Shown here: positions 1-64,000 of the stretch, in pieces | How positions within the stretch are numbered: position 1 is the stretch's first letter | Layout of the letters: each line of letters begins with the position of its first letter | From: Exiguobacterium sp. J17977 | Lineage (GTDB): Bacteria; Bacillota; Bacilli; Exiguobacteriales; Exiguobacteriaceae | Direction of reading: 5' to 3' | Assembly: GCF_018616375.1 (NCBI RefSeq) | Contig: NZ_JAEQBB010000004.1 | Coordinates: forward strand, 62,001 to 126,000 | Length of the DNA: 64,000 nucleotides | Made by a program: the position numbers and the translations under genes | Notes under the pieces: generated by a model | Databases searched by the model: none | The model's input: only the letters and a program-made list of their open reading frames with translations | Told to the model about the DNA's origin: nothing

Positions 1-1416
1 TGTCGGGCCGTCTTCGCCGACCGCGATCGAATCGTGCGTCAAGACGAACGTCGATGGGATTCCCATGAGGGCCGCGAGTCGTACCGCTGGACGCAAGTAG
101 TCTGAGAAGACGAAGAAAGTCGCACCGTAAGGAAGGACTCCACCGTGGAGTGCCATACCGTTGACGGCAGCTGCCATTGCGAATTCACGGACACCGAACC
201 AGATGTTGCGGCCTGCTGGATCTTCATCGAAGTCCGCAGCACCTTTAATCATCGTGTTGTTCGATCCGGCGAGGTCAGCCGAGCCACCGAAGAGTGTCGG
301 CACTGCTTTGGCGATCGCGTTCAATACTTCACCGCTCGTTTGACGTGTTGCTTTCTTCGAACCGATTTCGAACGTCGGCAACTCGCTGTCCCAACCTTCT
401 GGGAGCTCGTTGTTCACTGCACGCTCGAATTGGGCACCGAGTTCAGGGTGTGACGACTTATAAGCCGCGACGAGTTCGTTCCAGTCCGCTTCCGCTTTAG
501 CGCCTGGCTCAACGACTTTCTCGTTGAACAAGTCGTACACTTCGGTCGGTACGTAGAAGTTCTCGCCTTCCCACTTGTAGAACTGCTTCGTGAGCTCGAT
601 TTCAGCTTCGCCGAGCGGCGCGCCGTGTGAGGCCGATTTCCCTGACTTGTTCGGTGAACCGAAACCGATGACCGTCTTCACTTCGATGAGGGTCGGTTTC
701 GACGTTTCCGCCTTCGCTTCGTCGATTGCTTTCGCGATTGTATCGATGTCCGTGCCATCTTCAACGCGAATCACTTGCCAGCCGTAAGCGTTGAAACGAT
801 CTTCGACGCTTTCTGAGAACGACTTGTGAAGGTCGCCATCGAGTGAGATGTCGTTTGAATCATAAAGGACGACAAGCTTTCCGAGTTTCAAGTGACCAGC
901 GAGTGAGGCAGCTTCTGCCGACACGCCTTCCATCAAGTCACCGTCTCCACAAATCCCGTATGTGAAGTGGTCAACCACTTTAAACTCATCACGGTTGTAT
1001 GTCGCTTCCAAATGCTTCTCAGCCATCGCCATACCGACTGCCATGGCAATCCCTTGGCCAAGTGGTCCAGTCGTCGCGTCGACACCAGCCGTGTGACGGT
1101 ACTCTGGGTGTCCAGGCGTCTTCGAATCCATTTGACGGAACGATTTGAGATCGTCGAGTGAAAGGTCGTAACCAGATAAGTGAAGAAGCGAGTACAAGAG
1201 CATCGAACCGTGTCCCGCTGAAAGAACGAACCGATCGCGGTTGAACCAGTTCGGGTTTTTCGGGTTGTGACGCATCTTATCCGTCCAAAGTGTGAACGCC
1301 ATCGGAGCCGCACCCATCGGCATCCCCGGGTGACCAGAGTTCGCTTTTTGGACCGCATCAATCGAGAGCGTCCGAATCGAGTTAATCGCTAATAATTCTT
1401 TAGTAGTTGTTTCCAC
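1..1416 (-). CDS. tkt: transketolase (3' part of gene outside window)
   Basis: Thiamine-diphosphate enzyme that moves two-carbon ketol units between sugar phosphates in the non-oxidative pentose phosphate pathway, in the cytosol. The visible N-terminal ~470 residues carry the family signatures: [13 protein letters not shown] near the start, [14 protein letters not shown], the TPP-binding GDGDLMEG, and [12 protein letters not shown] at the window edge. A full transketolase has about 660 residues, so the C-terminal third lies beyond base 1. An ATG at 1425 abuts the only ribosome-binding site (AGAGAGG), so the in-frame GTG at 1416, 9 bases from it, is the better start. It lies downstream of ynzC as in B. 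subtilis, but a hairpin terminator separates them. Confidence 0.95.
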
Positions 1417-1579
1417 TAATTTCATCCTCTCTGTTGTTACAAAGTTTCTACCCGTCATATTTTAGCACACTCATTCGTGTGTCACAACTAATTAATTAGT
1501 ATAACACATTGAATGGAATCGTTTACTTCCTTTCGTTCAAAATCAGTCCAATAAGTCCCCCTGATCCCCGTTCGCGTAT

Positions 1580-1617
1580 AACAAACATGCACACCCTATA
1601 TGAAATAGGATGTGCAT
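1580..1617 (-). terminator. probable terminator after ynzC
   Basis: Minus-strand hairpin with arms 1605-1617 and 1587-1599 (13 positions, one mismatch), followed by the T-rich GTTTGTT. It lies just after the ynzC stop and ahead of tkt, so it probably ends the yneA-yneB-ynzC transcript. Confidence 0.55.
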
Positions 1618-1623
1618 TCGTGG

Positions 1624-1857
1624 TCACTCAGAGCGATGTCGTTTCTGCTCGTCTTTCAATTTTTCAGGCGTTACGTCGTTCCCGTCCGGATCGACGACCT
1701 TCATTCCCATCATCTGTGATTTGAATGATTGGCGGAACGCTTGCAAATATTGTTGACGCAGCGCTTGCTGCTCGTCCATCTCTTGTGGTGACAGTCCATC
1801 TGTCTTGGCTTTGTTGGCGAGAAAATTGATTCGCTCCAACTGTTCAGGTGCTAGCAT
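1624..1857 (-). CDS. ynzC: YnzC, DUF896 family small protein
   Basis: A 77-residue, highly charged helical protein of the DUF896 family. It opens with LAPEQLERINFLANKAK, has LSPQEMDEQQALRQQYLQAF in the middle and VVDPDGNDVTPEKL near the end, all typical of the family. B. subtilis YnzC is the third gene of the LexA-controlled yneA-yneB-ynzC operon, and the order is the same here. The molecular function is unknown. It starts at ATG 1857 with GAGGGGG 8 bases upstream. It is probably SOS-induced through the promoter ahead of the yneA-like gene. Confidence 0.9.
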   Translation of the reverse strand: MLAPEQLERINFLANKAKTDGLSPQEMDEQQALRQQYLQAFRQSFKSQMMGMKVVDPDGNDVTPEKLKDEQKRHRSE

Positions 1858-1917
1858 CAGGCTCGCCCCCTCTCTACTGAATTTGTTCTTCTACTGTACA
1901 AAATCAGCGAGCAGGAA

Positions 1918-2592
<675 letters not shown>

Positions 2593-2634
2593 CTACGATA
2601 CACAGGTTCAGGGGCTGTTCGCAATCAGAAAAGA

Positions 2635-2871
2635 TTATTCGGCGGCGAACCACGTCGTCTTGTCGTCTTCTTCCTCAGCGCGTTCGGCGAGAAGCTGTGC
2701 CTCGAGTGACTCAGCTTCCGTCAAGGCGACTTCCTCTTCGACGCTGTGCTCAATCGCCGGTTCGGTCGCGACGACATCAACGTCGTGGCGCATCTCACCG
2801 ACCATATAAAACGCGAACATTCCAAGTGCCAACATGCCGACTAAAATGATTCCATTGATTGTGTCTCTCAT
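2635..2871 (-). CDS. YneA-position SOS membrane protein without LysM
   Basis: 78-residue protein with one N-terminal transmembrane segment (about residues 6-24, GIILVGMLALGMFAFYMVG) followed by a very acidic tail of about 50 residues. It sits where B. subtilis has yneA, the SOS-induced inhibitor of division, between divergent lexA and yneB. B. subtilis YneA has a similar N-terminal membrane anchor but also a C-terminal LysM domain, which is absent here. A start at ATG 2871 is supported by AGGAGG 8 bases upstream. The promoter at 2936-2965 holds an SOS box between its -35 and -10, so damage induction is very likely. That it blocks division is inference from position and topology only. Confidence 0.75.
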   Translation of the reverse strand: MRDTINGIILVGMLALGMFAFYMVGEMRHDVDVVATEPAIEHSVEEEVALTEAESLEAQLLAERAEEEDDKTTWFAAE

Positions 2872-2908
2872 AACGATTACCTCCTGGGAATAAGAATACA
2901 CGTTCTCG

Positions 2909-2922
2909 AGAACGTCTGTTCG
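2909..2922. promoter_or_regulatory. SOS (LexA) box, downstream of yneA-like start point
   Basis: AGAACGTCTGTTCG matches the Gram-positive LexA operator core GAAC-N4-GTTC exactly. It overlaps a perfect 16-base palindrome at 2900-2915 (ACGTTCTCGAGAACGT). It lies just downstream of the predicted start point of the yneA-like gene. Confidence 0.8.
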
Positions 2923-2935
2923 TTTATCTGTTCTC

Positions 2936-2965
2936 ATCATAAAACAAGAACTTCTGTTCGGTCAA
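2936..2965 (-). promoter_or_regulatory. promoter of the yneA-like operon
   Basis: Minus-strand -35 TTGACC (2960-2965) and -10 TATGAT (2936-2941) with an 18-base spacer. An SOS box (2947-2960) fills the spacer and touches the -35, so LexA binding should block RNA polymerase directly. Confidence 0.7.
2947..2960. promoter_or_regulatory. SOS (LexA) box inside yneA-like promoter
   Basis: AGAACTTCTGTTCG, an exact GAAC-N4-GTTC core, positioned between the -35 and -10 of the minus-strand promoter. Confidence 0.85.
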
Positions 2966-2976
2966 GTAGAAAAAAA

Positions 2977-2990
2977 CGAACGAATGTTTG
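2977..2990. promoter_or_regulatory. SOS (LexA) box ahead of lexA
   Basis: CGAACGAATGTTTG fits the consensus CGAAC-N4-GTTYG. Its right end overlaps the probable lexA -35 (TTGTGC, 2988-2993), with -10 TAAACT at 3012-3017 after 18 bases, consistent with lexA autorepression. Confidence 0.85.
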
Positions 2991-3076
2991 TGCGCTCATG
3001 TGTTCTTGTGTTAAACTAAACCCATAAAGAATAGGATGCGTTCGCAGGATATTCGACATAATCGAGGTGAAATCCA

Positions 3077-3697
3077 TTGAAAAAAATGTCAGCAAGACAA
3101 CAACAGATTCTTGATTTTATAAAATCCGAGGTTCGGGCGAAAGGGTATCCCCCTTCTGTTCGTGAAATCGGAGAGGCTGTCGGACTCGCATCGAGCTCGA
3201 CCGTCCACGGACACTTGGACCGTCTAGAGAAACGTGGATTGATTCGACGTGACAAGACGAAGCCACGTGCCATCGAGATTTTAGATGAAGAGATGTCAGT
3301 CGTCGAAGACCACGATGCTGTCATGTACGTGCCGGTCATCGGGAAAGTCACGGCTGGTACGCCGATTACGGCAATCGAGAACGTGGAAGAACACTTCCCG
3401 CTCCCGGCCCACGTCGTCGGTTCCGACAACGTCTATATGCTCTCGGTCTCGGGAGACTCGATGATTAACGCCGGCATCTTGGATGGGGACCGTGTCCTCG
3501 TCCGCCAACAGAACACGGCCGACAATGGAGAGATTGTCGTCGCCATGACGGATGAAGGCGAAGCGACGGTGAAGCGGATTTATAAAGAAGCTTCGAAAGT
3601 GCGTCTCCAGCCGGAGAACGACGAACTCGAAGCGATGTATTTCGATAACGTGTCGATTTTAGGGAAGGTCATCGGTGTATACCGGACGATTCACTAA
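3077..3697 (+). CDS. lexA: LexA, SOS repressor/self-cleaving protease
   Basis: 206-residue repressor of the DNA-damage response. The N-terminal winged helix (about 1-70, with [20 protein letters not shown] as recognition region) binds SOS boxes. The C-terminal S24 domain carries the Ala93-Gly94 cleavage site (VTAGTP), the nucleophile Ser128 (SGDSM) and the base Lys166 (ATVKR). RecA filaments trigger self-cleavage. The TTG start at 3077 is chosen because GAGGTGA lies 6 bases upstream; the next ATG (3086) would be too far. An SOS box overlaps its promoter. The following DUF2227 gene overlaps by one base (TAATG). Confidence 0.98.
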
Positions 3698-4137
3698 TGG
3701 CGAGTGGCAAGACACATACCCGTACGAATCTCGTGGCAATCGGTGCTCTTGCGATTGCCACGCCTTTTATTGACATCGATGTTCCGACCGTGTTCCTATT
3801 CGGCGCCCTGATCGGGACGTTCTGGCTCTCCCCGGACCTCGACTTGAAGTCGGACGCCTATTATCGATGGGGACCGCTTCGGGGCTTTTGGCTCCCTTAC
3901 GTGAAGCTTATGCCCCATCGGTCGTTATTCTCGCATTTGCCGCTCTTGAGCGATCTGATCCGGGTCATCTATCTCGGTTTCCCGCTCACGCTCGTGCTCA
4001 CGTTCACGCCGTATGAGGAAGCTGCCAAATCGTGGCTCGACCTGAACGGGGCAGCCTGTTTCTTCGGACTCGTCTTCGCGACGACGCTACATACGACGCT
4101 CGACTATGCATCGACGTTCTTCAAACGTGCGTTTTAA
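3697..4137 (+). CDS. DUF2227 putative metal-binding membrane protein
   Basis: 146-residue hydrophobic protein of the DUF2227 family, annotated in databases as putative metal-binding. Potential ligands are in the conserved elements SPDLDL (after the first two membrane segments), MPHRSLFSHLP and TTLHTTLDY; the rest is about three or four transmembrane helices. The ATG overlaps the lexA stop by one base, so it is translationally coupled to lexA and should be damage-inducible if cotranscribed. No biochemical function is established for the family. A strong bidirectional terminator follows. Confidence 0.8.
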   Translation: MASGKTHTRTNLVAIGALAIATPFIDIDVPTVFLFGALIGTFWLSPDLDLKSDAYYRWGPLRGFWLPYVKLMPHRSLFSHLPLLSDLIRVIYLGFPLTLVLTFTPYEEAAKSWLDLNGAACFFGLVFATTLHTTLDYASTFFKRAF

Positions 4138-4160
4138 GCAAATGCTTATGCCATACACCC

Positions 4161-4199
4161 AAAAGGGCAACCCGTCTATTAGACTGGGTTGCCCTTTTT
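4161..4199. terminator. bidirectional terminator between DUF2227 gene and alkC-like gene
   Basis: A 13-base perfect stem (4161-4173 with 4186-4198, core GGGCAACCC) flanked by A-runs and T-runs on both sides. It separates two convergent genes. Confidence 0.9.
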
Positions 4200-4228
4200 C
4201 GAACCGTCGATTGTATCTAAAACATTTA

Positions 4229-5332
4229 TCAGTCGTCTCGTTTATGCAACACGAGTCGAGTTTCGGCAACTTCTCGTCCATTTACCAACAGGACGATTCG
4301 ATGCGCACCCGGATAATGTCGACGCGTCGTCAAGTCTGACCAGTTGTGGACTCTGCTCGCTGCAAGTTTTGCTCCCCCAGCGACGGTTTTATTCGTAAAA
4401 AGAAACGCCTTACGACTCGCTTTCCCATTCGCTTTTATAAAGTCGATGGCGTATTCGACCCGAATATATGCAGCATCGCCTGGACGAATCGACACATCGT
4501 ATTGAATCTCGCACGCCTCCCCGATACTGAGCATGTTCGGATGTATCGAAATCGATGCGTTGACGGTTAAATCCGTTTCTTGCGCATAACCGAACAGCGT
4601 TAAGGCGTCGGGGTGAGCGGATTTGATCAATGTTCGACACCCATGTCTGATGACCCAATCGGTATGATCATGTTCGCCCTGCCATCGACGCGAGACCGCG
4701 AGCACGGCTTCCGGGTGATCTTTCGAGATATCGTTGAGGTTGTTAGCGACACTTTTCCTTACATATAATGATGGGTCTTCTTTCAATAACTCTAAAACCG
4801 CCAACACTGGAGCCGGGTCTGCTTTGAACATCGGTAACGATTCCGCCCACGGAAGACGAGGGCGGCAGCCTTCACTCGCCAATCTCCGCACATGCTCATT
4901 CGGATGCTTGGCCCATGCCATCATACGATTCATCACTCGCGTCGAATCACGAAGCAGAAAAGGTCGGATCGCGAATTCCGAAGACGATTTCTGCGTGAAG
5001 AGTTCGAGCGCTGACATCGAGCGTTCCCAATGTTCTTCCGCCTGTCCATACACTTCTACGAAGTCGGGAAAGAATAAATATGGAAAGCCGACACAATCGT
5101 CTGCAATTTCGATCAAGACGTCTATAGCCGACTCGTAGTGTTGAGGTAAGTACTCCCCGAGCTTTGTCGAGATACGGCGCATACGCCCTTTCAGCGCTAA
5201 CGCTTCCCATGACTCATCTACGATCGATGCGACAAATGCCTCTATGTCAAACGATGGGTAGACGGATTGTACACGTCGTCCAAATCCTAGCAAAAAGTCC
5301 TCATGATATACCTCTTTCAACGGTGCTGCCAC
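4229..5332 (-). CDS. AlkC-type DNA alkylation repair protein (HEAT + Ig-like)
   Basis: 367 residues. The first ~250 form HEAT-like helical repeats of the AlkC/AlkD alkylpurine glycosylase superfamily (MAAPLKEVYHEDFLL start; MNRMMAWAKHPNEHVRRLAS; KEDPSLYVRKSVANNLNDI). The last ~113 (LTVNASISIHPNMLSIGEA... to RLVLHKRDD) are beta-rich and fit the Ig-like domain known in AlkC-alpha proteins; B. subtilis YhaZ is similar. Members excise N3-alkylated purines without base flipping. GTG 5332 is taken as start because GGAGG sits 8 bases upstream; GTG 5341 overlaps that site. It is monocistronic and convergent to the lexA unit. No SOS box was seen upstream. Catalytic residues were not verified. Confidence 0.8.
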   Translation of the reverse strand: MAAPLKEVYHEDFLLGFGRRVQSVYPSFDIEAFVASIVDESWEALALKGRMRRISTKLGEYLPQHYESAIDVLIEIADDCVGFPYLFFPDFVEVYGQAEEHWERSMSALELFTQKSSSEFAIRPFLLRDSTRVMNRMMAWAKHPNEHVRRLASEGCRPRLPWAESLPMFKADPAPVLAVLELLKEDPSLYVRKSVANNLNDISKDHPEAVLAVSRRWQGEHDHTDWVIRHGCRTLIKSAHPDALTLFGYAQETDLTVNASISIHPNMLSIGEACEIQYDVSIRPGDAAYIRVEYAIDFIKANGKASRKAFLFTNKTVAGGAKLAASRVHNWSDLTTRRHYPGAHRIVLLVNGREVAETRLVLHKRDD

Positions 5333-5405
5333 GTCTTCCACCTCCTTCAGTTTCGTCTAGTCCGCTCATCTAGCCATACATGCTTCCTCATTATATAGAC
5401 TGATA

Positions 5406-5455
5406 GAAAAAGAGTCCTGAACGAGTCTTCACAAGAAGAACTCATTCAGGACTCT
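5406..5455 (-). terminator. terminator of glnRA operon
   Basis: Minus-strand hairpin: AGAGTCCTGAATGAGT (5440-5455) pairs with 5411-5426 with one G-T wobble, followed by TTTTTC. It lies 33 bases past the glnA stop. Confidence 0.9.
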
Positions 5456-5488
5456 GATTGATAGGGTTAACGTCCCCAGTTCATCGAC

Positions 5489-6829
5489 TTAGTAGAGCGT
5501 CATGTACTGATCGCGTTCCCACTCTGTTACTTGCGTACGGAACATATCCCACTCGATTTCTTTCAACTCGAGGAAGTGTTCACCGATGTGGTCACCGAGA
5601 GCATCCATCACGACTTTATCGGCACGGAGTACTTCGAGTGCGTCAAAGAGTGTAGCCGGAAGATCATCGATTCCGTTGGCAACACGCTCTGGCTTGTCCA
5701 TCACGTAGATGTTGCTGTCAATCGGCTTCGGTGCCGTCATGTCTTTCTCGATTCCGTCGAGGCCAGAAGCCAAGAGCGTCGACAAGGCGAGATACGGGTT
5801 CGCCGCTGGGTCAACCGAACGCACTTCGATACGCGTCGAGAGGCCACGGGCCGCCGGTACACGAACGAGTGGTGAACGGTTGCGCGCGCTCCATGCTACA
5901 TAGCAAGGTGCTTCGTAACCAGGCACGAGGCGCTTGTACGAGTTGACAGTCGGGTTACAGACAGCCGTGAACGCACGAGCGTGCTCGAGAATTCCTGCCG
6001 TGAAGGCGCGGGCTGTATCTGATAATTCCATGTCGCCGTTCGGGTCGTAGAAGACGTTCGTGTCACCTTTGAAGAGCGACATGTTGGCGTGCATCCCAGA
6101 ACCGTTGACACCGAAGAGTGGCTTCGGCATGAACGTCGCGTGAAGGCCATATTTCGCTGCAATCGTCTTGACGACGAGTTTGAACGTTTGGATGTTATCA
6201 GCCGTTGTGACTGCATCCGCGTATTTGAAGTCGATTTCGTGCTGACCTGGAGCGACTTCGTGGTGTGATGCTTCGATTTCGAAGCCCATGTTTTCGAGCT
6301 CGATGACGATCTCTTTACGGCAGTTCTCGCCGAGGTCGACCGGTGCCAAGTCGAAGTAACCGCCTTGGTCATTGAGTTCGAGTGTCGGTTTGCCGTTCAA
6401 GTCTTTCTTGAAGAGGAAGAACTCAGGCTCTGGTCCGACGTTGAACGCTGTGAAGCCGAGCTTTTGCATGCGCTCGAGGTTACGCTTCAAGCTACCGCGC
6501 GGGTCACCGCTGAACGGTGTGCCGTCCGGGTTATAAATATCACAAATCAAGCGAGCGACTTTACCGCTGCCGTCTGTCCACGGGAAGACAACCCATGTGT
6601 CGAGGTCTGGATAGAGGTACATGTCTGATTCCTCGATGCGTACGAAGCCTTCGATCGAAGAGCCGTCGAACATCATCTTGTTATCAAGTGCTTTGTCCAA
6701 TTGGCTGATCGGCACCTCGACGTTTTTAATCGTACCGAGGATATCCGTGAATTGAAGACGAATAAAGCGTACGTCCTCTTCTTGTGCGATCCGTTTGATG
6801 TCTTCTTTCGTGAACGTTTTTCTGGCCAT
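5489..6829 (-). CDS. glnA: glutamine synthetase type I-alpha
   Basis: 446 residues; makes glutamine from glutamate, ammonia and ATP in the cytosol. Signatures: [21 protein letters not shown] near the N-terminus, [33 protein letters not shown], and NRSPLVRVP. The arginine in GFVRIEESD corresponds to the feedback-inhibition arginine of Bacilli GS, and there is no adenylylation tyrosine segment, so it is GSI-alpha. ATG 6829 with GAGAGGGG upstream gives the B. subtilis-like length (444). It lies 46 bases behind glnR. In Bacilli, feedback-inhibited GS also signals nitrogen status to GlnR. Confidence 0.98.
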
Positions 6830-6875
6830 GGTAAAATGTCCCCTCTCACATTGTGTAATGGTTAATGTACTGGCG

Positions 6876-7274
6876 TCATCGATAAAAACGTGACAACTCA
6901 CCTTGAATGAGCGACGTCTTATTGAAACGGCCAGCTTCTTGAAGCTGTGTTTTCAATAGTTTGTGTAACTCTTGTTCAGAGATCTTCGGTGGTTCCTCGA
7001 CCGTTGTTTTTGCTGGTTCCACTTCTTTGGCGTCCGCATTGTCGAGCATATGACGAATCGCCGCCAAGTTGAACCCTTGATCGATGAAATCCTTGATCGC
7101 GAGTAGACGTTCGACATCATTAAAGGAATAGAGCCGTCGTTTCGATTCCGTCCGACTAGGCGAAATCAGACCCTGTTCTTCATAGTACCGAATCTGTCTA
7201 CCTGTCAGTTGGGTCAAATCTTGAACGATTCCAATCGGAAACAACGGGTTGGAGCGACGAAATTGATCGGCCAT
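6876..7274 (-). CDS. glnR: GlnR, MerR-family nitrogen regulator
   Basis: 132-residue MerR-type repressor. The N-terminal HTH contains [20 protein letters not shown], followed by the dimerisation helix, and the C-terminal tail ends QGELSRFYR, the region that autoinhibits GlnR until feedback-inhibited glutamine synthetase acts on it. ATG 7274 follows GGAGGGG. It is the first gene of glnRA. Two GlnR operators and a sigma-A promoter lie immediately upstream, in the same layout as B. subtilis glnRA. Confidence 0.96.
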
Positions 7275-7306
7275 CTCTTACCCCTCCTTTTCTGTCTCAC
7301 ACTGTG

Positions 7307-7335
7307 AGAATAATACATGACAACTTACCTGTCAA
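7307..7335 (-). promoter_or_regulatory. glnR promoter
   Basis: Minus-strand -35 TTGACA (7330-7335), 17-base spacer, -10 TATTCT (7307-7312). The second GlnR operator overlaps the -35 and the spacer. Confidence 0.8.
7318..7334. promoter_or_regulatory. GlnR operator 2 (overlaps -35)
   Basis: On the minus strand TGACAGGTAAGTTGTCA, a 5-7-5 inverted repeat. It sits like operator 2 of B. subtilis glnRA (also TGACA-N7) on top of the -35. Confidence 0.7.
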
Positions 7336-7339
7336 TAGA

Positions 7340-7356
7340 TGTTAAGAAAGTTAACA
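7340..7356. promoter_or_regulatory. GlnR/TnrA operator 1
   Basis: TGTTAAGAAAGTTAACA is a perfect TGTNA-N7-TNACA site, 5 bases from operator 2. The pair matches the cooperative GlnR site arrangement upstream of B. subtilis glnRA. Confidence 0.85.
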
Positions 7357-7367
7357 TGACATTTCGG

Positions 7368-8666
7368 TTACAACTTCTGTGAGATTTTGTCACGGTCAAA
7401 TGTGACGAGCTCTTTCGTGCGTAATTGGCTCAAGGCGAGCATGAGTGCGACCTTGACGTGGGCGTAAGTCAAACCGCCTTGCACATAGGCAGTGTAAGGG
7501 GCGCGAAGCGGTCCGTCGGCCGACAGTTCAATCGACGAGCCTTGAATGAATGTCCCGGCCGCCATGATGACATCATCCTCGTATCCCGGCATATAGGCCG
7601 GTACCGGCAACGCGTGGGCATTGACCGGTGATGCCATTTGGATGCTCTGACAAAACGCAATCATCTTGTCGCGATCGCGGAACGTTACCGATTGAATCAA
7701 ATCAGTCCGTGGCGTCGTGTAGTGTGGGTCGGTCTTGAAACCGAGCAATCCGAGCAGGCTCGCTGTCAAGTGCGCCCCTTTTAACGCTTGGGCGACCGTA
7801 TGCGGCGCCATATAAAACCCTTGATACATCTCTTGGAGCGAATAGAGCGATGGACCGGCCTCGCTGCCGATTCCAGGCGTCGTCATGCGGAACGAGCAGC
7901 GCTCGACGAGTTCTTTCGTCCCGGCGATATAGCCGCCTGTCTTCGCCAAGCCGCCACCCGGGTTTTTGATGAGCGAACCGGCCATGAGGTCGGCCCCGAC
8001 ATGGGTCGGTTCAATCGTCTCGACGAACTCGCCGTAGCAGTTATCGACAAAGACAAAGACGTGCGGATGCGCGGCTTTGATTTTTGCGATCGCCTCCCCG
8101 ATCTCTTGGACCGGGATGCTGCGTCGGTTGGCGTAACCTTTTGAGCGTTGGATGCCGACGAGCTTCGTCTCAGGGCGAATCCGTGCGATGACGGTCTCGA
8201 CGTCGATCTCGTCGTCTTTCAACTCGACCGTGTCGTAGCCGACACCGAGTTCTTTGAGCGAGCCACGGCCGTCTCCCCGAATCCCGACGATCTCTTCGAG
8301 CGTATCGTACGGCTTGCCGGTGATATAGAGCAGTTCATCTCCTGGCAACAACACACCGAACAAGGCGATCCCGATGGCGTGCGTCCCCGAGATGATTTGC
8401 GGGCGGCACAGGGCGAGGTCCGCCCCGAACACGTCGGCGTAAATCGACTCGAGCGTGTCGCGCCCGATATCGTCATAGCCGTACCCGGTCGTCGGATTGA
8501 AATGAAAATCCGACACTTTATGTTTTTTGAACGACTCGAGGACGCGGTATTGGTTGAATTCCGCCGTCGCCTCGATCGTTTCAAAATATGGTTTTACCCG
8601 TGCTTCCGCCTCGGTCACGAACGGGGCCAATTCATCATAATACGCAATCTTTTCTTGCCACATCAT
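7368..8666 (-). CDS. ynbB: YnbB, PLP-dependent methionine gamma-lyase-like protein
   Basis: 432-residue fold-type I pyridoxal-phosphate protein of the family labelled methionine gamma-lyase-like or 'aluminum resistance'. Landmarks: GYGYDDIGRDTLESIYADVFGAD, ISGTHAIGIALFGVLLPGD, VFVDNCYGEFVE and LIKNPGGGLAKTGGY, where the lysine of the SLIKNPGGG segment is the likely PLP Schiff-base residue. The true substrate is unknown. ATG 8666 is preferred over the TTG at 8681 because GAGGTG lies 7 bases upstream and the overlap with hflX disappears. The order hflX-ynbB-glnR-glnA is as in B. subtilis. Confidence 0.88.
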   Translation of the reverse strand: MMWQEKIAYYDELAPFVTEAEARVKPYFETIEATAEFNQYRVLESFKKHKVSDFHFNPTTGYGYDDIGRDTLESIYADVFGADLALCRPQIISGTHAIGIALFGVLLPGDELLYITGKPYDTLEEIVGIRGDGRGSLKELGVGYDTVELKDDEIDVETVIARIRPETKLVGIQRSKGYANRRSIPVQEIGEAIAKIKAAHPHVFVFVDNCYGEFVETIEPTHVGADLMAGSLIKNPGGGLAKTGGYIAGTKELVERCSFRMTTPGIGSEAGPSLYSLQEMYQGFYMAPHTVAQALKGAHLTASLLGLLGFKTDPHYTTPRTDLIQSVTFRDRDKMIAFCQSIQMASPVNAHALPVPAYMPGYEDDVIMAAGTFIQGSSIELSADGPLRAPYTAYVQGGLTYAHVKVALMLALSQLRTKELVTFDRDKISQKL

Positions 8667-8670
8667 TGTT

Positions 8671-9915
8671 TCACACCTCAAATTGTTTCAGCGTCGCATA
8701 TAGACGCGTGTCTTCTCTCATATATCCGACGAGTTCGACCGAACCGTCATCGAGGAACTTCTCCTCGAGACGATACATCGAATCTTTGGCCGGATGGTAA
8801 TGCTCGAACGAGCGGACCGGCAAGATGACGTGTACTTTCGTCAACACATCAGCAATCTTATCTTCGATTGCGCCGATGAGCGTCTCGATATCGTTCGAAT
8901 CGAGCGCCGAGATGACGAGCGGTCCGCCGACGAAGTCTTCGGTCAACCGGTCTTTCTTATTGTATACCTCGAGCTGTGGCAACTCACTCGCGCCGAGTTC
9001 CGACAAGACCGAATTCGTCGTGTCGATTTGGTTCATGTAATGCGGGTTTGACGCGTCGATGACGTGCAAGACGAGATCAGCCCCGAGCACTTCCTCGAGC
9101 GTCGAACGGAAGGCGGCGACAAGTTTCGTCGGCAAGTCGCGGATGAATCCGACCGTATCCGTGATGAGCACTTTTCCACCGCGCGGCAATTCGAGCTCAC
9201 GCGTGAGCGGATCGAGCGTCGCGAACAATTCGTCCTGTTCGTACGTATCGGCGTCCGTCAAGCGGTTGAAAATTGTTGATTTTCCGGCGTTCGTATATCC
9301 GACGAGCGCGACTTGGAACACACGGTTCTCTTTCCGACGTTCCCGGTAACGGTCACGGTGCGCGACGGTACCTTCGAGATTTTTCTTAATTTCGTCGATG
9401 CGGCGCTTGATGTGTCGGCGGTCCGACTCGAGTTTCGTCTCACCCGGTCCCCGTGTCCCGATTCCGCCACCGAGACGTGACAACTGCGTGCCTTGTCCGA
9501 TTAAACGCGGAAGCAGATAGTTCATCTGGGCGAGCTCGACTTGGAGCTTCCCTTCTTTCGATTGGGCCCGTCCGGCAAAGATGTCTAGAATCAATTGCGT
9601 CCGGTCAATCAGTTTCATCTCGTCCGGGTCGTTCAGCGAGATGCGGATGTTCTTCGATTGGGCTGGTGACAGCTCGGCGTTGAAGATGACGATGTCCGGC
9701 TCGAACTGTTCGATGAGGACCGCGAGCTCCTCGACCTTCCCTTTCCCGATAAACGTGCGACGGTCGACTTGCTGCCGTTTCTGATCGAGACGGGCGACGA
9801 CCTCACCTCGTGCCGTATCGACCAATTCGACGAGTTCCCCCATCGATTGTTCATATGTCCAATCGTCGACAGTCGGTAATTGACATCCGACGATAATGAC
9901 TTTCTCTCGTTGCAT
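8671..9915 (-). CDS. hflX: HflX, ribosome-associated GTPase
   Basis: 414-residue GTPase. The N-terminal HflX domain includes DRRTFIGKGKVEEL and FNAELSPAQSKNI; the linker has RLGGGIGTRGPGETKLESDR; the G domain has GYTNAGKST (G1), TDTVGFIRDLP (G3) and NKKD (G4). Family members bind the 50S subunit and split or rescue stalled ribosomes, for example after heat stress. It starts at ATG 9915 with GAGGGA. The stop lies 4 bases before the ynbB start, so the two are probably cotranscribed. Confidence 0.96.
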   Translation of the reverse strand: MQREKVIIVGCQLPTVDDWTYEQSMGELVELVDTARGEVVARLDQKRQQVDRRTFIGKGKVEELAVLIEQFEPDIVIFNAELSPAQSKNIRISLNDPDEMKLIDRTQLILDIFAGRAQSKEGKLQVELAQMNYLLPRLIGQGTQLSRLGGGIGTRGPGETKLESDRRHIKRRIDEIKKNLEGTVAHRDRYRERRKENRVFQVALVGYTNAGKSTIFNRLTDADTYEQDELFATLDPLTRELELPRGGKVLITDTVGFIRDLPTKLVAAFRSTLEEVLGADLVLHVIDASNPHYMNQIDTTNSVLSELGASELPQLEVYNKKDRLTEDFVGGPLVISALDSNDIETLIGAIEDKIADVLTKVHVILPVRSFEHYHPAKDSMYRLEEKFLDDGSVELVGYMREDTRLYATLKQFEV

Positions 9916-10017
9916 AAAAATCCCTCATTCCTATAAGTCTCATCCTCCATCTTACCACGAAACGACGAATGGAGAACGTCCGTTTGTGGTACGATATGAG
10001 GAGAAGGAGGAACGTCC

Positions 10018-11016
10018 ATGACGAAACGTAGAAAAGAGTATCCATTGCCTGAATATATCGAGGCGTACTTGTTCCATCTCGGAGCGAGCGGCCGTCAACC
10101 GTCGACGCTGAAACGCTATCGGTACGACTTAATCGATGTGCACAAATACTTTCATGACCATAACGTCGAGCTCGATGACCCGGAAGCGTGGCTCGCCGTC
10201 CCGCTCGAATCGTGGAAGACGTTCGTCAACGACTTCCTCATCGAAGAGAAGCAATACCAACAAGCGACGGTCGCCCGAATCGTCACCGTCATCAATAGCC
10301 TGACCGTCTTTTTGAATCCGCTCCGGAAAAAGATGCTCGCCTATGCCCAGCCGGCCCATACGCTCACCGTCGACCAGATCGCCTCGCCCGCCGAGTTCAG
10401 CAAGCTCGTTCGGACGATCCGTTCGACAAGCGGGCTGAGTGAGAACCAGCTTCAGGCCCATCCGTATCTCGTCAATCGGAACGAGCTGATTGTCACGTTG
10501 TTCTATAAATATGGACTCCGGGTGCATCATATCATCCGCCTCCGGATGAACGACTTGCATCTCGCGAGCCATGAGTTCGACGTCTATGACCGTCTCGGTA
10601 ACCGGTTCACATTGAAACTCAGTCAAGAGGACCAGACGCTCCTCATGAACTATTTGGCTGACATCCCGACGCCGGTCCGTCCACGTTGGTACTCAGACGA
10701 TCCCGTCTTCGTCTCGTTCGACTTCTCCCGGATGACGTTCCGTTGGGTGTATGCGAAGAACCAGCCGAAACAGCTGACAATCGTCATGATCACGAAGATG
10801 ATGCGCCAATTGAATGAACGCAGCGGTCTCACGCGTTCGGTCACACCGTCGATGCTCCGGAACGCCCACGTCTTGAAGACGTATGCGACCGACATGACGT
10901 CACTCGAGCGGATGAACGTGACGTGTATGCATAAAGAGTCATCGCTCCGGCGTTATGAGCAGGCGTATGCGGAGTTCGGCGCGACGCTTTTCGAGTCAGG
11001 CAGAGTCACCCCGTAA
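10018..11016 (+). CDS. divergent tyrosine recombinase/integrase-like protein
   Basis: 332 residues with an N-terminal SAM-like core-binding region (about 10-110) and a C-terminal catalytic-like domain. Expected residues: Arg168 (YGLRVHHI), Arg281 in SMLRNAHVLKTYA, where the usual HxxR reads SxxR (Ser278), His305 and Tyr313 (CMHKESSLRRY). The first catalytic histidine is thus replaced. It starts at ATG 10018 after AGGAGG. It is divergent from hflX, and no attachment site or other phage gene is visible nearby. A normal XerD is encoded at 44919-45803, so this is an additional, unassigned recombinase or a degenerate family member. Confidence 0.75.
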   Translation: MTKRRKEYPLPEYIEAYLFHLGASGRQPSTLKRYRYDLIDVHKYFHDHNVELDDPEAWLAVPLESWKTFVNDFLIEEKQYQQATVARIVTVINSLTVFLNPLRKKMLAYAQPAHTLTVDQIASPAEFSKLVRTIRSTSGLSENQLQAHPYLVNRNELIVTLFYKYGLRVHHIIRLRMNDLHLASHEFDVYDRLGNRFTLKLSQEDQTLLMNYLADIPTPVRPRWYSDDPVFVSFDFSRMTFRWVYAKNQPKQLTIVMITKMMRQLNERSGLTRSVTPSMLRNAHVLKTYATDMTSLERMNVTCMHKESSLRRYEQAYAEFGATLFESGRVTP

Positions 11017-11018
11017 CG

Positions 11019-11049
11019 AGTCGTCATCTTTGCAGGTGACGACTTTTTA
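11019..11049 (+). terminator. terminator after recombinase-like gene
   Basis: Stem AGTCGTCA (11019-11026) with TGACGACT (11037-11044), 10-base loop, then TTTTT, directly after the recombinase stop. Confidence 0.8.
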
Positions 11050-11100
11050 TGTAGGATGCCTCGTTATTCCCATACTTACTGTCAGAAAGGTGGTCGTCTT

Positions 11101-11496
11101 GTGCTCTTTCAGAAAATCCAGTCCGCCCTCATCAGTCTATTCATTATTCCAGTCGTGTTGCCGTTCTTATTCCCCGAAGCGCTCGGGCTGTCATATGGAC
11201 CTAGTGTGGCCATCTATCTGCTCTATGCGATTCCGATCGTGTTCATCTACGGGACGTTCATGTCGTTGCTGTCCGAGTATATTAGCCAAAAGACGCCATT
11301 CCGTTCGAAACGGATGACGTCTTTGGTGTTCCATCTTATCGCTGGCTGGTTGTTCGTGCTTCCATACGGACTATTGTTCGATCCATCCATCTTCGAGACA
11401 GGCGTACTTAATTTCGCATCGTTACTCGGAATATGCAGTGCCCTCGTTTTCTATACGGTCGACCAACTGCTCGGCCATCATTTCAACACGTTGTAG
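11101..11496 (+). CDS. small multi-pass membrane protein (possibly UPF0715-like)
   Basis: 131 residues with four predicted transmembrane segments (around IQSALISLFIIPVVLPFLF, VAIYLLYAIPIVFIYG, LVFHLIAGWLFVLPYGLLF and FASLLGICSALVFYTVDQL). The length and four-helix layout resemble UPF0715 proteins of Bacilli, but this is a weak impression and no function is known. GTG 11101 is chosen because AGAAAGGTGG lies about 8 bases upstream; a further in-frame ATG at 11056 lacks such a site. It follows the recombinase terminator and converges on the GNAT gene. Confidence 0.6.
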   Translation: MLFQKIQSALISLFIIPVVLPFLFPEALGLSYGPSVAIYLLYAIPIVFIYGTFMSLLSEYISQKTPFRSKRMTSLVFHLIAGWLFVLPYGLLFDPSIFETGVLNFASLLGICSALVFYTVDQLLGHHFNTL

Positions 11497-12045
11497 TCAG
11501 TGGGCCCACTCGTCTCGCAACAATCCGTACACGACGTGATCGACGTAACGGTCATAGAGCCACTCCGCATTGCGGAGCACCCCTTCTTCGAGGAAGCCGA
11601 ACCGTTCCGGCAAGGCCCGACTCTTCACGTTTCCGGTTGCGACCCGAATCTCGATTTTATCGAGTTTCAAGTCACGGAACCCGTAATCGATAACCGCCTC
11701 GAGCGCTTGACTCATAATGCCCTTGCCTTGAAAGTCTTGACCGAGCCAATAGCCGACCGTCCCGCATTTGATGCCCCGGTCGATATCGTTGAAGCCAATC
11801 GTCCCGGCGAACTCGCCCTGATACATAATCGCGAACGATTTCGGATACCCGCCCGTCTCCATCAATCCTTTAATTCTGCCTTCGATATTTTGTCGCGAAT
11901 CCTCGACCGTCTCGGTATAATCGAGCCAACCGAGCCACTCGCGAAGGTATGGCTTCGACGCCATCGTCAACTGGAACAATGCCTCCGCATCATCGATGGT
12001 AAACATTCGTAGTTGAAGCTGGTCATTGATGTCATAGTGTAACAT
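11497..12045 (-). CDS. GNAT N-acetyltransferase, RimJ/RimL type
   Basis: 182 residues. The N-terminus QLQLRMFTIDDAEALFQLT, motif A GTVGYWLGQDFQGKGIMSQAL (acetyl-CoA pyrophosphate loop QGKGIM) and the C-terminal GNVKSRALPERFGFLEEGVLR place it in the RimJ/RimL-like GNAT group that includes B. subtilis YdaF. Members acetylate protein N-termini or small amines; the substrate here is not deducible. ATG 12045 has AGGGGG 7 bases upstream and is preferred over the upstream in-frame codon at 12063. It is convergent to the small membrane protein gene. Confidence 0.85.
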   Translation of the reverse strand: MLHYDINDQLQLRMFTIDDAEALFQLTMASKPYLREWLGWLDYTETVEDSRQNIEGRIKGLMETGGYPKSFAIMYQGEFAGTIGFNDIDRGIKCGTVGYWLGQDFQGKGIMSQALEAVIDYGFRDLKLDKIEIRVATGNVKSRALPERFGFLEEGVLRNAEWLYDRYVDHVVYGLLRDEWAH

Positions 12046-12187
12046 GTCGTTTCCCCCTGTCACTTTTCATTTCTTGTGTTCTTAATCATTTTATCGTAAA
12101 CTATTTGTAAATAATTTGAAAGCGGTGAAAGTATGTAATTCGACATCATGTCATCCACCCAAAATTGAATAGTTCTGGAGGAGAGTC

Positions 12188-13348
12188 ATGATGAAGTCGT
12201 TTTACCTGCTGCTGGTCAATCAATGGCTGGCCAATATCGGTGACGTGCTTTATATCGTCGCCTTGATCGCTTTGTTATATCAACAGACCGGTTCCGCTCT
12301 GGCCGCCGCCAGTTTCCCGATTGCCGTCACAATCGGCATGACCGTGAGCGGTCTGTTCTTTGCCCGCGTCTTGTCTCGGTTCACCCTCGGTCAGACGTTG
12401 CTCGTCACACAACTGTTGAAGACGGTCTTGCTTGGCGCAGTCATCTGGTCTGAGTCGATTCTCGTCCTCGGACTCGTCGTGCTCATCGCCTTCTTGGACG
12501 GGTTCGCCCGTCCGGTCCAGGCGTCGTTCATCCCACGGCTGACGACGAATCGTCAACAAGCGAACAGTCTCGTTCAAGGGTCGAACCAGTTCATCCAGCT
12601 GGCGATGTGGCCACTCGGTACGATTCTTGTCGCCTCGTTTTCTAGCGCACTTGCTCTGATGATCGCGTTGATGATGTTCATGCTCTCGACGCTCGTCACG
12701 TATCAATTCGTCCGTTCCCTTGAGCGCGACGTGACGATAGAAGATGGCGAATCAGACATTTCCCTAAGAGACAGCCTCGCCATCGTGCGAACAGCACCTC
12801 ACGCTCGCTTAATCACGGTGTTCGTCACGTTCGAATCGTTCGTCAGCACGCTTTGGATTTCGGCGCTCCTGCTCGTCTATCTGGAACGACACCTCCACAT
12901 CGATACGGGCTGGTGGGGAACGATGAACGCGAGCTTCTTGATCAGCATGATTCTGGCCAGTGCGTATCTGTATCGCGCTCAACGAAGCAGTTCGCTTGGG
13001 ATCAGCTCCCTGCTGTCGGTCGGGGCCGCCTTATTGTTCGGCGTGACGTCTCATATCGCCTTCGCGCTCGTCGCGCTCGCGGTTCAAGGATACGCCACCC
13101 AGCTCCGCATCATTCAGACGAACACGCTGCTCCAGGAAACGACAACGGCCACGCAGCTTCCGTACGTCTATAGCGTCCAACAGACGGCCTATACCCTCGC
13201 CTTCAGCATCGGCAGCCTGACGTTCGGAATGCTCGCGGACGGATTGCCGATCGCCATCGTCTATTTAATTGGCGCAGGTTTGACCGTCCCGCTCGTCTGG
13301 CTCGGTCGACAAATCGATTTGACGGAAGATGTGATCCAATCCGCATAA
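12188..13348 (+). CDS. MFS transporter
   Basis: 386-residue twelve-helix major facilitator protein. The N-terminus (MMKSFYLLLVNQWLANIGD) and the segment VLIAFLDGFARPVQASFIPRL resemble macrolide-efflux-like MFS proteins of Firmicutes. The substrate cannot be read from sequence. It starts at ATG 12188 with GGAGGAGAG upstream. It is monocistronic and followed by a strong terminator. Confidence 0.85.
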   Translation: MMKSFYLLLVNQWLANIGDVLYIVALIALLYQQTGSALAAASFPIAVTIGMTVSGLFFARVLSRFTLGQTLLVTQLLKTVLLGAVIWSESILVLGLVVLIAFLDGFARPVQASFIPRLTTNRQQANSLVQGSNQFIQLAMWPLGTILVASFSSALALMIALMMFMLSTLVTYQFVRSLERDVTIEDGESDISLRDSLAIVRTAPHARLITVFVTFESFVSTLWISALLLVYLERHLHIDTGWWGTMNASFLISMILASAYLYRAQRSSSLGISSLLSVGAALLFGVTSHIAFALVALAVQGYATQLRIIQTNTLLQETTTATQLPYVYSVQQTAYTLAFSIGSLTFGMLADGLPIAIVYLIGAGLTVPLVWLGRQIDLTEDVIQSA

Positions 13349-13350
13349 TA

Positions 13351-13388
13351 AAACGGCGCCTTCTCAGTCAGAGAGGGCGCCTGTTTTC
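13351..13388. terminator. bidirectional terminator after MFS gene
   Basis: GGCGCCTTCTC (from 13355) pairs with GAGAGGGCGCC (13371-13381), flanked by AAAAC on the left and GTTTT on the right. It serves the MFS gene and probably the convergent gene ending at 13404. Confidence 0.8.
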
Positions 13389-13403
13389 TGATATGGGAGC
13401 TTG

Positions 13404-13931
13404 TTACGATTGCTCTGAGTAATGCGTCCCGCCAAAATAGATGGTCGGGCTGCCGCGACGGAAACATTTCAATCCGATCGCCGCCTCGACAATCGGGTCC
13501 GACATCGTGATGATCTCAAGTACGTTATCCATACCGTATATCCGATAGTGACACAATGTAGCATCATCCGGTTTAATGAACTCCCACAACTGAAAACGCG
13601 TCTCTTGGAGCTGCTCGAGATAACCTGATCTCATGTAACGAATGATTTGATGTCCTTCAAACTGGTCATGAGGCGTGATCACCACTCCATCGGCATACGA
13701 TTCATCGATGACTTCCATGTAGATGATGTCTTCAAAGCGGAGCTTCACGTTCACCACCTCGCTTTGCGGATGGATCTCATCCGCCTCGAGCCGCTCACGG
13801 AAAGAGGCGTTCCGTTTCCTAGGGTGGTCGGAGAGCTGTAGATTGAACGTCAGAGTCTTAGGTCCGAGGTCATAATTGAAAGCAAACACATGCATCATCC
13901 CGTCATACAGGAACAAATCTTCAAATCTCAT
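13404..13931 (-). CDS. unrecognised protein, second gene of orphan pair
   Basis: 175 residues, not recognised. The first half looks beta-rich (DGMMHVFAFNYDLGPKTLTF, then VVNVKLRFEDIIYMEVID), the second half mixed alpha/beta, ending in GSPTIYFGGTHYSEQS. There is no signal peptide or membrane segment, so it is probably cytosolic. ATG 13931 has GGAGAGGTGG 6 bases upstream, inside the upstream gene, whose stop it overlaps by 11 bases: clear translational coupling. Size and beta-rich character recall immunity-type proteins of Bacilli, but no toxin is nearby and this is only an impression. Confidence 0.6.
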   Translation of the reverse strand: MRFEDLFLYDGMMHVFAFNYDLGPKTLTFNLQLSDHPRKRNASFRERLEADEIHPQSEVVNVKLRFEDIIYMEVIDESYADGVVITPHDQFEGHQIIRYMRSGYLEQLQETRFQLWEFIKPDDATLCHYRIYGMDNVLEIITMSDPIVEAAIGLKCFRRGSPTIYFGGTHYSEQS

Positions 13932-14736
13932 TGGAAACCACCTCTCCAGGATGTTCATATTGAAACACACCGTAGCCATATCCTTGCGTCAAATCGCCTC
14001 CGATGAACAATGAGACGATTCCGGTTTCGTTTGGGATTAAAAATCGGAACCCTTCCCACTCTTCATAATGTTCCAAGAGTGACAAAAGTTGATGAACAGC
14101 TTGTACTTGTTGTCGGGAGACATCACAGCTTACCTTATACGTCTTTGACCACGTCCATTTTCCACTAGATTCAATTGTATGATTGCTTCCGGTCCGCTTC
14201 GCCCAAGACTCAAAATGAGATAACAATTTATTTTTGGATAAGACGACTTGGAATGAAGTGACACCGAGTGCGAAGAATAAGTCCGCAATGAATGCCGCAG
14301 GGGCAGTCACTTTCGGTAACCCAAATTCCCTCCATTGACTGTCCGGTGCCAAACCATAAACATCCTCCATTTTCAGAGAATACGAATCCGGATCATGAAA
14401 CGTCTGGCTATGCACCATTATAAAATCGAGAAAAGAAACATCATGTCCCGCTAGCTCAACGGACACAACTGTATCTGTATGTAGCTTGCGATGATACGGG
14501 TCATACAAAAACACGAGCTGTTCATTCGAATAGATAACGAACGGTAACGTCAAATCAATCCATCGAAGCTGAATTAATTCTTGCTTCGTCATATGTAAGT
14601 TCAGCTCTGAATAATCTGTCACACGATAAGAATCATTCGGCAGACAATCAGACCAAATCGTTTTGAATTGAAACAAATCAATCGTTTGGAACGTTTGCGC
14701 GTGTAGATGCTGAACATCTAATGCATCGAAATCCAA
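13921..14736 (-). CDS. unrecognised protein, first gene of orphan pair
   Basis: About 271 residues, not recognised; rich in aromatic residues (Trp, Tyr, Phe), with no membrane segment or signal peptide. Segments such as PFVIYSNEQLVFLYDPYHRK and RFLIPNETGIVSLFIGG suggest repeated beta structure. The start is uncertain: TTG 14736 has AAAGGGG 8 bases upstream, but the frame stays open to a TTG at 14853, which would overlap the divergent DUF4256 gene and has no visible ribosome site. The stop overlaps the next gene by 11 bases. Base composition is more AT-rich than the surrounding chromosome. Confidence 0.55.
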   Translation of the reverse strand: MDFDALDVQHLHAQTFQTIDLFQFKTIWSDCLPNDSYRVTDYSELNLHMTKQELIQLRWIDLTLPFVIYSNEQLVFLYDPYHRKLHTDTVVSVELAGHDVSFLDFIMVHSQTFHDPDSYSLKMEDVYGLAPDSQWREFGLPKVTAPAAFIADLFFALGVTSFQVVLSKNKLLSHFESWAKRTGSNHTIESSGKWTWSKTYKVSCDVSRQQVQAVHQLLSLLEHYEEWEGFRFLIPNETGIVSLFIGGDLTQGYGYGVFQYEHPGEVVSNEI

Positions 14737-14825
14737 AATGTATTCCCCTTTCCATAAACGGTATGCTGAATCGTTCACAAGTGATGTCGTATACTGAAAG
14801 AAACCTTGGAATGGAGTGATTGATG

Positions 14826-15374
14826 ATGTCCACCCTTTCACACGAAGAAACAACCGAGTTGTTGAACACTCTCGAAGCGCGCTTTATCTCCAACCCGGAA
14901 CGACATCCAGATCTCACCTGGCCCGACATCTTGACGCGTCTTCAAGCGGACGACCGTAAACTCGCCACGCTGGCCGAGATGGAGCGGACCGGTGGCGAAC
15001 CGGACGTCATTCGACTCCCGAACGGCACCTTAGCTTTTTGCGACTGCTCACCGGAAAGTCCGAGCGGTCGACGCAGCCTATGCTATGACGATGCGGCGTT
15101 AGCGGCACGAAAGAAAAACAAACCGGTGGGGAGTGCCGTCGCGTTGGCTAAAGAGATGGGCATCGAGCTACTCGACGAAGCAACGTATCGCCATCTGCAG
15201 ACGCTCGGTACGTTCGACTTGAAGACGTCGAGCTGGATTGCCACCCCAGAATCAATCCGTCAAAAAGGCGGCGCCTTGTTCTGCGACCGCCGCTACGACC
15301 ACATCTTCGTCTATCATAATGGGGCCGACTCCTATTATGCGGCCCGTGGATTCCGCGGCATGTTCATCCTTTAA
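14826..15374 (+). CDS. DUF4256 family protein
   Basis: 182 residues of the DUF4256 family: LLNTLEARFISNPERHPDL at the N-terminus, MERTGGEPDVI, CDCSPESPSGRRSLCYDDAAL and a C-terminal CDRRYDHIFVYHNGADSYY. The cysteines in CDCSPE and SLCYD could bind metal, but the family has no known function. ATG 14826 lies 7 bases after GGAGTG and is preferred to ATG 14823 and TTG 14820. It is divergent from the unrecognised pair, and a compact terminator follows. Confidence 0.85.
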   Translation: MSTLSHEETTELLNTLEARFISNPERHPDLTWPDILTRLQADDRKLATLAEMERTGGEPDVIRLPNGTLAFCDCSPESPSGRRSLCYDDAALAARKKNKPVGSAVALAKEMGIELLDEATYRHLQTLGTFDLKTSSWIATPESIRQKGGALFCDRRYDHIFVYHNGADSYYAARGFRGMFIL

Positions 15375-15399
15375 GCAAGGCTACGTGCCTTGCTTTTTT
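15373..15399 (+). terminator. terminator after DUF4256 gene
   Basis: AAGCAAGGC (15373-15381) and GCCTTGCTT (15387-15395) with a 5-base loop, then TTTT; the stem starts at the stop codon. Confidence 0.9.
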
Positions 15400-15884
15400 C
15401 ACATGAACAGCCACTGGAAGACGACCGGAATGTACTTGATGAAAAATAGACTAACAGGAACGATTGAGATTACTCTTAACACCCATATATACCAACCGTT
15501 AAAATTACGCGTATAAAAGAGCAAAGCACCATAAGCAATGGCATCCCCTGTTACGTTTGGTTCCTCCATATTTGGTGTAAGCAACTCTTTCCATCCTGGA
15601 AACGGACCTGACTCAAATAACGAGCCAAATTCTGGCGTGATATCATGTTTTAATCGCACGTACCAAGCCATGATATATGTCGAGATAAAAAGAAGTGACC
15701 ACATCGTCAAAAAAATATTCAAAATTAATCCTTTCCACGTTTCACTTCGGAAATAAAAGACTCCAATTAAAATCAATACACTAAAAATTACATTGATGAT
15801 AAATGGTGGCGAAATCGTCAGGATGGAAAACTGATCAGGGGCAAAAACACTTCCAATGAATAAGCTTCTGTTTTGTCCCATCAT
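15399..15884 (-). CDS. membrane protein of unknown function
   Basis: 161 residues with four probable transmembrane helices (around PPFIINVIFSVLILIGVFYF, ILNIFLTMWSLLFISTYIM, TGDAIAYGALLFY and WVLRVISIVPVSLFFIKYI) and a soluble loop between helices 2 and 3 (LKHDITPEFGSLFESGPFPG). Not recognised. The ATG overlaps the stop of the upstream small membrane gene (ATGA), and GAGG lies 5 bases before it. Clearly AT-richer than neighbouring genes, suggesting separate acquisition. Confidence 0.6.
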   Translation of the reverse strand: MMGQNRSLFIGSVFAPDQFSILTISPPFIINVIFSVLILIGVFYFRSETWKGLILNIFLTMWSLLFISTYIMAWYVRLKHDITPEFGSLFESGPFPGWKELLTPNMEEPNVTGDAIAYGALLFYTRNFNGWYIWVLRVISIVPVSLFFIKYIPVVFQWLFM

Positions 15885-16162
15885 TGCATCCTCATCGCTT
15901 TTTCGTAGGGAAACAGTGCGTCATATAATAGGATATACATGACGACTCCCAGACCGATGCCGACGAGTAGCAAGATTGCACCGAGATGTTTCGTTGTCAT
16001 GAATACTAGGACAACATGAATCACAATCGTAGCGATGATGCTATCCTCACTCCCTGAACCATCCGTGATTTCTTTTCCGGGTTTAATCAGTAGATAAATA
16101 CCCACTGTGGAAAACAGTATACCGACACAGGCGATTCCGATAAGATTAATCCATAATGACAT
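15881..16162 (-). CDS. small membrane protein, partner of next gene
   Basis: 93 residues with three predicted membrane helices (LWINLIGIACVGILFSTVG, IIATIVIHVVLVFMTT, GAILLLVGIGLGVVMYILL). Not recognised. ATG 16162 with AGGAG 8 bases upstream is chosen over the in-frame codon at 16243. It overlaps the 161-residue membrane gene by four bases, so the two are an operon and may form a complex. AT-rich. Confidence 0.6.
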   Translation of the reverse strand: MSLWINLIGIACVGILFSTVGIYLLIKPGKEITDGSGSEDSIIATIVIHVVLVFMTTKHLGAILLLVGIGLGVVMYILLYDALFPYEKAMRMQ

Positions 16163-16274
16163 TTCTAAAACTCCTTGATCATAAATTCGGTATTTGAAAT
16201 AAAAATGAATTTCGAATGATTCCCTTTCAAATTTTAGAGTCATCCCCCCAAAATGTCTACCAAAATTTTCAAAC

Positions 16275-16305
16275 TAAAACAGCATACCTGAGTCAGGCAT
16301 GCTGT
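16275..16305 (-). terminator. terminator of sigma/anti-sigma operon
   Basis: Minus strand AACAGCATGCCTGA pairs with TCAGGTATGCTGTT (one wobble), followed by TTAGTTT. It lies 4 bases past the anti-sigma stop. Confidence 0.8.
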
Positions 16306-16308
16306 TAG

Positions 16309-17331
16309 TCACTTATTAACGGGTAGAAGCTTTACTTGACCAATGCCTTCCACAATCAGCATCAGTTCCGACACGGCATCTCTTGACGTGAATGGCACTT
16401 GGAACACCAGATTTGTTTTTCCCGCACTGACCGTCCGGCTATAGCCGGATTCGATGTTGTACACATTCCCTTTCGCATCACGGAGCTTCACATGGTCGAT
16501 AAAATAGTTCTCATCGTAATCGTCCCCGTTGACGGAAAGCTGGATTCGCATCGATGTCTGGTCGGCGACGGCACTCCCGACGTCAAGCGAAGAGTCGACA
16601 TCGTCCGCTTTATAACGGATGACATCTTGCACCGTCACGTGCGTAATCGGGAGGCGCCAATCACCATCGATTGTCTCGGTCGCCCCGTCACCGAATAGCC
16701 GAACCGTCTCAATCTCGATTGTCGTCCCTTCAAGTGACGGAATGTCTTTGTCGCCCGCCTCGCTCAACACTTCATACACGAGCGATCCGTTCTCATCGAC
16801 CATCACGTTCACTTGATGGCTACGCATTACTCCTTTCCCCTTCAATGGTTTCGTATCCGGTACCATCTCATCGATATACGATCCATCTTCACTTCGAACC
16901 CGATAATCAAGGCTCACGTCAGTGACGTCTTCCCATCTCGTTTTCTCTTTTGTCAGGACGAAACGGAGCGCAAGTTGATGGCGATCGGCGATGACCCGCT
17001 CTAATGTGATGGAAACGTCTTGATTGGTGACGGTCGCGTTCGGTCGCTCTCCTCCGTTCGTCAGCACGACTTGGTCGACGCCACGGTCCCCGAACTTAAA
17101 TAAACGATCGATGGCGGCAAGTGCTGTACCGTCAAACGACAGGATGAACACGAGCATCGCCGCGGCCGCCATCATCACCACCCCACCGATACGGCGCTGT
17201 TTTCTGCGACGCGACCGGTTCGCCTGCTCTCTAATACTGGCATAGCTAGCATCGAACGCCTGGCGGGCCCCGCTCGAGAGTCTTGTATCGTTATGTAATT
17301 GTGTCAATCGTTTGTCGAGTTCTTCATTCAT
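16309..17331 (-). CDS. DUF4179 membrane protein, probable anti-sigma factor
   Basis: 340 residues: a cytosolic N-terminus (about 1-47, ending in the basic RSRRRKQRR), one transmembrane helix (about 49-67, GVVMMAAAAMLVFILSF), then a large extracytoplasmic part with the DUF4179 region first and a beta-rich C-terminal domain. This is the layout of DUF4179 proteins encoded with ECF sigma factors in Bacilli, which hold the sigma factor at the membrane. The ATG overlaps the sigma gene stop by four bases. The inducing signal is unknown. Confidence 0.8.
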   Translation of the reverse strand: MNEELDKRLTQLHNDTRLSSGARQAFDASYASIREQANRSRRRKQRRIGGVVMMAAAAMLVFILSFDGTALAAIDRLFKFGDRGVDQVVLTNGGERPNATVTNQDVSITLERVIADRHQLALRFVLTKEKTRWEDVTDVSLDYRVRSEDGSYIDEMVPDTKPLKGKGVMRSHQVNVMVDENGSLVYEVLSEAGDKDIPSLEGTTIEIETVRLFGDGATETIDGDWRLPITHVTVQDVIRYKADDVDSSLDVGSAVADQTSMRIQLSVNGDDYDENYFIDHVKLRDAKGNVYNIESGYSRTVSAGKTNLVFQVPFTSRDAVSELMLIVEGIGQVKLLPVNK

Positions 17332-17846
17332 ACCGATTCACGCTCCTGTCGATAGTAGGTCTTCTTCAACTGTTGTCTCGCCCGCGACAATCGCGCCTTG
17401 ACTGTGCCTTCCGGTGTGTCGAGTACGTCTGCAATCTCACGGGTCGTCAATTCCATCACATAGCGCAACGTGACGACTTCGCGATACATCGGGGCAAGAG
17501 CATGAATCGCCTCGTCGAGTTCAACGCGATATGCATCGTTTACCGCTGTCTCTATGATGATATCGTTCACGCTTGTCTCTCGCTCTCGCTTGCGGATGAG
17601 GCGATGACATTCATTCAGCATGATTCGGTATAGCCACGTATGTAGAAATTCGGGGTCACGCAACGTATGCAGTTTCGTATAGGCGAGGAGCACCGTCTCT
17701 TGCATCACGTCGGCGACATCCGCTTCATGGCGCAACATGCGTAGTGCACCGCCATAGAGCGTCGACTCATAGTATTGCATCAAGGTGATGAACGCCTCTT
17801 CATCGCCTTTTTGCGCCCGCTTGACGAGGCGTCTTCGTTGTTCCAT
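17328..17846 (-). CDS. ECF-type RNA polymerase sigma factor
   Basis: 172 residues with sigma region 2 (EAFITLMQYYESTLYGGALRM... DVMQETVLLAYTKLHTLRDP... FLHTWLYRIMLNECHRLIRK) and region 4 (MYREVVTLRYVMELTTREIADVLDTPEGTVKARLSRAR). No region 1.1 or 3, hence group IV. ATG 17846 follows AAGGGGG. It is translationally coupled to its DUF4179 partner. A possible ECF-type promoter (GCAAC - 15 bases - CGAC, about 17886-17909, minus strand) would allow autoregulation, but the spacer is short and the call is weak. Confidence 0.92.
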   Translation of the reverse strand: MEQRRRLVKRAQKGDEEAFITLMQYYESTLYGGALRMLRHEADVADVMQETVLLAYTKLHTLRDPEFLHTWLYRIMLNECHRLIRKRERETSVNDIIIETAVNDAYRVELDEAIHALAPMYREVVTLRYVMELTTREIADVLDTPEGTVKARLSRARQQLKKTYYRQERESV

Positions 17847-17907
17847 CCGGTCGACCCCCTTTTTTATCTGTCATACATTAGAGTCGACAGCCTCGCGTTT
17901 CGTTGCA

Positions 17908-17939
17908 TGAAAAAACTGCAGACGATTCGTCTGCAGTTT
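17908..17939 (-). terminator. terminator of tdh-kbl
   Basis: AAACTGCAGACGA and TCGTCTGCAGTTT (17913-17925 and 17927-17939) form a near-perfect hairpin followed on the minus strand by TTTTTT, 6 bases past the kbl stop. Confidence 0.9.
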
Positions 17940-17944
17940 CAACC

Positions 17945-19126
17945 TTACGCGTGAAGCGTGACGTTCAATTCTTCCGCGACCGCCTTGAAGGCGGCGAGCG
18001 CACGTTCGAGGTCGTCACGGGTATGTTCCGCCGTCACGATCGTCCGGATACGGGCCTTGCCTTTCTCGACCGTCGGGAAGGCGATGCTCTGTGCGAACAC
18101 GCCGTGGTCTTTCAGCTTGTCCGAAAACGTGTGCGCGAGCGTCTCTTCGCCGAGCATGACCGGCGTGATCGGTGTCGTCGCATGGCCGATATCGAAGCCG
18201 AGGTCACGCAGGCCTGTCTTGAAGAACTCGGTGTTCGCCCATAACTTGTCGAACAGCTCCTCTTCTTCTTTCATGACACGGATCGCCTCACGGTTCGCCG
18301 CGACGACCGCTGGCGGATGTGACGTCGAGAACAAGAACGGACGTCCCTTTTGAATCAAGAAGTCACGGATGTCGTTCGAGCAGGCGACATAGCCACCGAG
18401 GACACCAATCGCTTTCGACAGCGTCCCGACTTGGAGCGCGACCCGTCCGTCGAGCCCGAAGTGATTGACCGTCCCACGGCCGTTCTTCCCGAGCACGCCC
18501 GAGGCGTGCGCATCGTCGACCATAACCGCCGCGTCATACTTCTCGGCGAGTTCGACGATTTCTGGGAGCGGCGCGATGTTGCCGTCCATCGAGAAGACGC
18601 CATCCGTGACGACGAGGCGCGTCCGGTAGTCTTGCGTTTCTTTCAACGCCGCTTCTAAGTCGGCGAGGTCGGTGTGCTTATAGATGCGGCGGGCCGCTTT
18701 CGTCAACCGGATGCCGTCGATGATCGAGGCGTGGTTGAGCGCGTCACTGATGACGACGTCCTCCGGACCGAGGAGTGCCGACAAGACGCCGAGGTTCGTC
18801 GCGAAGCCTGACTGGAACACGAGCGCCGCTTCCGTATGTTTGAACTCGGCGAGCTCGCGTTCGAACGCCTCGTGCATCTCGAACGTCCCGGCGATCGTTC
18901 GGACCGATCCTGTGCCGGCCCCGAACTGTTCGACCGCTTCAATCGCTGCTTGTTTCAAGCGCGGATGGTTGGCAAGTCCGAGATAGTTGTTCGACGACAG
19001 CTGGACGAGCGACTTGCCGCCAATCGTGACCTCATTCGCTTGCGCCGACTCGAGCGGTACGAGCGAGCGGAACGTGCCCGCTTGTTTCATTTCATTGACT
19101 GCTTCTGTAATATGTTCAAATGCCAT
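17945..19126 (-). CDS. kbl: glycine C-acetyltransferase (2-amino-3-ketobutyrate CoA ligase)
   Basis: 393-residue PLP enzyme of the alpha-oxoamine synthase family; cleaves 2-amino-3-ketobutyrate with CoA into glycine and acetyl-CoA. Landmarks: LSSNNYLGLANHPRL, GTGSVRTIAGTFEMHEAFE, VMVDDAHASGVLGKNGRG and the PLP lysine in GTLSKAIGVLGGY. ATG 19126 has AGGGGGG upstream. It starts 15 bases after tdh, so the two genes carry the two steps of threonine breakdown. Confidence 0.95.
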   Translation of the reverse strand: MAFEHITEAVNEMKQAGTFRSLVPLESAQANEVTIGGKSLVQLSSNNYLGLANHPRLKQAAIEAVEQFGAGTGSVRTIAGTFEMHEAFERELAEFKHTEAALVFQSGFATNLGVLSALLGPEDVVISDALNHASIIDGIRLTKAARRIYKHTDLADLEAALKETQDYRTRLVVTDGVFSMDGNIAPLPEIVELAEKYDAAVMVDDAHASGVLGKNGRGTVNHFGLDGRVALQVGTLSKAIGVLGGYVACSNDIRDFLIQKGRPFLFSTSHPPAVVAANREAIRVMKEEEELFDKLWANTEFFKTGLRDLGFDIGHATTPITPVMLGEETLAHTFSDKLKDHGVFAQSIAFPTVEKGKARIRTIVTAEHTRDDLERALAAFKAVAEELNVTLHA

Positions 19127-19141
19127 ATCGATTCCCCCCTG

Positions 19142-20218
19142 TTATGGTATTAAGACGACCTTTCCACATTTCCCGGCCCGCATGAGCTCGAAACCTTGCT
19201 CGAACTCCTCGAGCTTGAACACGTGCGTGATAATCGGTTCGACGTTCAATTGACCTGTCGCGAGTAGCGTCGACACTTGGCCCCACGTCTCATACATCTT
19301 ACGTCCGGTGATGCCTTGTACACGCACCCCTTTGAAGACGACGTCACGCGTCAAGTCGATCGCGACCGGCTTGGCTGGGAGTGACAACACGTTGACGTCC
19401 CCGCCGGCCGTGACCATCTTGAACGCCTGGTCGATGGCGACCGGATGTCCGCTCATTTCACAGACGACATCGATGCCGTCCCCGTCGGTCTCGTCCATGA
19501 TCAATTCGAGCGGATTTTGCTCGAGGCTGTTGATGACGACGTCTGCACCCATGTCCTCGGCGAGCTTCAACCGGTACGGGTTGACGTCAATCGCATAGAC
19601 GCGGCTCGCACCGGCAGCCTTGGCGACGCCGACGGCCATGAGCCCGATCGGTCCACAACCGACGATGGCGACCGACTTGGCCGACACGTCACTCGCGAGC
19701 ACTGTATGGACGGCGTTGCCGAGCGGTTCTTGAATCGAGGCGAGTTTCGCCGGCATCGACTCTGGGTTGACCCACAAGTTCTCTTCGGGCATGACGACGT
19801 ACTCAGCGAAACAGCCTTGCGTGTCGACACCGATGATTTTCGTGTTCTTACAGATGTGATACTGCCCGCGCAAACACTGTTTACACTGGTGACAGACGAT
19901 ATGCGTCTCGGCCGATACGGTCTGTCCGATTTGGATGCGTTTCGTTCCTTCCCCGAGCGCCACGACTTCCCCCGCGAACTCGTGACCGAACACGTATGGC
20001 GGCTTGACCCGGCTCTTTGCCCAGTCGTCCCACTCATAAATGTGGACATCGGTCCCGCAAATCGATGTCGCTTTCACTTTGATTAACACTTCCCCGGCTC
20101 CTGGTGTCGGGATTGGCACTTCGACCAATTGGGCCCCGAATCCGGCCGTATGTTTTTGAATCGCTTTCATCACAGGTGTCGTTGCTTCCTTCTCTGTCGT
20201 AGACACGAGCTGCTCCAT
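19142..20218 (-). CDS. tdh: L-threonine 3-dehydrogenase
   Basis: 358-residue zinc alcohol-dehydrogenase-type enzyme oxidising L-threonine to 2-amino-3-ketobutyrate with NAD+. It shows ATSICGTDVHIYEWDDWA and GHEFAGEV (catalytic zinc site), the structural-zinc cysteines in CHQCKQCLRGQYHIC and the nucleotide fold GCGPIGLMAVGVAKAAGA. The first ~20 residues (MEQLVSTTEKEATTPV) are an extension relative to B. subtilis Tdh. ATG 20218 follows AGAGGGGG; an upstream in-frame codon (20239) has no such support. First gene of tdh-kbl. Confidence 0.95.
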   Translation of the reverse strand: MEQLVSTTEKEATTPVMKAIQKHTAGFGAQLVEVPIPTPGAGEVLIKVKATSICGTDVHIYEWDDWAKSRVKPPYVFGHEFAGEVVALGEGTKRIQIGQTVSAETHIVCHQCKQCLRGQYHICKNTKIIGVDTQGCFAEYVVMPEENLWVNPESMPAKLASIQEPLGNAVHTVLASDVSAKSVAIVGCGPIGLMAVGVAKAAGASRVYAIDVNPYRLKLAEDMGADVVINSLEQNPLELIMDETDGDGIDVVCEMSGHPVAIDQAFKMVTAGGDVNVLSLPAKPVAIDLTRDVVFKGVRVQGITGRKMYETWGQVSTLLATGQLNVEPIITHVFKLEEFEQGFELMRAGKCGKVVLIP

Positions 20219-20315
20219 TGAAAACGTCCCCCTCTTCATCTCTTAATCGAACTTCACGTTCCCTTTCATCTTGTCATAAAATGACGAACCTGAGAAGATA
20301 GAACGTCGATTTTTC

Positions 20316-20355
20316 AAACAAAAAAGAGAAGCCATCCGCGCCGATGGCTTCTCTT
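20316..20355 (-). terminator. terminator of rny-ymdB-spoVS
   Basis: AAGAGAAGCCATC (minus-strand arm 20343-20355) pairs with 20324-20336, followed by TTTTTTG, 33 bases past spoVS. Confidence 0.9.
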
Positions 20356-20387
20356 ACAAGAATAGGACCTATGTCCCGACCGCAAGC

Positions 20388-20648
20388 TCATCGTGGTTCG
20401 ATGATGAGCTTGATTGCCGTTCGTTCTTCTCCGTCAATCATGATATCGGTGAACGCCGGGATGCAAATCAAATCCAGCCCGCTCGGCGCGACGAAACCAC
20501 GCGCGATCGCGACCGCTTTGATGGATTGATTGAGCGCCCCGGCGCCGATTGCTTGAATCTCACACGTTCCTTTTTCACGAAGTACGCCAGCGAGTGCACC
20601 CGCCACGGAGTTAGGATTCGATTTTGCCGAAACTTTGAGTACGTCCAT
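20388..20648 (-). CDS. spoVS: SpoVS (stage V sporulation protein S family)
   Basis: 86 residues, the exact usual length of SpoVS, with MDVLKVSAKSNPNSVAGALAG at the start and GAGALNQSIKAVAIARGFVAPS in the middle. SpoVS is an Alba-like small protein needed for late sporulation in B. subtilis, but it is also found in non-sporulating bacteria. ATG 20648 with GAGGGGG is used; the longer form (20678) would overlap ymdB. Order rny-ymdB-spoVS is as in B. subtilis. Confidence 0.96.
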   Translation of the reverse strand: MDVLKVSAKSNPNSVAGALAGVLREKGTCEIQAIGAGALNQSIKAVAIARGFVAPSGLDLICIPAFTDIMIDGEERTAIKLIIEPR

Positions 20649-20674
20649 TCTTGTTTCCCCCTCGGGTAGGTTGT

Positions 20675-21469
20675 TCAATCAAACCATACGGTCTGATCAT
20701 CTAGGTGTATGCGTTCGATTTTCGTGGCTCGTTTCGATTGGTCATCGATTGTGATTAAAACTCCATTTAATTGTTCCCGTCCCTCGGCAACTTCAAACCG
20801 GGCCGGGAGCTGGGTGATGAATTTTCTTAAGACAATCTCGGCATCCATGCCGAGCACCCCGTCGAGCGGTCCCGTCATCCCGACGTCCGTGATATACGCC
20901 GTGCCGTTTTGTAGGATGCGGTTGTCAGCCGTCTGGACGTGCGTATGGGTACCGACGACGGCTTGGACGCGCCCGTCAAGGTGATACCCCATCGCAATCT
21001 TCTCACTCGTCGCCTCGGCGTGCATGTCGACGAAAATCGCATCGACCTCGCCCCGAATCTCTTCGACGAGCGCGTCGACGGTGCGGAACGGACAGTCGAG
21101 CGACGGTAAGAACACCGTCCCCATCGCGTTGATGACGGCGAGCTTCTTCCCGCCTTGTTTCAACACCATCATCCCGACACCCGGCGTGCCGTCCGGATAG
21201 TTGGCCGGACGGACGATGCGGTCGGCATCATCAATCCAGTCAAAGATGTCACGGTTGTCCCAAGTATGATTCCCCATCGTCACGCCATGGAACCCAAGCT
21301 CAAGAAATTGTTGGTATATTTTTTTTGTGATACCGCGCCCGTTGGCTGCGTTTTCACCGTTGACGAGCATGAACGTCGGGCTATACTTGCTCTTTAAGCG
21401 TCCGATTTGGGCGCTCAAGATGTCACGACCCGGTTTTCCGACCACGTCGCCGATAAATAAGATTTTCAT
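20675..21469 (-). CDS. ymdB: YmdB, calcineurin-like cyclic-nucleotide phosphodiesterase
   Basis: 264-residue binuclear metal phosphodiesterase. Metal-binding motifs are all present: GDVVGKPGRD, NGENAANGRGIT, GNHTWDNRDIF and GTHTHVQTADNRIL. In B. subtilis YmdB hydrolyses 2',3'- and 3',5'-cyclic nucleotides and affects motility/biofilm choice. ATG 21469 follows GGAGGAGG and gives the B. subtilis length. It lies about 50 bases after rny and 26 before spoVS. Confidence 0.95.
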   Translation of the reverse strand: MKILFIGDVVGKPGRDILSAQIGRLKSKYSPTFMLVNGENAANGRGITKKIYQQFLELGFHGVTMGNHTWDNRDIFDWIDDADRIVRPANYPDGTPGVGMMVLKQGGKKLAVINAMGTVFLPSLDCPFRTVDALVEEIRGEVDAIFVDMHAEATSEKIAMGYHLDGRVQAVVGTHTHVQTADNRILQNGTAYITDVGMTGPLDGVLGMDAEIVLRKFITQLPARFEVAEGREQLNGVLITIDDQSKRATKIERIHLDDQTVWFD

Positions 21470-21517
21470 AGTCTTGTCCTCCTCCAATAGAAAAAGCGGA
21501 GAATGTCTCCGCTCTTG

Positions 21518-23080
21518 TTACTTCGCATAATCGACGGCACGCGTTTCGCGAATGACCGTCACTTTGATTTGACCTGGATAGTCAAGCTCATCTTCGATCC
21601 GTTTACAGATGTCGCGGGCCATCTTGTTCGCCACGACGTCGTCGACGACGTCTGGGCGGACGATGATCCGGACTTCACGTCCCGCTTGGATGGCATATGA
21701 CTTCTCGACTCCTTCGAACGACTCACAAATCGCTTCAAGGCGCTCAAGGCGTCGGATATAGCTTTCGAGCGTCTCTTGACGGGCTCCTGGCCGCGCCGCT
21801 GACAAGGCGTCAGCCGCTGCGACGAGAACCGCGATCGTCGACGTCGCTTCGACGTCCCCATGGTGCGAGGCAATCGAGTTGATGACGACCGGATGCTCTT
21901 TGTACTTCGTGGCGAGCTCGACACCGATCTCGACGTGGCTTCCTTCGACCTCATGGTCGATGGCTTTCCCGATATCGTGGAGGAGACCCGCTCGCTTGGC
22001 GAGGGTAACGTCTTCCCCGAGCTCGGCGGCCATCATGCCGGCGAGGTGGGCCACCTCGACCGAGTGGGCGAGCACGTTTTGACCGTAACTCGTCCGGTAA
22101 CGCATACGTCCGAGCGTCTTGACGAGGTCCGGATGGACGCCGTGGATGCCGGCTGAGAATGTCGCTTCTTCCCCGTATTCACGGATGCGTTCATCGACTT
22201 CACGACGTGATTTCTCGACCATCTCTTCAATGCGGGCCGGATGGATCCGACCGTCTTGAACGAGTTTTTCGAGCGTCATCTTGGCGATTTCACGACGGAC
22301 CGGGTCAAATCCAGACAGGATGACCGCTTCCGGCGTGTCATCGATGATGAGATCGATGCCGGTGAGTGTCTCGAGCGTGCGGATGTTACGTCCTTCACGT
22401 CCGATAATCCGCCCTTTCATCTCATCACTCGGCAAGTTGACGACAGATACCGTCGTCTCGGCGACGTGTTCGGCCGCATAACGTTGCATCGTGAGAGACA
22501 AGAGGTGTTTCGCTTTTTTATCAGCTTCTAATTTTGCTTTTTGCTCGATTTCTTTTTGAAGGAGAGCAGCATCGTGAAGCGCTTCCTGCTTCGCTTCGTC
22601 CATGATGATGGTCCGTGCTTCTTCTTTCGACAAGGCTGCCACGCGTACGAGTTCTTGGCGCGCCTCCTCATATAATTCCTCCACTTTGCTCTCGAGCGTT
22701 TCCGCTTCACGCTTCCGTTTCGCGAGGGCAGCCTCACGTTCATCCAACGCGTCTTCTTTCCGTTCGAGCATGTCTGCTTTCCGGTCGAGAAGCTCTTCTT
22801 TTTGGACGAAACGATTTTCTTTCACTTTCTGCTCTTCACGTCGTTCGCGCAATTCTTGTTCGGTTTCATTGCGAAGTTGAATCATCTCTTCTTTTACTTC
22901 AAGCCGTGCTTCTTTTTGCATCGCTTCCGATTGTTGTCGCGCTTGCTCTACAATCTTGGTCGCTTCCGTCTCGGCACCTTGAATCTTCGCTTCGGCGATC
23001 GATTTACGCACAAAAAAACCTGCAACAAAAGCTATCGGCAAAAGGAGGATCAGAATAAGCTCTAATAGCCATTCCATCAT
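21518..23080 (-). CDS. rny: ribonuclease Y
   Basis: 520-residue membrane-anchored endoribonuclease that starts mRNA decay. In order: transmembrane helix (about 4-24), long charged coiled coil (about 30-190), KH domain ([20 protein letters not shown]), HD domain with [17 protein letters not shown], and a C-terminal domain. It starts at ATG 23080 or 23077; both are served by GGGAGGTG. A promoter and a GC-rich leader hairpin lie upstream. First gene of rny-ymdB-spoVS. Confidence 0.97.
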
Positions 23081-23126
23081 GTTCACCTCCCTTTCGCAAG
23101 GTTATTTTATTTTTTCATGAATGAAA

Positions 23127-23144
23127 ACGCGAGCGAGCCCGCGT
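23127..23144 (-). other. GC-rich hairpin in rny leader
   Basis: On the minus strand ACGCGGGCTCGCTCGCGT can fold with ACGCG pairing CGCGT, followed by TTTTC. It would be the first element of the rny transcript, starting about 2 bases after the predicted start point. It may be a stabilising 5' hairpin or a weak attenuator. Confidence 0.4.
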
Positions 23145-23152
23145 ATAGCTTT

Positions 23153-23181
23153 ATTGTACTTATTTACCTGTTAGAATGCAA
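23153..23181 (-). promoter_or_regulatory. rny promoter
   Basis: Minus-strand -35 TTGCAT (23176-23181), 17-base spacer, -10 TACAAT (23153-23158), leaving a leader of about 66 bases before rny. Confidence 0.7.
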
Positions 23182-23225
23182 TGCACGGACAGGATAGAAC
23201 TACCAATTCGTCAGAAAATTATACT

Positions 23226-23258
23226 GAAAAAATCTCGCCTGAACCGTGTCAGGCGAGA
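23226..23258 (-). terminator. recA terminator
   Basis: TCTCGCCTGA and TCAGGCGAGA (23233-23242, 23249-23258) form a 10-base perfect stem, followed by TTTTTTC on the minus strand, 8 bases past recA. Confidence 0.92.
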
Positions 23259-23266
23259 AATGTTAC

Positions 23267-24316
23267 TTAATCTTCGTCTAAGAGTGAGAGGACGTCATCG
23301 TTGTCAGCTTCGACCGTGACCGTCTTTTCACCGTTGAGACCGTAATGGTCGCGGATGCGTTCTTCGACCGATGCGGCCACCGACGGGTTCTCTTTCATAT
23401 ACTGCTTCGCGTTCTCACGGCCTTGACCGAGACGCTCCTCGTTGTACGAGTACCACGCGCCGCTCTTTTGAACGATATCGAGGTCGGCCCCGATGTCGAT
23501 GAGCTCGCCTTCACGCGAGATTCCTTCGCCGTACATGATATCGACTTCTGCCGTCTTGAACGGTGGCGCGATCTTGTTTTTGACGACTTTGATTTTCGTC
23601 CGGTTCCCGACCATGTCTTGGCCTTGTTTGAGCGTTTCAGCACGACGGACTTCGAGACGGACCGACGAATAGAACTTGAGGGCACGACCACCAGGTGTCG
23701 TTTCCGGGTTACCGAACATGATTCCGATTTTCTCACGGATTTGGTTGATGAAGATGACGATTGTCTTCGACTTGTTCGTCGCACCAGACAATTTACGGAG
23801 CGCTTGGCTCATGAGGCGGGCTTGAAGACCGACGTGTGAGTCTCCCATCTCCCCTTCAATCTCGGCTTTCGGAACGAGTGCCGCAACCGAGTCGACGACG
23901 AGGATATCGACCGCACCAGAGCGGACGAGGGCTTCCGCGATTTCAAGGGCTTGTTCCCCTGTATCCGGTTGTGATAAGAGCAACTCATCGATGTTGACGC
24001 CCAAGTTTTGTGCGTATTTCGGGTCGAGCGCGTGCTCGGCGTCGACGAAGGCAGCTTGTCCGCCGCGTTTTTGAACTTCAGCGATGGCGTGAAGCGCCAC
24101 CGTCGTCTTACCTGACGATTCAGGTCCGTACACTTCGATGACACGACCACGTGGATAACCACCTGCACCGAGGGCGATGTCGAGGGCGATTGAGCCTGAC
24201 GGGGTCACCGAAACTTGCTGATCTGTATTTTCACCGAGGCGCATGATTGAGCCTTTACCGAATTGTTTCTCAATTTGGCGTAATGCCATTTCTAACGCTT
24301 GTTTACGATCACTCAT
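23267..24316 (-). CDS. recA: RecA recombinase
   Basis: 349-residue recombinase that pairs homologous DNA and triggers LexA self-cleavage. It starts [23 protein letters not shown]; Walker A is [26 protein letters not shown] and the L2-loop region [22 protein letters not shown] are intact; the C-terminal tail is acidic. ATG 24316 is preceded by AAAGGAGG. A consensus promoter and an SOS box lie directly upstream, within 80 bases of the cinA stop. A terminator separates it from rny. Confidence 0.99.
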
Positions 24317-24348
24317 AGATTAATGAGCCTCCTTTGATTGATACTTTC

Positions 24349-24377
24349 ATTATAAGCGAAGCGAAGACGATACACAA
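24349..24377 (-). promoter_or_regulatory. recA promoter
   Basis: Minus-strand -35 TTGTGT (24372-24377), 17-base spacer and perfect -10 TATAAT (24349-24354). Confidence 0.8.
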
Positions 24378-24385
24378 GTTTTTTA

Positions 24386-24399
24386 CGAACGTTTATTCG
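24386..24399. promoter_or_regulatory. SOS (LexA) box of recA
   Basis: Minus strand CGAATAAACGTTCG, one mismatch from CGAAC-N4-GTTCG. It lies 8 bases upstream of the recA -35 and overlaps the cinA stop codon. Confidence 0.75.
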
Positions 24400-25619
24400 C
24401 CTTTTTTCATTTGTTGCAGGAGCGCCCACATTCCATCTTTCGTAGCCCGGGCTTGAATGACATGCCGCTCTTGATGCGGGTAATCACGTTCGATCACGTC
24501 AATCCCGTCCGGTGACCGGATGCCGATGAACACTTTTCCGACCGGTTGACCCGAACTTGACGTCGGGCCGGCCTCGCCGGTGAACGCCAGCCCATAATCC
24601 GTTCCGGTCTGACGCGTCAGACCGAGGATCATTTCAAAGGCGACTTCTTTTGAGACGACCGAGTGTGACTCAATTGTAACAAGCGACACCCCTAAAAACC
24701 TATTTTTTAGCTCGTCGGAGTATGTGACGACCCCGCCCTTGAACACCGAGGAAGCCCCTGGAACCGCCGTGAGCATCGCTTGGGCTTGACCGCCCGTGAG
24801 CGATTCGGCAATCGACAGCGTCGCCTGGCGCGCCTGGAGCTCGTGAATCAGCCGTGTGGCGAGCGTATCGTCGTCCGAACCGAAATAATAACGGCCGACC
24901 CGGGCCAAAATTTCTTGTTTCATCCGGTCAATCATCTGTCGCGCCTCGGTCTCGGTCTCGGCGCGGGCGCTGATGCGCAGTCGTGCCTCGCCCGATTCGG
25001 CGTACGGCGCGACCGACGGGTTCGATCCGGTCATCAAATCGGCGACGGCCGCGTCGAGCGCCGACTCGCCGATCTCATAAAAGCGCAACGATTCAGAGAC
25101 GATGGTCATCCCGCCGAATTTTTCTGGGAACGTGGCGTCGACGATTGCTTTCATCTCCCACGGGACGCCCGGTAACAACAGCCAGGTCGGTTCGTCTTCA
25201 ATCCACATCCCGGGCGCGAGACCGACCGGGTTGGTGAGCACTTCGGCCCCAGTCAAAACGTCGGCTTGCCGCGCATCACCCTCGTTCGGTTCACGTCCGC
25301 GCGAGGCAACGAAACGACGGATCGTCTCGAGCGAAGCCTTGTCACGGATCAGTGGACGGCCGAGCACATCGGCGAGTGTCGTTTTCGTGATATCATCCGC
25401 TGTCGGCCCAAGGCCGCCGGTGACGATGACGAATTCACTTCGTGCCCGCGCTTGTTCGAGCGTCGCTCGCAACCGCTCCTCGTTATCCCCGACGACTACA
25501 TGATACAGCACGGACAGGCCGTATTTCGATAGCTGTTCTGACAAGTAACGGGCGTTCGTGTTCGTGATTTCCCCTAAGAGCAGTTCAGAGCCTACCGCAA
25601 TGATTTCGGTGCGTTTCAT
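24393..25619 (-). CDS. cinA: CinA, competence/damage-inducible protein
   Basis: 408 residues in two domains. The N-terminal MoaB/MoeA-like domain (IIAVGSELLLGEITNTNARYL; VIVTGGLGPTADDITKTTLADVLGR) belongs to the COG1058 type, linked to ADP-ribose/NMN-related hydrolase activity in other species. The C-terminal CinA domain (ATLSIAESLTGGQAQAMLT; GLAFTGEAGPTSSSGQPVGKVFIGI) matches nicotinamide-nucleotide amidase. ATG 25619 follows GGGGGGAGGAA. Upstream of recA as in many Firmicutes; its stop overlaps the recA SOS box. Confidence 0.95.
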   Translation of the reverse strand: MKRTEIIAVGSELLLGEITNTNARYLSEQLSKYGLSVLYHVVVGDNEERLRATLEQARARSEFVIVTGGLGPTADDITKTTLADVLGRPLIRDKASLETIRRFVASRGREPNEGDARQADVLTGAEVLTNPVGLAPGMWIEDEPTWLLLPGVPWEMKAIVDATFPEKFGGMTIVSESLRFYEIGESALDAAVADLMTGSNPSVAPYAESGEARLRISARAETETEARQMIDRMKQEILARVGRYYFGSDDDTLATRLIHELQARQATLSIAESLTGGQAQAMLTAVPGASSVFKGGVVTYSDELKNRFLGVSLVTIESHSVVSKEVAFEMILGLTRQTGTDYGLAFTGEAGPTSSSGQPVGKVFIGIRSPDGIDVIERDYPHQERHVIQARATKDGMWALLQQMKKGE

Positions 25620-25640
25620 CCAAATTCCTCCCCCCCAATA

Positions 25641-25677
25641 AAAAAACGAGCTGTTCGGCCAAGCTGAACAACTCGTC
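25641..25677 (-). terminator. terminator after pgsA
   Basis: ACGAGTTGTTC pairs with GAACAGCTCGT (25666-25676, 25646-25656, one wobble), followed by TTTTTTT on the minus strand. The stem ends 12 bases past pgsA and the T-run overlaps the cinA leader. Confidence 0.85.
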
Positions 25678-25688
25678 TATGCCGATGG

Positions 25689-26267
25689 TTACATCGACTT
25701 TACAATGATCTTATAGTTTTGTGCGAAATATTCGGCCCCTGAGTAAATCGTCAAGACGAGCGCGAGCCACATGGCCCATTCGCCGAACGGGATGCCGACA
25801 TAGCTGAAAATCGGGTTGCCGAACAGCAGGAAGATGATGGCAAAGAGTTGGACCCATGTCTTCGCTTTGCCCGACTTCCCGGCCGCGACGACAATCCCTT
25901 CATCGGCCGCCACGAGACGAAGTCCCGTCACCGCGAACTCACGCGAGAGAATGACGACGACGACCCATGCCGCGACGAGGTCCATCTCGACGAGCAGGAC
26001 GAGTGCCGCCGTGACGAGTAGTTTGTCAGCGAGCGGATCCATGAACTTCCCGAAGTTGGTGACCAAGTTGTGCTTCCGGGCGAGATGCCCGTCGAGCCAG
26101 TCAGTGATAGCGGCGATCGTGAATACGACGCCTGCGATGAATTGATGGAGCGGTACGTCCGCCCCGAGGAAAGCGATGTCTCCCCAATCAAAATCTACGG
26201 CGAGTAAGACGACGAACACGGGGATGAGCAATACCCGTAACATCGTCAAACGGTTAGGTAGGTTCAT
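25689..26267 (-). CDS. pgsA: CDP-diacylglycerol-glycerol-3-phosphate 3-phosphatidyltransferase
   Basis: 192-residue integral membrane enzyme that makes phosphatidylglycerol phosphate, the first step to phosphatidylglycerol and cardiolipin. The CDP-alcohol motif D-G-x2-A-R-x8-G-x3-D-x3-D is complete in DWLDGHLARKHNLVTNFGKF followed by MDPLADK. Starts at ATG 26267 after GAGGAGGAG. Follows rodZ, as in B. subtilis. Confidence 0.96.
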   Translation of the reverse strand: MNLPNRLTMLRVLLIPVFVVLLAVDFDWGDIAFLGADVPLHQFIAGVVFTIAAITDWLDGHLARKHNLVTNFGKFMDPLADKLLVTAALVLLVEMDLVAAWVVVVILSREFAVTGLRLVAADEGIVVAAGKSGKAKTWVQLFAIIFLLFGNPIFSYVGIPFGEWAMWLALVLTIYSGAEYFAQNYKIIVKSM

Positions 26268-26298
26268 CGAGAACTCCTCCTCTAGAAGGAGAGTCAAC

Positions 26299-27171
26299 TT
26301 ATTCTGCGTCGACTCTCTTTACAAATATATTTTGTGTGACCGGCGAGTCGGCTAATTCAAGCTCCCGGCCATTGACAACAATTTTCTCGACCCCACCGAT
26401 CAAGCCGATTCGGATGCGAAGCGTATCCGTCTCCGCGTCCTCGATGACGATCGGGTTTTGTTTCGATTGGTTCGGATATTCCGGAGCGAGGAACGGTCCT
26501 TCGAGTGAGGTGTCCCGAACACCGACATAGGTAGCCGGTGACTCTTTCACATGAATCTCCGTCGTCAATTTATCGGTTGTCGCGATCTCATACGTGAGGT
26601 CTGCCCCGTTCGTCGACGCGACCGCAATCGGTCCCGTCTCTTCGGCCGGTTCTTCTTCGACCGGCTCTTCGGCCGGCGGTTCTTCCTCGACCGGCTCTTC
26701 TTCCGGCACATCCTTGTTTTGATCGATGGATACGCTTGAATTCGTCTGTTCTGTTTGCGACGCGTTTTGGTCGCCGAAATCAAGATTGCGGACGACGTAA
26801 TAGACGGCCGTCATCAACAGGAAGGCGACGAGCACGAGCATGACTTTCGGTACCCAACGCGAGACACGGCTCGACGTCTCGGACGCTTTCGAATAGGTTT
26901 GCTTACGCGATAATTGAACGGTCGGTTGCGGCTCGATTTTCGGCAAGTCTTTCGCATACGTCTCGTACAGTTCATCGACATCGAGCCCTAACGATTCCGC
27001 ATACGTCTTGATGAACGCCCGTGCATAGAACGAGCCAGGGAGATTTTTGTAATCACCTTCCTCGATCGCGATGATATAGCGTTTTTGAATCTTCGTCGTC
27101 TGCTGGATTTGGTCGAGCGTCAAACCGCTCGCCTCACGCCTTTGTTTCAAAAAAGTCCCTAGTTCTGTCAC
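26299..27171 (-). CDS. rodZ: RodZ (YmfM), cell-shape HTH membrane protein
   Basis: 290 residues. N-terminal Xre-type HTH (about 1-75: ELGTFLKQRREASGLTLDQI...IQKRYIIAIEEGDYKNLPGSFY), a basic juxtamembrane stretch, one transmembrane helix (about 108-127, VMLVLVAFLLMTAVYYVV), an acidic Glu/Pro-rich linker of PVEEEP repeats, and a C-terminal DUF4115-type beta domain. RodZ links MreB filaments to the elongation machinery. GTG 27171 lies 9 bases from AAGGTG and gives B. subtilis-like length. The linker is repetitive and may vary in length between strains. Confidence 0.93.
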   Translation of the reverse strand: MTELGTFLKQRREASGLTLDQIQQTTKIQKRYIIAIEEGDYKNLPGSFYARAFIKTYAESLGLDVDELYETYAKDLPKIEPQPTVQLSRKQTYSKASETSSRVSRWVPKVMLVLVAFLLMTAVYYVVRNLDFGDQNASQTEQTNSSVSIDQNKDVPEEEPVEEEPPAEEPVEEEPAEETGPIAVASTNGADLTYEIATTDKLTTEIHVKESPATYVGVRDTSLEGPFLAPEYPNQSKQNPIVIEDAETDTLRIRIGLIGGVEKIVVNGRELELADSPVTQNIFVKRVDAE

Positions 27172-27198
27172 AGGGGTCCACACCTTCCATTCAAGTAG

Positions 27199-27975
27199 TT
27201 ATTCAAACCATTCTGCCTCACGATGTGTCTCTTGAGGAATGATAATCTCCTCGTCTTGTGAGTTCCTCAGTTCGATGATGTAATCAAAGTCTTCGAACAC
27301 GCAATCGGTGTTGCGCACGTAAAGGTCCGGATGCTCGATGACTTTTACGGACGGCAGCCGCATGACTTCTCGAATCAATTGACGATGGCGTTCATCCATC
27401 GTACGCGTCGAGACGGCACCGTCGATGATATAGACGTGGTCCCCTTCGCGTTCTTCTTCGAACAGAGACGTCCGCACCGTCTGCTTCATGAGCGTCGATG
27501 ACAGGAACAGCCAGCGCTTGTTCGCGCAGACGCTCGCCGCCACAATCGACTCGGTCTTCCCGACACGCGGGTTGCCCCGCACCCCAATCAACAAGTGCCG
27601 CTCTTCTTTCATCAGTTCGGCGACGAAGTCGACGAGGACACCTAAGTCCTCGCGGACGAAACGGAACGTTTTCTTGTCATCGTTGTCGTGTTCGATGTAG
27701 CGGCCATGGCGAATCGCGATCCGATCCCGGAGTTTCGGGCGCCGGAGCTTGATGACGACAATGGCTTCCATCTTGCGCAAAATATGTTCCAGACGATGGA
27801 CGTGATCCGCTGCCGGGGCCTTTAACAGCATGCCGCGACGCTGGAGATCGACGCCGTTAATCGTCACGATTGAAATTTGAAGCATCCCCATCAGTGAAGC
27901 GATATCCCCTAGGATACCGGGCCGATTTTGGCAAAGTTCATATTCGAGATACCATTCTTCGAACTTATGATCCAT
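27199..27975 (-). CDS. ymfK: YmfK, DUF3388 protein with ACT-like and P-loop segments
   Basis: 258 residues of the DUF3388 family. The N-terminus (EYELCQNRPGILGDIASLMGMLQISIVTINGVD) looks like an ACT-type ligand domain. The centre has a P-loop-like HLLIGVRGNPRVGKTESIVAA, and HVYIIDGAVS may be the Walker B strand. No function is known for the family. ATG 27975 with AAAGGGTGG is preferred over GTG 27984. It lies between ymfI and rodZ as in B. subtilis. Confidence 0.88.
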   Translation of the reverse strand: MDHKFEEWYLEYELCQNRPGILGDIASLMGMLQISIVTINGVDLQRRGMLLKAPAADHVHRLEHILRKMEAIVVIKLRRPKLRDRIAIRHGRYIEHDNDDKKTFRFVREDLGVLVDFVAELMKEERHLLIGVRGNPRVGKTESIVAASVCANKRWLFLSSTLMKQTVRTSLFEEEREGDHVYIIDGAVSTRTMDERHRQLIREVMRLPSVKVIEHPDLYVRNTDCVFEDFDYIIELRNSQDEEIIIPQETHREAEWFE

Positions 27976-28072
27976 CTCGTCCACCCTTTCTGATGTGTGC
28001 TCGCTACCTTGTTCATTCTAAATTATTTTAGAAGAATTGAAAAGAACTCGTTTCAGTCGTGGCGACAAAGTT

Positions 28073-28768
28073 TTATACCCAACCGCCATCGATGCGGAGC
28101 ACGGCACCCGTCATATAGGCGGCGGCTGGAGAGCAGAGGAAACGAATCGTCTCCGCCACGTCCTCAGGCCCACCTAACCGGCCGAGCGGAATCTCCTCAC
28201 GGGCGGTTTGTTTCGTCTCTTCTACCGTATCATTCATCGGGGTGTCAATCCACCCCGGCGTGACCGCATTGATGCGGACATGGAACGGTCCCGCCTCACG
28301 GGCGAACGCTTTGACGAATCCGAGCTGGGCGGCCTTGACCGTCGAGTAGAGGACTTCCCCGGCTGCACCGACCTCACCCCAGACGCTCGAGACGACGACG
28401 ATATCGAGCGGCTGGTCGTATGGCTTCTGCCCGACAACGTGTTGTACAAGTTGAACCATCGAGCGAACGTGAATCCGGTATAACCGATCGAGCTCGAGGA
28501 GCGACTGATCGACGAGCAGCCCGTAGGCGTGGTTGCCGGCGACGTGGACGATGCGGTCGACCTGTCCGAGTGTGTCTAGCCAAGCCTCGAGTCCGGCCTC
28601 ATCATCGAGGTCACACGTGACGACCTCGGCCGTCAGTCCTTCGCTCGCGACGAACGCACGTAGCGTCTCCGCCTGCGTATGCGCCTGCAAGATAAGGTCA
28701 TCGTCCCGGAACGACCGGGCGACGGCACGACCGATTGCCCCGCTCGCTCCCGTGATGAGCGTCGTCAC
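28073..28768 (-). CDS. ymfI: YmfI, short-chain dehydrogenase (EF-P 5-aminopentanol modification)
   Basis: 231-residue SDR: cofactor motif TLITGASGAIGRAVARSF, HVAGNHAYG, catalytic Ser and YxxxK (VLYSTVKAAQLGFVKAFA) and VTPGWIDTPMN. In B. subtilis YmfI catalyses the final reduction forming 5-aminopentanol on a lysine of elongation factor P; assignment here rests on synteny with ymfH and ymfF. The ATG overlaps the ymfH stop by four bases. Confidence 0.88.
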   Translation of the reverse strand: MTTLITGASGAIGRAVARSFRDDDLILQAHTQAETLRAFVASEGLTAEVVTCDLDDEAGLEAWLDTLGQVDRIVHVAGNHAYGLLVDQSLLELDRLYRIHVRSMVQLVQHVVGQKPYDQPLDIVVVSSVWGEVGAAGEVLYSTVKAAQLGFVKAFAREAGPFHVRINAVTPGWIDTPMNDTVEETKQTAREEIPLGRLGGPEDVAETIRFLCSPAAAYMTGAVLRIDGGWV

Positions 28769-30024
28769 GGCTTCTTGACGATGCAGACGGTCCGGTGATC
28801 GGCTTGGAAGAGACGGTCATACGCGGCGTACAGATCATCGAGTGAAATCGCATCGAGCAAATCAGGGATGTCGAACATGTTACCGCCGCTGAGCGCATAG
28901 CGGGAGAACTGGTTAGCGATGAACTCAGGTGAGTTGAGCGCCTTCAAAAATTGCCCTTTCATCATGCGCTTCTTGCGGTCGAGCGTCTCGGCACCGAGTT
29001 CGAGCGGACGCTCGAGGGAGGACGTGATGCGGTCGACGAACGTGTCGACGTGCGGCGTCTCCATCGACAAGACGGCGAAGGCGAACGTCTCTTCTGACGT
29101 ATAGTCGAACGAGAACGCGTCATCGATCAACCCTTCGGCATACAGTTCCGCATAGAGCGGTGCCGTCGTGTCGAACAAGGCATGCATGAGAAGTTCGACG
29201 ATGAGCTCTTGCTTCATGCCATCCTTGCCGGCGAGCGGCGTATCTTTATAGCCGATCATCACTTTCGGGACGGAGACGTCCATCTCGATGATGCGTTCGG
29301 CCAGGTACACCGTCTCCGGCTCCTCGATGGCTTCGCGCGCTGTCAACAGCGGTTGCGGGAACGTCTTCGCCGCCTGGTTAGCGGTGATTTCGGCGAGAAT
29401 CGCGTCCGGTTCGATATTCCCGACGACGAACAGTACCATGTTGCTCGGATGATAGAACGCCTGGTGGCAACGATATAGATCGTCGGCCGTGATGGCGCTG
29501 ATCGATTCGATCGTCCCGGCGATGTCGATTTTGACCGGGTGTTCGGCGTACATCGCCTCAATCAAACCGAAGTAGAGCCGCCAGCCCGGATTGTCTTGAT
29601 ACATCTGAATCTCTTGGCCGATGATGCCTTTCTCTTTTTCGACCGACGCTTCCGTGAAGTACGGCGCTTGGACGAAGTCGATTAACGTCTTCAAGTTCTC
29701 GCTGACGTTCGACGTCGCACCGAACAAGTATGCCGTCCGTGTGAACGACGTGAACGCGTTCGCCGAGGCGCCGAGACGACCGAACTGTTGGAACACGTCG
29801 CCGTCCTCTTTCTCGAACATCTTATGCTCGAGGAAGTGGGCGATCCCGTCCGGTACGTCGACCCAGTCGTCTAGCTTGAACCGACGGTCGATCGACCCGT
29901 ATTTGGTCGTGAACGTGGCGTACGTTTTCTCATAGCCGGTCTTTTTCAATAAGTAGACCGTCAATCCGTTCTCGAGGACGGTGTGATGAAGCGTCTCTCC
30001 GACGTTTGGAAAATCGAGTCTCAT
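28765..30024 (-). CDS. ymfH: YmfH, M16-family zinc protease-like protein
   Basis: 419 residues with two M16 (insulinase/MPP-type) domains. The N-terminal one carries the inverted zinc motif HFLEH in PDGIAHFLEHKMFEKEDGDVF. Together with YmfF it forms a heterodimeric-type pair as in many Bacilli. ATG 30024 follows AAAGGGGGG; a 47-residue longer form has no support. It overlaps both neighbours by four bases (ymfF stop, ymfI start). The substrate is unknown; AlbE/AlbF peptidases are distant relatives. Confidence 0.92.
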   Translation of the reverse strand: MRLDFPNVGETLHHTVLENGLTVYLLKKTGYEKTYATFTTKYGSIDRRFKLDDWVDVPDGIAHFLEHKMFEKEDGDVFQQFGRLGASANAFTSFTRTAYLFGATSNVSENLKTLIDFVQAPYFTEASVEKEKGIIGQEIQMYQDNPGWRLYFGLIEAMYAEHPVKIDIAGTIESISAITADDLYRCHQAFYHPSNMVLFVVGNIEPDAILAEITANQAAKTFPQPLLTAREAIEEPETVYLAERIIEMDVSVPKVMIGYKDTPLAGKDGMKQELIVELLMHALFDTTAPLYAELYAEGLIDDAFSFDYTSEETFAFAVLSMETPHVDTFVDRITSSLERPLELGAETLDRKKRMMKGQFLKALNSPEFIANQFSRYALSGGNMFDIPDLLDAISLDDLYAAYDRLFQADHRTVCIVKKP

Positions 30025-31259
30025 GCGGTTCCCCCCTTTAAACAATAGACGGCCTGGAGCGTCAATCGGTTCGCGAGCGCGGCCACGTCTTGACGCGACG
30101 TCCGTTCGATAATCGCCATCTCTTCGTCGAGCGAGAACGGACGGATGTCCGAACCGCTCATCCAAGCGATCAGTTGGCGCGGATTGTCGCCGAGTTGGCG
30201 ACGCTGATGGAATAACATCGCTTTCGTCTGTTCGAGCGTCTCCTCCTCGAACGTGCCGGCTTGAAGGTCGGCCAGCTGATCGGCGATAATTGCCTCGGTC
30301 TTCGCCTGGTTCGAGGCATCGATTCCGGCATAGACGAACAACATCCGGCTGAGCGAGCTATACTGCGAGGCCGCGTAATAGGCCAGACTCTCTTTTTCGC
30401 GGACGTTCATGAACAGTTTCGAGTGCGGGAATCCGCCGAACAGGCCGTTGACGACTTGCATCCGGACGGCGTCCTCACTTCTCGGGTCGATGTCGACCTG
30501 ATAGGCGAGGTGCAACTTGCTCTGATTGATGGCTTGATGTTCCTCGAGCCGCTGGAACTCACGGTCGACCGGCTGGGGATACTCTCGAACGAGGCGTTCG
30601 CCGAGCCCTTCGAGCGGGGCGAACGCGTCCGTCACTTGTTCGCGGTTGACGTCACCGACGACATAGACATCGACGCGGTCGTGGCGAATCATCGATGCAT
30701 ACGCCTCGAACAGCGTGCGCGGTGTCACGTGTTCCAACTGGTCAAGTGTCCCGAGCGACGGGATGGCGAGTTCTCCGCCGAGCAGCTCTTGGAGACGTTG
30801 CTGGGCGAAGCGCATCTTGTCATCGTATACCGATTCAATCCGTTGACGTTGAAGGCGGGCCTCTTGCTCGACGATGAGCGGTTGGAACGCCCCGTCATAG
30901 GCGTTCGGACGAAGTAGCACTTCCTCGAGCAGTTTGATGGCTTGAGCGAGCACCGGTTCGCCGACGAGGTCATCGTTCACGACTTCGAGCTGGAACTGGA
31001 TGATATGCTCTTTCCCGACTTTCGATGCCCCGGCGTACAGGCTCGCGTCATATAGTTGTTCAAGCGGAGTGTGGAACAGCTCGATTGACGGATAAGCTTC
31101 CGTCGCCTTTTCCATCACATACGGCAACAAGGCGCGGGCTGCAATCGTCTCAGGCGACAAGGGCGCCGCGAACGAGACGAGACACGTCGTCGTCTTGAAT
31201 TTTTGGGTCGGGTAGACCGAATAGTGCAATCGCTGTTGGAATTGTTCGATTCCTTTCAT
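30021..31259 (-). CDS. ymfF: YmfF, M16-like subunit lacking the zinc motif
   Basis: 412 residues of the M16 fold. Where the zinc motif should be, the protein has AARALLPYVMEKATEAYPSI, with no HxxEH, so this subunit is probably non-catalytic, as usual for the first partner of M16 pairs. Later elements (MQVVNGLFGGFPHSKLFMNV, REKESLAYYAASQYSS) resemble the substrate-binding region. It overlaps ymfH by four bases and starts 8 bases after the cobalamin adenosyltransferase gene. Confidence 0.9.
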   Translation of the reverse strand: MKGIEQFQQRLHYSVYPTQKFKTTTCLVSFAAPLSPETIAARALLPYVMEKATEAYPSIELFHTPLEQLYDASLYAGASKVGKEHIIQFQLEVVNDDLVGEPVLAQAIKLLEEVLLRPNAYDGAFQPLIVEQEARLQRQRIESVYDDKMRFAQQRLQELLGGELAIPSLGTLDQLEHVTPRTLFEAYASMIRHDRVDVYVVGDVNREQVTDAFAPLEGLGERLVREYPQPVDREFQRLEEHQAINQSKLHLAYQVDIDPRSEDAVRMQVVNGLFGGFPHSKLFMNVREKESLAYYAASQYSSLSRMLFVYAGIDASNQAKTEAIIADQLADLQAGTFEEETLEQTKAMLFHQRRQLGDNPRQLIAWMSGSDIRPFSLDEEMAIIERTSRQDVAALANRLTLQAVYCLKGGTA

Positions 31260-31267
31260 AACTGGAT

Positions 31268-31816
31268 CTACTCCTTCTTCTTCGTTTTAAAGACATCGGC
31301 ACCGCGGGCGTATTCTTGGTCGGGCACACCAGCCACGACGTTGGCGTAACGGGCCGCCGTAAATAAGTAATCACTCAATCGATTGTAGTATGGGAGTTGA
31401 CGGACGGCCGCATCGACATTGACGAGCTCTCGTTCGACCCGGCGACAGACGGTGCGCGCCACGTGCAGGCTTGCCGCTCCGACACTGCCTCCCGGCAAGA
31501 TGAACCGGACGAGCTCGGGACATTTCACTTCGAGCTCGTCAATCCACGTCTCGAGCTCGGTGACGATGACTAAATCGACTTGTTGGGGCGGATTTTGTTT
31601 ATACATCAGCTCAGAGCCAAGGTCGAACAAGTCGTGTTGAATTCGTGTCAGTTGGGTCCGGAGCGTCTCGTCCGTCTGATGGGCGAGCGCGAGACCGATG
31701 TGACTGTTCAGCTCGTCTAACAATCCCATCGCCTGGATGTGGGGATGGACTTTCAAGACGCGCCCGCCGATGAGCGACGTCTCGCCTTTGTCCCCGCCTC
31801 GTGTGTAAAGTTTCAT
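31268..31816 (-). CDS. yvqK: PduO-type ATP:cob(I)alamin adenosyltransferase
   Basis: 182 residues. Family signatures: YTRGGDKGETSLIGG at the N-terminus, MGLLDELNSHIGLA, and FILPGGSVGAASLHVARTVC with the RRVERELV helix. It converts cob(I)alamin to adenosylcobalamin in the cytosol. Starts at ATG 31816 after AAGGAGG. It is the probable first gene of a run continuing into ymfF-ymfH-ymfI. Which adenosylcobalamin-dependent enzyme it serves is not visible in the window. Confidence 0.93.
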   Translation of the reverse strand: MKLYTRGGDKGETSLIGGRVLKVHPHIQAMGLLDELNSHIGLALAHQTDETLRTQLTRIQHDLFDLGSELMYKQNPPQQVDLVIVTELETWIDELEVKCPELVRFILPGGSVGAASLHVARTVCRRVERELVNVDAAVRQLPYYNRLSDYLFTAARYANVVAGVPDQEYARGADVFKTKKKE

Positions 31817-31839
31817 GTCGTTTCCTCCTTAATGCCACA

Positions 31840-31865
31840 AATGGTGACCCATAGGAGTCACCATT
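31840..31865 (-). terminator. weak terminator after resE
   Basis: AATGGTGAC (minus arm from 31857-31865) pairs with 31840-31848, loop of 8, followed by TTGTGG. The stem is good but the T-run poor. Confidence 0.5.
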
Positions 31866-31869
31866 GTCG

Positions 31870-33576
31870 TTATGCCTGCGGTTGCGTGTAAGGGAGACGG
31901 ATTGTGAACGTCGTCCCTTCCCCGAGCGTGCTCGAGACGTCGACCGTGCCTTGATGGGCATCGATGACGTTCTTGACGATGGCGAGACCGATTCCGGTAC
32001 CCGCCTTGCCGCCGCTCGTCCGTGCTTTATCCGCTTTGTAGAATCGTTCGAACACGAACGGCAAATCTTCTTTCGGGATGCCACTGCCCGTGTCGGACAG
32101 TCGAATCACGAAACCGGTCTCTTCTTCGCTCGCCTCGAGTCGAATCGAGCCGGACTCGGTATGCGCGATGGCGTTGCCGATCAAATTCGTGAACACTTGT
32201 TCCAATCGGTCCCCATCCGCCTCGATCGTGTGACGCGGCGCTTCAGTCGAGAGCATGATGCCTTTCTCGTTCGCCATTTGGTTGAACTTGCGCATGACGC
32301 GCGGTAAAAACTCACCGAGGTCGAACGTCGCGAATTGCATCGTCTCTTTGCCTGATTCAATCCGTGCCAAATCGAGTAAGTCGTTGACGAGACGGGCGAG
32401 CCGGAGTGACTCGTCGTAGATAATCGACGCGAATTCTTTCGTCGCATCATCACTCTCGGTCATGCCGTCGATAATCGCCTCGGAATACCCTTGGAGCGTC
32501 ACGAGCGGGGTCCGGAGTTCATGGCTGACGTTGGCAACGAAATCGGTCCGCATCTTGTCGAGACGGTGGCTCTCCGTCGTGTCCCGGATGACGACGACGG
32601 CGCCTTCGAAATCGTCCTCGCCAAGGAGCGGTGTCACGGTCAACGTGTAATAATGGTCGTGCTGTTTCACTTCAATCGTCTTCTCCGGAGCCCCGGCGAC
32701 GACATCTTCATAGAGCGACAACACGACTTCGTGCGGTTGCTCGTCAATGAGGAGAGGCTGGGCTTGTGGGTTCGTCACGATGACGTTCGCATGGCGGTCG
32801 AGCGTGATGACCCCATCGGCCATCGACCGTAAAATCGAGGCCAGTTGCAGTCGTTCCCGATCGAGGGCGTTCACATATGTCGACAGCTGACTGCTCATCG
32901 CATTGAACGAGCCGGCCAGTTCGCCGATCTCATCGTTCGATTTTTGCACGAGACGCAGGTCGAACTGTCCTTCCCCCGTCTTGTTGACGGCGTCGCGCAT
33001 CTCCCGGAGCGGTGCTGTGATGCGCGTTGATAAGAAGAACGCGAACACGGTCGTGACGATGATGGCCGAGGCGACCGTCCAAAAGATGATCGTCCGGGCC
33101 CCTTCGTTCGCGCTCGAGATCGCATCGAGCGGTTCAATCAAATAGAGCGTATACTCGCCCGTCTCGAGTGAGAACGTCGTCCGATATGCGAGCGCGGCCT
33201 GGTCGTCGAACGACGAGAAGTTTCCAATCGATGTCTCTCCGACGGCTTGATAAGCGCCCCAGTCTTGACGTGCCAATTCAGTCATGAGCCCATCGACTTC
33301 GGTCCCGAAATTCGAGCGGACCGTCCCGTTCTCCAATATATAATTGGCGCCATACACTTCGATAATTTGATCGACCGTCCGTGACGCGTCGCCTTCTTGA
33401 AGCAAAACGGATTGGACTTGTCCTCCGAGCTTGGCCAGATGGCCCCGCTCCTGATCAATATGGAACGAGTTGAAAAACTCGAGCATCAAGACGGAGACGA
33501 TGAACAAGATGAGACTGACCAATACGAGAATCGTCAACCACAACTTTGTGACGATGCTATTGCGGCGAATCATCAC
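31870..33576 (-). CDS. resE: ResE-like sensor histidine kinase
   Basis: 568 residues: two membrane helices (about 10-32 and 162-182) flanking an extracytoplasmic sensor region, HAMP (about 183-235), PAS (about 245-335), HisKA with His352 in SHELRTPLVT, and an ATPase domain with NLIGNAIAH, DTGSGIPKEDLPFVFERFY and GTGIGLAIVKNV. It lies directly behind resD (4-base overlap) and downstream of resABC, so it is the oxygen/redox kinase ResE by synteny. Confidence 0.92.
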   Translation of the reverse strand: MMIRRNSIVTKLWLTILVLVSLILFIVSVLMLEFFNSFHIDQERGHLAKLGGQVQSVLLQEGDASRTVDQIIEVYGANYILENGTVRSNFGTEVDGLMTELARQDWGAYQAVGETSIGNFSSFDDQAALAYRTTFSLETGEYTLYLIEPLDAISSANEGARTIIFWTVASAIIVTTVFAFFLSTRITAPLREMRDAVNKTGEGQFDLRLVQKSNDEIGELAGSFNAMSSQLSTYVNALDRERLQLASILRSMADGVITLDRHANVIVTNPQAQPLLIDEQPHEVVLSLYEDVVAGAPEKTIEVKQHDHYYTLTVTPLLGEDDFEGAVVVIRDTTESHRLDKMRTDFVANVSHELRTPLVTLQGYSEAIIDGMTESDDATKEFASIIYDESLRLARLVNDLLDLARIESGKETMQFATFDLGEFLPRVMRKFNQMANEKGIMLSTEAPRHTIEADGDRLEQVFTNLIGNAIAHTESGSIRLEASEEETGFVIRLSDTGSGIPKEDLPFVFERFYKADKARTSGGKAGTGIGLAIVKNVIDAHQGTVDVSSTLGEGTTFTIRLPYTQPQA

Positions 33577-34289
33577 TCACTGACGACTTCGAACTTGTAA
33601 CCGACACCCCATACCGTCGTGATCATATGCGCGGCTTCTGGAGAGACCCGGTTCAACTTTTCCCGGAGTCGCTTCACGTGCGTGTCGACCGTTCGAAGGT
33701 CTCCAAAGAATTCATAGTTCCACACTTCTTTTAGCAACTGTTCCCGTGAGAACACTTTGTCGACTTGCTTCGCTAAGAAGAACAACAGTTCATACTCTTT
33801 CGGCGTGAGCGCGATTTCTTCCCCGTCGACCGTGACACGGTGCGCGTCATTGTCAATCGTCAAGTGCGGGAAGACAATCAAGTCTTTTGATTTTTCAGCC
33901 GTACGCAAATATTTCGTCGAGCCTGAACGGCGAAGGAGCGCCTTGACGCGCAAGACGACCTCGCGAGGGCTGAACGGTTTGACGATATAATCGTCGGCAC
34001 CGACCTCGAACCCTTGGACACGGTCGACCTCTTCCCCTTTGGCCGTCAACATGATGACCGGTGTCGCCTTCGACTTGCGAAGCTCGGTACACACTTCGAC
34101 ACCGTCCATTTTTGGCATCATCAAGTCGAGCAGGATGACATCAAAATCATGCTCGAGGGCGAGCTGTAGCGCCTCTTCCCCGTTTGTCGCTTCGACGATG
34201 ACATACTGTTCCCGTTCCAAATACATTTTTAATAGGCGGCGAATTCTTTCCTCGTCGTCGACCACTAAAATTTTAGTTTTATTAGCCAT
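33573..34289 (-). CDS. resD: ResD, OmpR-family response regulator
   Basis: 238 residues. Receiver domain with phospho-acceptor Asp55 (VILLDLMMPKMDG) and Lys in YIVKPFSPRE; C-terminal winged helix with LTPKEYELLFFLAK and VDTHVKRLREKLN, ending TVWGVGYKFE. In B. subtilis ResD controls respiration and anaerobic genes with ResE. ATG 34289 follows GGAGG by 8 bases; a longer TTG form is unlikely. A terminator separates it from resC, so resDE has its own promoter, unlike a simple resABCDE unit. Confidence 0.94.
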   Translation of the reverse strand: MANKTKILVVDDEERIRRLLKMYLEREQYVIVEATNGEEALQLALEHDFDVILLDLMMPKMDGVEVCTELRKSKATPVIMLTAKGEEVDRVQGFEVGADDYIVKPFSPREVVLRVKALLRRSGSTKYLRTAEKSKDLIVFPHLTIDNDAHRVTVDGEEIALTPKEYELLFFLAKQVDKVFSREQLLKEVWNYEFFGDLRTVDTHVKRLREKLNRVSPEAAHMITTVWGVGYKFEVVSE

Positions 34290-34417
34290 CCACAAAACCT
34301 CCTAATCGAACCTTCACAAGATGTAGCGATTGTTGCACAATTGTGAACATTCCGCTCTCTTTCATAACTATACCACTCTATTATTTGGCTTCACAACGGT
34401 CAGTTGATAGCGCCATG

Positions 34418-34446
34418 AAAAAAGAAGCCACCGAAGTGACTTCTTT
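34418..34446 (-). terminator. terminator of resABC
   Basis: AAGAAGTCAC / GTGGCTTCTT (34436-34445, 34422-34431, one wobble), tetraloop TTCG, followed by TTTTTT on the minus strand, right at the resC end. Confidence 0.85.
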
Positions 34447-34448
34447 GT

Positions 34449-35633
34449 TTACGCATACGAATGCAAACCGGCGATGACAAGGTTGACGAAGACGAGGTTG
34501 AACATGATGACGGCGAATCCACCGACACATAGCCAAGCCGCTTTCGTTCCTGTCCAGCCACGCTGGATGCGCATATGCAAGTAATAGATATAAATGAGCA
34601 TCGTGATGAGTGCCCACACTTCTTTCGGGTCCCAGCCCCAGAAACGGTTCCAGGCGATTTGGGCCCAAATCATCGCGAAGATGAGGCCGCCAAGGATGAA
34701 CACCGGCAAGCCGATGGCAATCGACCGGTAACTGATTTCGTCAGCGAGGTCGAGGTCGACCTTCTTCGCGAGCGGCTGTAACGCCTCAGCGACGCGCTTG
34801 CGCAAGATGACGAAACGGAGCAACACGTAAATCACGACGCCGGCGATAACCGACCAAATGAGTGTGTTCAATTTCAACGTATTGATGAACGTCGGCAACT
34901 CGAGTGACAAGCCGCTGGCACCAGAGACGAGCTGCGCCCCTTCCGGTACGAACAGCATCGGCATGAAGTACTCATACGACTCTTGCGTCCCGCGGTCGTT
35001 CGTGAACTCGACGACGCCACCGGCGCCAATCGCCTTGAAGAGCATCGAGACGAGAATAAAGCCGAGCGTACACATGAGCACGAACATCGTAACTTCGAGC
35101 CACGTCCGTGATTTCGACTGCTCGCGCATCGACGTCTCGTTCAGCAAGAAGATGAGACCGGACGCAAAACTGATGGCCAGAATCCCTTGCCCGAGCGCTG
35201 CGGTCGTGACGTGAATCTTCAACCAGACGCTGTTCAAGGCCGGGATGAGCGGTGCCACTTCACTCGAGAACATCGAGGCGAACGCGATGACGAGCAACGC
35301 CACCGGCATGGCGAACAACCCGAGCACATCATTTTTATAAATCCCGTACACGACGAGGAAGCCGAGCACCATCATCATTCCGAAGAACGTCGTGTATTCG
35401 TATAGGTTCGATACCGGCGCATAGCCGACCCCGACCCACCGTAAAATAAAGTATCCCATTTGGGCGATAAAGCCGATGACCGCCAGTATGAACGCATATT
35501 TGCCGTAGGCGATGCGGTTGACGTTACGGTCTTTGCGCATCCCGCTGACCGCGATCGTGAACAACACGGTCGCGACAGCGTACAGGATGAACGCGATGAA
35601 GAGCAAACGACTGCTCCACTGAATCCACTCCAT
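34449..35633 (-). CDS. resC: ResC/CcsB-type cytochrome c biogenesis protein
   Basis: 394-residue polytopic protein of the CcmF/CcsA heme-handling family. The haem-binding 'WWD'-like segment AWNRFWGWDPKEVWALI lies near the C-terminus, among about nine membrane helices. With ResB it forms the system II cytochrome c synthase that attaches haem to apocytochromes outside the membrane. Starts at ATG 35633, overlapping the resB stop by one base. Confidence 0.95.
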   Translation of the reverse strand: MEWIQWSSRLLFIAFILYAVATVLFTIAVSGMRKDRNVNRIAYGKYAFILAVIGFIAQMGYFILRWVGVGYAPVSNLYEYTTFFGMMMVLGFLVVYGIYKNDVLGLFAMPVALLVIAFASMFSSEVAPLIPALNSVWLKIHVTTAALGQGILAISFASGLIFLLNETSMREQSKSRTWLEVTMFVLMCTLGFILVSMLFKAIGAGGVVEFTNDRGTQESYEYFMPMLFVPEGAQLVSGASGLSLELPTFINTLKLNTLIWSVIAGVVIYVLLRFVILRKRVAEALQPLAKKVDLDLADEISYRSIAIGLPVFILGGLIFAMIWAQIAWNRFWGWDPKEVWALITMLIYIYYLHMRIQRGWTGTKAAWLCVGGFAVIMFNLVFVNLVIAGLHSYA

Positions 35634-37180
35634 TATGATTCCCCTCTTTCATTGGTTGAGTTGTCGTCTGTCTTTTTTTCGAACCGTGCCTGATCTTCCC
35701 AGATCGGCAGGCCATGTTTCTCTAGGAGCGGTGTGATTTCGCGGTTGAGCGAAGATGGGTTCTTATTCGTGAAACCGGCGATGAGCACGTCCGTCTCGCC
35801 TTGACGGCGAATCCAGATGCGGCGATGCGGCCAATACATGCCCATCACGATTCCGACCATGAAGATGATGCCACCGACAATCAACACCGGGTACGTCGAG
35901 TCACTCTTGACGCGCAGACCGCTCGTGCTCGCCATCTCCGTTCCGGCGAATTGGACCGCATAGCGGTTCTCTTCGTCAGCGACGTTCAAGCGGATTCCAA
36001 TCAAGTTCGATTCGGTCGTGCCGTCCGGCGTGTCAATCGCCATGAAGAAGGCCGGGTTGAGCGCCCGTGGCGATTTCGTGTTCGGCTGGCCGTCCTTGAC
36101 CTCAAAGTCCGGATACAAGTCGTTCAGGTTGACTGTGACGTCACCGAGGTCGTACGTCGTCTCCGGATTTGTCAAATCGACCGTGAACGGTCCGTACACG
36201 TCGCCTGTCTCTTTATCGGCGACGTTGAAGGACATCGACAAGAACTCCGGTCGACTCGAATACTGTTCTTGATACACTTCATATTTTTCAAATTTGAACG
36301 GATGGTTCACTTTCGTCGAACCGGTATCGACTTCCTCGAGTTGCGGCGATCCGTCCTCGTTCGTTCCGGTCTTCTTGAACAGTGTCAATTCCGTCTCATA
36401 GTTTTTTGGGACTGCGCCCGCTTTCTCGATTGCCTCAGCAAACTTCGCATCTTCGGCGTTGTTTTCCGGATCATACATCTCTAAGATGAATTGGTCGTTG
36501 CGTAGATAATACTCATCGTCCGTCGCCTCGAGCGGAACCGTATCGCCTTCGCGCACCCATTCGAGCGTGTCCGTATGGAATGCCGGGAAGACGCGCAGCA
36601 TCGCGCCGATAAAGAAAATGACGAGTCCGATGTGGTTGACGTACGGGCCCCAACGACCGAAGCGGAATTTCTCGGCGAGCAGGGCATCCCCGTCACGCTT
36701 CACTTGATAGCGCTTCGCTTTTAAGGCGTCACCAAACGCATCGATTTGTTCGTCCGAACCTTTGCCTTCTCCAATCAGACGTTGCCCGCGCATGAAGCGG
36801 TCAGTACGTCGGACCGGCTGGTTTTTCAACGCTTTATAGAGCGGGAAGAACCGATCAATCGATACGACGATGAGCGATAACGTCAGCATGACGATCAACG
36901 TGATGTACCACCACGATGTATAGAGGTTATGGAATCCTAACGTGTAATAAATCGTTCCCGGTGTCCCGTACTCGTCCGTGTAATACTGGCTCGCCGGCAG
37001 CTGTTGCGGAATGTACATCTCTTGCGGAAAAATCGTTCCGACCGCCGATCCGACGATGATGAGCCCGATCAGCCATAGACCGACCTTGACCGATGCGAAA
37101 AAGCTCCACACCCGGTCAATCCATGACCGTGGACGACGCTTCGATCGTAAATCGGCGCCGTCGTATTTCATATCTAGCAT
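35633..37180 (-). CDS. resB: ResB/Ccs1-type cytochrome c biogenesis protein
   Basis: 515 residues: N-terminal membrane helices (SVKVGLWLIGLIIVGSAVGT; TSWWYITLIVMLTLSLIVVS; GPYVNHIGLVIFFIGAML), a large extracytoplasmic domain (about residues 190-420) and a last helix (YPVLIVGGIIFMVGIVMGMY). Partner of ResC in cytochrome c maturation. ATG 37180 with GGGGGG upstream. Gene order resA-resB-resC is intact. Confidence 0.94.
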   Translation of the reverse strand: MLDMKYDGADLRSKRRPRSWIDRVWSFFASVKVGLWLIGLIIVGSAVGTIFPQEMYIPQQLPASQYYTDEYGTPGTIYYTLGFHNLYTSWWYITLIVMLTLSLIVVSIDRFFPLYKALKNQPVRRTDRFMRGQRLIGEGKGSDEQIDAFGDALKAKRYQVKRDGDALLAEKFRFGRWGPYVNHIGLVIFFIGAMLRVFPAFHTDTLEWVREGDTVPLEATDDEYYLRNDQFILEMYDPENNAEDAKFAEAIEKAGAVPKNYETELTLFKKTGTNEDGSPQLEEVDTGSTKVNHPFKFEKYEVYQEQYSSRPEFLSMSFNVADKETGDVYGPFTVDLTNPETTYDLGDVTVNLNDLYPDFEVKDGQPNTKSPRALNPAFFMAIDTPDGTTESNLIGIRLNVADEENRYAVQFAGTEMASTSGLRVKSDSTYPVLIVGGIIFMVGIVMGMYWPHRRIWIRRQGETDVLIAGFTNKNPSSLNREITPLLEKHGLPIWEDQARFEKKTDDNSTNERGES

Positions 37181-37199
37181 ATGTGCGCCCCCCGTTCGC

Positions 37200-37781
37200 T
37201 TACAATGACTTCTCGGCCAACTCCATCAATTTCTCTTTCGTGAGTTCACCTTCGTACTTTTCAATCACTTTACCGTCGGCGTCGATGACGAACGTGACCG
37301 GCAAGTTATAAATCCCGTACGCCTTCTCGACTTCGCTGCGCGTATCCATCAAAATCGGATAGTCGAGCTTGACGCCGAGGTCGTTCACGAAGTTATCGAC
37401 CCGGAGCGGTGTCTCACCGACATTGACCGCCCAAAAATCGACGCCCATATTCTGAAGGGTCGCATAATTGTCCTGGACGACGGGCATCTCTTTCTCACAC
37501 GGTTCACAGAACGTGCCCCAGAAGTTCAAAAGTAGTCCTTTGCCGTCGTATGTCTCACGCTCGACCATCGTCGTCCCGTCCAGACTGACAAGCTTGAAGT
37601 TCGGCGCATCGTCACCAGCCTCGACCCGTCCGTCGTTACCGGCTTGTTCAATCAATTGCATGATGACGACCGCTCCTGCGAACAGGACCATCGTCATAAT
37701 CATGAGCCGCCAAAATGACCGTTTTTTCTTATGGGCCATCGCCTGGTTCATGCGATCACCCGACTTTGTTTCTTTTGTCAT
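37200..37781 (-). CDS. resA: ResA, membrane-anchored thiol-disulfide oxidoreductase
   Basis: 193 residues: basic N-terminus, one membrane anchor (about 25-45, RLMIMTMVLFAGAVVIMQL), then a thioredoxin-like domain with active site Cys92-Glu-Pro-Cys95 (WGTFCEPCEKEMP). CEPC is the characteristic ResA motif; it keeps apocytochrome c cysteines reduced outside the membrane for haem attachment. Starts at ATG 37781 after AGGATGG. First gene of resABC, 19 bases before resB. Confidence 0.96.
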   Translation of the reverse strand: MTKETKSGDRMNQAMAHKKKRSFWRLMIMTMVLFAGAVVIMQLIEQAGNDGRVEAGDDAPNFKLVSLDGTTMVERETYDGKGLLLNFWGTFCEPCEKEMPVVQDNYATLQNMGVDFWAVNVGETPLRVDNFVNDLGVKLDYPILMDTRSEVEKAYGIYNLPVTFVIDADGKVIEKYEGELTKEKLMELAEKSL

Positions 37782-37877
37782 GAGTTCACACCATCCTTCA
37801 GTTGTTATTGTACTGAAAAAACACTAAAAACGCACATTAACAGACTTTTTTCATCTTTTTGTCACACAATCTCCACA

Positions 37878-37912
37878 AACTAAAAAATCATCCTATATCA
37901 GGACGATTTTTA
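37878..37912 (-). terminator. terminator after rluB
   Basis: AAAATCGTCCT pairs with AGGATGATTTT (one wobble) on the minus strand, loop GATAT, followed by TTAGTTT. It begins 5 bases past the rluB stop. Confidence 0.8.
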
Positions 37913-37916
37913 GTTG

Positions 37917-38675
37917 TTATTTTTTCTTTTTCTTGCCTCGTTGTACGGGTGGTACGGTCGGGTTGGCAAGTTCACGCAGCTTTGATACTTCTTTGCGTGA
38001 CAGTTCACGCCATTCGCCGGTCGTGAGACCGTCGAGTGTCAAGAAACCGAACTGCTCGCGCTTCAGTTTGATGACTTCCGAACCGACCGCTTCGAGCATG
38101 CGACGGATTTGACGATTATGGCCTTCCGAGATGACGATTTCAAGAATGGCCGAGTTTTTCTTATGGTCGACCGTCTTCATCTTCACTTGGGCGCTACCCG
38201 TCTTATAACCGTCATCGAGCTCGACGCCCGACTCGAGTTGTTTCATCGCGATATACGAAGGAATGTTCTTCACTTTCGCCACATAGCGTTTCGGGATTTT
38301 GAACTTCGGATGGGTCATCATGTTCGAGAACTCTCCGTCGTTCGTCAAGATGATGAGTCCCGTCGTGTTATAGTCGAGACGTCCGACCGGGAAGACACGC
38401 GATCCAGGCGGGACGAGGTCAGTGATGACTTTCCGACCTTTATCGTCTTCGACCGTCGAGACGTAACCGCTCGGCTTGTAGAGGACATAATAGACATGCT
38501 CTTCTTGTTCGATTTTCACACCGTCGACTTCGACTTCAGACTTCGGTCCGACTTTCGTCCCGAGTTCGCGCACGACTTTCCCGTTGACGCGGACCCGTCC
38601 ATCTAAAATCATTTCTTCGGCTTTGCGCCGTGAGGCGACACCTGCTTGGGCAATCACTTTTTGTAAACGTTCCAT
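37917..38675 (-). CDS. rluB: RluB, 23S rRNA pseudouridine synthase
   Basis: 252 residues. N-terminal S4 RNA-binding domain (MERLQKVIAQAGVASRRKAE), catalytic domain with Asp in VGRLDYNTTGLIILTNDGEF, and EGHNRQIRRMLEAVG, typical of the RsuA/RluB family; lysine-rich C-terminus. It isomerises uridine in helix 89 of 23S rRNA. Abuts scpB (stop 38676, start 38675). Confidence 0.95.
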   Translation of the reverse strand: MERLQKVIAQAGVASRRKAEEMILDGRVRVNGKVVRELGTKVGPKSEVEVDGVKIEQEEHVYYVLYKPSGYVSTVEDDKGRKVITDLVPPGSRVFPVGRLDYNTTGLIILTNDGEFSNMMTHPKFKIPKRYVAKVKNIPSYIAMKQLESGVELDDGYKTGSAQVKMKTVDHKKNSAILEIVISEGHNRQIRRMLEAVGSEVIKLKREQFGFLTLDGLTTGEWRELSRKEVSKLRELANPTVPPVQRGKKKKK

Positions 38676-39269
38676 TTATTCATTCTCCAATCTATCTTGC
38701 ATAATCGCAGACGGCTGGCCGAAGAACAAATCGCCTTCGTCCGAGAGCTCGTCTTCAAACGTTAATGGGGGCAATTCATCAAGTGAATTAAACCCGAAAT
38801 GGTCCAGGAAATGCTCGGTCGTCCGGTACAACTTGGCCCGTCCAATCGTCTTGGCCCGGCCCGCCGACTCGATCAATCCTTTTGATAACAGCGTATGGAT
38901 GACGCGTTCGACTTTGACGCCCCGAACTTCTTCGATATCGGCCCGGGTGACCGGTTGCTTATACGCGATGATGACGAGCGTCTCCATCGCGGCCCGAGAC
39001 AACGCTTGTTCGGCCATCGTGCCGACGTATCGCTGAATATACTCGGAAACCTCGGGGACCGTCACAAGCTTGTATACGCCCGCCGACTCGATCAATTGGA
39101 ACGGACGACCGGAGTCTTTAAACGATCCTTCTAGTTTACTCAACTGTTCGCGGGCGGCGGCTTCAGAAATGTCAAGTGTATCCGCGAGGGCACGCACTTC
39201 CATCCCTTCTTCACCGACGACGAACAGTAGACTCTCAATAATCGTTTCATAAGACAACAACGGCTTCAT
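38676..39269 (-). CDS. scpB: ScpB, condensin subunit
   Basis: 197 residues: tandem winged helices ([57 protein letters not shown]). Partner of ScpA and SMC in chromosome condensation and segregation. ATG 39269 lies 23 bases inside the end of scpA with AAAGGA just upstream; a longer form (39338) would sit entirely in scpA. Confidence 0.95.
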
Positions 39270-40014
39270 TCCTTTCCTTTGACGATTCGACGAACGAGAT
39301 TTGAATGTCCCGGTCTTCTTGTTTGGTCGTGACGACACGCAACTTGATCAGCTCGAGCAACGCCATGAACGTGACGACGAGATCGGAGACGTCAGGCCGC
39401 TCTTCGAAAAACGAAAAGAACGACGTCTTCCCTTCTGCCGAGACGTGCTCGTGCAACCGCATCATCTGCTCCTCAAGCGTCCGTTCTTCGCGTTTGATCG
39501 TCTTCTTGCGGCGTTCTTTCCACCGCTTGCGTTCGACCATTTTCGAATAGGCGTGCAACAAGTCCGAGAAGTTGAGCGGTCCGTCGTACGGTTGGACGAG
39601 GTCAGACATATAGCGCGTCAAATCTTCGCCCGGACGGCTATACAGTTCGAGCCGAGACTCTTCTTGCTCGCGCATGAACACGACCGCTTCTTTATAGGCC
39701 TTATATTCAATCAACTGTCGAATCAACCCTTCGCGGGTCGGTTCTTCGCCGAAGTCAGGAATATCATCCTCTTCGACCGGTACGGGTGGCAACAGTTGCT
39801 TGCTCTTCAACTGGAGCAACGTCGCCGCCATGACCAAATATTCACTGGCCACATCGAGCTCAAATTTTTGCATCGTCCGGATAAAGGCGACATACTGGTC
39901 CGTGACCTCGGAGACAGAGATGTCCGCGATGTCGAGCTCCATCTTACCGATCAAGTGGAGCAACAAGTCGAGCGGACCTTCGAACGTATCGATTTTGACG
40001 TTGTACGCTTCCAT
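39247..40014 (-). CDS. scpA: ScpA, condensin kleisin subunit
   Basis: 255 residues of the bacterial kleisin ScpA: N-terminal [41 protein letters not shown], and a C-terminal winged helix ([20 protein letters not shown]). It bridges SMC heads. ATG 40014 with GGCAGGTG is used; GTG/ATG codons further up (40029) are less well placed. Divergent from ypuF. Confidence 0.95.
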
Positions 40015-40092
40015 AGAGACACCTGCCATTTACATTTTTGCGCTTTAGTATAACATGTTTTGTAGTACCGTGACCACGAAAGGAGAAAATTG

Positions 40093-40563
40093 ATGTCAAC
40101 GCCTTTAATCCAGTATACGCTCTTGTTTGAATGCCATGCCGATTATTTCGAATGCCACGAAGTGCTCGAGGAAGCATGGCAAGACGGAGGCCGTCAAGAT
40201 TTAGGTTACGCCGCCCTGATTCAGTACGCCGTCGCCCATTACCATGCCCGACGCGGCAATTCGGCCGGGGCGAAAAAGAGCATCGCGGCGTTGCAGCAAA
40301 AGCTTGGATTGGCCGCGACCGAGCTCGAGGGACACGGCATCGACGTGGACGCGTTCGCCAAGGACCTGGGTCGTTGGCCGCTTCCCAAGACGCTCCCGCT
40401 CGACAACCCGACGCGGCAACGAATCGAGCGCTTGAAACCCACTTTCGAACCGACGACGCTCACGTTTGACGAGCTCGTCCATAAACATATGTATCGAGAC
40501 CGGACACCGGTCGTCAACGAGCGGCTCCGGGCGCTCGAGGCACGCAAAAAAGCTAGGCGCTGA
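40093..40563 (+). CDS. ypuF: YpuF, DUF309 family protein
   Basis: 156 residues of the DUF309 family, with the hallmark DYFECHEVLEEAWQDG near the N-terminus and LGYAALIQYAVAHYHARRGN, an all-helical fold with conserved His/Glu that could bind metal. Function unknown. ATG 40093 with AAGGAG 7 bases upstream. The order ribT-ypuF-scpA-scpB corresponds to B. subtilis, but here ypuF runs opposite to scpA. Confidence 0.88.
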   Translation: MSTPLIQYTLLFECHADYFECHEVLEEAWQDGGRQDLGYAALIQYAVAHYHARRGNSAGAKKSIAALQQKLGLAATELEGHGIDVDAFAKDLGRWPLPKTLPLDNPTRQRIERLKPTFEPTTLTFDELVHKHMYRDRTPVVNERLRALEARKKARR

Positions 40564-40576
40564 GCCTAGCTTTTTT
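40545..40576. terminator. bidirectional terminator between ypuF and ribT
   Basis: AAAAAAGCTAGGC and GCCTAGCTTTTTT (40545-40557, 40564-40576) form a perfect 13-base stem between the convergent genes; its left arm includes the end of ypuF. Confidence 0.92.
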
Positions 40577-40931
40577 AGATTGCGACTTGATTCCATTTAT
40601 CGAGCAAGTCCCCGGTCTTGCCTCGACCGACGAGCGTCAAGTCGAGCGGCAATAAGTTACGGGTCTCATCGAGCAGTTCGTAAGAACGCTTCTCGCCGCG
40701 GAACGACGGAGACAGCGCGATATGATGGATGATCATCGTCGTCTCTTGTTGCTCCATCCCGATAATCCCGACGAAGTCTTCCCCGACTCTCCAGAGATAA
40801 AGGAATTTGGCAGGATCATCTTCATAGGACCGAACGAGGTCGAGCAAGGCGAGTGGGGACTTGTCGCTACATGAGAACGCAAGCAGTCCCATCGCCGTCT
40901 TTTCGTACGATTGTTTATATTTCACCAGCAT
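40575..40931 (-). CDS. ribT: RibT-like GNAT acetyltransferase
   Basis: 118 residues of a compact GNAT fold (MLVKYKQSYEKTAMGLLAFS; DFVGIIGMEQQETTMIIHHIALSPSFRG). Similar in size and position to B. subtilis RibT at the edge of the rib/scp region; no rib genes are present in the window. Substrate unknown. ATG 40931 with GGTGGTG about 9 bases upstream. Confidence 0.78.
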   Translation of the reverse strand: MLVKYKQSYEKTAMGLLAFSCSDKSPLALLDLVRSYEDDPAKFLYLWRVGEDFVGIIGMEQQETTMIIHHIALSPSFRGEKRSYELLDETRNLLPLDLTLVGRGKTGDLLDKWNQVAI

Positions 40932-41020
40932 CGCTGGTTTCACCACCTTTAGTCATTCATGTTTCACTAAGTGAACACGTGAGAGACATGGCTCATTGTG
41001 CCATAACGTTCAGGCAGAAA

Positions 41021-41461
41021 TCAATTCTCGTCCCAAACTTTGACTTCGGCCATCTTCGTGCCTTGACGAAGTTTGACCGCGTGCTCGAGGCCAGACGTCA
41101 CTTTTCCGAAGACCGTGTGAACGCCATCAAGGTGTGGCTGTGGCTCGTGGACGATAAAGAACTGTGACGAGCCCGTGTTGCGACCTGCGTGCGCCATCGA
41201 GAGCGAACCGGCTTCATGCTTGTACGGGAATGACGTCGACGTCTCACATGGAATCGTGTAGCCTGCGCCACCCATGCCTGTACCTTCTGGACAGCCGCCT
41301 TGGCTGACGAAGCCTGGGATGACCCGGTGGAATGTCAAACCGTTATAGAAGCCGCTGTTCGCGAGCTTCTCGAAGTTTTCAACCGTGATCGGTGCCGCAT
41401 CGTGGAACAAATCGAATTCGATCATTTCACCGTTCTCTAATTGCATTGATCCTTTTTTCAT
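41021..41461 (-). CDS. ppiB: PpiB, cyclophilin peptidyl-prolyl isomerase
   Basis: 146-residue cyclophilin: [20 protein letters not shown] (catalytic Arg), [19 protein letters not shown] and [16 protein letters not shown]. It catalyses cis-trans isomerisation of prolyl bonds in the cytosol. ATG 41461 follows AAAGGGG. Monocistronic. Confidence 0.95.
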
Positions 41462-41518
41462 ATCAAGTTACCCCTTTATGGTCATATAGTCTTTCTCACT
41501 CACACATTGCCCATTCTA

Positions 41519-41560
41519 TCAAAAAAAACCGTCTGTCTCCACTATTTTGTGGAAACAGAC
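41519..41560 (-). terminator. terminator of deoB-pupG-pdp
   Basis: CGTCTGTTTCCAC pairs with GTGGAGACAGACG (41548-41560, 41529-41541, one wobble), followed by TTTTTTTT on the minus strand, 15 bases past pdp. Confidence 0.9.
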
Positions 41561-41575
41561 GTTCTGACTTGCTAC

Positions 41576-42877
41576 TTACTGGATGACGGCATGGACGAGC
41601 GGACGTGCCTTCGGCTCTGTCGCACCGATCGTATACGCGTGGTCCATCCGCTCGAGCGCAGAAGTCATATCTTCTTTATTCGAACGGAGCACGGCAATCA
41701 CGTCACCGGCCTCGACCTTGTCGCCGACTTTCTTCTCGAGGGTGATCCCAGCCGCGAAGTCGAGCTGATCATCTTTCGTCGCCCGACCTGCGCCGAGGAG
41801 CATCGCTGCCACGCCGACTTCGTCGGCGATGATCGACTCGACGTAACCCGCTTGTTTCGCGACGAACGTCGTCTCATATTTTGCTTGTGGAAGTTTCGAC
41901 AAGTCATCGACGAGTGATGCGTCGCCACCTTGTGCGGCGACGAACTGACGGAACACCTCGAGGGCATGACCGTCTGCCATACGCTTCTCAAGGTCAGCAT
42001 ACGCCTCGTCGAACGTCGGATAGAATTCGCCGAGTACCGCCATATGGCCGGCAATCGTAAGGGCGATCGTCTTCAAATCGTTCACGTCTTTGCCCGAGAG
42101 GACTTCGATCGCTTCTTTCACTTCGTTCGCGTTCCCAATCTCGAAACCGAGCGGTTGGTCCATGTCCGTGATGACGGCGACCGTTTGACGGCCGACGTTC
42201 TTCCCGATGGCAACCATCTCTTCAGCGAGCGCTTTCGCGTCATCGAACGACTTCATGAATGCCCCTGAGCCCGTCTTGACGTCGAGGACGATACTGTCGG
42301 CACCGGCCGCGATTTTCTTCGACATAATCGAGCTCGCGATGAGTGGGATCGAATCGACCGTCGCCGTCACGTCACGAAGTGCATACAGACGTTTATCGGC
42401 AGGCGTCAAGTTGCCCGTCTGCCCGATGATTGACATTTTGATATCGTTTACTTGCTTCGTGAACTGTTCTTCCGTCAACTCGACGTTGAAGCCTGGGAAC
42501 GATTCAAGCTTATCGATTGTCCCGCCCGTGTGGCCGAGACCGCGACCGCTCATCTTCGCGACCGGAATCCCGATTGACGCGACGAGCGGAGCGACGATCA
42601 AGCTGATTTTGTCACCGACACCGCCGGTTGAGTGTTTATCGACTTTTTTACCTTGGATGTTTGACAAATCGATGACGTCACCAGACTTGACCATCTCCAT
42701 CGTCAAGGCCGCCGTCTCTTTCTCGGTCATGCCGTTAAAGTAAATCGCCATCGAGAGGGCCGACATCTGATAGTCAGGGATCGTCTCGTTCGTGAAGCCT
42801 TCGATGATGAAGCGAATCTCCTCTTCATTCAATTCGCCACCGTTACGTTTTTTCAAAATCAAATCGACCATGCGCAT
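41576..42877 (-). CDS. pdp: pyrimidine-nucleoside phosphorylase
   Basis: 433 residues of the thymidine/pyrimidine phosphorylase family: RMVDLILKKRNGGELNEEEI, the signature KVDKHSTGGVGDKISL, and GRGLGHTGGTIDKLES. It splits uridine/thymidine to base and (deoxy)ribose-1-phosphate. ATG 42877 follows AGGAGG; a 36-residue longer frame would overlap pupG and is rejected. Last gene of the salvage operon. Confidence 0.96.
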   Translation of the reverse strand: MRMVDLILKKRNGGELNEEEIRFIIEGFTNETIPDYQMSALSMAIYFNGMTEKETAALTMEMVKSGDVIDLSNIQGKKVDKHSTGGVGDKISLIVAPLVASIGIPVAKMSGRGLGHTGGTIDKLESFPGFNVELTEEQFTKQVNDIKMSIIGQTGNLTPADKRLYALRDVTATVDSIPLIASSIMSKKIAAGADSIVLDVKTGSGAFMKSFDDAKALAEEMVAIGKNVGRQTVAVITDMDQPLGFEIGNANEVKEAIEVLSGKDVNDLKTIALTIAGHMAVLGEFYPTFDEAYADLEKRMADGHALEVFRQFVAAQGGDASLVDDLSKLPQAKYETTFVAKQAGYVESIIADEVGVAAMLLGAGRATKDDQLDFAAGITLEKKVGDKVEAGDVIAVLRSNKEDMTSALERMDHAYTIGATEPKARPLVHAVIQ

Positions 42878-42905
42878 AAGTTTCGTCCTCCTAGTTAGAT
42901 AGTGG

Positions 42906-43715
42906 TTACATGCTTTGAATCGTGCCGCGTACGAGTGAAAGGAAGTCTTGACGGACGCGTTCTGTCGTCTCGATGACTTCTTCATGGTTGAGCGGTTGAT
43001 CTAAAATCCCGGCTGCCATGTTCGACACACACGAGATGCCGAGCACACGCATATCCGAATGACGGGCCACGATGACTTCAGGTACTGTCGACATACCGAC
43101 GACGTCGCCACCGAGAAGGCGTGCCATCTTCACTTCGGCAGGTGTCTCGTATGTCGGACCTGTGTTTCCGAAATAGACGCCTTTTTGAATCGTAAGACCG
43201 AGCTTCGCCGCGACACCTTCCGTCAATGTGACGAGCTCTTTATCGTACGCTTCTGACATATCCGGGAAACGTGTCCCGAAGTCGCTCGCGTTCTTGCCAA
43301 TGAGCGGGCTCGTGCCGAAGAAGTTGATGTGATCCGTGATGATCATCAAATCGCCCGGGTTGAACGACTCGTTGCAAGCGCCGGCCGCGTTCGTGACGAT
43401 GAGCGTCTCGACACCAATCAATTTGAGGACGCGTACCGGGAACGTGACTTGTTCCATCGAGTAACCCTCATAAAAATGGAATCGTCCTTGCATCGCGACG
43501 ACGCGTTTTCCTTCGAGGTCACCGAAAACGAGTTGTCCTGCGTGTCCTTCGACGGTCGATACCGGGAAGTGCGGGATGTCCTCGTAAGGGATTTTGACCG
43601 CGTTCTCAATCTCGTCAGCGAGGACGCCGAGTCCTGAGCCGAGAATGAGTCCGATTTCTGGTGTTCCGTTCATGCGTTCTTGTAAAAATGCCTTTGTTTC
43701 GTTCCAATTTACCAT
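42906..43715 (-). CDS. pupG: purine-nucleoside phosphorylase (PNP-I type)
   Basis: 269 residues of the trimeric PNP family: IGLILGSGLGVLADEIE, MQGRFHFYEGYSM, LIVTNAAGACNESFNPGDLM and FGNTGPTYETPAEV. It releases guanine/hypoxanthine with (deoxy)ribose-1-phosphate, the substrate of DeoB. ATG 43715 follows GAGGAGG. 13 bases after deoB. Confidence 0.95.
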   Translation of the reverse strand: MVNWNETKAFLQERMNGTPEIGLILGSGLGVLADEIENAVKIPYEDIPHFPVSTVEGHAGQLVFGDLEGKRVVAMQGRFHFYEGYSMEQVTFPVRVLKLIGVETLIVTNAAGACNESFNPGDLMIITDHINFFGTSPLIGKNASDFGTRFPDMSEAYDKELVTLTEGVAAKLGLTIQKGVYFGNTGPTYETPAEVKMARLLGGDVVGMSTVPEVIVARHSDMRVLGISCVSNMAAGILDQPLNHEEVIETTERVRQDFLSLVRGTIQSM

Positions 43716-43728
43716 GAGTAGTGCCTCC

Positions 43729-44895
43729 TCAAATTTCGTTTAAGAAACTCTTTCCGTGTGCTGGTGCATCGACATCGAAGTTATCCGCGACCGTGGCGCC
43801 GATGTCGGCGAACGTTCCTCGAATCCCGAGGTCGACTGCCGTCGCGCCGTGATGATGGACGATGAGCGGCACGTATTCACGCGTGTGGTCCGTACCTGGT
43901 GCCGTCGGGTCGTTGCCGTGGTCGGCCGTGATGATGAGCAAGTCGTCTTCACGCAACTTCTCCATCACTTCCGGTAGACGGGCGTCGTACTCTTCAAGCG
44001 CAATCGCATAGCCTTCCGGGTCACGGCGGTGACCGAAGAGCGCGTCGAAGTCGACGAGGTTCAAGAAGCAGAGTCCTTCGAAGTCTTCATCGAGCGATGC
44101 GACAAGCTTGTCCATCCCGTCCATGTTCGACTTCGTCCGAATCGCTTTCGTGACGCCTTCACCGTCGTAAATATCGCTGATTTTCCCGAGGGCGATGACG
44201 TCTTTCCCGGCTGTCTCGAGCGTGTTCATGACCGTCTTGCCGAACGGTTTGAGCGCATAGTCGTGGCGGTTCGACGTACGGACCCAAGCGCCAGGCGTTC
44301 CGAGGAACGGACGGGCGATGATGCGACCGAGCATGTACGGGTCTTCGCGCGTGATTTCACGAGCGTATTCACAGATGCGATACAATTCGTCGAGTGGGAC
44401 GACTTCTTCGTGCGCCGCGATTTGAAGCACCGAGTCAGCCGACGTGTAGACGATTAAGGCGCCCGTGTTGACATGTTCTTCGCCGAGCTCATCCAAAATC
44501 TCTGTGCCTGATGCCGGCTTGTTGCCGATGATGTCACGTCCGCTGAACTCTTTGAGACGATTGATCAAGTCATCCGGGAACTCCTCGAAGACGCGGAACG
44601 GTGTATCGATATGAAGGCCCATGATCTCCCAATGGCCGGTCATCGTGTCTTTTCCGGCTGAAATCTCTTCCATACGTCCATAGGCGCTAGGCGTCTCAGA
44701 CGGTTCGATACCTTCGATCGGTTTAATGTTCGCCAAGCCGAGACGGCCCATCTGCGGCATATTCAAGCCTCCGTGTTCACGGGCGATATGTCCGAGCGTG
44801 TCCGAACCGACGTCACCGAACTGATCGGCATCCGGGGACTCCCCGATTCCGACCGAGTCCATGACGACCAAGAAAATACGTTTAAATTTCTTCAC
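43729..44895 (-). CDS. deoB: phosphopentomutase
   Basis: 388 residues of the alkaline-phosphatase-fold mutases: [44 protein letters not shown]-like metal site ([17 protein letters not shown]) and [10 protein letters not shown]. It converts (deoxy)ribose-1-phosphate to the 5-phosphate, feeding the pentose phosphate pathway. Starts at ATG 44895 after AGGAGG. Between xerD and pupG, as in B. subtilis (drm). Confidence 0.96.
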
Positions 44896-44918
44896 AAAAA
44901 GTTCCTCCTTTGGTGTCG

Positions 44919-45803
44919 TTACGCACGCGGGTGATGTTTTCGATAGACATCATGAAGTCGTGCCTTATTGACATGTGTGTAAATTTGAGTCGTGGAGAGG
45001 TCTGCATGCCCGAGCATCTGTTGAATGGCCCGAAGGTCGGCGCCGTTCTCGAGCAAGTGTGTCGCGAACGAATGCCGGAGCACGTGTGGCGTGATCTCTT
45101 TTTGAATGCCAGCCTCTTTGGCCCGTCGTTTAATCATCTTCCAGAATCCTTGACGACTGAGCCGGCCGCCACGTCCGTTCAAGAACAACGCCTCGGTCTC
45201 CCGACCACCGAGCCCGTTACGCGCCTGTTGGATATAGCGCTCGACAAAACTCTGGGCGACAGATGACACCGGGATGATCCGGGCACTCTCGCCTTTGCCT
45301 TCACACTGTAGATACCCCAATTCGAACTGTAAATCATCCAAATCGAGCCCAAGAAGTTCACTGACGCGCATACCCGTGCCATAGAGCAGTTCGAGCATGG
45401 CCCGATCGCGGAGTGCGAGCGGGTCTGACGTCGGAACGCTGTCAAGCAACCGCTCGACTTCGTCCTGCGACCACGTGTCCGGCAGATGACGTTCTGCTTT
45501 CGGCGTCTCTAAATAGAGCGCCGGGTCAGTCGTGGCGCCACCGGTCATCTTTAAATGATGATGGAACGTCCGAATCGAACTGACGGCTCGCCGCAATGAT
45601 GAGGCGGCCCGACCGGCTTGCGATAACTCTTCCATATGTTTGACGATATGTGCCCGCGTGACCTCATTCCATTCGGTCACCCCGAGTTGGGTCAACGTCG
45701 ATAAGTACTGGGTCAAATCGCTCGCATAGGCTTGTCTCGTGTTCGTCGACATTCGTTTTTCTACCGTCATGTACTGCAAAAATGACTCGACTTGCGAACG
45801 CAT
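44919..45803 (-). CDS. xerD: XerD tyrosine recombinase
   Basis: 294 residues. N-terminal SAM-like domain ([23 protein letters not shown]), catalytic domain with Arg in [30 protein letters not shown] (HxxR), [15 protein letters not shown] (His and nucleophile Tyr). It resolves chromosome dimers at dif with XerC. ATG 45803 follows AAAGGAGGGGG. Upstream of deoB in the same orientation. Confidence 0.93.
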
Positions 45804-45987
45804 GACATCCCCCTCCTTTCTCGTTACACCTGAATACGCTTACATCATATCACTTATGTAAACCGTTGTGAAGACGTCTGACCTCATTTTTTTAAAAGCT
45901 TTTTTGTGACAGATTTTGGTGAGGTTTTTACGCTTTCCTTCCGATTGGGGCTTACGAATCCCGGCAGGATTTGGTACACTCAAGTCG

Positions 45988-46011
45988 ACTTATTAAACCA
46001 ATTTAAAAAGT
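45988..46011. promoter_or_regulatory. inverted repeat, candidate operator of ROK-like regulator
   Basis: ACTTATTAAA-CCAA-TTTAAAAAGT: 10-base arms with one mismatch, 16 bases ahead of the regulator start and just before its ribosome site. Paired TTTAA half-sites resemble operators of XylR/NagC-type ROK proteins; autoregulation is inferred. Confidence 0.45.
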
Positions 46012-46027
46012 TAGGAAGGAGTCGGTT

Positions 46028-47032
46028 ATGGAGCATACCACTACAGATTTAACGATTGCCGTGCGGCGTCAGCTCGTTCTATCCAATCTTTCGACCGTCG
46101 CCTCCATCTCGGAGGCGACCCGGCTCAGCTTTCCGACTGTCAAGAAACAGTTAGAGCAGTTGATACAAGCCGGTGAAGTGTTCGAACATGGATTCGAGGA
46201 TTCACGCGGCGGACGCCCTGCCAAACGTTACGTCTATAATGAGCAGTTCACGCACGGATTGACGCTATACGTCGAGAAGACGGTCATCCGCTATCGTCTC
46301 ATCGATTGCACCGGTAAGACGATTGACGACGGGACGCAACTGATTTTAGACGCGGACCACCTTGGTGCACTCGGTGCGGTGCTCGATCGACAGTTGGACC
46401 AGACCTCCGACGTGAGTGCAATCTCCCTCGGTGTCGCAGCGGCCGTCGCGGACGGGACAATCATCTTAGCTCCGGAATATCCGACGTTCGCACACCTCGA
46501 CTTGAAACGTTGGGTCGAGTCTCGCACCGATCGCCCCGCTGTCATCGAGAACGATATGAATGCGGCCGTCTATGGGTATGGACACACGCACGAACTCAGC
46601 GGCGACCAGTCAATCGTCTACATCTATTTAGGAAAGAACGGACCCGGTGCCGGGATTCTCATCAACGGACAGCTCATCCGCGGAAAGACCGGGTTCAGCG
46701 GGGAAATCTCGTTTCTACCGCTCTATGACGACTCGACGTTTCTTGACCGGATAACGAGCGAGCGGTCGGCCCCGACCCCGGCCCCATTGTCGGACGCCGC
46801 ACTCGATGCGCTCGGTCGGCTTGTCGCGACCTTCACCGCGACGCTCAATCCGCACGCCATCATTTTTTCGGACGTCGATCTCGTCGATGCCGAGTTGGAG
46901 GGGATTCGGCACGCCTGCCAGCGTCACATTCCGGCGGCCCATACCCCCGATTTATTGATTGGCATATGGGAAGAAGATTATTTCGCAGGCTTGGCTCGAC
47001 GTTGCGTCGGGTTGATCCTTGAATCAATTTGA
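46028..47032 (+). CDS. ROK-family-like transcriptional regulator
   Basis: 334 residues. N-terminal winged helix (about 1-70: QLVLSNLSTVASISEATRLS... LIQAGEVFEHG, SRGGRPAKRYV), then a ROK-like domain with ENDMNAAVYGYG (sugar-site ENDxN) and GAGILINGQLIRGKTGFSGE. The ROK zinc motif CxCGxxGCxE is absent, and the first DxGGT loop is not recognisable, so it is a regulator rather than a kinase. ATG 46028 with AGGAAGGAG. Heads a plus-strand unit with an MFS transporter. Confidence 0.8.
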   Translation: MEHTTTDLTIAVRRQLVLSNLSTVASISEATRLSFPTVKKQLEQLIQAGEVFEHGFEDSRGGRPAKRYVYNEQFTHGLTLYVEKTVIRYRLIDCTGKTIDDGTQLILDADHLGALGAVLDRQLDQTSDVSAISLGVAAAVADGTIILAPEYPTFAHLDLKRWVESRTDRPAVIENDMNAAVYGYGHTHELSGDQSIVYIYLGKNGPGAGILINGQLIRGKTGFSGEISFLPLYDDSTFLDRITSERSAPTPAPLSDAALDALGRLVATFTATLNPHAIIFSDVDLVDAELEGIRHACQRHIPAAHTPDLLIGIWEEDYFAGLARRCVGLILESI

Positions 47033-47043
47033 AGAGGTGAATT

Positions 47044-48225
47044 ATGACAGGATTTTTATTATTGACCGTGATTTACATTGCCTTTATCAGTCTTGGCCTG
47101 CCCGACGCCTTGCTCGGTGTCAGTTGGCCATTGATGCACGTCGAGTTCAACGCCCCGATCTCGATGGCCGGGTGGATTTTTATGACCATTGCCGCCGGTA
47201 CGATTTTATCGAGTCTGCTTAGCGGTAGATTGCTCGAACGGTTCGATACGAAGCAGGTCACGTTCGGTTCCGGACTTGTGACGGCATTGTGCCTGCTCGG
47301 CTTTTATGCGGCCCCGTCCTTGATTTGGCTGTTCGTCCTATCGATTCCACTCGGACTTGGTGCCGGGGCGGTCGATGCCGCGCTCAACCATTACGTCGCA
47401 GAAAACTATAAGGCGCACCATATGAACTGGCTCCATTGTTTCTGGGGCGTCGGAGCGACGGGCGGACCGCTCGTCATGGCCGGCGTCTTGACGGAGAGCG
47501 GGTGGCGTGACGGCTATTTGATTGTCGCGTTGATTCAGTTTGCGCTCGCCTTCCTCCTGCTCCTGTCGTTCCCGCTCTGGAAGCGCGAAATCAAAACGGA
47601 GCCCTCCACGCTCGAACGACAAGAGACGGCCGTGACCGGGCTCGAACGAAAGATGCCAAAAGGCCTCTCGTATGCGCTGGCCACGTTCCTGCTCTATTGT
47701 GGGATTGAAGCGCTCATCGGCCTGTGGGCGAGCAGTTACCTCGTCCAGATGAAACAGTTCTCTGTCGCGACGGCTGCGATGTGGGTGTCAATCTATTACG
47801 GCAGCATCACGCTCGGTCGCTTCCTGAGCGGGTTCCTCTCGTTCCGCTTCACGAATCGACAGATGATTCGGCTCGGGCAAACCCTTGCTTTAATCGGTAG
47901 CCTCGTGTTTCTCATTCCGGCGACCGGAGCGATGTTGGTCGGATTGATTTGTATCGGGCTAGGCTTGGCCCCGATTTACCCGAGCATGCTCCATGAGACG
48001 CCGCAACGCTTTGGTGCGGAGCGGGCAAAACGGTTGATGGGCTTCCAGATGGCGTTCGCCTACACGGGCAGCACGTTCCTGCCCCCGCTATTCGGACTCA
48101 TCGTGTCTCAGACGTCGCTCGGCTTATTTCCGCTCGTGACCGTCTTGATAATGCTCGGGATGCTCTTGAACACGGAACGCTTAAACGTCATCTTGCACCA
48201 ACCATCTGAGGAGGAACTTACATGA
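47044..48225 (+). CDS. MFS transporter, FHS-like
   Basis: 393 residues with 12 membrane helices. The N-half ([58 protein letters not shown]) resembles the fucose/glucose-type FHS branch, suggesting a sugar or sugar-like substrate, which fits the ROK-like regulator 11 bases upstream. It overlaps the VOC gene by four bases. Substrate is inference. Confidence 0.82.
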
Positions 48226-48602
48226 AAATCGAACATGTCGCCCTATGGGTGAACGACCTTGAACCGATGCGCCACTTCTACGAGACGTACCTTGGGGCAA
48301 CTGCGAACGACAAGTATACGAACGAACAAAAACAGTTCGAATCCTATTTTCTGACGTTCCCTGATTCGACATGTCGGCTCGAGTTGATGCGACGCCCTGA
48401 CGTCCAAGGCACACCACGCGAAACGATCGGCTACGCGCATATCGCGTTCGCGCTCGGTAGCAAAGAGGCGGTCGATGTATTGACGCGACGACTCGAAGCC
48501 GACGGGTATCCGCTCATCGACGGACCGCGGACGACGGGAGACGGTTATTACGAGAGCGTCCTGCTCGACCCCGAACAAAACAAACTCGAATTGACAATCT
48601 AA
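48222..48602 (+). CDS. VOC/glyoxalase-like protein
   Basis: 126 residues of the vicinal oxygen chelate fold: [20 protein letters not shown] at the start, [20 protein letters not shown] and [20 protein letters not shown] at the end (putative metal ligands His and Glu). Substrate unknown. ATG with GAGGAGG 6 bases upstream overlaps the MFS stop. Confidence 0.85.
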
Positions 48603-48614
48603 GGAGATGAGTTG

Positions 48615-49451
48615 ATGATTCAGGCGATTTTACTCGACCTTGACGGAACGCTGTTGACCGACCAAAAGATGATTTCACCGCGCACGAAACAGATATTGCT
48701 CGACCTTCAGGCGGAAGGCAAAAAAGTCGTACTCGCCTCCGGCCGGCCGAAACGAGGCATCGAACCGTTCGCAGAAGAACTAAGGCTACATGAGTACGGT
48801 GGACTCATCGTCTCCTCGAACGGGGCGTGCGTCACGGATGTGGCGACTAATGAAACATTGTTCGAACAGGCGATTCATCCGAACGACGCACGTGCCATCT
48901 TGGATCATTTGACCGGCTTCGACGTCATCCCGATGATTAATGACGAGACGTATATGTACGTCAATGACGTCTTCAACGGCATGCTCGAGTTGAACGGTGA
49001 GCCGTTCAATATCATCGAGTATGAGTCGCGCGGCGGTCGGTTCCGATTACGGGAAGCACCTCGTCTCGCCGATGTTATCGACTTCCCTGTCTATAAGATT
49101 CTCGTCGCGGGACAACCTGACTATCTGCAGGCGCATGCGACCTCGCTCGCCGGACCGTTCACGGATCGCGTCACCGGCATGTTCACGGCCGCCATGTACT
49201 ATGAGTTCACAGACCTCGGCATCGACAAGGCCCGGGCGCTCGACCAGGTGTTCCAAAACCTCAATATTAACCGCGACCGTGTCATCGCGTTCGGTGACGG
49301 GCATAACGACCGGTCGATCATCGAGTATGCCGGCATCGGCATCGCCATGGGCAACGCCGTCGAAGACATTATGGCCATCGCCACGGAAGTGACGACATCG
49401 AACAATGAAGACGGGATTGCCACCGTCTTGTCCCGTTACTTGACGACGTGA
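48615..49451 (+). CDS. Cof-type HAD phosphatase
   Basis: 278-residue Cof/YidA-like HAD hydrolase: AILLDLDGTLLTDQK (nucleophile Asp), VLASGRPKRGIEPFA, a C2 cap, and VIAFGDGHNDRSIIEYAGIGIAMGNA. Probably dephosphorylates sugar phosphates or similar small molecules. ATG 48615 with AAGGAG; 12 bases after the VOC gene, so likely the last gene of this operon. Confidence 0.9.
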   Translation: MIQAILLDLDGTLLTDQKMISPRTKQILLDLQAEGKKVVLASGRPKRGIEPFAEELRLHEYGGLIVSSNGACVTDVATNETLFEQAIHPNDARAILDHLTGFDVIPMINDETYMYVNDVFNGMLELNGEPFNIIEYESRGGRFRLREAPRLADVIDFPVYKILVAGQPDYLQAHATSLAGPFTDRVTGMFTAAMYYEFTDLGIDKARALDQVFQNLNINRDRVIAFGDGHNDRSIIEYAGIGIAMGNAVEDIMAIATEVTTSNNEDGIATVLSRYLTT

Positions 49452-49461
49452 TGATATACAA

Positions 49462-49494
49462 AAGACAGGCAGCCTTTGGGAGGCTGCCTGTCTT
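49462..49494. terminator. terminator between HAD gene and fur
   Basis: AAGACAGGCAGCCT and AGGCTGCCTGTCTT (49462-49475, 49481-49494) form a perfect 14-base stem, loop of 5, between convergent genes; short T-runs on either side. Confidence 0.85.
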
Positions 49495-49497
49495 GGT

Positions 49498-49977
49498 TTA
49501 TCCGTTGATGACTGCTTTATGACCCTCGAGCGTGACGCCTTTAGCTTGGCAGACTTTACAGATGCCGTGAAACGTCAAACGATGGTCTTTGATTAAAAAT
49601 TCATATTTGCTTTCGACTTTCTTCTCGACGTCGACGAGCAGGTCTTCCATGATTTCTTCGACCGAACCGCACTCGACACAGACGAGATGATGATGCGAAT
49701 GGTTCGCGCCTTCCGGTCTGAGGTCGAAACGTGCGACGCCGTCACCGAAGTTGACTTTGTCGACGACACCGAGCTCCGTCAATAGCTCGAGCGTCCGATA
49801 GACGGTCGCGAGTCCGATTTCCGGTGCGATGCTTTTGACGAGCATGAACACGTTCTCCGCGCTCAAATGGTCCGTCTCATTCTCAAGTAGAATCCGGACA
49901 GTTGATTCTCGTTGCGGTGTCAATTTATATCCTTTGGCGCTCAATTGCTGTTTGATCCGTTCAATTCGCGTTTCCAT
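49498..49977 (-). CDS. fur: Fur-family ferric uptake regulator
   Basis: 159 residues. N-terminal winged helix (GYKLTPQRESTVRILLENETDHLSA; IGLATVYRTLELLTELGVV), then the His-rich metal segment HSHHHLVC and two cysteine pairs (Cys100/103, Cys140/143) for structural zinc. Position upstream of xerD/deoB and next to nudF points to Fur rather than PerR or Zur. ATG 49977 with GAGGGGG. Two PerR-box-like sites flank its promoter region. Confidence 0.92.
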   Translation of the reverse strand: METRIERIKQQLSAKGYKLTPQRESTVRILLENETDHLSAENVFMLVKSIAPEIGLATVYRTLELLTELGVVDKVNFGDGVARFDLRPEGANHSHHHLVCVECGSVEEIMEDLLVDVEKKVESKYEFLIKDHRLTFHGICKVCQAKGVTLEGHKAVING

Positions 49978-50041
49978 AAGGCGCCCCCTCTTAGCATAAT
50001 TCACTATTCAAAGCATACCGAAGTTCGTCCGGTTTTTCAAA

Positions 50042-50056
50042 TTAAAATGATTCCTA
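50042..50056. promoter_or_regulatory. PerR-box-like site upstream of fur (proximal)
   Basis: TTAAAATGATTCCTA, 10 of 14 positions of TTATAAT-N-ATTATAA. It lies about 65 bases ahead of fur. Confidence 0.4.
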
Positions 50057-50083
50057 TGTAAGTGTAACATAACTCACTCTAGT

Positions 50084-50098
50084 TTAGAATCATTTCAA
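50084..50098. promoter_or_regulatory. PerR-box-like site upstream of fur (distal)
   Basis: Minus strand TTGAAATGATTCTAA, 11 of 14 positions of the PerR/Fur-type 7-1-7 repeat. It overlaps the nudF stop. In B. subtilis fur is repressed by PerR. Confidence 0.45.
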
Positions 50099-50620
50099 TT
50101 TAGATAATTGCCACCATTGAATCGCCATAATCGTCTTCGCATCCGTGATGTGTCCACTCGCCAGCAACTTGATCGCCTCGTCGAACGTGAAGCGTTGGAC
50201 TTGTAAAAACTCGTCCTCATCGAGGTTCATCGTACCGGCCGTCAAGCCATGAGCGACATAGACATCGACCCGCTCGCTACAAAAACCGGGCGCTCCGTAA
50301 AATGAGAAGATTTTTTCAAGCGACTCGGCCGTGTAGCCGGTCTCCTCTTCAAGTTCGCGCTTCGCGCTTGCGATCGGTTCCTCACCGACCTCCAATTTCC
50401 CGGCCGGAATCTCGAGCGACAACGATTCGAACGCTTTCCGGTACTGCTCGACGAGGACGATCCGGTCGTCTTCATCGACGACGAGGACGGCGACGGCCCC
50501 GTTATGATAAACGAGTTCACGGACCGAGGTCCCTCCGTTCGGTAGCGAGACGACGTGTTTCTCGACGTTAAAAATCTTTCCTTCGTAAATGACTTCCCGT
50601 TCAATCGTTTTCTCTTCCAT
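50090..50620 (-). CDS. nudF: ADP-ribose pyrophosphatase (Nudix)
   Basis: 176-residue Nudix hydrolase. Nudix box in GKLEVGEEPIASAKRELEEE-TGYTAE form is intact, followed by GAPGFCSERVDVYVAHGL typical of ADP-ribose pyrophosphatases. It splits ADP-ribose to AMP and ribose-5-phosphate. ATG 50620 after GTGAGGGG. Upstream of fur in the same orientation, as in Bacilli. Confidence 0.93.
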   Translation of the reverse strand: MEEKTIEREVIYEGKIFNVEKHVVSLPNGGTSVRELVYHNGAVAVLVVDEDDRIVLVEQYRKAFESLSLEIPAGKLEVGEEPIASAKRELEEETGYTAESLEKIFSFYGAPGFCSERVDVYVAHGLTAGTMNLDEDEFLQVQRFTFDEAIKLLASGHITDAKTIMAIQWWQLSKLK

Positions 50621-50696
50621 TTGTATGTACCCCTCACTTTTCCTATATACTGTGATTATGATTCATATCGTCAGACGGAACAAGGAGGAATTATCA

Positions 50697-51527
50697 ATGC
50701 CAGAGTTAGGGTTAGGAACGATGTCGATTTTAAAGTACGGGGAAGCAGAAGGTCGTCGGATTCTGGAGGCTGCCTACGACGCAGGGATTCGGCATTTCGA
50801 TACGGCCGACGTCTACGATCACTTCGCGGTAGAACGTCTCGTCGGTTCGACGTTTGCTGGACGCCGGGACGAGCTATTCTTGACGAGCAAGGGCGGGAAC
50901 GTATGGACCGAGGACGGGATGCGCTGGAATCCGAGCGCATCGTATTTGAAGCAGGCGCTCTCTGATTCGCTCGAACGGCTCCAGACCGACTATTTGGATG
51001 TATATTACGTCCATGGCGGCACGATCGAGGACGACCTCGATGAGACGATCGCCTTCATGCGCCGGCAAAAACAAGCCGGGGTCATCCGACAGATCGGACT
51101 TTCCTCGATTCGTCCAAACGTCATTCGCTATTGGCTCGAGCATGGGGAGCTTGACGTCTTGATGACACCCTACTCGTTGCTCGATCGTCGCGTCGAATCG
51201 CTCGACCTCGACATCCCGATTGTCGGGCGCGGACCGCTCGCCAAAGGACTATTGACCGCTGCGTGGTCCGAACGCTTGTCGGACAAAGGCTTCGAGGCAT
51301 GGTCTGCTTCCGAGTTGCGCGACGTGTTGCCGACAATCCCGACGCCGATTCAAGCGTACGCCCTCGCCGCCGCGAAACGGACGTGTGCCGTCGTCCTTCC
51401 AGGCGCCTCTTCGGTCAAGCAATTGAACGACTTGATTACCGCTAATCAAGCCGACATCGATTCGGACAAACTTGATGAGCTGTTGGCACGGTTGCCGATT
51501 CACCCATACACAAAACATGCGACCTGA
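50697..51527 (+). CDS. aldo/keto reductase
   Basis: 276-residue AKR family protein: GIRHFDTADVYDHFAVERLVG (catalytic Asp, Tyr), DELFLTSKGG (Lys), LDVYYVHGGTIEDDL (His), and VVLPGASSVKQLNDLI at the NADPH site. The SDR-like barrel is short compared with ~310-residue relatives. ATG 50697 with AGGAGG 8 bases upstream; a longer frame back to 50589 has no such site. Substrate unknown. Convergent with a PadR gene. Confidence 0.88.
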   Translation: MPELGLGTMSILKYGEAEGRRILEAAYDAGIRHFDTADVYDHFAVERLVGSTFAGRRDELFLTSKGGNVWTEDGMRWNPSASYLKQALSDSLERLQTDYLDVYYVHGGTIEDDLDETIAFMRRQKQAGVIRQIGLSSIRPNVIRYWLEHGELDVLMTPYSLLDRRVESLDLDIPIVGRGPLAKGLLTAAWSERLSDKGFEAWSASELRDVLPTIPTPIQAYALAAAKRTCAVVLPGASSVKQLNDLITANQADIDSDKLDELLARLPIHPYTKHAT

Positions 51528-51541
51528 ACGTCAGGTCGCAT
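51517..51541. terminator. hairpin formed by both stop regions of convergent genes
   Basis: ATGCGACCTGA and TCAGGTCGCAT (51517-51527, 51531-51541), 11-base perfect stem with a 3-base loop. The TGA stops of both genes lie in the stem tops. No T-run on either strand. Confidence 0.55.
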
Positions 51542-52070
51542 CGGTGTCACGTTGTTTCATTTGTTCGATGGCCCAATCGGCCCAACCGGCGTAGTTTTCC
51601 ATCATCCGAATCGCATATTCGCTCGTCAATAAATAGCCGAGCGTATCGGCCTCGGACTGATGGGCCGCTTGAAACGCCCTGATTTGATGGGCGACTTGCT
51701 CATGATGCGCTTTCGTCTCTTCGACGTAGCGAATCGCCTCATCGAGCGGGAGCAACTGTAACAGGCTGACCCGGAGCAAGTTCTCGTCTTTCATCTTCGG
51801 TTGGTACGAGGTCGGTTGCCGCAGCCAGTCGATCAACTCTTGGCGTCCCGTGTCGGTAATCGAGTAAATCTTTTTGTCCGGTAGATCATGTTGGGCCACA
51901 TGCTCAGAGGAGACGAGTGCTTCGTCTTCCATTTTTAACAGTTCACGGTAAATCTGTGTATGATGGGCGTGCCAAAAATGAATCATTTGCGCTTTGAACG
52001 TCGCGTTCAAGGCATAGCCGGTAGCGGGTTGATGGGTCAATAACCCGAGTAGTGCATGACGTAACGCCAT
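51531..52070 (-). CDS. PadR-family transcriptional regulator
   Basis: 179 residues. N-terminal PadR winged helix (MALRHALLGLLTHQPATGYALN; WHAHHTQIYRELLKMEDEALV; KIYSITDTGRQELIDWL), C-terminal helical dimerisation domain (Vir_Act_alpha_C type). ATG 52070 after AGGTG. Divergent from the thioredoxin-like gene, so either that gene or an effector elsewhere could be its target. Confidence 0.88.
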   Translation of the reverse strand: MALRHALLGLLTHQPATGYALNATFKAQMIHFWHAHHTQIYRELLKMEDEALVSSEHVAQHDLPDKKIYSITDTGRQELIDWLRQPTSYQPKMKDENLLRVSLLQLLPLDEAIRYVEETKAHHEQVAHQIRAFQAAHQSEADTLGYLLTSEYAIRMMENYAGWADWAIEQMKQRDTDAT

Positions 52071-52197
52071 AACCATCACCTATCCCTTGCGGTTCTATTT
52101 TTATTAGTGTATCACATATTGCGGCGCGACCGAGAATGCCAATCGGTTGACGCCCATTGCGATTACTTGGACAATATACGTGAAGGGAGAGATTATT

Positions 52198-52512
52198 ATG
52201 AAACCGATTCAATCCGATCAGCAATTCCAAGAAGCCATTCAAGATAAAGGCATGGTCGTCTTCACGACGTCATGGTGCCCGGACTGCCGTCGTCTCGACA
52301 TGTACGTCGACGAGCTCGTCAAAGACTATCCACAGTTCAACTGGTACGTCGTCGACCGCGACGAATTGCCGGAACTGTCGGACGCGCAAGAAGTACGGGG
52401 CATCCCCTCGCTTCTCTTCTATAAAGAAGGCGTCAAACAAGAGCATCTCCACTCAGCGAACGCCAAGACGGAGATGCAAATCCGCTCGTTCCTCGATACG
52501 TTGAACGACTAA
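52198..52512 (+). CDS. thioredoxin-like protein (YdbP-like)
   Basis: 104 residues, thioredoxin fold with active site Cys27-Pro-Asp-Cys30 (TTSWCPDCRRLDMYV) and the cis-proline in VRGIPSLLFYKEG. CPDC differs from the CGPC of thioredoxin. Probably a cytosolic disulfide reductase; close in form to B. subtilis YdbP. ATG 52198 with GGGAGAG. Confidence 0.88.
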   Translation: MKPIQSDQQFQEAIQDKGMVVFTTSWCPDCRRLDMYVDELVKDYPQFNWYVVDRDELPELSDAQEVRGIPSLLFYKEGVKQEHLHSANAKTEMQIRSFLDTLND

Positions 52513-52514
52513 AC

Positions 52515-52543
52515 AAAAAGACGGCCGTCATGGCCGTCTTTTT
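52515..52543. terminator. bidirectional terminator
   Basis: AAAAAGACGGCC / GGCCGTCTTTTT (52515-52526, 52532-52543), flanked by A- and T-runs. Ends the thioredoxin-like gene and the convergent ynj-like operon. Confidence 0.92.
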
Positions 52544-52552
52544 TTCGTCCCT

Positions 52553-53482
52553 TCATGTAAATCGTTCGACGTAGCGCCGGTCGATGGTCCGTTTCAACCA
52601 ATATGGAAACCGCCCGTGCCACGTCAACTTCCCGTACGTCAAGAGCGCTTGTCCCGGCGTCGTCAGTAAGATATTGAGCGATGTCCGTGATTTGAACGGT
52701 CGCGGTGTACCGAGCAATAGGCGGGCGACGTGCCGCCCCGAACGCACGGCATCAACGCCGCCGTTCAACCGAGCCGCCATATCACCGGTGACGAAGATGT
52801 CGCGATAGACCGGATGCCGCAAATCGTCCTCGGTCTCAATGAACGCCGCTTCTTCCGCCAGACCGGACGCCGACCACCAGTCGTCGGCAACGACACCGGT
52901 CGCATCCAAGACGAGTCCGTCCGCTTGTCCAGGTTGGAACGGGGCCAGGATGATTGTCACGCCGCTCCGGACGAGACGACGTGCCATGCGCTGAGCGACG
53001 TGCCGCGGGAGTTCAGGCAACAGGCGACGCGCATACAATGTCACGCGTCGCTTGTGACGGATGCATGCGAAGGCGAGCTCGACCCCGGCCTTGCCGCCAC
53101 CGACAATCGTGACCGCCTCACAGTTGACGATGTCGTCCAAGACGTAGGACGTCATCGGTTTGATGCCTGTGCCAAGTCCACGGCTTTTGGCACCAGTCGC
53201 GAGCACGAGGACGTCATAGCCGACTTGTCCGCGTTCGGTCTCAACAATCCGGGCGTCCGGGTCGAGACCGATGAGGCGATGCGCGACCGGTGTCACATCA
53301 GGTCGCAACCGTGTCGTCGCCGATTCCATCTCCCCGGCAATCACTTGCGGGAACGCACCCGTGTAAATCGTTTCACGTCCCCCGATGTACTGGACGTCAT
53401 ACATTTCATGTAGCGCATCGAGCTGCTCGAGAATCTCGAGCTGTCCGTGACCGAGCCCAACGAGGACGAGACGGGGCTTCAT
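52553..53482 (-). CDS. FAD/NAD-dependent oxidoreductase of the SelD-N-terminal-domain type
   Basis: 309 residues. FAD-binding start RLVLVGLGHGQLEILEQLDA, then TIYTGAFPQVIAGE (matching the TPYSGMLPGLIAG-type loop), LVLATGAKSRG, a second dinucleotide fold VTIVGGGKAGVELAF, IFVTGDMAA, and a C-terminus LTWHGRFPYWLKRTIDRRYV. These features fit the NDH-2-like flavoprotein that in some organisms is fused to the N-terminus of SelD (TIGR03169-like). There is no SelD part here. The ATG overlaps the phosphotransferase stop by four bases, so it is the last gene of the ynj-like operon. Electron partner and substrate unknown. Confidence 0.8.
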   Translation of the reverse strand: MKPRLVLVGLGHGQLEILEQLDALHEMYDVQYIGGRETIYTGAFPQVIAGEMESATTRLRPDVTPVAHRLIGLDPDARIVETERGQVGYDVLVLATGAKSRGLGTGIKPMTSYVLDDIVNCEAVTIVGGGKAGVELAFACIRHKRRVTLYARRLLPELPRHVAQRMARRLVRSGVTIILAPFQPGQADGLVLDATGVVADDWWSASGLAEEAAFIETEDDLRHPVYRDIFVTGDMAARLNGGVDAVRSGRHVARLLLGTPRPFKSRTSLNILLTTPGQALLTYGKLTWHGRFPYWLKRTIDRRYVERFT

Positions 53483-54060
53483 CGTAAAATCCGCCGCGCT
53501 TCGAGCAACCGTTGCAAAATGGTCGCCACTTCAAGGACGAGGAACATCGTCGCGATGACGCCAATCCACGTCGGGAATAAAATCATGAGCGTGAACAAGA
53601 TGAAGCATTCCGTCCGCTCCAAAATCCCCGGTTGGTAATAGAACGACTTTTCCGACCTGCGGGAGCTGCTCGCCCCGACGGCGAGGAATAACGTCATCGC
53701 CACGACGAACGAACCGAGCAACAGCAGAAAGATCGGCATGTGCTCCGGATGACGTAAGGCGAGCGCGATGACGACGGCAATCTCGACGATGCGATCGAAC
53801 ACGAGGTCGAGCACCGTCCCAAAGCCCGTCCTCTGTGAACGCCGCGCCATCGTCCCATCGAGGACATCGAACAGACCGGACACCCACAACAGCAACACGG
53901 CCGTCCATAGCATGTCGTTATAGATGAATAGGCCGACCGAAATGCCGATGATGCCCCCGAGGACGGTCACCTCATTCGGTGTAAACTTCCATTTCAAGAG
54001 CCGATCGGCCCCGCGCTCGATGACGGGACGAACGAACCGGCTACCGTATGTGTCTAACAT
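53479..54060 (-). CDS. ynjF: YnjF-type CDP-alcohol phosphatidyltransferase
   Basis: 193 residues, about six membrane helices, with the complete CDP-alcohol motif D-x2-D-G-x2-A-R-x8-G-x3-D-x3-D in LFDVLDGTMARRSQRTGFGT plus VLDLVFDR. E. coli YnjF, encoded beside the ynjBCD transporter, is the best positional match; its alcohol substrate is unknown. ATG 54060 shares one base with the ABC ATPase stop, with AGGAGG upstream. Confidence 0.85.
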   Translation of the reverse strand: MLDTYGSRFVRPVIERGADRLLKWKFTPNEVTVLGGIIGISVGLFIYNDMLWTAVLLLWVSGLFDVLDGTMARRSQRTGFGTVLDLVFDRIVEIAVVIALALRHPEHMPIFLLLLGSFVVAMTLFLAVGASSSRRSEKSFYYQPGILERTECFILFTLMILFPTWIGVIATMFLVLEVATILQRLLEARRILR

Positions 54061-54947
54061 CAAATTCCTCCTTGTCTCTTACGTAAATAATACGTCTCGC
54101 CGTCCCGGAACGATTCATCTCTCGGCAAGATGACATAGTCCCCCTGCCCGCGGCGATACTCGCCGAGACGATGCCCGAAACGCGTGAACGATCGGACGAG
54201 CTCGACCGTCTCTTCCGTCGGGGAGTCAGTCACCTCGATCTGAAGCGAGGGATACAGCCTGCCGTCCAGTACAATAAAGTCACCGAACGTCGATTCCGTC
54301 TCGGCTAACACTTGTGGGGTTCCGCTCGCGCGGACACGCCCCGCTTCGAGCAGCGTCACCCGATCAGCGACGAGCATCGCTTCCTCCCGGTCGTGCGTCA
54401 CGAGCAGCGCCGTCAATCCAAGTTCACGGACGAGGTCGCGAATCAAGCGCTGCAACTCGTATTTGAGATTGGGATCGAGGTTTGTGAACGGTTCATCGAG
54501 CAGGATGAGCCGTGGCGAAGCCGCGAGTGCCCGGGCAAAGCTCACCCGTTGTTGTTCCCCGCCCGACAGCTCGTGAATCTCAGCGTCATAGCGACCTGCC
54601 AGTCGAACGCGGGAGAGCCACGTCTCTGCTTCTTGACGCGACCGATTCGGCGTGGCCAGCGTCACGTTCTCGCCGACCGTTAAGTGTGGGAACATGAGTG
54701 GGGATTGCGACAGCATCGTGATTCGGCGCAAGTGAGGCGGCACCCCGTCGAGCGGCGTCTCCTCCCACGTCACTGTACCGGAGTCGTGTGTCTGTAATCC
54801 TGCGATGATGCGGAGCAACGTCGACTTCCCGGACCCGCTCACGCCGACGAGAGCATGAATCTCGCCGTTCGGAATGTCTAAATCAATGCCGCGTAACACG
54901 TCGCGGTCTTTAAAGCGTTTTTGAACACCTGATAACACTAAACTCAT
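54060..54947 (-). CDS. ynjD: YnjD-type ABC transporter ATPase
   Basis: 295 residues: Walker A GVSGSGKST, Q-loop MLSQSPLMFP, signature LSGGEQQRVSFARALAASP, Walker B LILLDEPFTNLD, H-loop LLVTHDREEAM. The last ~80 residues are an extra C-terminal domain. It powers the permease pair upstream; overlaps both neighbours (4 bases and 1 base). Confidence 0.93.
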   Translation of the reverse strand: MSLVLSGVQKRFKDRDVLRGIDLDIPNGEIHALVGVSGSGKSTLLRIIAGLQTHDSGTVTWEETPLDGVPPHLRRITMLSQSPLMFPHLTVGENVTLATPNRSRQEAETWLSRVRLAGRYDAEIHELSGGEQQRVSFARALAASPRLILLDEPFTNLDPNLKYELQRLIRDLVRELGLTALLVTHDREEAMLVADRVTLLEAGRVRASGTPQVLAETESTFGDFIVLDGRLYPSLQIEVTDSPTEETVELVRSFTRFGHRLGEYRRGQGDYVILPRDESFRDGETYYLRKRQGGI

Positions 54948-55645
54948 TGCAACCGTCCTTTCGCCAATCTAATCCAGATGCCACACAGTCCTCCGAGTCC
55001 AACGTAGAGCAGGACCGGCACGAGGATGAGCACCCATGTATTCTGTAACGCCAGCGAGACGTCATTGCCTGCATAGAACTGATAAAGCCGCGTCGTGACT
55101 GTCGGGATGAGCCCCGCCCCCATCAATTGGACGAGCACGAATTGACTCAAGACGATGACCGTCGAGAACAAGACAATCGTCCGAATCGTCTCTTTCAAGA
55201 GCGGGAACAGCACGAAACCGAACCGGCTCCACGGGCCAAGCGTCAACGTCTGTTCAAGGAGCGGTCGACCGATTACGTACATGGCGTTATACGCCAACCG
55301 AATCGAATAAGGCAGCGTCGTGACGAGCAGGACGAGGCCAACTCCAATGTGTGTGCCGACAAGGCCGAGTGGCGCCAAAGCGATATACATACCGAACATA
55401 CTGGCCAGGACCGGGATGAACAGCGGAAGGAACGTGAACCATTCGACTGCAGTTTTCCATCTCGACTCGGTGAACATGAGCCACCACGCCGTCCCGATGC
55501 CGAGCCAGACGTTGACCAGGCCGAGGATGATGACATAGAGGACCGTGTTGCCGAACGCCTCATCCCAACTGAACGCAGCCGGGAACGCCAAAAACAGCCC
55601 GATGAACGGGAACAGGATCAAACCCGCGACGATAAGCCGATTCAT
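54944..55645 (-). CDS. ABC transporter permease 2 (C-terminal half of YnjC type)
   Basis: 233 residues with six membrane helices and the inner-membrane-component loop (LLEQTLTLGPWSRFGFVLFPLL, EAA-like). In E. coli the two permease halves are fused in YnjC; here this is a separate gene overlapping the first half by four bases (ATGA). Confidence 0.88.
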   Translation of the reverse strand: MNRLIVAGLILFPFIGLFLAFPAAFSWDEAFGNTVLYVIILGLVNVWLGIGTAWWLMFTESRWKTAVEWFTFLPLFIPVLASMFGMYIALAPLGLVGTHIGVGLVLLVTTLPYSIRLAYNAMYVIGRPLLEQTLTLGPWSRFGFVLFPLLKETIRTIVLFSTVIVLSQFVLVQLMGAGLIPTVTTRLYQFYAGNDVSLALQNTWVLILVPVLLYVGLGGLCGIWIRLAKGRLQ

Positions 55646-56415
55646 CGTCTCACCCCCCGTTCGATGCGCCGTCGTCGTTTAGCCGTCATGGTATAGGAGC
55701 CGATGACACCGATAAAAATGAACAGTGTCCAGATGAGAGCGACCGCATACGACTCGTACGCATTTAAAAACAGGCCGGTCGTCAATCGTTCGTAGGCGAG
55801 CACTCCGAGCAGTTCAGGGAACGTGACGCCTAACAAGGCCGGCACTTCATAGGCAAACGAAATGAACGCGACGAGTACCCAAAACGAATCAAGGAGCGGT
55901 TTGACGAGAAATGGCCATTCGGCCACTTTAAATTGTTCGAACGGCGTGAGTTGAAGCGTCTTCGCCATATCCACATAGCCTCGGTTCAATTGGGCATACG
56001 TCCCGATTACCATCAAAAACACGAACGGCACTTCTTTCCAAACGTACGTCAAGATGACGACGAGATGATGACGTTCGTTCGCCTCCACCAACCCGTAGAA
56101 CGGAAAGCCACCCGAGAACAAGACATAAAATAAATACGCTGCTGCGACGTGCGGTACGAACATCGGCCATCTGAGCAGTGATGCGAGCCATGTCGATTGC
56201 CTCCGATACACCGATCGGGCGAGCCACGTGCCGATGACAAGTGAGAGGACCGTCGAGACGAGTGTCACATACAGCGTCACTGCGAGACTGGCGCGCCAGG
56301 CCGCATCGTTCAATTCAGACCAGTCGAAGCCGACAGTCTCGTAAATCAAGAAGGCGACCCCGGTGAACGGCAAAGCCAGGACGAACAAACTGAGCCATAG
56401 ACTACTGCGCGACAC
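55642..56415 (-). CDS. ABC transporter permease 1 (N-terminal half of YnjC type)
   Basis: 257 residues with six membrane helices and an EAA-type loop (VDMAKTLQLTPFEQFKVAEWPF). GTG 56415 is chosen because AGGAG lies 7 bases upstream, within the end of the binding-protein gene, whose stop it overlaps; the frame also opens at TTG 56442. Pairs with permease 2. Confidence 0.87.
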   Translation of the reverse strand: MSRSSLWLSLFVLALPFTGVAFLIYETVGFDWSELNDAAWRASLAVTLYVTLVSTVLSLVIGTWLARSVYRRQSTWLASLLRWPMFVPHVAAAYLFYVLFSGGFPFYGLVEANERHHLVVILTYVWKEVPFVFLMVIGTYAQLNRGYVDMAKTLQLTPFEQFKVAEWPFLVKPLLDSFWVLVAFISFAYEVPALLGVTFPELLGVLAYERLTTGLFLNAYESYAVALIWTLFIFIGVIGSYTMTAKRRRRIERGVRR

Positions 56416-57571
56416 GGTCCCACTCCTCGCGAATCGCGTCAATCACGCCCGGCCCATAGTCGGGAATCGATCGTTCGGCGAGACGTTCCGGATCAGGATA
56501 AGTGACACCGTCATCAAGTTTCAAGAAGGCGTCACGGTCGGACACATCGAGTTTCGACAAATCAAGCGATGTCCCGTCCCCCCAGTATGTCGCATCTTGT
56601 TTGGCGAGCTGGGCTTCCGGTGACAGTAACTCATTGATGACGACGAGCGCACCGTTCGGATTTTTGGCATTGAACGGTACGGCGAGGAAGTGCGTCGAGG
56701 CAATCGAATGATCGAGCACGAGCGCCCGTGTCCCTTTCGGAAACACGCCGTCGTTGCGTTCCGCCTCGGCACGCCGCTCATTAAAGCCCATCGTCATCCA
56801 AACGTCACCCGCGGCGTACAGCTGGTCAAGCTGGGCGAGCGACTTCGGATACGTCGTCCCTTGTTTCCATAGAGACGGCGACCACGTCGCGAGCTTCTTC
56901 CAGAAGTCATCTGGAATCTCACCTTCACCGGCCGCAGCGCCATACTCGGCGTAGAGCAAATGACGGATGAACGCGTTTCCTGTGAAGTCTGTCACTTCAG
57001 GATACGTGAAACGGCCCGGATTTTCTTCGGTCCAACGATGTAATTCGTCGAACGTCGTCGGTGGATTCTTTACTTTGTCCGTATCATAATGTAGCACGAA
57101 CTGGACGTTGCCCCATGCAATCTCGAGCCCGTCTGTCGGTGTTCCCGCATCGGTCGCTTGCGCTTCCTCGTTCAACAGTGCGGCGTTCGGGATTTTGTCG
57201 AGCAGGTCGCCCTGCAACAAGTCCGCCTCGGCGGCGTTACGGAAATTGTCCCCATTGATCCACATCAGGTCGATGGTGCCTTCTTCTCGGTTCGCCCGCT
57301 TATCGAGCGACAATTGGCGCACAAATTCAGCCGTGTCCATCGGGACGCGGTTCAACTCCATGTCATACGTCTCTTTCAGACGGGGCGCGACATACTCATC
57401 GATATAGCGATTGATGCCATCATCGCCTCCCCACATATAAAAATTGACCGTCGACTGTTTTGCTTCTTCGGCCGCCTGTTCGAACGTCGGTGCGATTTCC
57501 GCTCGCGTCGTCCCGCAGGCAGCGAGGAAGATAAGTGACAGCATCAAGCCAAACTGTTTCAATAGGCGCAT
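56402..57571 (-). CDS. ynjB: YnjB-type ABC transporter substrate-binding lipoprotein
   Basis: 389 residues. N-terminal lipoprotein signal: MRLLKQFGLMLSLIFLAACG with lipobox LAAC (Cys at about 19), so it is tethered outside the membrane. The body is a family-1-type extracellular solute-binding fold (TVNFYMWGGDDGINRYIDEY; EIAWGNVQFVLHYDTDKV). Similar to E. coli YnjB, a thiamine/iron/polyamine-cluster binding protein of unknown ligand. ATG 57571 is the better placed of two tandem ATGs after GGGGGAG. Confidence 0.88.
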   Translation of the reverse strand: MRLLKQFGLMLSLIFLAACGTTRAEIAPTFEQAAEEAKQSTVNFYMWGGDDGINRYIDEYVAPRLKETYDMELNRVPMDTAEFVRQLSLDKRANREEGTIDLMWINGDNFRNAAEADLLQGDLLDKIPNAALLNEEAQATDAGTPTDGLEIAWGNVQFVLHYDTDKVKNPPTTFDELHRWTEENPGRFTYPEVTDFTGNAFIRHLLYAEYGAAAGEGEIPDDFWKKLATWSPSLWKQGTTYPKSLAQLDQLYAAGDVWMTMGFNERRAEAERNDGVFPKGTRALVLDHSIASTHFLAVPFNAKNPNGALVVINELLSPEAQLAKQDATYWGDGTSLDLSKLDVSDRDAFLKLDDGVTYPDPERLAERSIPDYGPGVIDAIREEWDRVAQ

Positions 57572-57605
57572 CATAGCTCCCCCTTTTTTCTCTGTGTTGA
57601 CACAT

Positions 57606-58352
57606 TTACTTTCTGTCAAATCCCCGTTTTGCGAGTCGTTCGAACATGACCGGGCACATTGCGTACAGTTTGGCGCCGAGTTCCATCCACCACGGGGCAT
57701 TCACTTCACGTTTCGACGCCTCACACGCCGCGACGACGCGTTTCGCAAGGCGATCGGGATCGAGCATAATCGATTTCACACTCGCTTCATAACGACCACT
57801 CTTATCAGCCCGGAGAAAGAACGGTGTCGCGATCGGTCCCGGGTTGACGGTCAACACATGAATCCCAGCCGGCTTCAGTTCCAACCGGAGCGCGTTCGAG
57901 AACTGGAGCAGCGCCGCTTTCGATCCGGCATAGACAGCCGATTTCGGAGTCGGGACTTTCGCCGCTTGCGAGCAGACGTTAATGATCGTACTGCCACGGC
58001 GCATCGTTCGCGCACAATCACGCGCCAGCAACATCGGGGCGGTCGCGTTCAAGCGCATCGTCTCCTCGATGACGTCGGTCGTTTGATCGACGACCCGGTC
58101 GAACTCGCCGATTCCGGCATTGTTCACCCAGACGTCGATTGCTCCATATGTACGTTCGACTCGTTCCACGAGCGTTTCATAGTCGGTACAGACGTCGGCC
58201 ACCATCCAATCGGCCGATAACGTTGCCCCTAGTTCGCGCAACCGCTCCTCGTTCCGAGCAATCAACGTCAACTTGGCACCCGACTCATAAAAAGAATGCG
58301 CCAGCGCGGCCCCAAAGCCGCTCGACGCACCCGTGATGACAATATGTCTCAT
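57606..58352 (-). CDS. yqjQ: YqjQ-like short-chain dehydrogenase
   Basis: 248-residue SDR: RHIVITGASSGFGAALAHSF, VNNAGIGEF, catalytic Ser then AVYAGSKAALLQFSNAL (YxxxK), NPGPIATPFF. Membrane-associated or lipid-type SDRs of this form (SDR family with C-terminal PWWMELGAKLYAMCP) act on ketoacyl or similar substrates. The stop is 34 bases before ynjB, so the transporter genes may be cotranscribed. Pairs with YqjP as in B. subtilis. Confidence 0.85.
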   Translation of the reverse strand: MRHIVITGASSGFGAALAHSFYESGAKLTLIARNEERLRELGATLSADWMVADVCTDYETLVERVERTYGAIDVWVNNAGIGEFDRVVDQTTDVIEETMRLNATAPMLLARDCARTMRRGSTIINVCSQAAKVPTPKSAVYAGSKAALLQFSNALRLELKPAGIHVLTVNPGPIATPFFLRADKSGRYEASVKSIMLDPDRLAKRVVAACEASKREVNAPWWMELGAKLYAMCPVMFERLAKRGFDRK

Positions 58353-59326
58353 TCTACAATTTCCTCCGCTCTCACATAAATCCATTTTCCGTCCGTCAGC
58401 TGTTTGACGACACGCCCACGTTCCTCGAGCAACGTCAAACGGGCGAACACTTCACTGAAGACGAGCGGCATCGCCCGTCGCATCTTGCGTCCATAGAGAC
58501 GCATCGACCAATCGAAGACGCTCAAACCATCAACCCAGTCGTTAAGCAATAATTCACTCCGCTCATAACGCTGACTGATGCGGGCCTCAATCAACGGAAG
58601 CGGTTTGTGAATCGGTTCCCCGTGCCCGCTCACGACAAGTTTCAAGTCGACCGCTTGCAGTTTCCGTAGCGAATCGAGATAGAGGACGACCGGCGAGGCG
58701 AACCCTTCCTCTTCGTACGGCTGTTCAATGAGCGGGTTCGGTTCGACCGCATCGATCAAATGGTCGCCCGCAATTAACACGCCACCCGGACCGAGCAATC
58801 CGAGCTGGTCACTCGCATGCCCTGGCAGATGAATCGTCTTCCACGCCCCGTCGCTCGTCACATCCTGCCCGTCCTCGAACGTCATCGTCACGGTCGTCGG
58901 ACCGATCCAACGCAACGCCTCCCGATAATCCGGCAGTTTGTTCACAATCGCCTCCGGTGTCCCGAACCAGTGCGCCAGGTCGTATAAAAACTGGTTGCCC
59001 CGCTTAATGAAGTTCGGTGTCTGTTCCAAATAGCGAACGAGTTTCTCATGTCCATAGACGGGAATCGAGGCATCACGCAGACGCCACGCCTGACCCGCAT
59101 GGTCGGCATGATGGTGCGTCAAAAATAAAAAATCAATATCCGCGAGCGTCAGTTCGAGCTCGGCCAATTGCGTCGTCAATGACGTCCATGCTTCTTCCGT
59201 GTCCGGTCCGCAATCGACCATAAAGAATCGGTTCATATGTTCGACGACATAGACGTTCACGTTGCCGACCTCGAACGGCGTCGGTATATCGAGTCTTGCC
59301 AGTTGGCTTGAAATCCAGTTCGCCAC
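58349..59326 (-). CDS. yqjP: YqjP-like metallo-beta-lactamase-fold hydrolase
   Basis: 325 residues with the MBL metal motif FLTHHHADHAGQAW, then LPGHASDQLGLLGPGGVLIAGDHLI, VVSGHGEPIH. C-terminal winged-helix-like part (LFSEVFARLTLLEERGRVVK). GTG 59326 follows AAGGGG at about 10 bases and GGGGAC closer; upstream start 59356 is weaker. Substrate unknown; four-base overlap with the SDR gene. Confidence 0.85.
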   Translation of the reverse strand: MANWISSQLARLDIPTPFEVGNVNVYVVEHMNRFFMVDCGPDTEEAWTSLTTQLAELELTLADIDFLFLTHHHADHAGQAWRLRDASIPVYGHEKLVRYLEQTPNFIKRGNQFLYDLAHWFGTPEAIVNKLPDYREALRWIGPTTVTMTFEDGQDVTSDGAWKTIHLPGHASDQLGLLGPGGVLIAGDHLIDAVEPNPLIEQPYEEEGFASPVVLYLDSLRKLQAVDLKLVVSGHGEPIHKPLPLIEARISQRYERSELLLNDWVDGLSVFDWSMRLYGRKMRRAMPLVFSEVFARLTLLEERGRVVKQLTDGKWIYVRAEEIVE

Positions 59327-59393
59327 GTCCCCACAACCCCTTCCACCTATCTTCACTCATTATACCTGTCGATAAGAATGGATTTCAATCACA

Positions 59394-59421
59394 CAAAAAA
59401 AGGAGAGGATTTCTCCTCTCC
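59394..59421 (-). terminator. gapN terminator
   Basis: GGAGAGGA / TCCTCTCC (59414-59421, 59402-59409), tetraloop GAAA, followed by TTTTTTTG on the minus strand. Confidence 0.92.
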
Positions 59422-59427
59422 GATGTC

Positions 59428-60861
59428 TTATAGGTTGATGACGGTGACTTTATCGCGTGTCATCGTCTCGAGGCTGCGTCCAATCCCTTGAACGCCGAGG
59501 CCTGACTGCTTCACGCCGATGAACGGGAAGTGGTCTGGCCCACGTTCCGTGCGACCGTTCACTTGGACCGTACCGACGTCGAGCTTGTCGGCGACCGTGA
59601 AGGCACTGTTCACGTTTTGCGTGAACACACTCGCTTGAAGACCGAACTCAGACTCGTTCGTGAGTTCAATCATCTCGTCGAGCGAGTTGACGCGAATGAC
59701 CGGCAAGACCGGTCCGAACGGCTCTTCCCAAGCGACGCGCATATCTCGCGTGACATGATCGAGAAGCGTCGGGTGCAAGAGATTGCCGTCGCGCTCGTTT
59801 CCGTGGACGACCGTCGCTTGTTTGTTGACGGCATCGTCAATCAAGCCTTGGACGTAATCCGCCGACTTCTTGTCGATGAGTGGGACGATAAAGCTGTTAT
59901 CGACCGGTGACCCGACCGTGAGTTTCTCAACACGCTCTTTCAACATGCCGACAAGTTCGTCTGCTTGGTGCTCGAGCACGAATACGCGCTTGATGGCCGT
60001 ACAGCGTTGTCCTGAATACGAGAACGCGCCGCTGACAATCTGATCAGCCGCAAGCGTGAGGTCTGCGTCTTCGAGGACGAGCGCCGGATCTTTTCCACCA
60101 AGTTCGAGCACGACAGGTACCATCGATGCCTGTTGTGACAAGTGTTGCCCTGTTCCCGTACCGCCTGTGAATGTGATCATGTCGATTCCAGGATGTGACG
60201 TCAAGTAATCACCGATGACCGACCCGCGACCTGTGACGAGGTTCAAGAGCCCGCTCGGAAGACCAGCGTCTTGGAGCGCCTCGACCATCTTCACACCACT
60301 GATGGCACCTTGTGTCGCCGGTTTGAAGACGACCGCGTTACCCGTGATGAGCGCCGGTGCGATTTTGGCTGCTGCCAAGTTGACCGGGTAGTTGAACGGT
60401 GAAATCGCGAGGACGACACCGAGCGCTTCTTTCTTGATGATTGCCATCTTGTTCTTCGAGCCGCCAGGGAATGAGTCCCCTTGCATGAACCCACCCGTGA
60501 AGCGAAGACCTTCTTCAGCCGTATAACGGATGATTTCTGCTGTCCGAACGACTTCTTTTTTCGCGTCGCTCAAGTTCTTCCCGACTTCACGCATGATGAT
60601 TTGACCAATCTCATCGACACGTTCTTCGAGTTTATCTGCCCAAGCGTACAACAGTTCGGCACGCTTGTTGACCGGAAGCGCCGCCCATTCCTGTTGTGCG
60701 CTTTTCGCGCCGTGAATCGCCTCGTCGACTTCGTCGCGAGACATCGCCTGGACGTGCCCGACGACTTCATCTGTATAAGGTGAAACGAGTTCGATTGTTT
60801 CGTTCGTTGTCGATTCCTGCCATTGTCCATTAATTAAATATGGATACGTGTTCATACTCAT
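59428..60861 (-). CDS. gapN: NADP-dependent glyceraldehyde-3-phosphate dehydrogenase (non-phosphorylating)
   Basis: 477-residue aldehyde dehydrogenase of the GapN type: VLAISPFNYPVNLAAAKIAP, FTGGTGTG, ELGGKDPALVLEDADL (general-base Glu), catalytic Cys in SGQRCTAIKR, and RGPDHFPFIGVKQSG, a GapN hallmark. It oxidises glyceraldehyde-3-phosphate directly to 3-phosphoglycerate, yielding NADPH but no ATP. ATG 60861 is used; AGGAGG lies 12 bases upstream, rather far, and ATG 60855 is an alternative. Upstream lies a sigma-A promoter with a cre-like site. Confidence 0.92.
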   Translation of the reverse strand: MSMNTYPYLINGQWQESTTNETIELVSPYTDEVVGHVQAMSRDEVDEAIHGAKSAQQEWAALPVNKRAELLYAWADKLEERVDEIGQIIMREVGKNLSDAKKEVVRTAEIIRYTAEEGLRFTGGFMQGDSFPGGSKNKMAIIKKEALGVVLAISPFNYPVNLAAAKIAPALITGNAVVFKPATQGAISGVKMVEALQDAGLPSGLLNLVTGRGSVIGDYLTSHPGIDMITFTGGTGTGQHLSQQASMVPVVLELGGKDPALVLEDADLTLAADQIVSGAFSYSGQRCTAIKRVFVLEHQADELVGMLKERVEKLTVGSPVDNSFIVPLIDKKSADYVQGLIDDAVNKQATVVHGNERDGNLLHPTLLDHVTRDMRVAWEEPFGPVLPVIRVNSLDEMIELTNESEFGLQASVFTQNVNSAFTVADKLDVGTVQVNGRTERGPDHFPFIGVKQSGLGVQGIGRSLETMTRDKVTVINL

Positions 60862-60910
60862 AATCTCTATCTGCCTCCTGAGTAAGCTTTGATATCTCGT
60901 TGCCACCCCC

Positions 60911-60939
60911 ATTGTATGCAAATCAAATCGGTTGAACAA
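60911..60939 (-). promoter_or_regulatory. gapN promoter
   Basis: Minus-strand -35 TTGTTC (60934-60939), 17-base spacer, -10 TACAAT (60911-60916). Confidence 0.7.
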
Positions 60940-60961
60940 CTATAAAGATTCAGTTTATGTA

Positions 60962-60976
60962 ATGTAAACGGTTACG
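60962..60976. promoter_or_regulatory. cre-like site between gapN and cheV
   Basis: ATGTAAACGGTTACG matches WTGNAANCGNWWNCA except the last base. It lies 22 bases upstream of the gapN -35; it could be an activating CcpA site for gapN or act on cheV. Confidence 0.45.
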
Positions 60977-61020
60977 CGTCAATTTTTTGTCAATTCCGCC
61001 TCGACTTTGCCACTTTCAAC

Positions 61021-61048
61021 TGAAGATGTTCATCAAATCGACCGATAG
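61021..61048 (+). promoter_or_regulatory. sigma-D-like promoter of cheV
   Basis: TGAA (61021-61024) - 16 bases - ACCGATAG (61041-61048) resembles the flagellar/chemotaxis sigma-D consensus TAAA-N15/16-GCCGATAT, 36 bases before cheV. Confidence 0.45.
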
Positions 61049-61084
61049 AAGAGATGAGAGTACGTGAACTAGGAGGGACCACCA

Positions 61085-61966
61085 GTGAGCATGGATCATA
61101 ATATTTTACTTGAGGCAGGCACGAACGAATTAGAAATCGTCATTTTCCAGTCAGGCCCGTTCATTTTCGGGATTAACGTCATGAAGGTACGTGAGATTAT
61201 CACGATGCTTCCCCTCACTCCGCTACCGGGCACGCCGGAAGCGATTATGGGCTTGATCGAGCTCCGTGGTGAGGTCATGACCGTCATCGATTTACCGATG
61301 GTCATCGGACATCCGCGTGACGCCGGAGACAACGACCGCTTGATCGTCTGTGAGTTTAACGGTGAGAAATCGGTGCTCCGCGTCGATCAAGTGACAGAGA
61401 TTAAGCGTATCTCTTGGGAACAGATCGACACGCCGTCCGATCTCGCGCGCGGTATGCAAGGAATCACGAACGGGGTCGTCAAGACCGGCGACCAAATGAT
61501 TATCCTCCTCGACTACGAGCGCATCGCCCTCGAACTGTCCCGTAAAGACATCATGGCCCGTGAATCGGTCAAACGACTCGGTGCCCGGGAGCGCTCAAAC
61601 AAACATGTCTGGATCGCGGAAGACTCGGAGATGCTGCGGACACTCATCATCGATACACTCGATGATGCCGGCTATTTCAACACGACGATCTTCAATAACG
61701 GAAAGGAAGCGCTCGATGCGTTCGAACAGAGCGACGTCCATTGTGACTTACTGATCACCGATATCGAGATGCCGCAAATGGACGGATTGCATTTGACGAA
61801 ACGACTCCGCGACATGGATCGTTTCGCCGACCTGCCAATCGTCATCTTCTCGTCACTCATCTCGGACGATTTGAAGCATAAAGGCGACGCGGTCGGGGCG
61901 AACGCCCAAATCACAAAACCAGAGATTGGCATCTTGATTGCCACACTCGACGAATTTTTAGCCTAA
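61085..61966 (+). CDS. cheV: CheV, CheW-receiver chemotaxis adaptor
   Basis: 293 residues: CheW-like domain (about 15-150: LEIVIFQSGPFIFGINVMKV; GLIELRGEVMTVIDLPMVIG) and a C-terminal receiver domain with phospho-acceptor Asp226 (LLITDIEMPQMDG) and Lys in AQITKPE. It couples receptors to CheA and adapts by phosphorylation. GTG 61085 is chosen with AGGAGG 8 bases upstream. A terminator separates it from the convergent Hpt gene. Confidence 0.94.
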   Translation: MSMDHNILLEAGTNELEIVIFQSGPFIFGINVMKVREIITMLPLTPLPGTPEAIMGLIELRGEVMTVIDLPMVIGHPRDAGDNDRLIVCEFNGEKSVLRVDQVTEIKRISWEQIDTPSDLARGMQGITNGVVKTGDQMIILLDYERIALELSRKDIMARESVKRLGARERSNKHVWIAEDSEMLRTLIIDTLDDAGYFNTTIFNNGKEALDAFEQSDVHCDLLITDIEMPQMDGLHLTKRLRDMDRFADLPIVIFSSLISDDLKHKGDAVGANAQITKPEIGILIATLDEFLA

Positions 61967-61969
61967 TCC

Positions 61970-62011
61970 AAAAAAACGGGACGTCGCATCGTAGCGAAAT
62001 CCCGTTTTTTT
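61970..62011. terminator. bidirectional terminator between cheV and hpt gene
   Basis: AAAAAACGGGA and TCCCGTTTTTT (61971-61981, 62000-62010), perfect 11-base stem, 18-base loop; the right T-run runs into the end of the convergent gene. Confidence 0.85.
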
Positions 62012-62387
62012 ATGAAAATTTATTTAATCGCGCATCCCATTCCTGGTCGAAGCGTCGCATATCGGCTTCGATGTCGTCGAGAATCGGTTCGAGGTTTTCA
62101 ATCTCGTTCGTCTCCCCAGCCATTTCGAGCTGATGGAACCGTGCAGCCGTCTCGTCGAGTCCGACCGAATAAGAGGCCCCTTTCAACAAGTGGGCGAGCT
62201 GTTCGATTTGTTCGTGGTCCCGTTCCGTCACCATGCGTCTCAATTCAGGGAATTTCGCCTCGAATTGGCGGATATATGTCTCGGCAATCTTTTTTAAGAA
62301 ATCTTTATTTCCGCTAGCGATTTGATGGAGCTCCGCCAACTTTTCTTCGTTAAACAGAGCATTATGGGGTGTTTGTGACAACTCCAT
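62010..62387 (-). CDS. stand-alone histidine phosphotransfer (Hpt) protein
   Basis: 125 residues made of one four-helix Hpt domain; phosphorylatable His66 in QLAHLLKGASYSVGLDE. It has no kinase or receiver part. Its neighbours are CheV (with a receiver) and a PP2C/SpoIIE-type phosphatase about 1.1 kb away, so a phosphorelay link is possible but not shown. ATG 62387 has AAAGGAGG (62391-62398) upstream. Confidence 0.88.
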   Translation of the reverse strand: MELSQTPHNALFNEEKLAELHQIASGNKDFLKKIAETYIRQFEAKFPELRRMVTERDHEQIEQLAHLLKGASYSVGLDETAARFHQLEMAGETNEIENLEPILDDIEADMRRFDQEWDARLNKFS

Positions 62388-62471
62388 CCCTCCTTTACCT
62401 CAATCCTACTAACATTCCTACCCACTGTAGCATGTTTTCGAGAAAAAACAAAAAAACTCCTCTTTTTCCGA

Positions 62472-62500
62472 TTGCACTCTCCCAGTCGCCTACCTATAAT
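62472..62500 (+). promoter_or_regulatory. corA promoter
   Basis: -35 TTGCAC (62472-62477), 17-base spacer, -10 TATAAT (62495-62500), 28 bases before the start. Confidence 0.8.
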
Positions 62501-62528
62501 TAGGTTGAGCTAAGGTAGGAGGAACATT

Positions 62529-63464
62529 ATGCTAACGATTTACCGTACCGACGCATCTGGGCGTGTCGACGAAATCGAAGATTTTGACAAAGGGAGCTGG
62601 ATCCAACTCGTCAATCCGACGAAAGATGAGGCCGATCAAGTCATCGCCGCCTCCGGCATTCCTGAAGATTTCGTCTACGACCCGCTTGATATTGAAGAAA
62701 AACCGCGATTTGAAAAAGATGATGAGGGTCTCCTCATGATTATCGACGTCCCATATGTCGAAGAAGACGACACGGGACGCACCTACAATACGATTCCACT
62801 CGGTATCATCGTCACGGGGCGACATTTCATCACCGTTTGTTCGCGTGACCTTGACGTGCTCAACTTGTTCGCCAACGGAAAAGCCCGTCTGTTCCGGACG
62901 AACTATCGGAGCCGGTTCGTCTTCCAGATTTTGCACCGAGTCAGCATGACGTATTTGCGCTTCCTTCGCCAAATCGATCGGCGCATGGACGAGCTCGAGC
63001 AAGAGTTGCAACGTTCGATGCGAAATCAGGAAATCTTTCAATTGATGAACTTACAGAAGTCGCTCGTCTACTTCATGACGTCGCTCAAAGCGAACGACAG
63101 CGTCCTCGACCGCATCGTCAAGACACCGAGTCTCGAGAAGCACGAGGAAGACGAGGAACTGCTCGAGGACGTGTTCGTCGAGCACCGCCAGGCGATGGAG
63201 ATGGCGTCGATTTATAACGATATCATCAGCATCAAGATGGACGCCTTCGGTTCGATTATCTCGAACAACGTCAACTTCGTGATGAAGTTCTTGGCTTCGA
63301 TCACGATTGTACTCAGTATCCCGACGATGATTTCCGGGATATTCGGGATGAACGTCCAAGTGCCGTGGGAAGGCCAACCAATCGGCTTCGTGTTCGCCAT
63401 CACGATGATGATCGGATTCTCAAGCCTCGCGTTTTACATTTTGTGGCGCAAACGATATTTCTAA
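62529..63464 (+). CDS. corA: CorA-family magnesium/cobalt transporter
   Basis: 311 residues: cytosolic N-terminal domain and coiled stalk, then two C-terminal membrane helices with the selectivity motif GMN (residues 273-275, GIFGMNVQVPW). Forms pentameric Mg2+ channels. ATG 62529 with AAGGTAGGAGG. A strong terminator begins at its stop. Confidence 0.94.
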   Translation: MLTIYRTDASGRVDEIEDFDKGSWIQLVNPTKDEADQVIAASGIPEDFVYDPLDIEEKPRFEKDDEGLLMIIDVPYVEEDDTGRTYNTIPLGIIVTGRHFITVCSRDLDVLNLFANGKARLFRTNYRSRFVFQILHRVSMTYLRFLRQIDRRMDELEQELQRSMRNQEIFQLMNLQKSLVYFMTSLKANDSVLDRIVKTPSLEKHEEDEELLEDVFVEHRQAMEMASIYNDIISIKMDAFGSIISNNVNFVMKFLASITIVLSIPTMISGIFGMNVQVPWEGQPIGFVFAITMMIGFSSLAFYILWRKRYF

Positions 63465-63504
63465 AAAAAGATGGTGTTGCCCGTTGGGGCGACACCATCT
63501 TTTT
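63465..63504. terminator. bidirectional terminator after corA
   Basis: AAAAAGATGGTGT and ACACCATCTTTTT (63465-63477, 63492-63504), perfect 13-base stem shared by the convergent phosphatase gene. Confidence 0.92.
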
Positions 63505-64000
63505 ACATCAATTTGACCGTGACGAGACACAAGTCATCATCAATCTCGATTTTCGGAACGAGCTGTTCGGCCACGTGACGGGCGTAGTCAAGCCCGTAAG
63601 AAGCGACGTCCTTCTCGAGCCAACGGATGCCGTCGTCGATGTCTTTGCTGTAACATTCCATCAATCCGTCCGTATACATATGCATCGTCATCCCCGGTTC
63701 GATGTCGACGACGTTTGACTCAAAATTCGGCTCCTCGAACATGCCGACCGGGACACCGGTCGTCTCAAGACGAGTCACGCCCGAGTCCGACGTCACGATG
63801 ACCGGCGGGTGACCGGCGTTGACGTACTCGATTTGCCGTTTCGTCGTGTCGATATAACAATAGACGGCCGTGAAATAGCTCTGCATGTCCTCTCCCGAGA
63901 ACAAGAATGTCATCTGACGGTTCAACTCACTCATCACATCTACCGGATATTGGACGTTGCTGACGAGACCGGGCAAAATCGAGCGGATGCCCATCGTAAT
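63503..64000 (-). CDS. PP2C/SpoIIE-type serine phosphatase, 3' part
   Basis: The visible C-terminal ~165 residues contain DVMSELNRQM, FTAVYCYIDTTKRQIEYVNAGHPPVI, TGVPVGMF, YTDGLMECYSKD and a terminal DDLCLVTVKLM, the pattern of RsbU/RsbP/SpoIIE phosphatases that control partner-switching (anti-sigma antagonist) systems. The frame is open to the window end, so the start and any sensor domain lie beyond 64000. Which Rsb-type partner it serves is not visible. Confidence 0.9.
   Translation of the reverse strand: MTMGIRSILPGLVSNVQYPVDVMSELNRQMTFLFSGEDMQSYFTAVYCYIDTTKRQIEYVNAGHPPVIVTSDSGVTRLETTGVPVGMFEEPNFESNVVDIEPGMTMHMYTDGLMECYSKDIDDGIRWLEKDVASYGLDYARHVAEQLVPKIEIDDDLCLVTVKLM

Follow-up and report, generated by a model that had tools for sequence, protein, structure and literature searches.

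We propose that Exiguobacterium may control its SigB-dependent general stress response through a phosphorelay of four steps, with a free-standing Hpt protein as the His intermediate. From the sequence comparisons described below, we put the probability of this reading at roughly 0.55. The DNA under study is a stretch of 64,000 nucleotides (C21:62001-126000, referred to here as the window) from a genome of 2.94 Mb. In the proposed relay, seven sibling sensor kinases, six of them without a regulator of their own, would autophosphorylate and pass the phosphate to one common single-domain receiver, SDRR. SDRR would hand it to His66 of Hpt, and Hpt in turn to Asp57 in the receiver of the phosphatase RsbY; phosphorylated RsbY would then dephosphorylate RsbV, which would bind RsbW, and SigB would be freed. 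All of these parts are present in the source genome, and Hpt, RsbY and the SDRR-kinase pair were found in 38/38 genomes of the family, one RsbY gene containing an in-frame stop. Gene overlap and membership of a common kinase group point to transfer from the kinases to SDRR. For the transfers from SDRR to Hpt and from Hpt to RsbY we infer the partners by closure of the inventory, since no other unassigned partner is left outside the chemotaxis and Spo0 genes, and for RsbY also from the gene neighbourhood.

Table 1. Features of the cheV-hpt-rsbY region (positions are those of the window)
Feature	Position	Strand	Remarks
Sigma-D-like -10 element ACCGATAG, 5' of cheV	61041..61048	+	CCGATA conserved; two-part match weak
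CheV (CheW + receiver), 293 aa	61085..61966	+	Pfam: CheW 108.9 bits, Response_reg 70.7 bits
Inverted repeat with A-run and T-run flanks, bidirectional terminator-like, between cheV and hpt	61970..62011	.	By direct sequence reading
Free-standing Hpt protein, 125 aa; acceptor His66 codon 62190-62192	62010..62387	-	PF01627
CorA-type transporter, between hpt and rsbY, opposite strand	62529..63464	+	PF01544; same position in 38/38 genomes
RsbY-type REC-PP2C phosphatase, C-terminal part	63503..64000	-	Gene starts beyond the window, would-be position 64621

The Hpt protein scored 36.1 bits against a curated Pfam cut-off of 24.6. Its stretch HLLKGASYSV, in which His66 occupies the HxxKG motif, is invariant in 38/38 family genomes from two genera, the source genome included, in agreement with the earlier note, which had named this residue as the phosphorylation site. 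An AlphaFold2 model based on 14 sequences (mean pLDDT 89.4) has five helices (14-23, 28-54, 58-74, 78-93 and 100-122). The top PDB match of this model in Foldseek was 7c1i (E 1.1e-3, TM 0.80/0.86, 15% identity), which is HptB of Pseudomonas aeruginosa (PMC7467158); fungal, yeast and plant Hpt proteins followed, and no match, 7c1i included, reached E 0.001. The same structure came first when a profile of 16 relatives was compared with the PDB (E 5.9e-5), and with the single sequence yeast YPD1 was at the top (7.4e-4) and 7c1i stood at E 0.11 only. All 13 matches in named genomes belonged to Exiguobacterium, the nearest being Exiguobacterium sp. s146 (95%) and E. chiriqhucha (94%). Within the source genome there were two Hpt matches at E <= 0.001, a 655-aa frame, which is CheA, and the lone Hpt. 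Thus the pairing of a CheV with a lone Hpt that had been read from the DNA is borne out by Pfam matches to both. At the same threshold, the Hpt profile matched 17 of 360 genomes outside the family, with 17 of the 18 matches lying in frames of at least 414 aa.

The cheV and hpt genes are convergent and meet at a common inverted repeat. They therefore have no common promoter, and hpt lies outside the cheV operon; in the locus alignments, the region upstream of hpt has conserved stretches of its own. The sigma-D-like promoter that had been noticed ahead of cheV is weakly supported. The hexamer CCGATA agrees with a SigD-type -10 and did not vary in the 18 loci, out of 38 and covering two genera, that were aligned. 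Taken as a whole, the two-part match is poor and its -35 half weak: the best score in the window was 9/12, a value that 31 of 200 single-base shuffles also attained, and over 19 loci between 5 and 118 of 200 shuffles did as well as the locus.

One reading, which follows the lead of the earlier note, is that Hpt exchanges phosphate with the receiver of CheV and feeds motility or adaptation. The two genes are indeed adjacent in 38/38 genomes, one sibling kinase lies beside flagellar genes (by eye), and the alpha1 helices of SDRR and CheV are the most similar of 276 receiver pairs (12/19), in a comparison whose span was chosen after the sequences had been seen and which kept one badly cropped receiver row (L025). 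We dropped this last likeness as evidence for a CheV partner, as the same helix type was present in 20/20 CheV proteins from Bacilli outside the family (the search pattern did not pick up the 7 Exiguobacteriaceae rows). None of those 20 genomes had a free-standing relative of Hpt at E <= 0.001, and since the helix type is common in Bacilli without such an Hpt, the CheV helix has not been shaped by Hpt. CheV already has a phosphate donor in CheA. Together with the convergent gene arrangement, these points make exchange between Hpt and CheV very improbable, and CheV is probably a neighbour outside the relay. The broader suggestion of an unrecognised relay for motility or stress thus survives in part: stress control through the lone Hpt and the nearby phosphatase fits the evidence from the whole genome, and the CheV and motility part does not. 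SigB has been reported to affect motility in B. cereus (PMC12848376, PMC9912610), so an effect on motility downstream of the relay is possible.

The gene order MBL(-) aldh(-) cheV(+) hpt(-) corA(+) rsbY(-) was identical, strands included, in 38/38 loci from the two genera. Beyond rsbY, none of four genes that we sought was found within the stretch in 19/19 loci of the sister genus, which places rsbY at the edge of the conserved block. The transporter gene corA, probably unrelated to the relay, stands on the other strand between hpt and rsbY in all 38 loci, so hpt and rsbY do not form one operon; in one locus of the window's genus (L096, genome G009), the interval from corA to rsbY is about 1.5 kb longer than in most of the genus. 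Since this synteny is confined to a single family, it constitutes weak evidence for a link between hpt and rsbY. Of the six block proteins, Hpt diverges most quickly within the window's genus (55-95% identity; RsbY 88-99%), as might be expected if its donor were unrelated or if it currently had no function; MBL falls below Hpt in the sister genus (41-44% and 48-53% identity). We regard an unrelated donor or lack of function as the remotest of the readings considered here, given that the active-site stretch is invariant in 38/38 genomes and that no broken copy of hpt was seen.

The PP2C-type phosphatase that had been noticed close to hpt is confirmed and turns out to be larger than the window allowed one to see: its SpoIIE/PP2C domain, on the minus strand, runs past the window end, and the protein has an N-terminal receiver. 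The full RsbY (L003:7504-8622) has 372 aa, with the receiver at 100.8 bits and the C-terminal SpoIIE domain at 130 bits, and in the PDB the best match over almost the entire protein is the two-component response regulator 3eq2 (E 3e-29). It is the sole PF07228 match in the genome. Elsewhere in the source genome, the sigB operon has the form rsbV-rsbW-sigB, with alr-like and toxin-like genes before it and a tex-like gene after it (names by eye); none of rsbR, S, T, U and X was found beside it. RsbW and SigB were above NCBIfam cut-offs, and RsbV was above the cut-off of the anti-sigma antagonist superfamily and has a DSTG motif at 54. On this evidence no other protein of its class is available to dephosphorylate RsbV, hence the name RsbY for the REC-PP2C protein. 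The partner switch leading from RsbY through RsbV and RsbW to SigB is described as established (PMC7522486). One observation from the sister genus counts against a relay from Hpt to RsbY: the rsbY gene of G020 (L107:5753-6481) has one in-frame TAG, due either to a sequencing error or to recent loss, and this genome keeps an intact hpt.

If Hpt is to feed RsbY, a donor is needed. The search for hybrid kinases that the earlier note had recommended gave none among the 24 receiver matches of the genome, the longest frame containing a receiver being that of RsbY itself (403 aa). The donor of Hpt should thus be a separate receiver or something else. Three receivers are single-domain proteins: CheY (by eye), Spo0F (Spo0F structures make up eight of its nine best PDB matches, and the ninth is a designed protein) and SDRR. 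Spo0A is also present, above the cut-off of TIGR02875; Spo0A (L016) and Spo0F (L017) are here kept in a non-sporulating genus. Five receivers, those of CheY, CheV, Spo0A, Spo0F and RsbY, have no kinase match within 3 kb, and all others have one within 2.3 kb. On the kinase side we counted 32 HATPase matches, of which five are non-kinases (RsbW, Hsp90, MutL and two type II topoisomerase subunits) and 27 are kinases; the inventory consists of PF02518 matches, and kinases not matching PF02518 would be missed. Of the 27, 18 lie within 1.9 kb of a paired receiver, of DNA-binding type or other, and another is the SDRR-coupled kinase. Those without a nearby regulator are CheA, a kinase at C21:228490 that we take to be Kin-like from its H-box, and six others. 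For one of these six a receiver lies at 3.6 kb, and a different kinase is found 29 nt from that receiver.

SDRR (C12:67015) is the third single-domain receiver, neither CheY nor Spo0F, and has the receiver residues E8 and D9 (the acidic pair), D52, T82 and K104. Its gene shares 4 nt with that of an 852-aa kinase, if the latter is read from its first possible start, and in 38/38 genomes it was found immediately upstream of the best kinase match. This kinase has HisKA and HATPase domains and, below the cut-offs, HAMP (23.8 bits against 25) and GAF (18.1 against 22.4). In a maximum-likelihood tree of 22 kinase cores, it formed one group with the six regulator-less kinases (99/97; 100% of 200 bootstrap trees), separate from all 14 paired kinases. 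The tree started from 30 HATPase loci, 23 of which matched the query, and CheA was dropped; open inner branches number 9 of 19, some terminal branches are long, and four other-type paired kinases and the five non-kinases were left out. Relatives of the SDRR-coupled kinase at E <= 1e-60 numbered at least 4-6 per genome in the window's genus and at least 7-10 in the sister genus, 25 candidates having been scored per genome, with copy numbers as lower bounds. About 100 nt downstream of one sibling kinase without a regulator there are two flagellar rod-type genes on the same strand (by eye; L240:3620-5551 and 5651-7233, C1), a possible tie of the kinase family to motility.

The conservation of SDRR is consistent with a central position in the proposed relay. 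In ten close genomes (L208-L215, L217, L218), its gene differed at 10 to 51 nucleotides and in up to 48 codons with zero amino-acid changes, and the kinase drops to 88% identity where the SDRR protein is unchanged. Identity was 99% in L216; seven more genomes of the genus had 94-97%, and the 19 sister-genus genomes 71-73%. A hub protein that has to match several kinases as well as an Hpt could be expected to show this kind of constraint. Next after the SDRR-kinase pair come genes for a general methyltransferase, which matches CheR in part, and for a phytoene-desaturase-like protein (the latter by eye; L125:7046-9647, C12).

How does this arrangement compare with RsbY proteins elsewhere? Homologues at E <= 1e-30, some of them in the phosphatase part only, were found in 115 of 398 Bacilli genomes, 38 of these being Exiguobacteriaceae (5 candidates scored per genome; copy numbers are lower bounds). 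We examined 20 neighbourhoods, hand-chosen from the 77 matching genomes outside the family, five of them near a contig end (L304, L314, L316, L318 and L319). A hybrid kinase, that is, kinase and receiver in one frame, was present in 15/20, and rsbV and sigB genes in 2/20: L311 has rsbY-rsbV-rsbW-sigB, and in L316 the rsbY homologue is near rsbV, sigB and a hybrid kinase. A motif scan of non-overlapping frames of 70-199 aa gave no free-standing Hpt in any of the 20. Pfam scans of three neighbourhoods revealed kinases of the form sensor-GAF-HisKA-HATPase-receiver, with a CheR-type protein in 3/3; L304 has a kinase without a receiver, and the one RsbY that was scanned consists of a receiver and SpoIIE. 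These neighbourhoods match the RsbK-RsbM-RsbY arrangement known from B. cereus (PMC9912610, PMC4574943, PMC9847131). The SDRR-coupled kinase was the best match in its genome for 12/16 of the RsbK-like hybrids, one of them a tie, in a test that favours this kinase, as the kinase domains were cropped by their match to it. We also considered SDRR as a direct descendant of the RsbK receiver and rejected this, SDRR being the best match for only 1/16 of the hybrid receivers.

The comparison raises the alternative that the sibling kinases phosphorylate RsbY directly, in the manner of RsbK, with SDRR as a phosphate sink or inhibitory receiver and Hpt draining or buffering phosphate. The hybrid kinases and CheR-type proteins near RsbY homologues and the likeness of the SDRR-coupled kinase to those hybrids all favour it, and so do the B. 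cereus data: RsbK is held there to phosphorylate RsbY directly, its own receiver being inhibitory and no relay step being involved, and multi-step transfer was considered and rejected, partly because a genome search gave no distinct Hpt (PMC4574943). Direct transfer leaves unexplained why Hpt is kept next but one to rsbY in 38/38 genomes. The methyltransferase inventory also speaks against it. There is one full-length CheR per genome in 38/38 genomes (split over two contigs in G014), which implies that there is no separate RsbM; in the source genome its gene lies between ndk-like and aro-like genes (by eye), in a region unlike the rsbK-rsbM locus, so the B. cereus control has not simply been retained. 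A second, partial CheR match, above cut-off over about 53-59 of 195 positions, occurred in 19/19 genomes of the window's genus and 0/19 of the sister genus; it is a general methyltransferase of 333 aa without CheR_N, beside the SDRR-kinase pair. On balance we consider direct transfer unlikely, though a serious contender. The source genome shares with RsbK-RsbM-RsbY systems the RsbY-type REC-PP2C protein, an RsbV-RsbW-SigB module without RsbRSTU, and a kinase whose HisKA, HATPase and sub-cut-off HAMP and GAF domains resemble those of the RsbK-type kinases scanned. It differs from them in having no hybrid kinase, one CheR, a separate small receiver, several sibling kinases and a free-standing Hpt.

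For the relay reading, there is precedent in characterised systems for each type of link. In P. aeruginosa, HptB phosphorylates the receiver of the phosphatase HsbR, which acts on HsbA (PMC5085249). As in the proposed relay, a free-standing Hpt is paired with a phosphatase that bears a receiver and targets an anti-sigma antagonist, and HptB is the best PDB match of our Hpt by both structure and profile. There, however, hybrid kinases are the donors, the genes form a three-gene operon and the system acts on FlgM (PMC5085249), whereas in the source genome no hybrids were found, corA intervenes and the expected output is SigB. In Sphingomonas melonis, SdrG passes phosphate through PhyT to PhyR; several Pak kinases converge on one single-domain receiver, a phosphotransferase and a regulator of a general-stress sigma factor (PMC5898713). 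In that system PhyT is membrane-bound, PhyR is the final regulator, and the sigma factor is EcfG (PMC5898713); there is no PP2C phosphatase step. One comparison counts against the relay: the specificity helices of SDRR and RsbY are alike at 6/19 positions, rank 82 of 276 pairs, and so are not specially similar.

The relay Kin-Spo0F-Spo0B-Spo0A, in which Spo0B is not an Hpt-domain protein, differs in its output, which is sporulation. It has the same sequence of kinases, single-domain receiver, His intermediate and final regulator (PMC3533761). The presence of Spo0F and Spo0A in the source genome offers Hpt another route with an open slot, and this counts against the SigB relay. Hpt might accordingly serve a remnant Spo0 relay, between Spo0F and Spo0A, or replace Spo0B; both proteins are present even though E. 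sibiricum and Exiguobacterium sp. AT1b are reported to lack many sporulation genes (PMC3533761). Spo0 genes are reported in E. sibiricum, spo0B among them (PMC2615787), and we saw no neighbourhood linking hpt to spo0 genes. A Spo0 role for Hpt is therefore improbable in our judgement.

Four routes of SigB activation are listed for the Bacillales in a source whose main text does not mention Exiguobacterium (PMC9847131), and no relay of this kind was found described in the open-access literature searched. The chances seem about even that Exiguobacterium has a fifth route to SigB: a genuine phosphorelay of the His-Asp-His-Asp type, with an expanded set of kinases converging on a near-invariant SDRR and on a lone Hpt that drives RsbY. 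On such a fifth route, the RsbKY hybrid kinase would have been replaced by separate, many-to-one parts, in a layout convergent with Pak-SdrG-PhyT-PhyR and with Spo0F-Spo0B. SigB control is a model case of many stresses being read by a single sigma factor. Exiguobacterium, a genus that includes permafrost isolates (PMC2615787), appears to possess the Hpt not found in B. cereus, with the route scaled to several kinases. If the relay is real, the connection to one and the same output module has shifted from a direct two-component link to a relay, and which kinases feed SigB in Exiguobacterium becomes open to direct testing with a few deletions.

Two further Hpt proteins were encountered in Bacilli outside the family. 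A free-standing Hpt of 127 aa in G130 (L237:7820-8203) was considered as a relative and set aside, since it has glycosyltransferase-like neighbours and looks unrelated; it also lies near a 138-aa receiver and apparently belongs to an unrelated relay. A large Bacilli genome, G323, encodes a 578-aa kinase-receiver-Hpt hybrid (L244:5379-7115) with no obvious membrane segments, which adjoins a B12-binding-like protein (both by eye).
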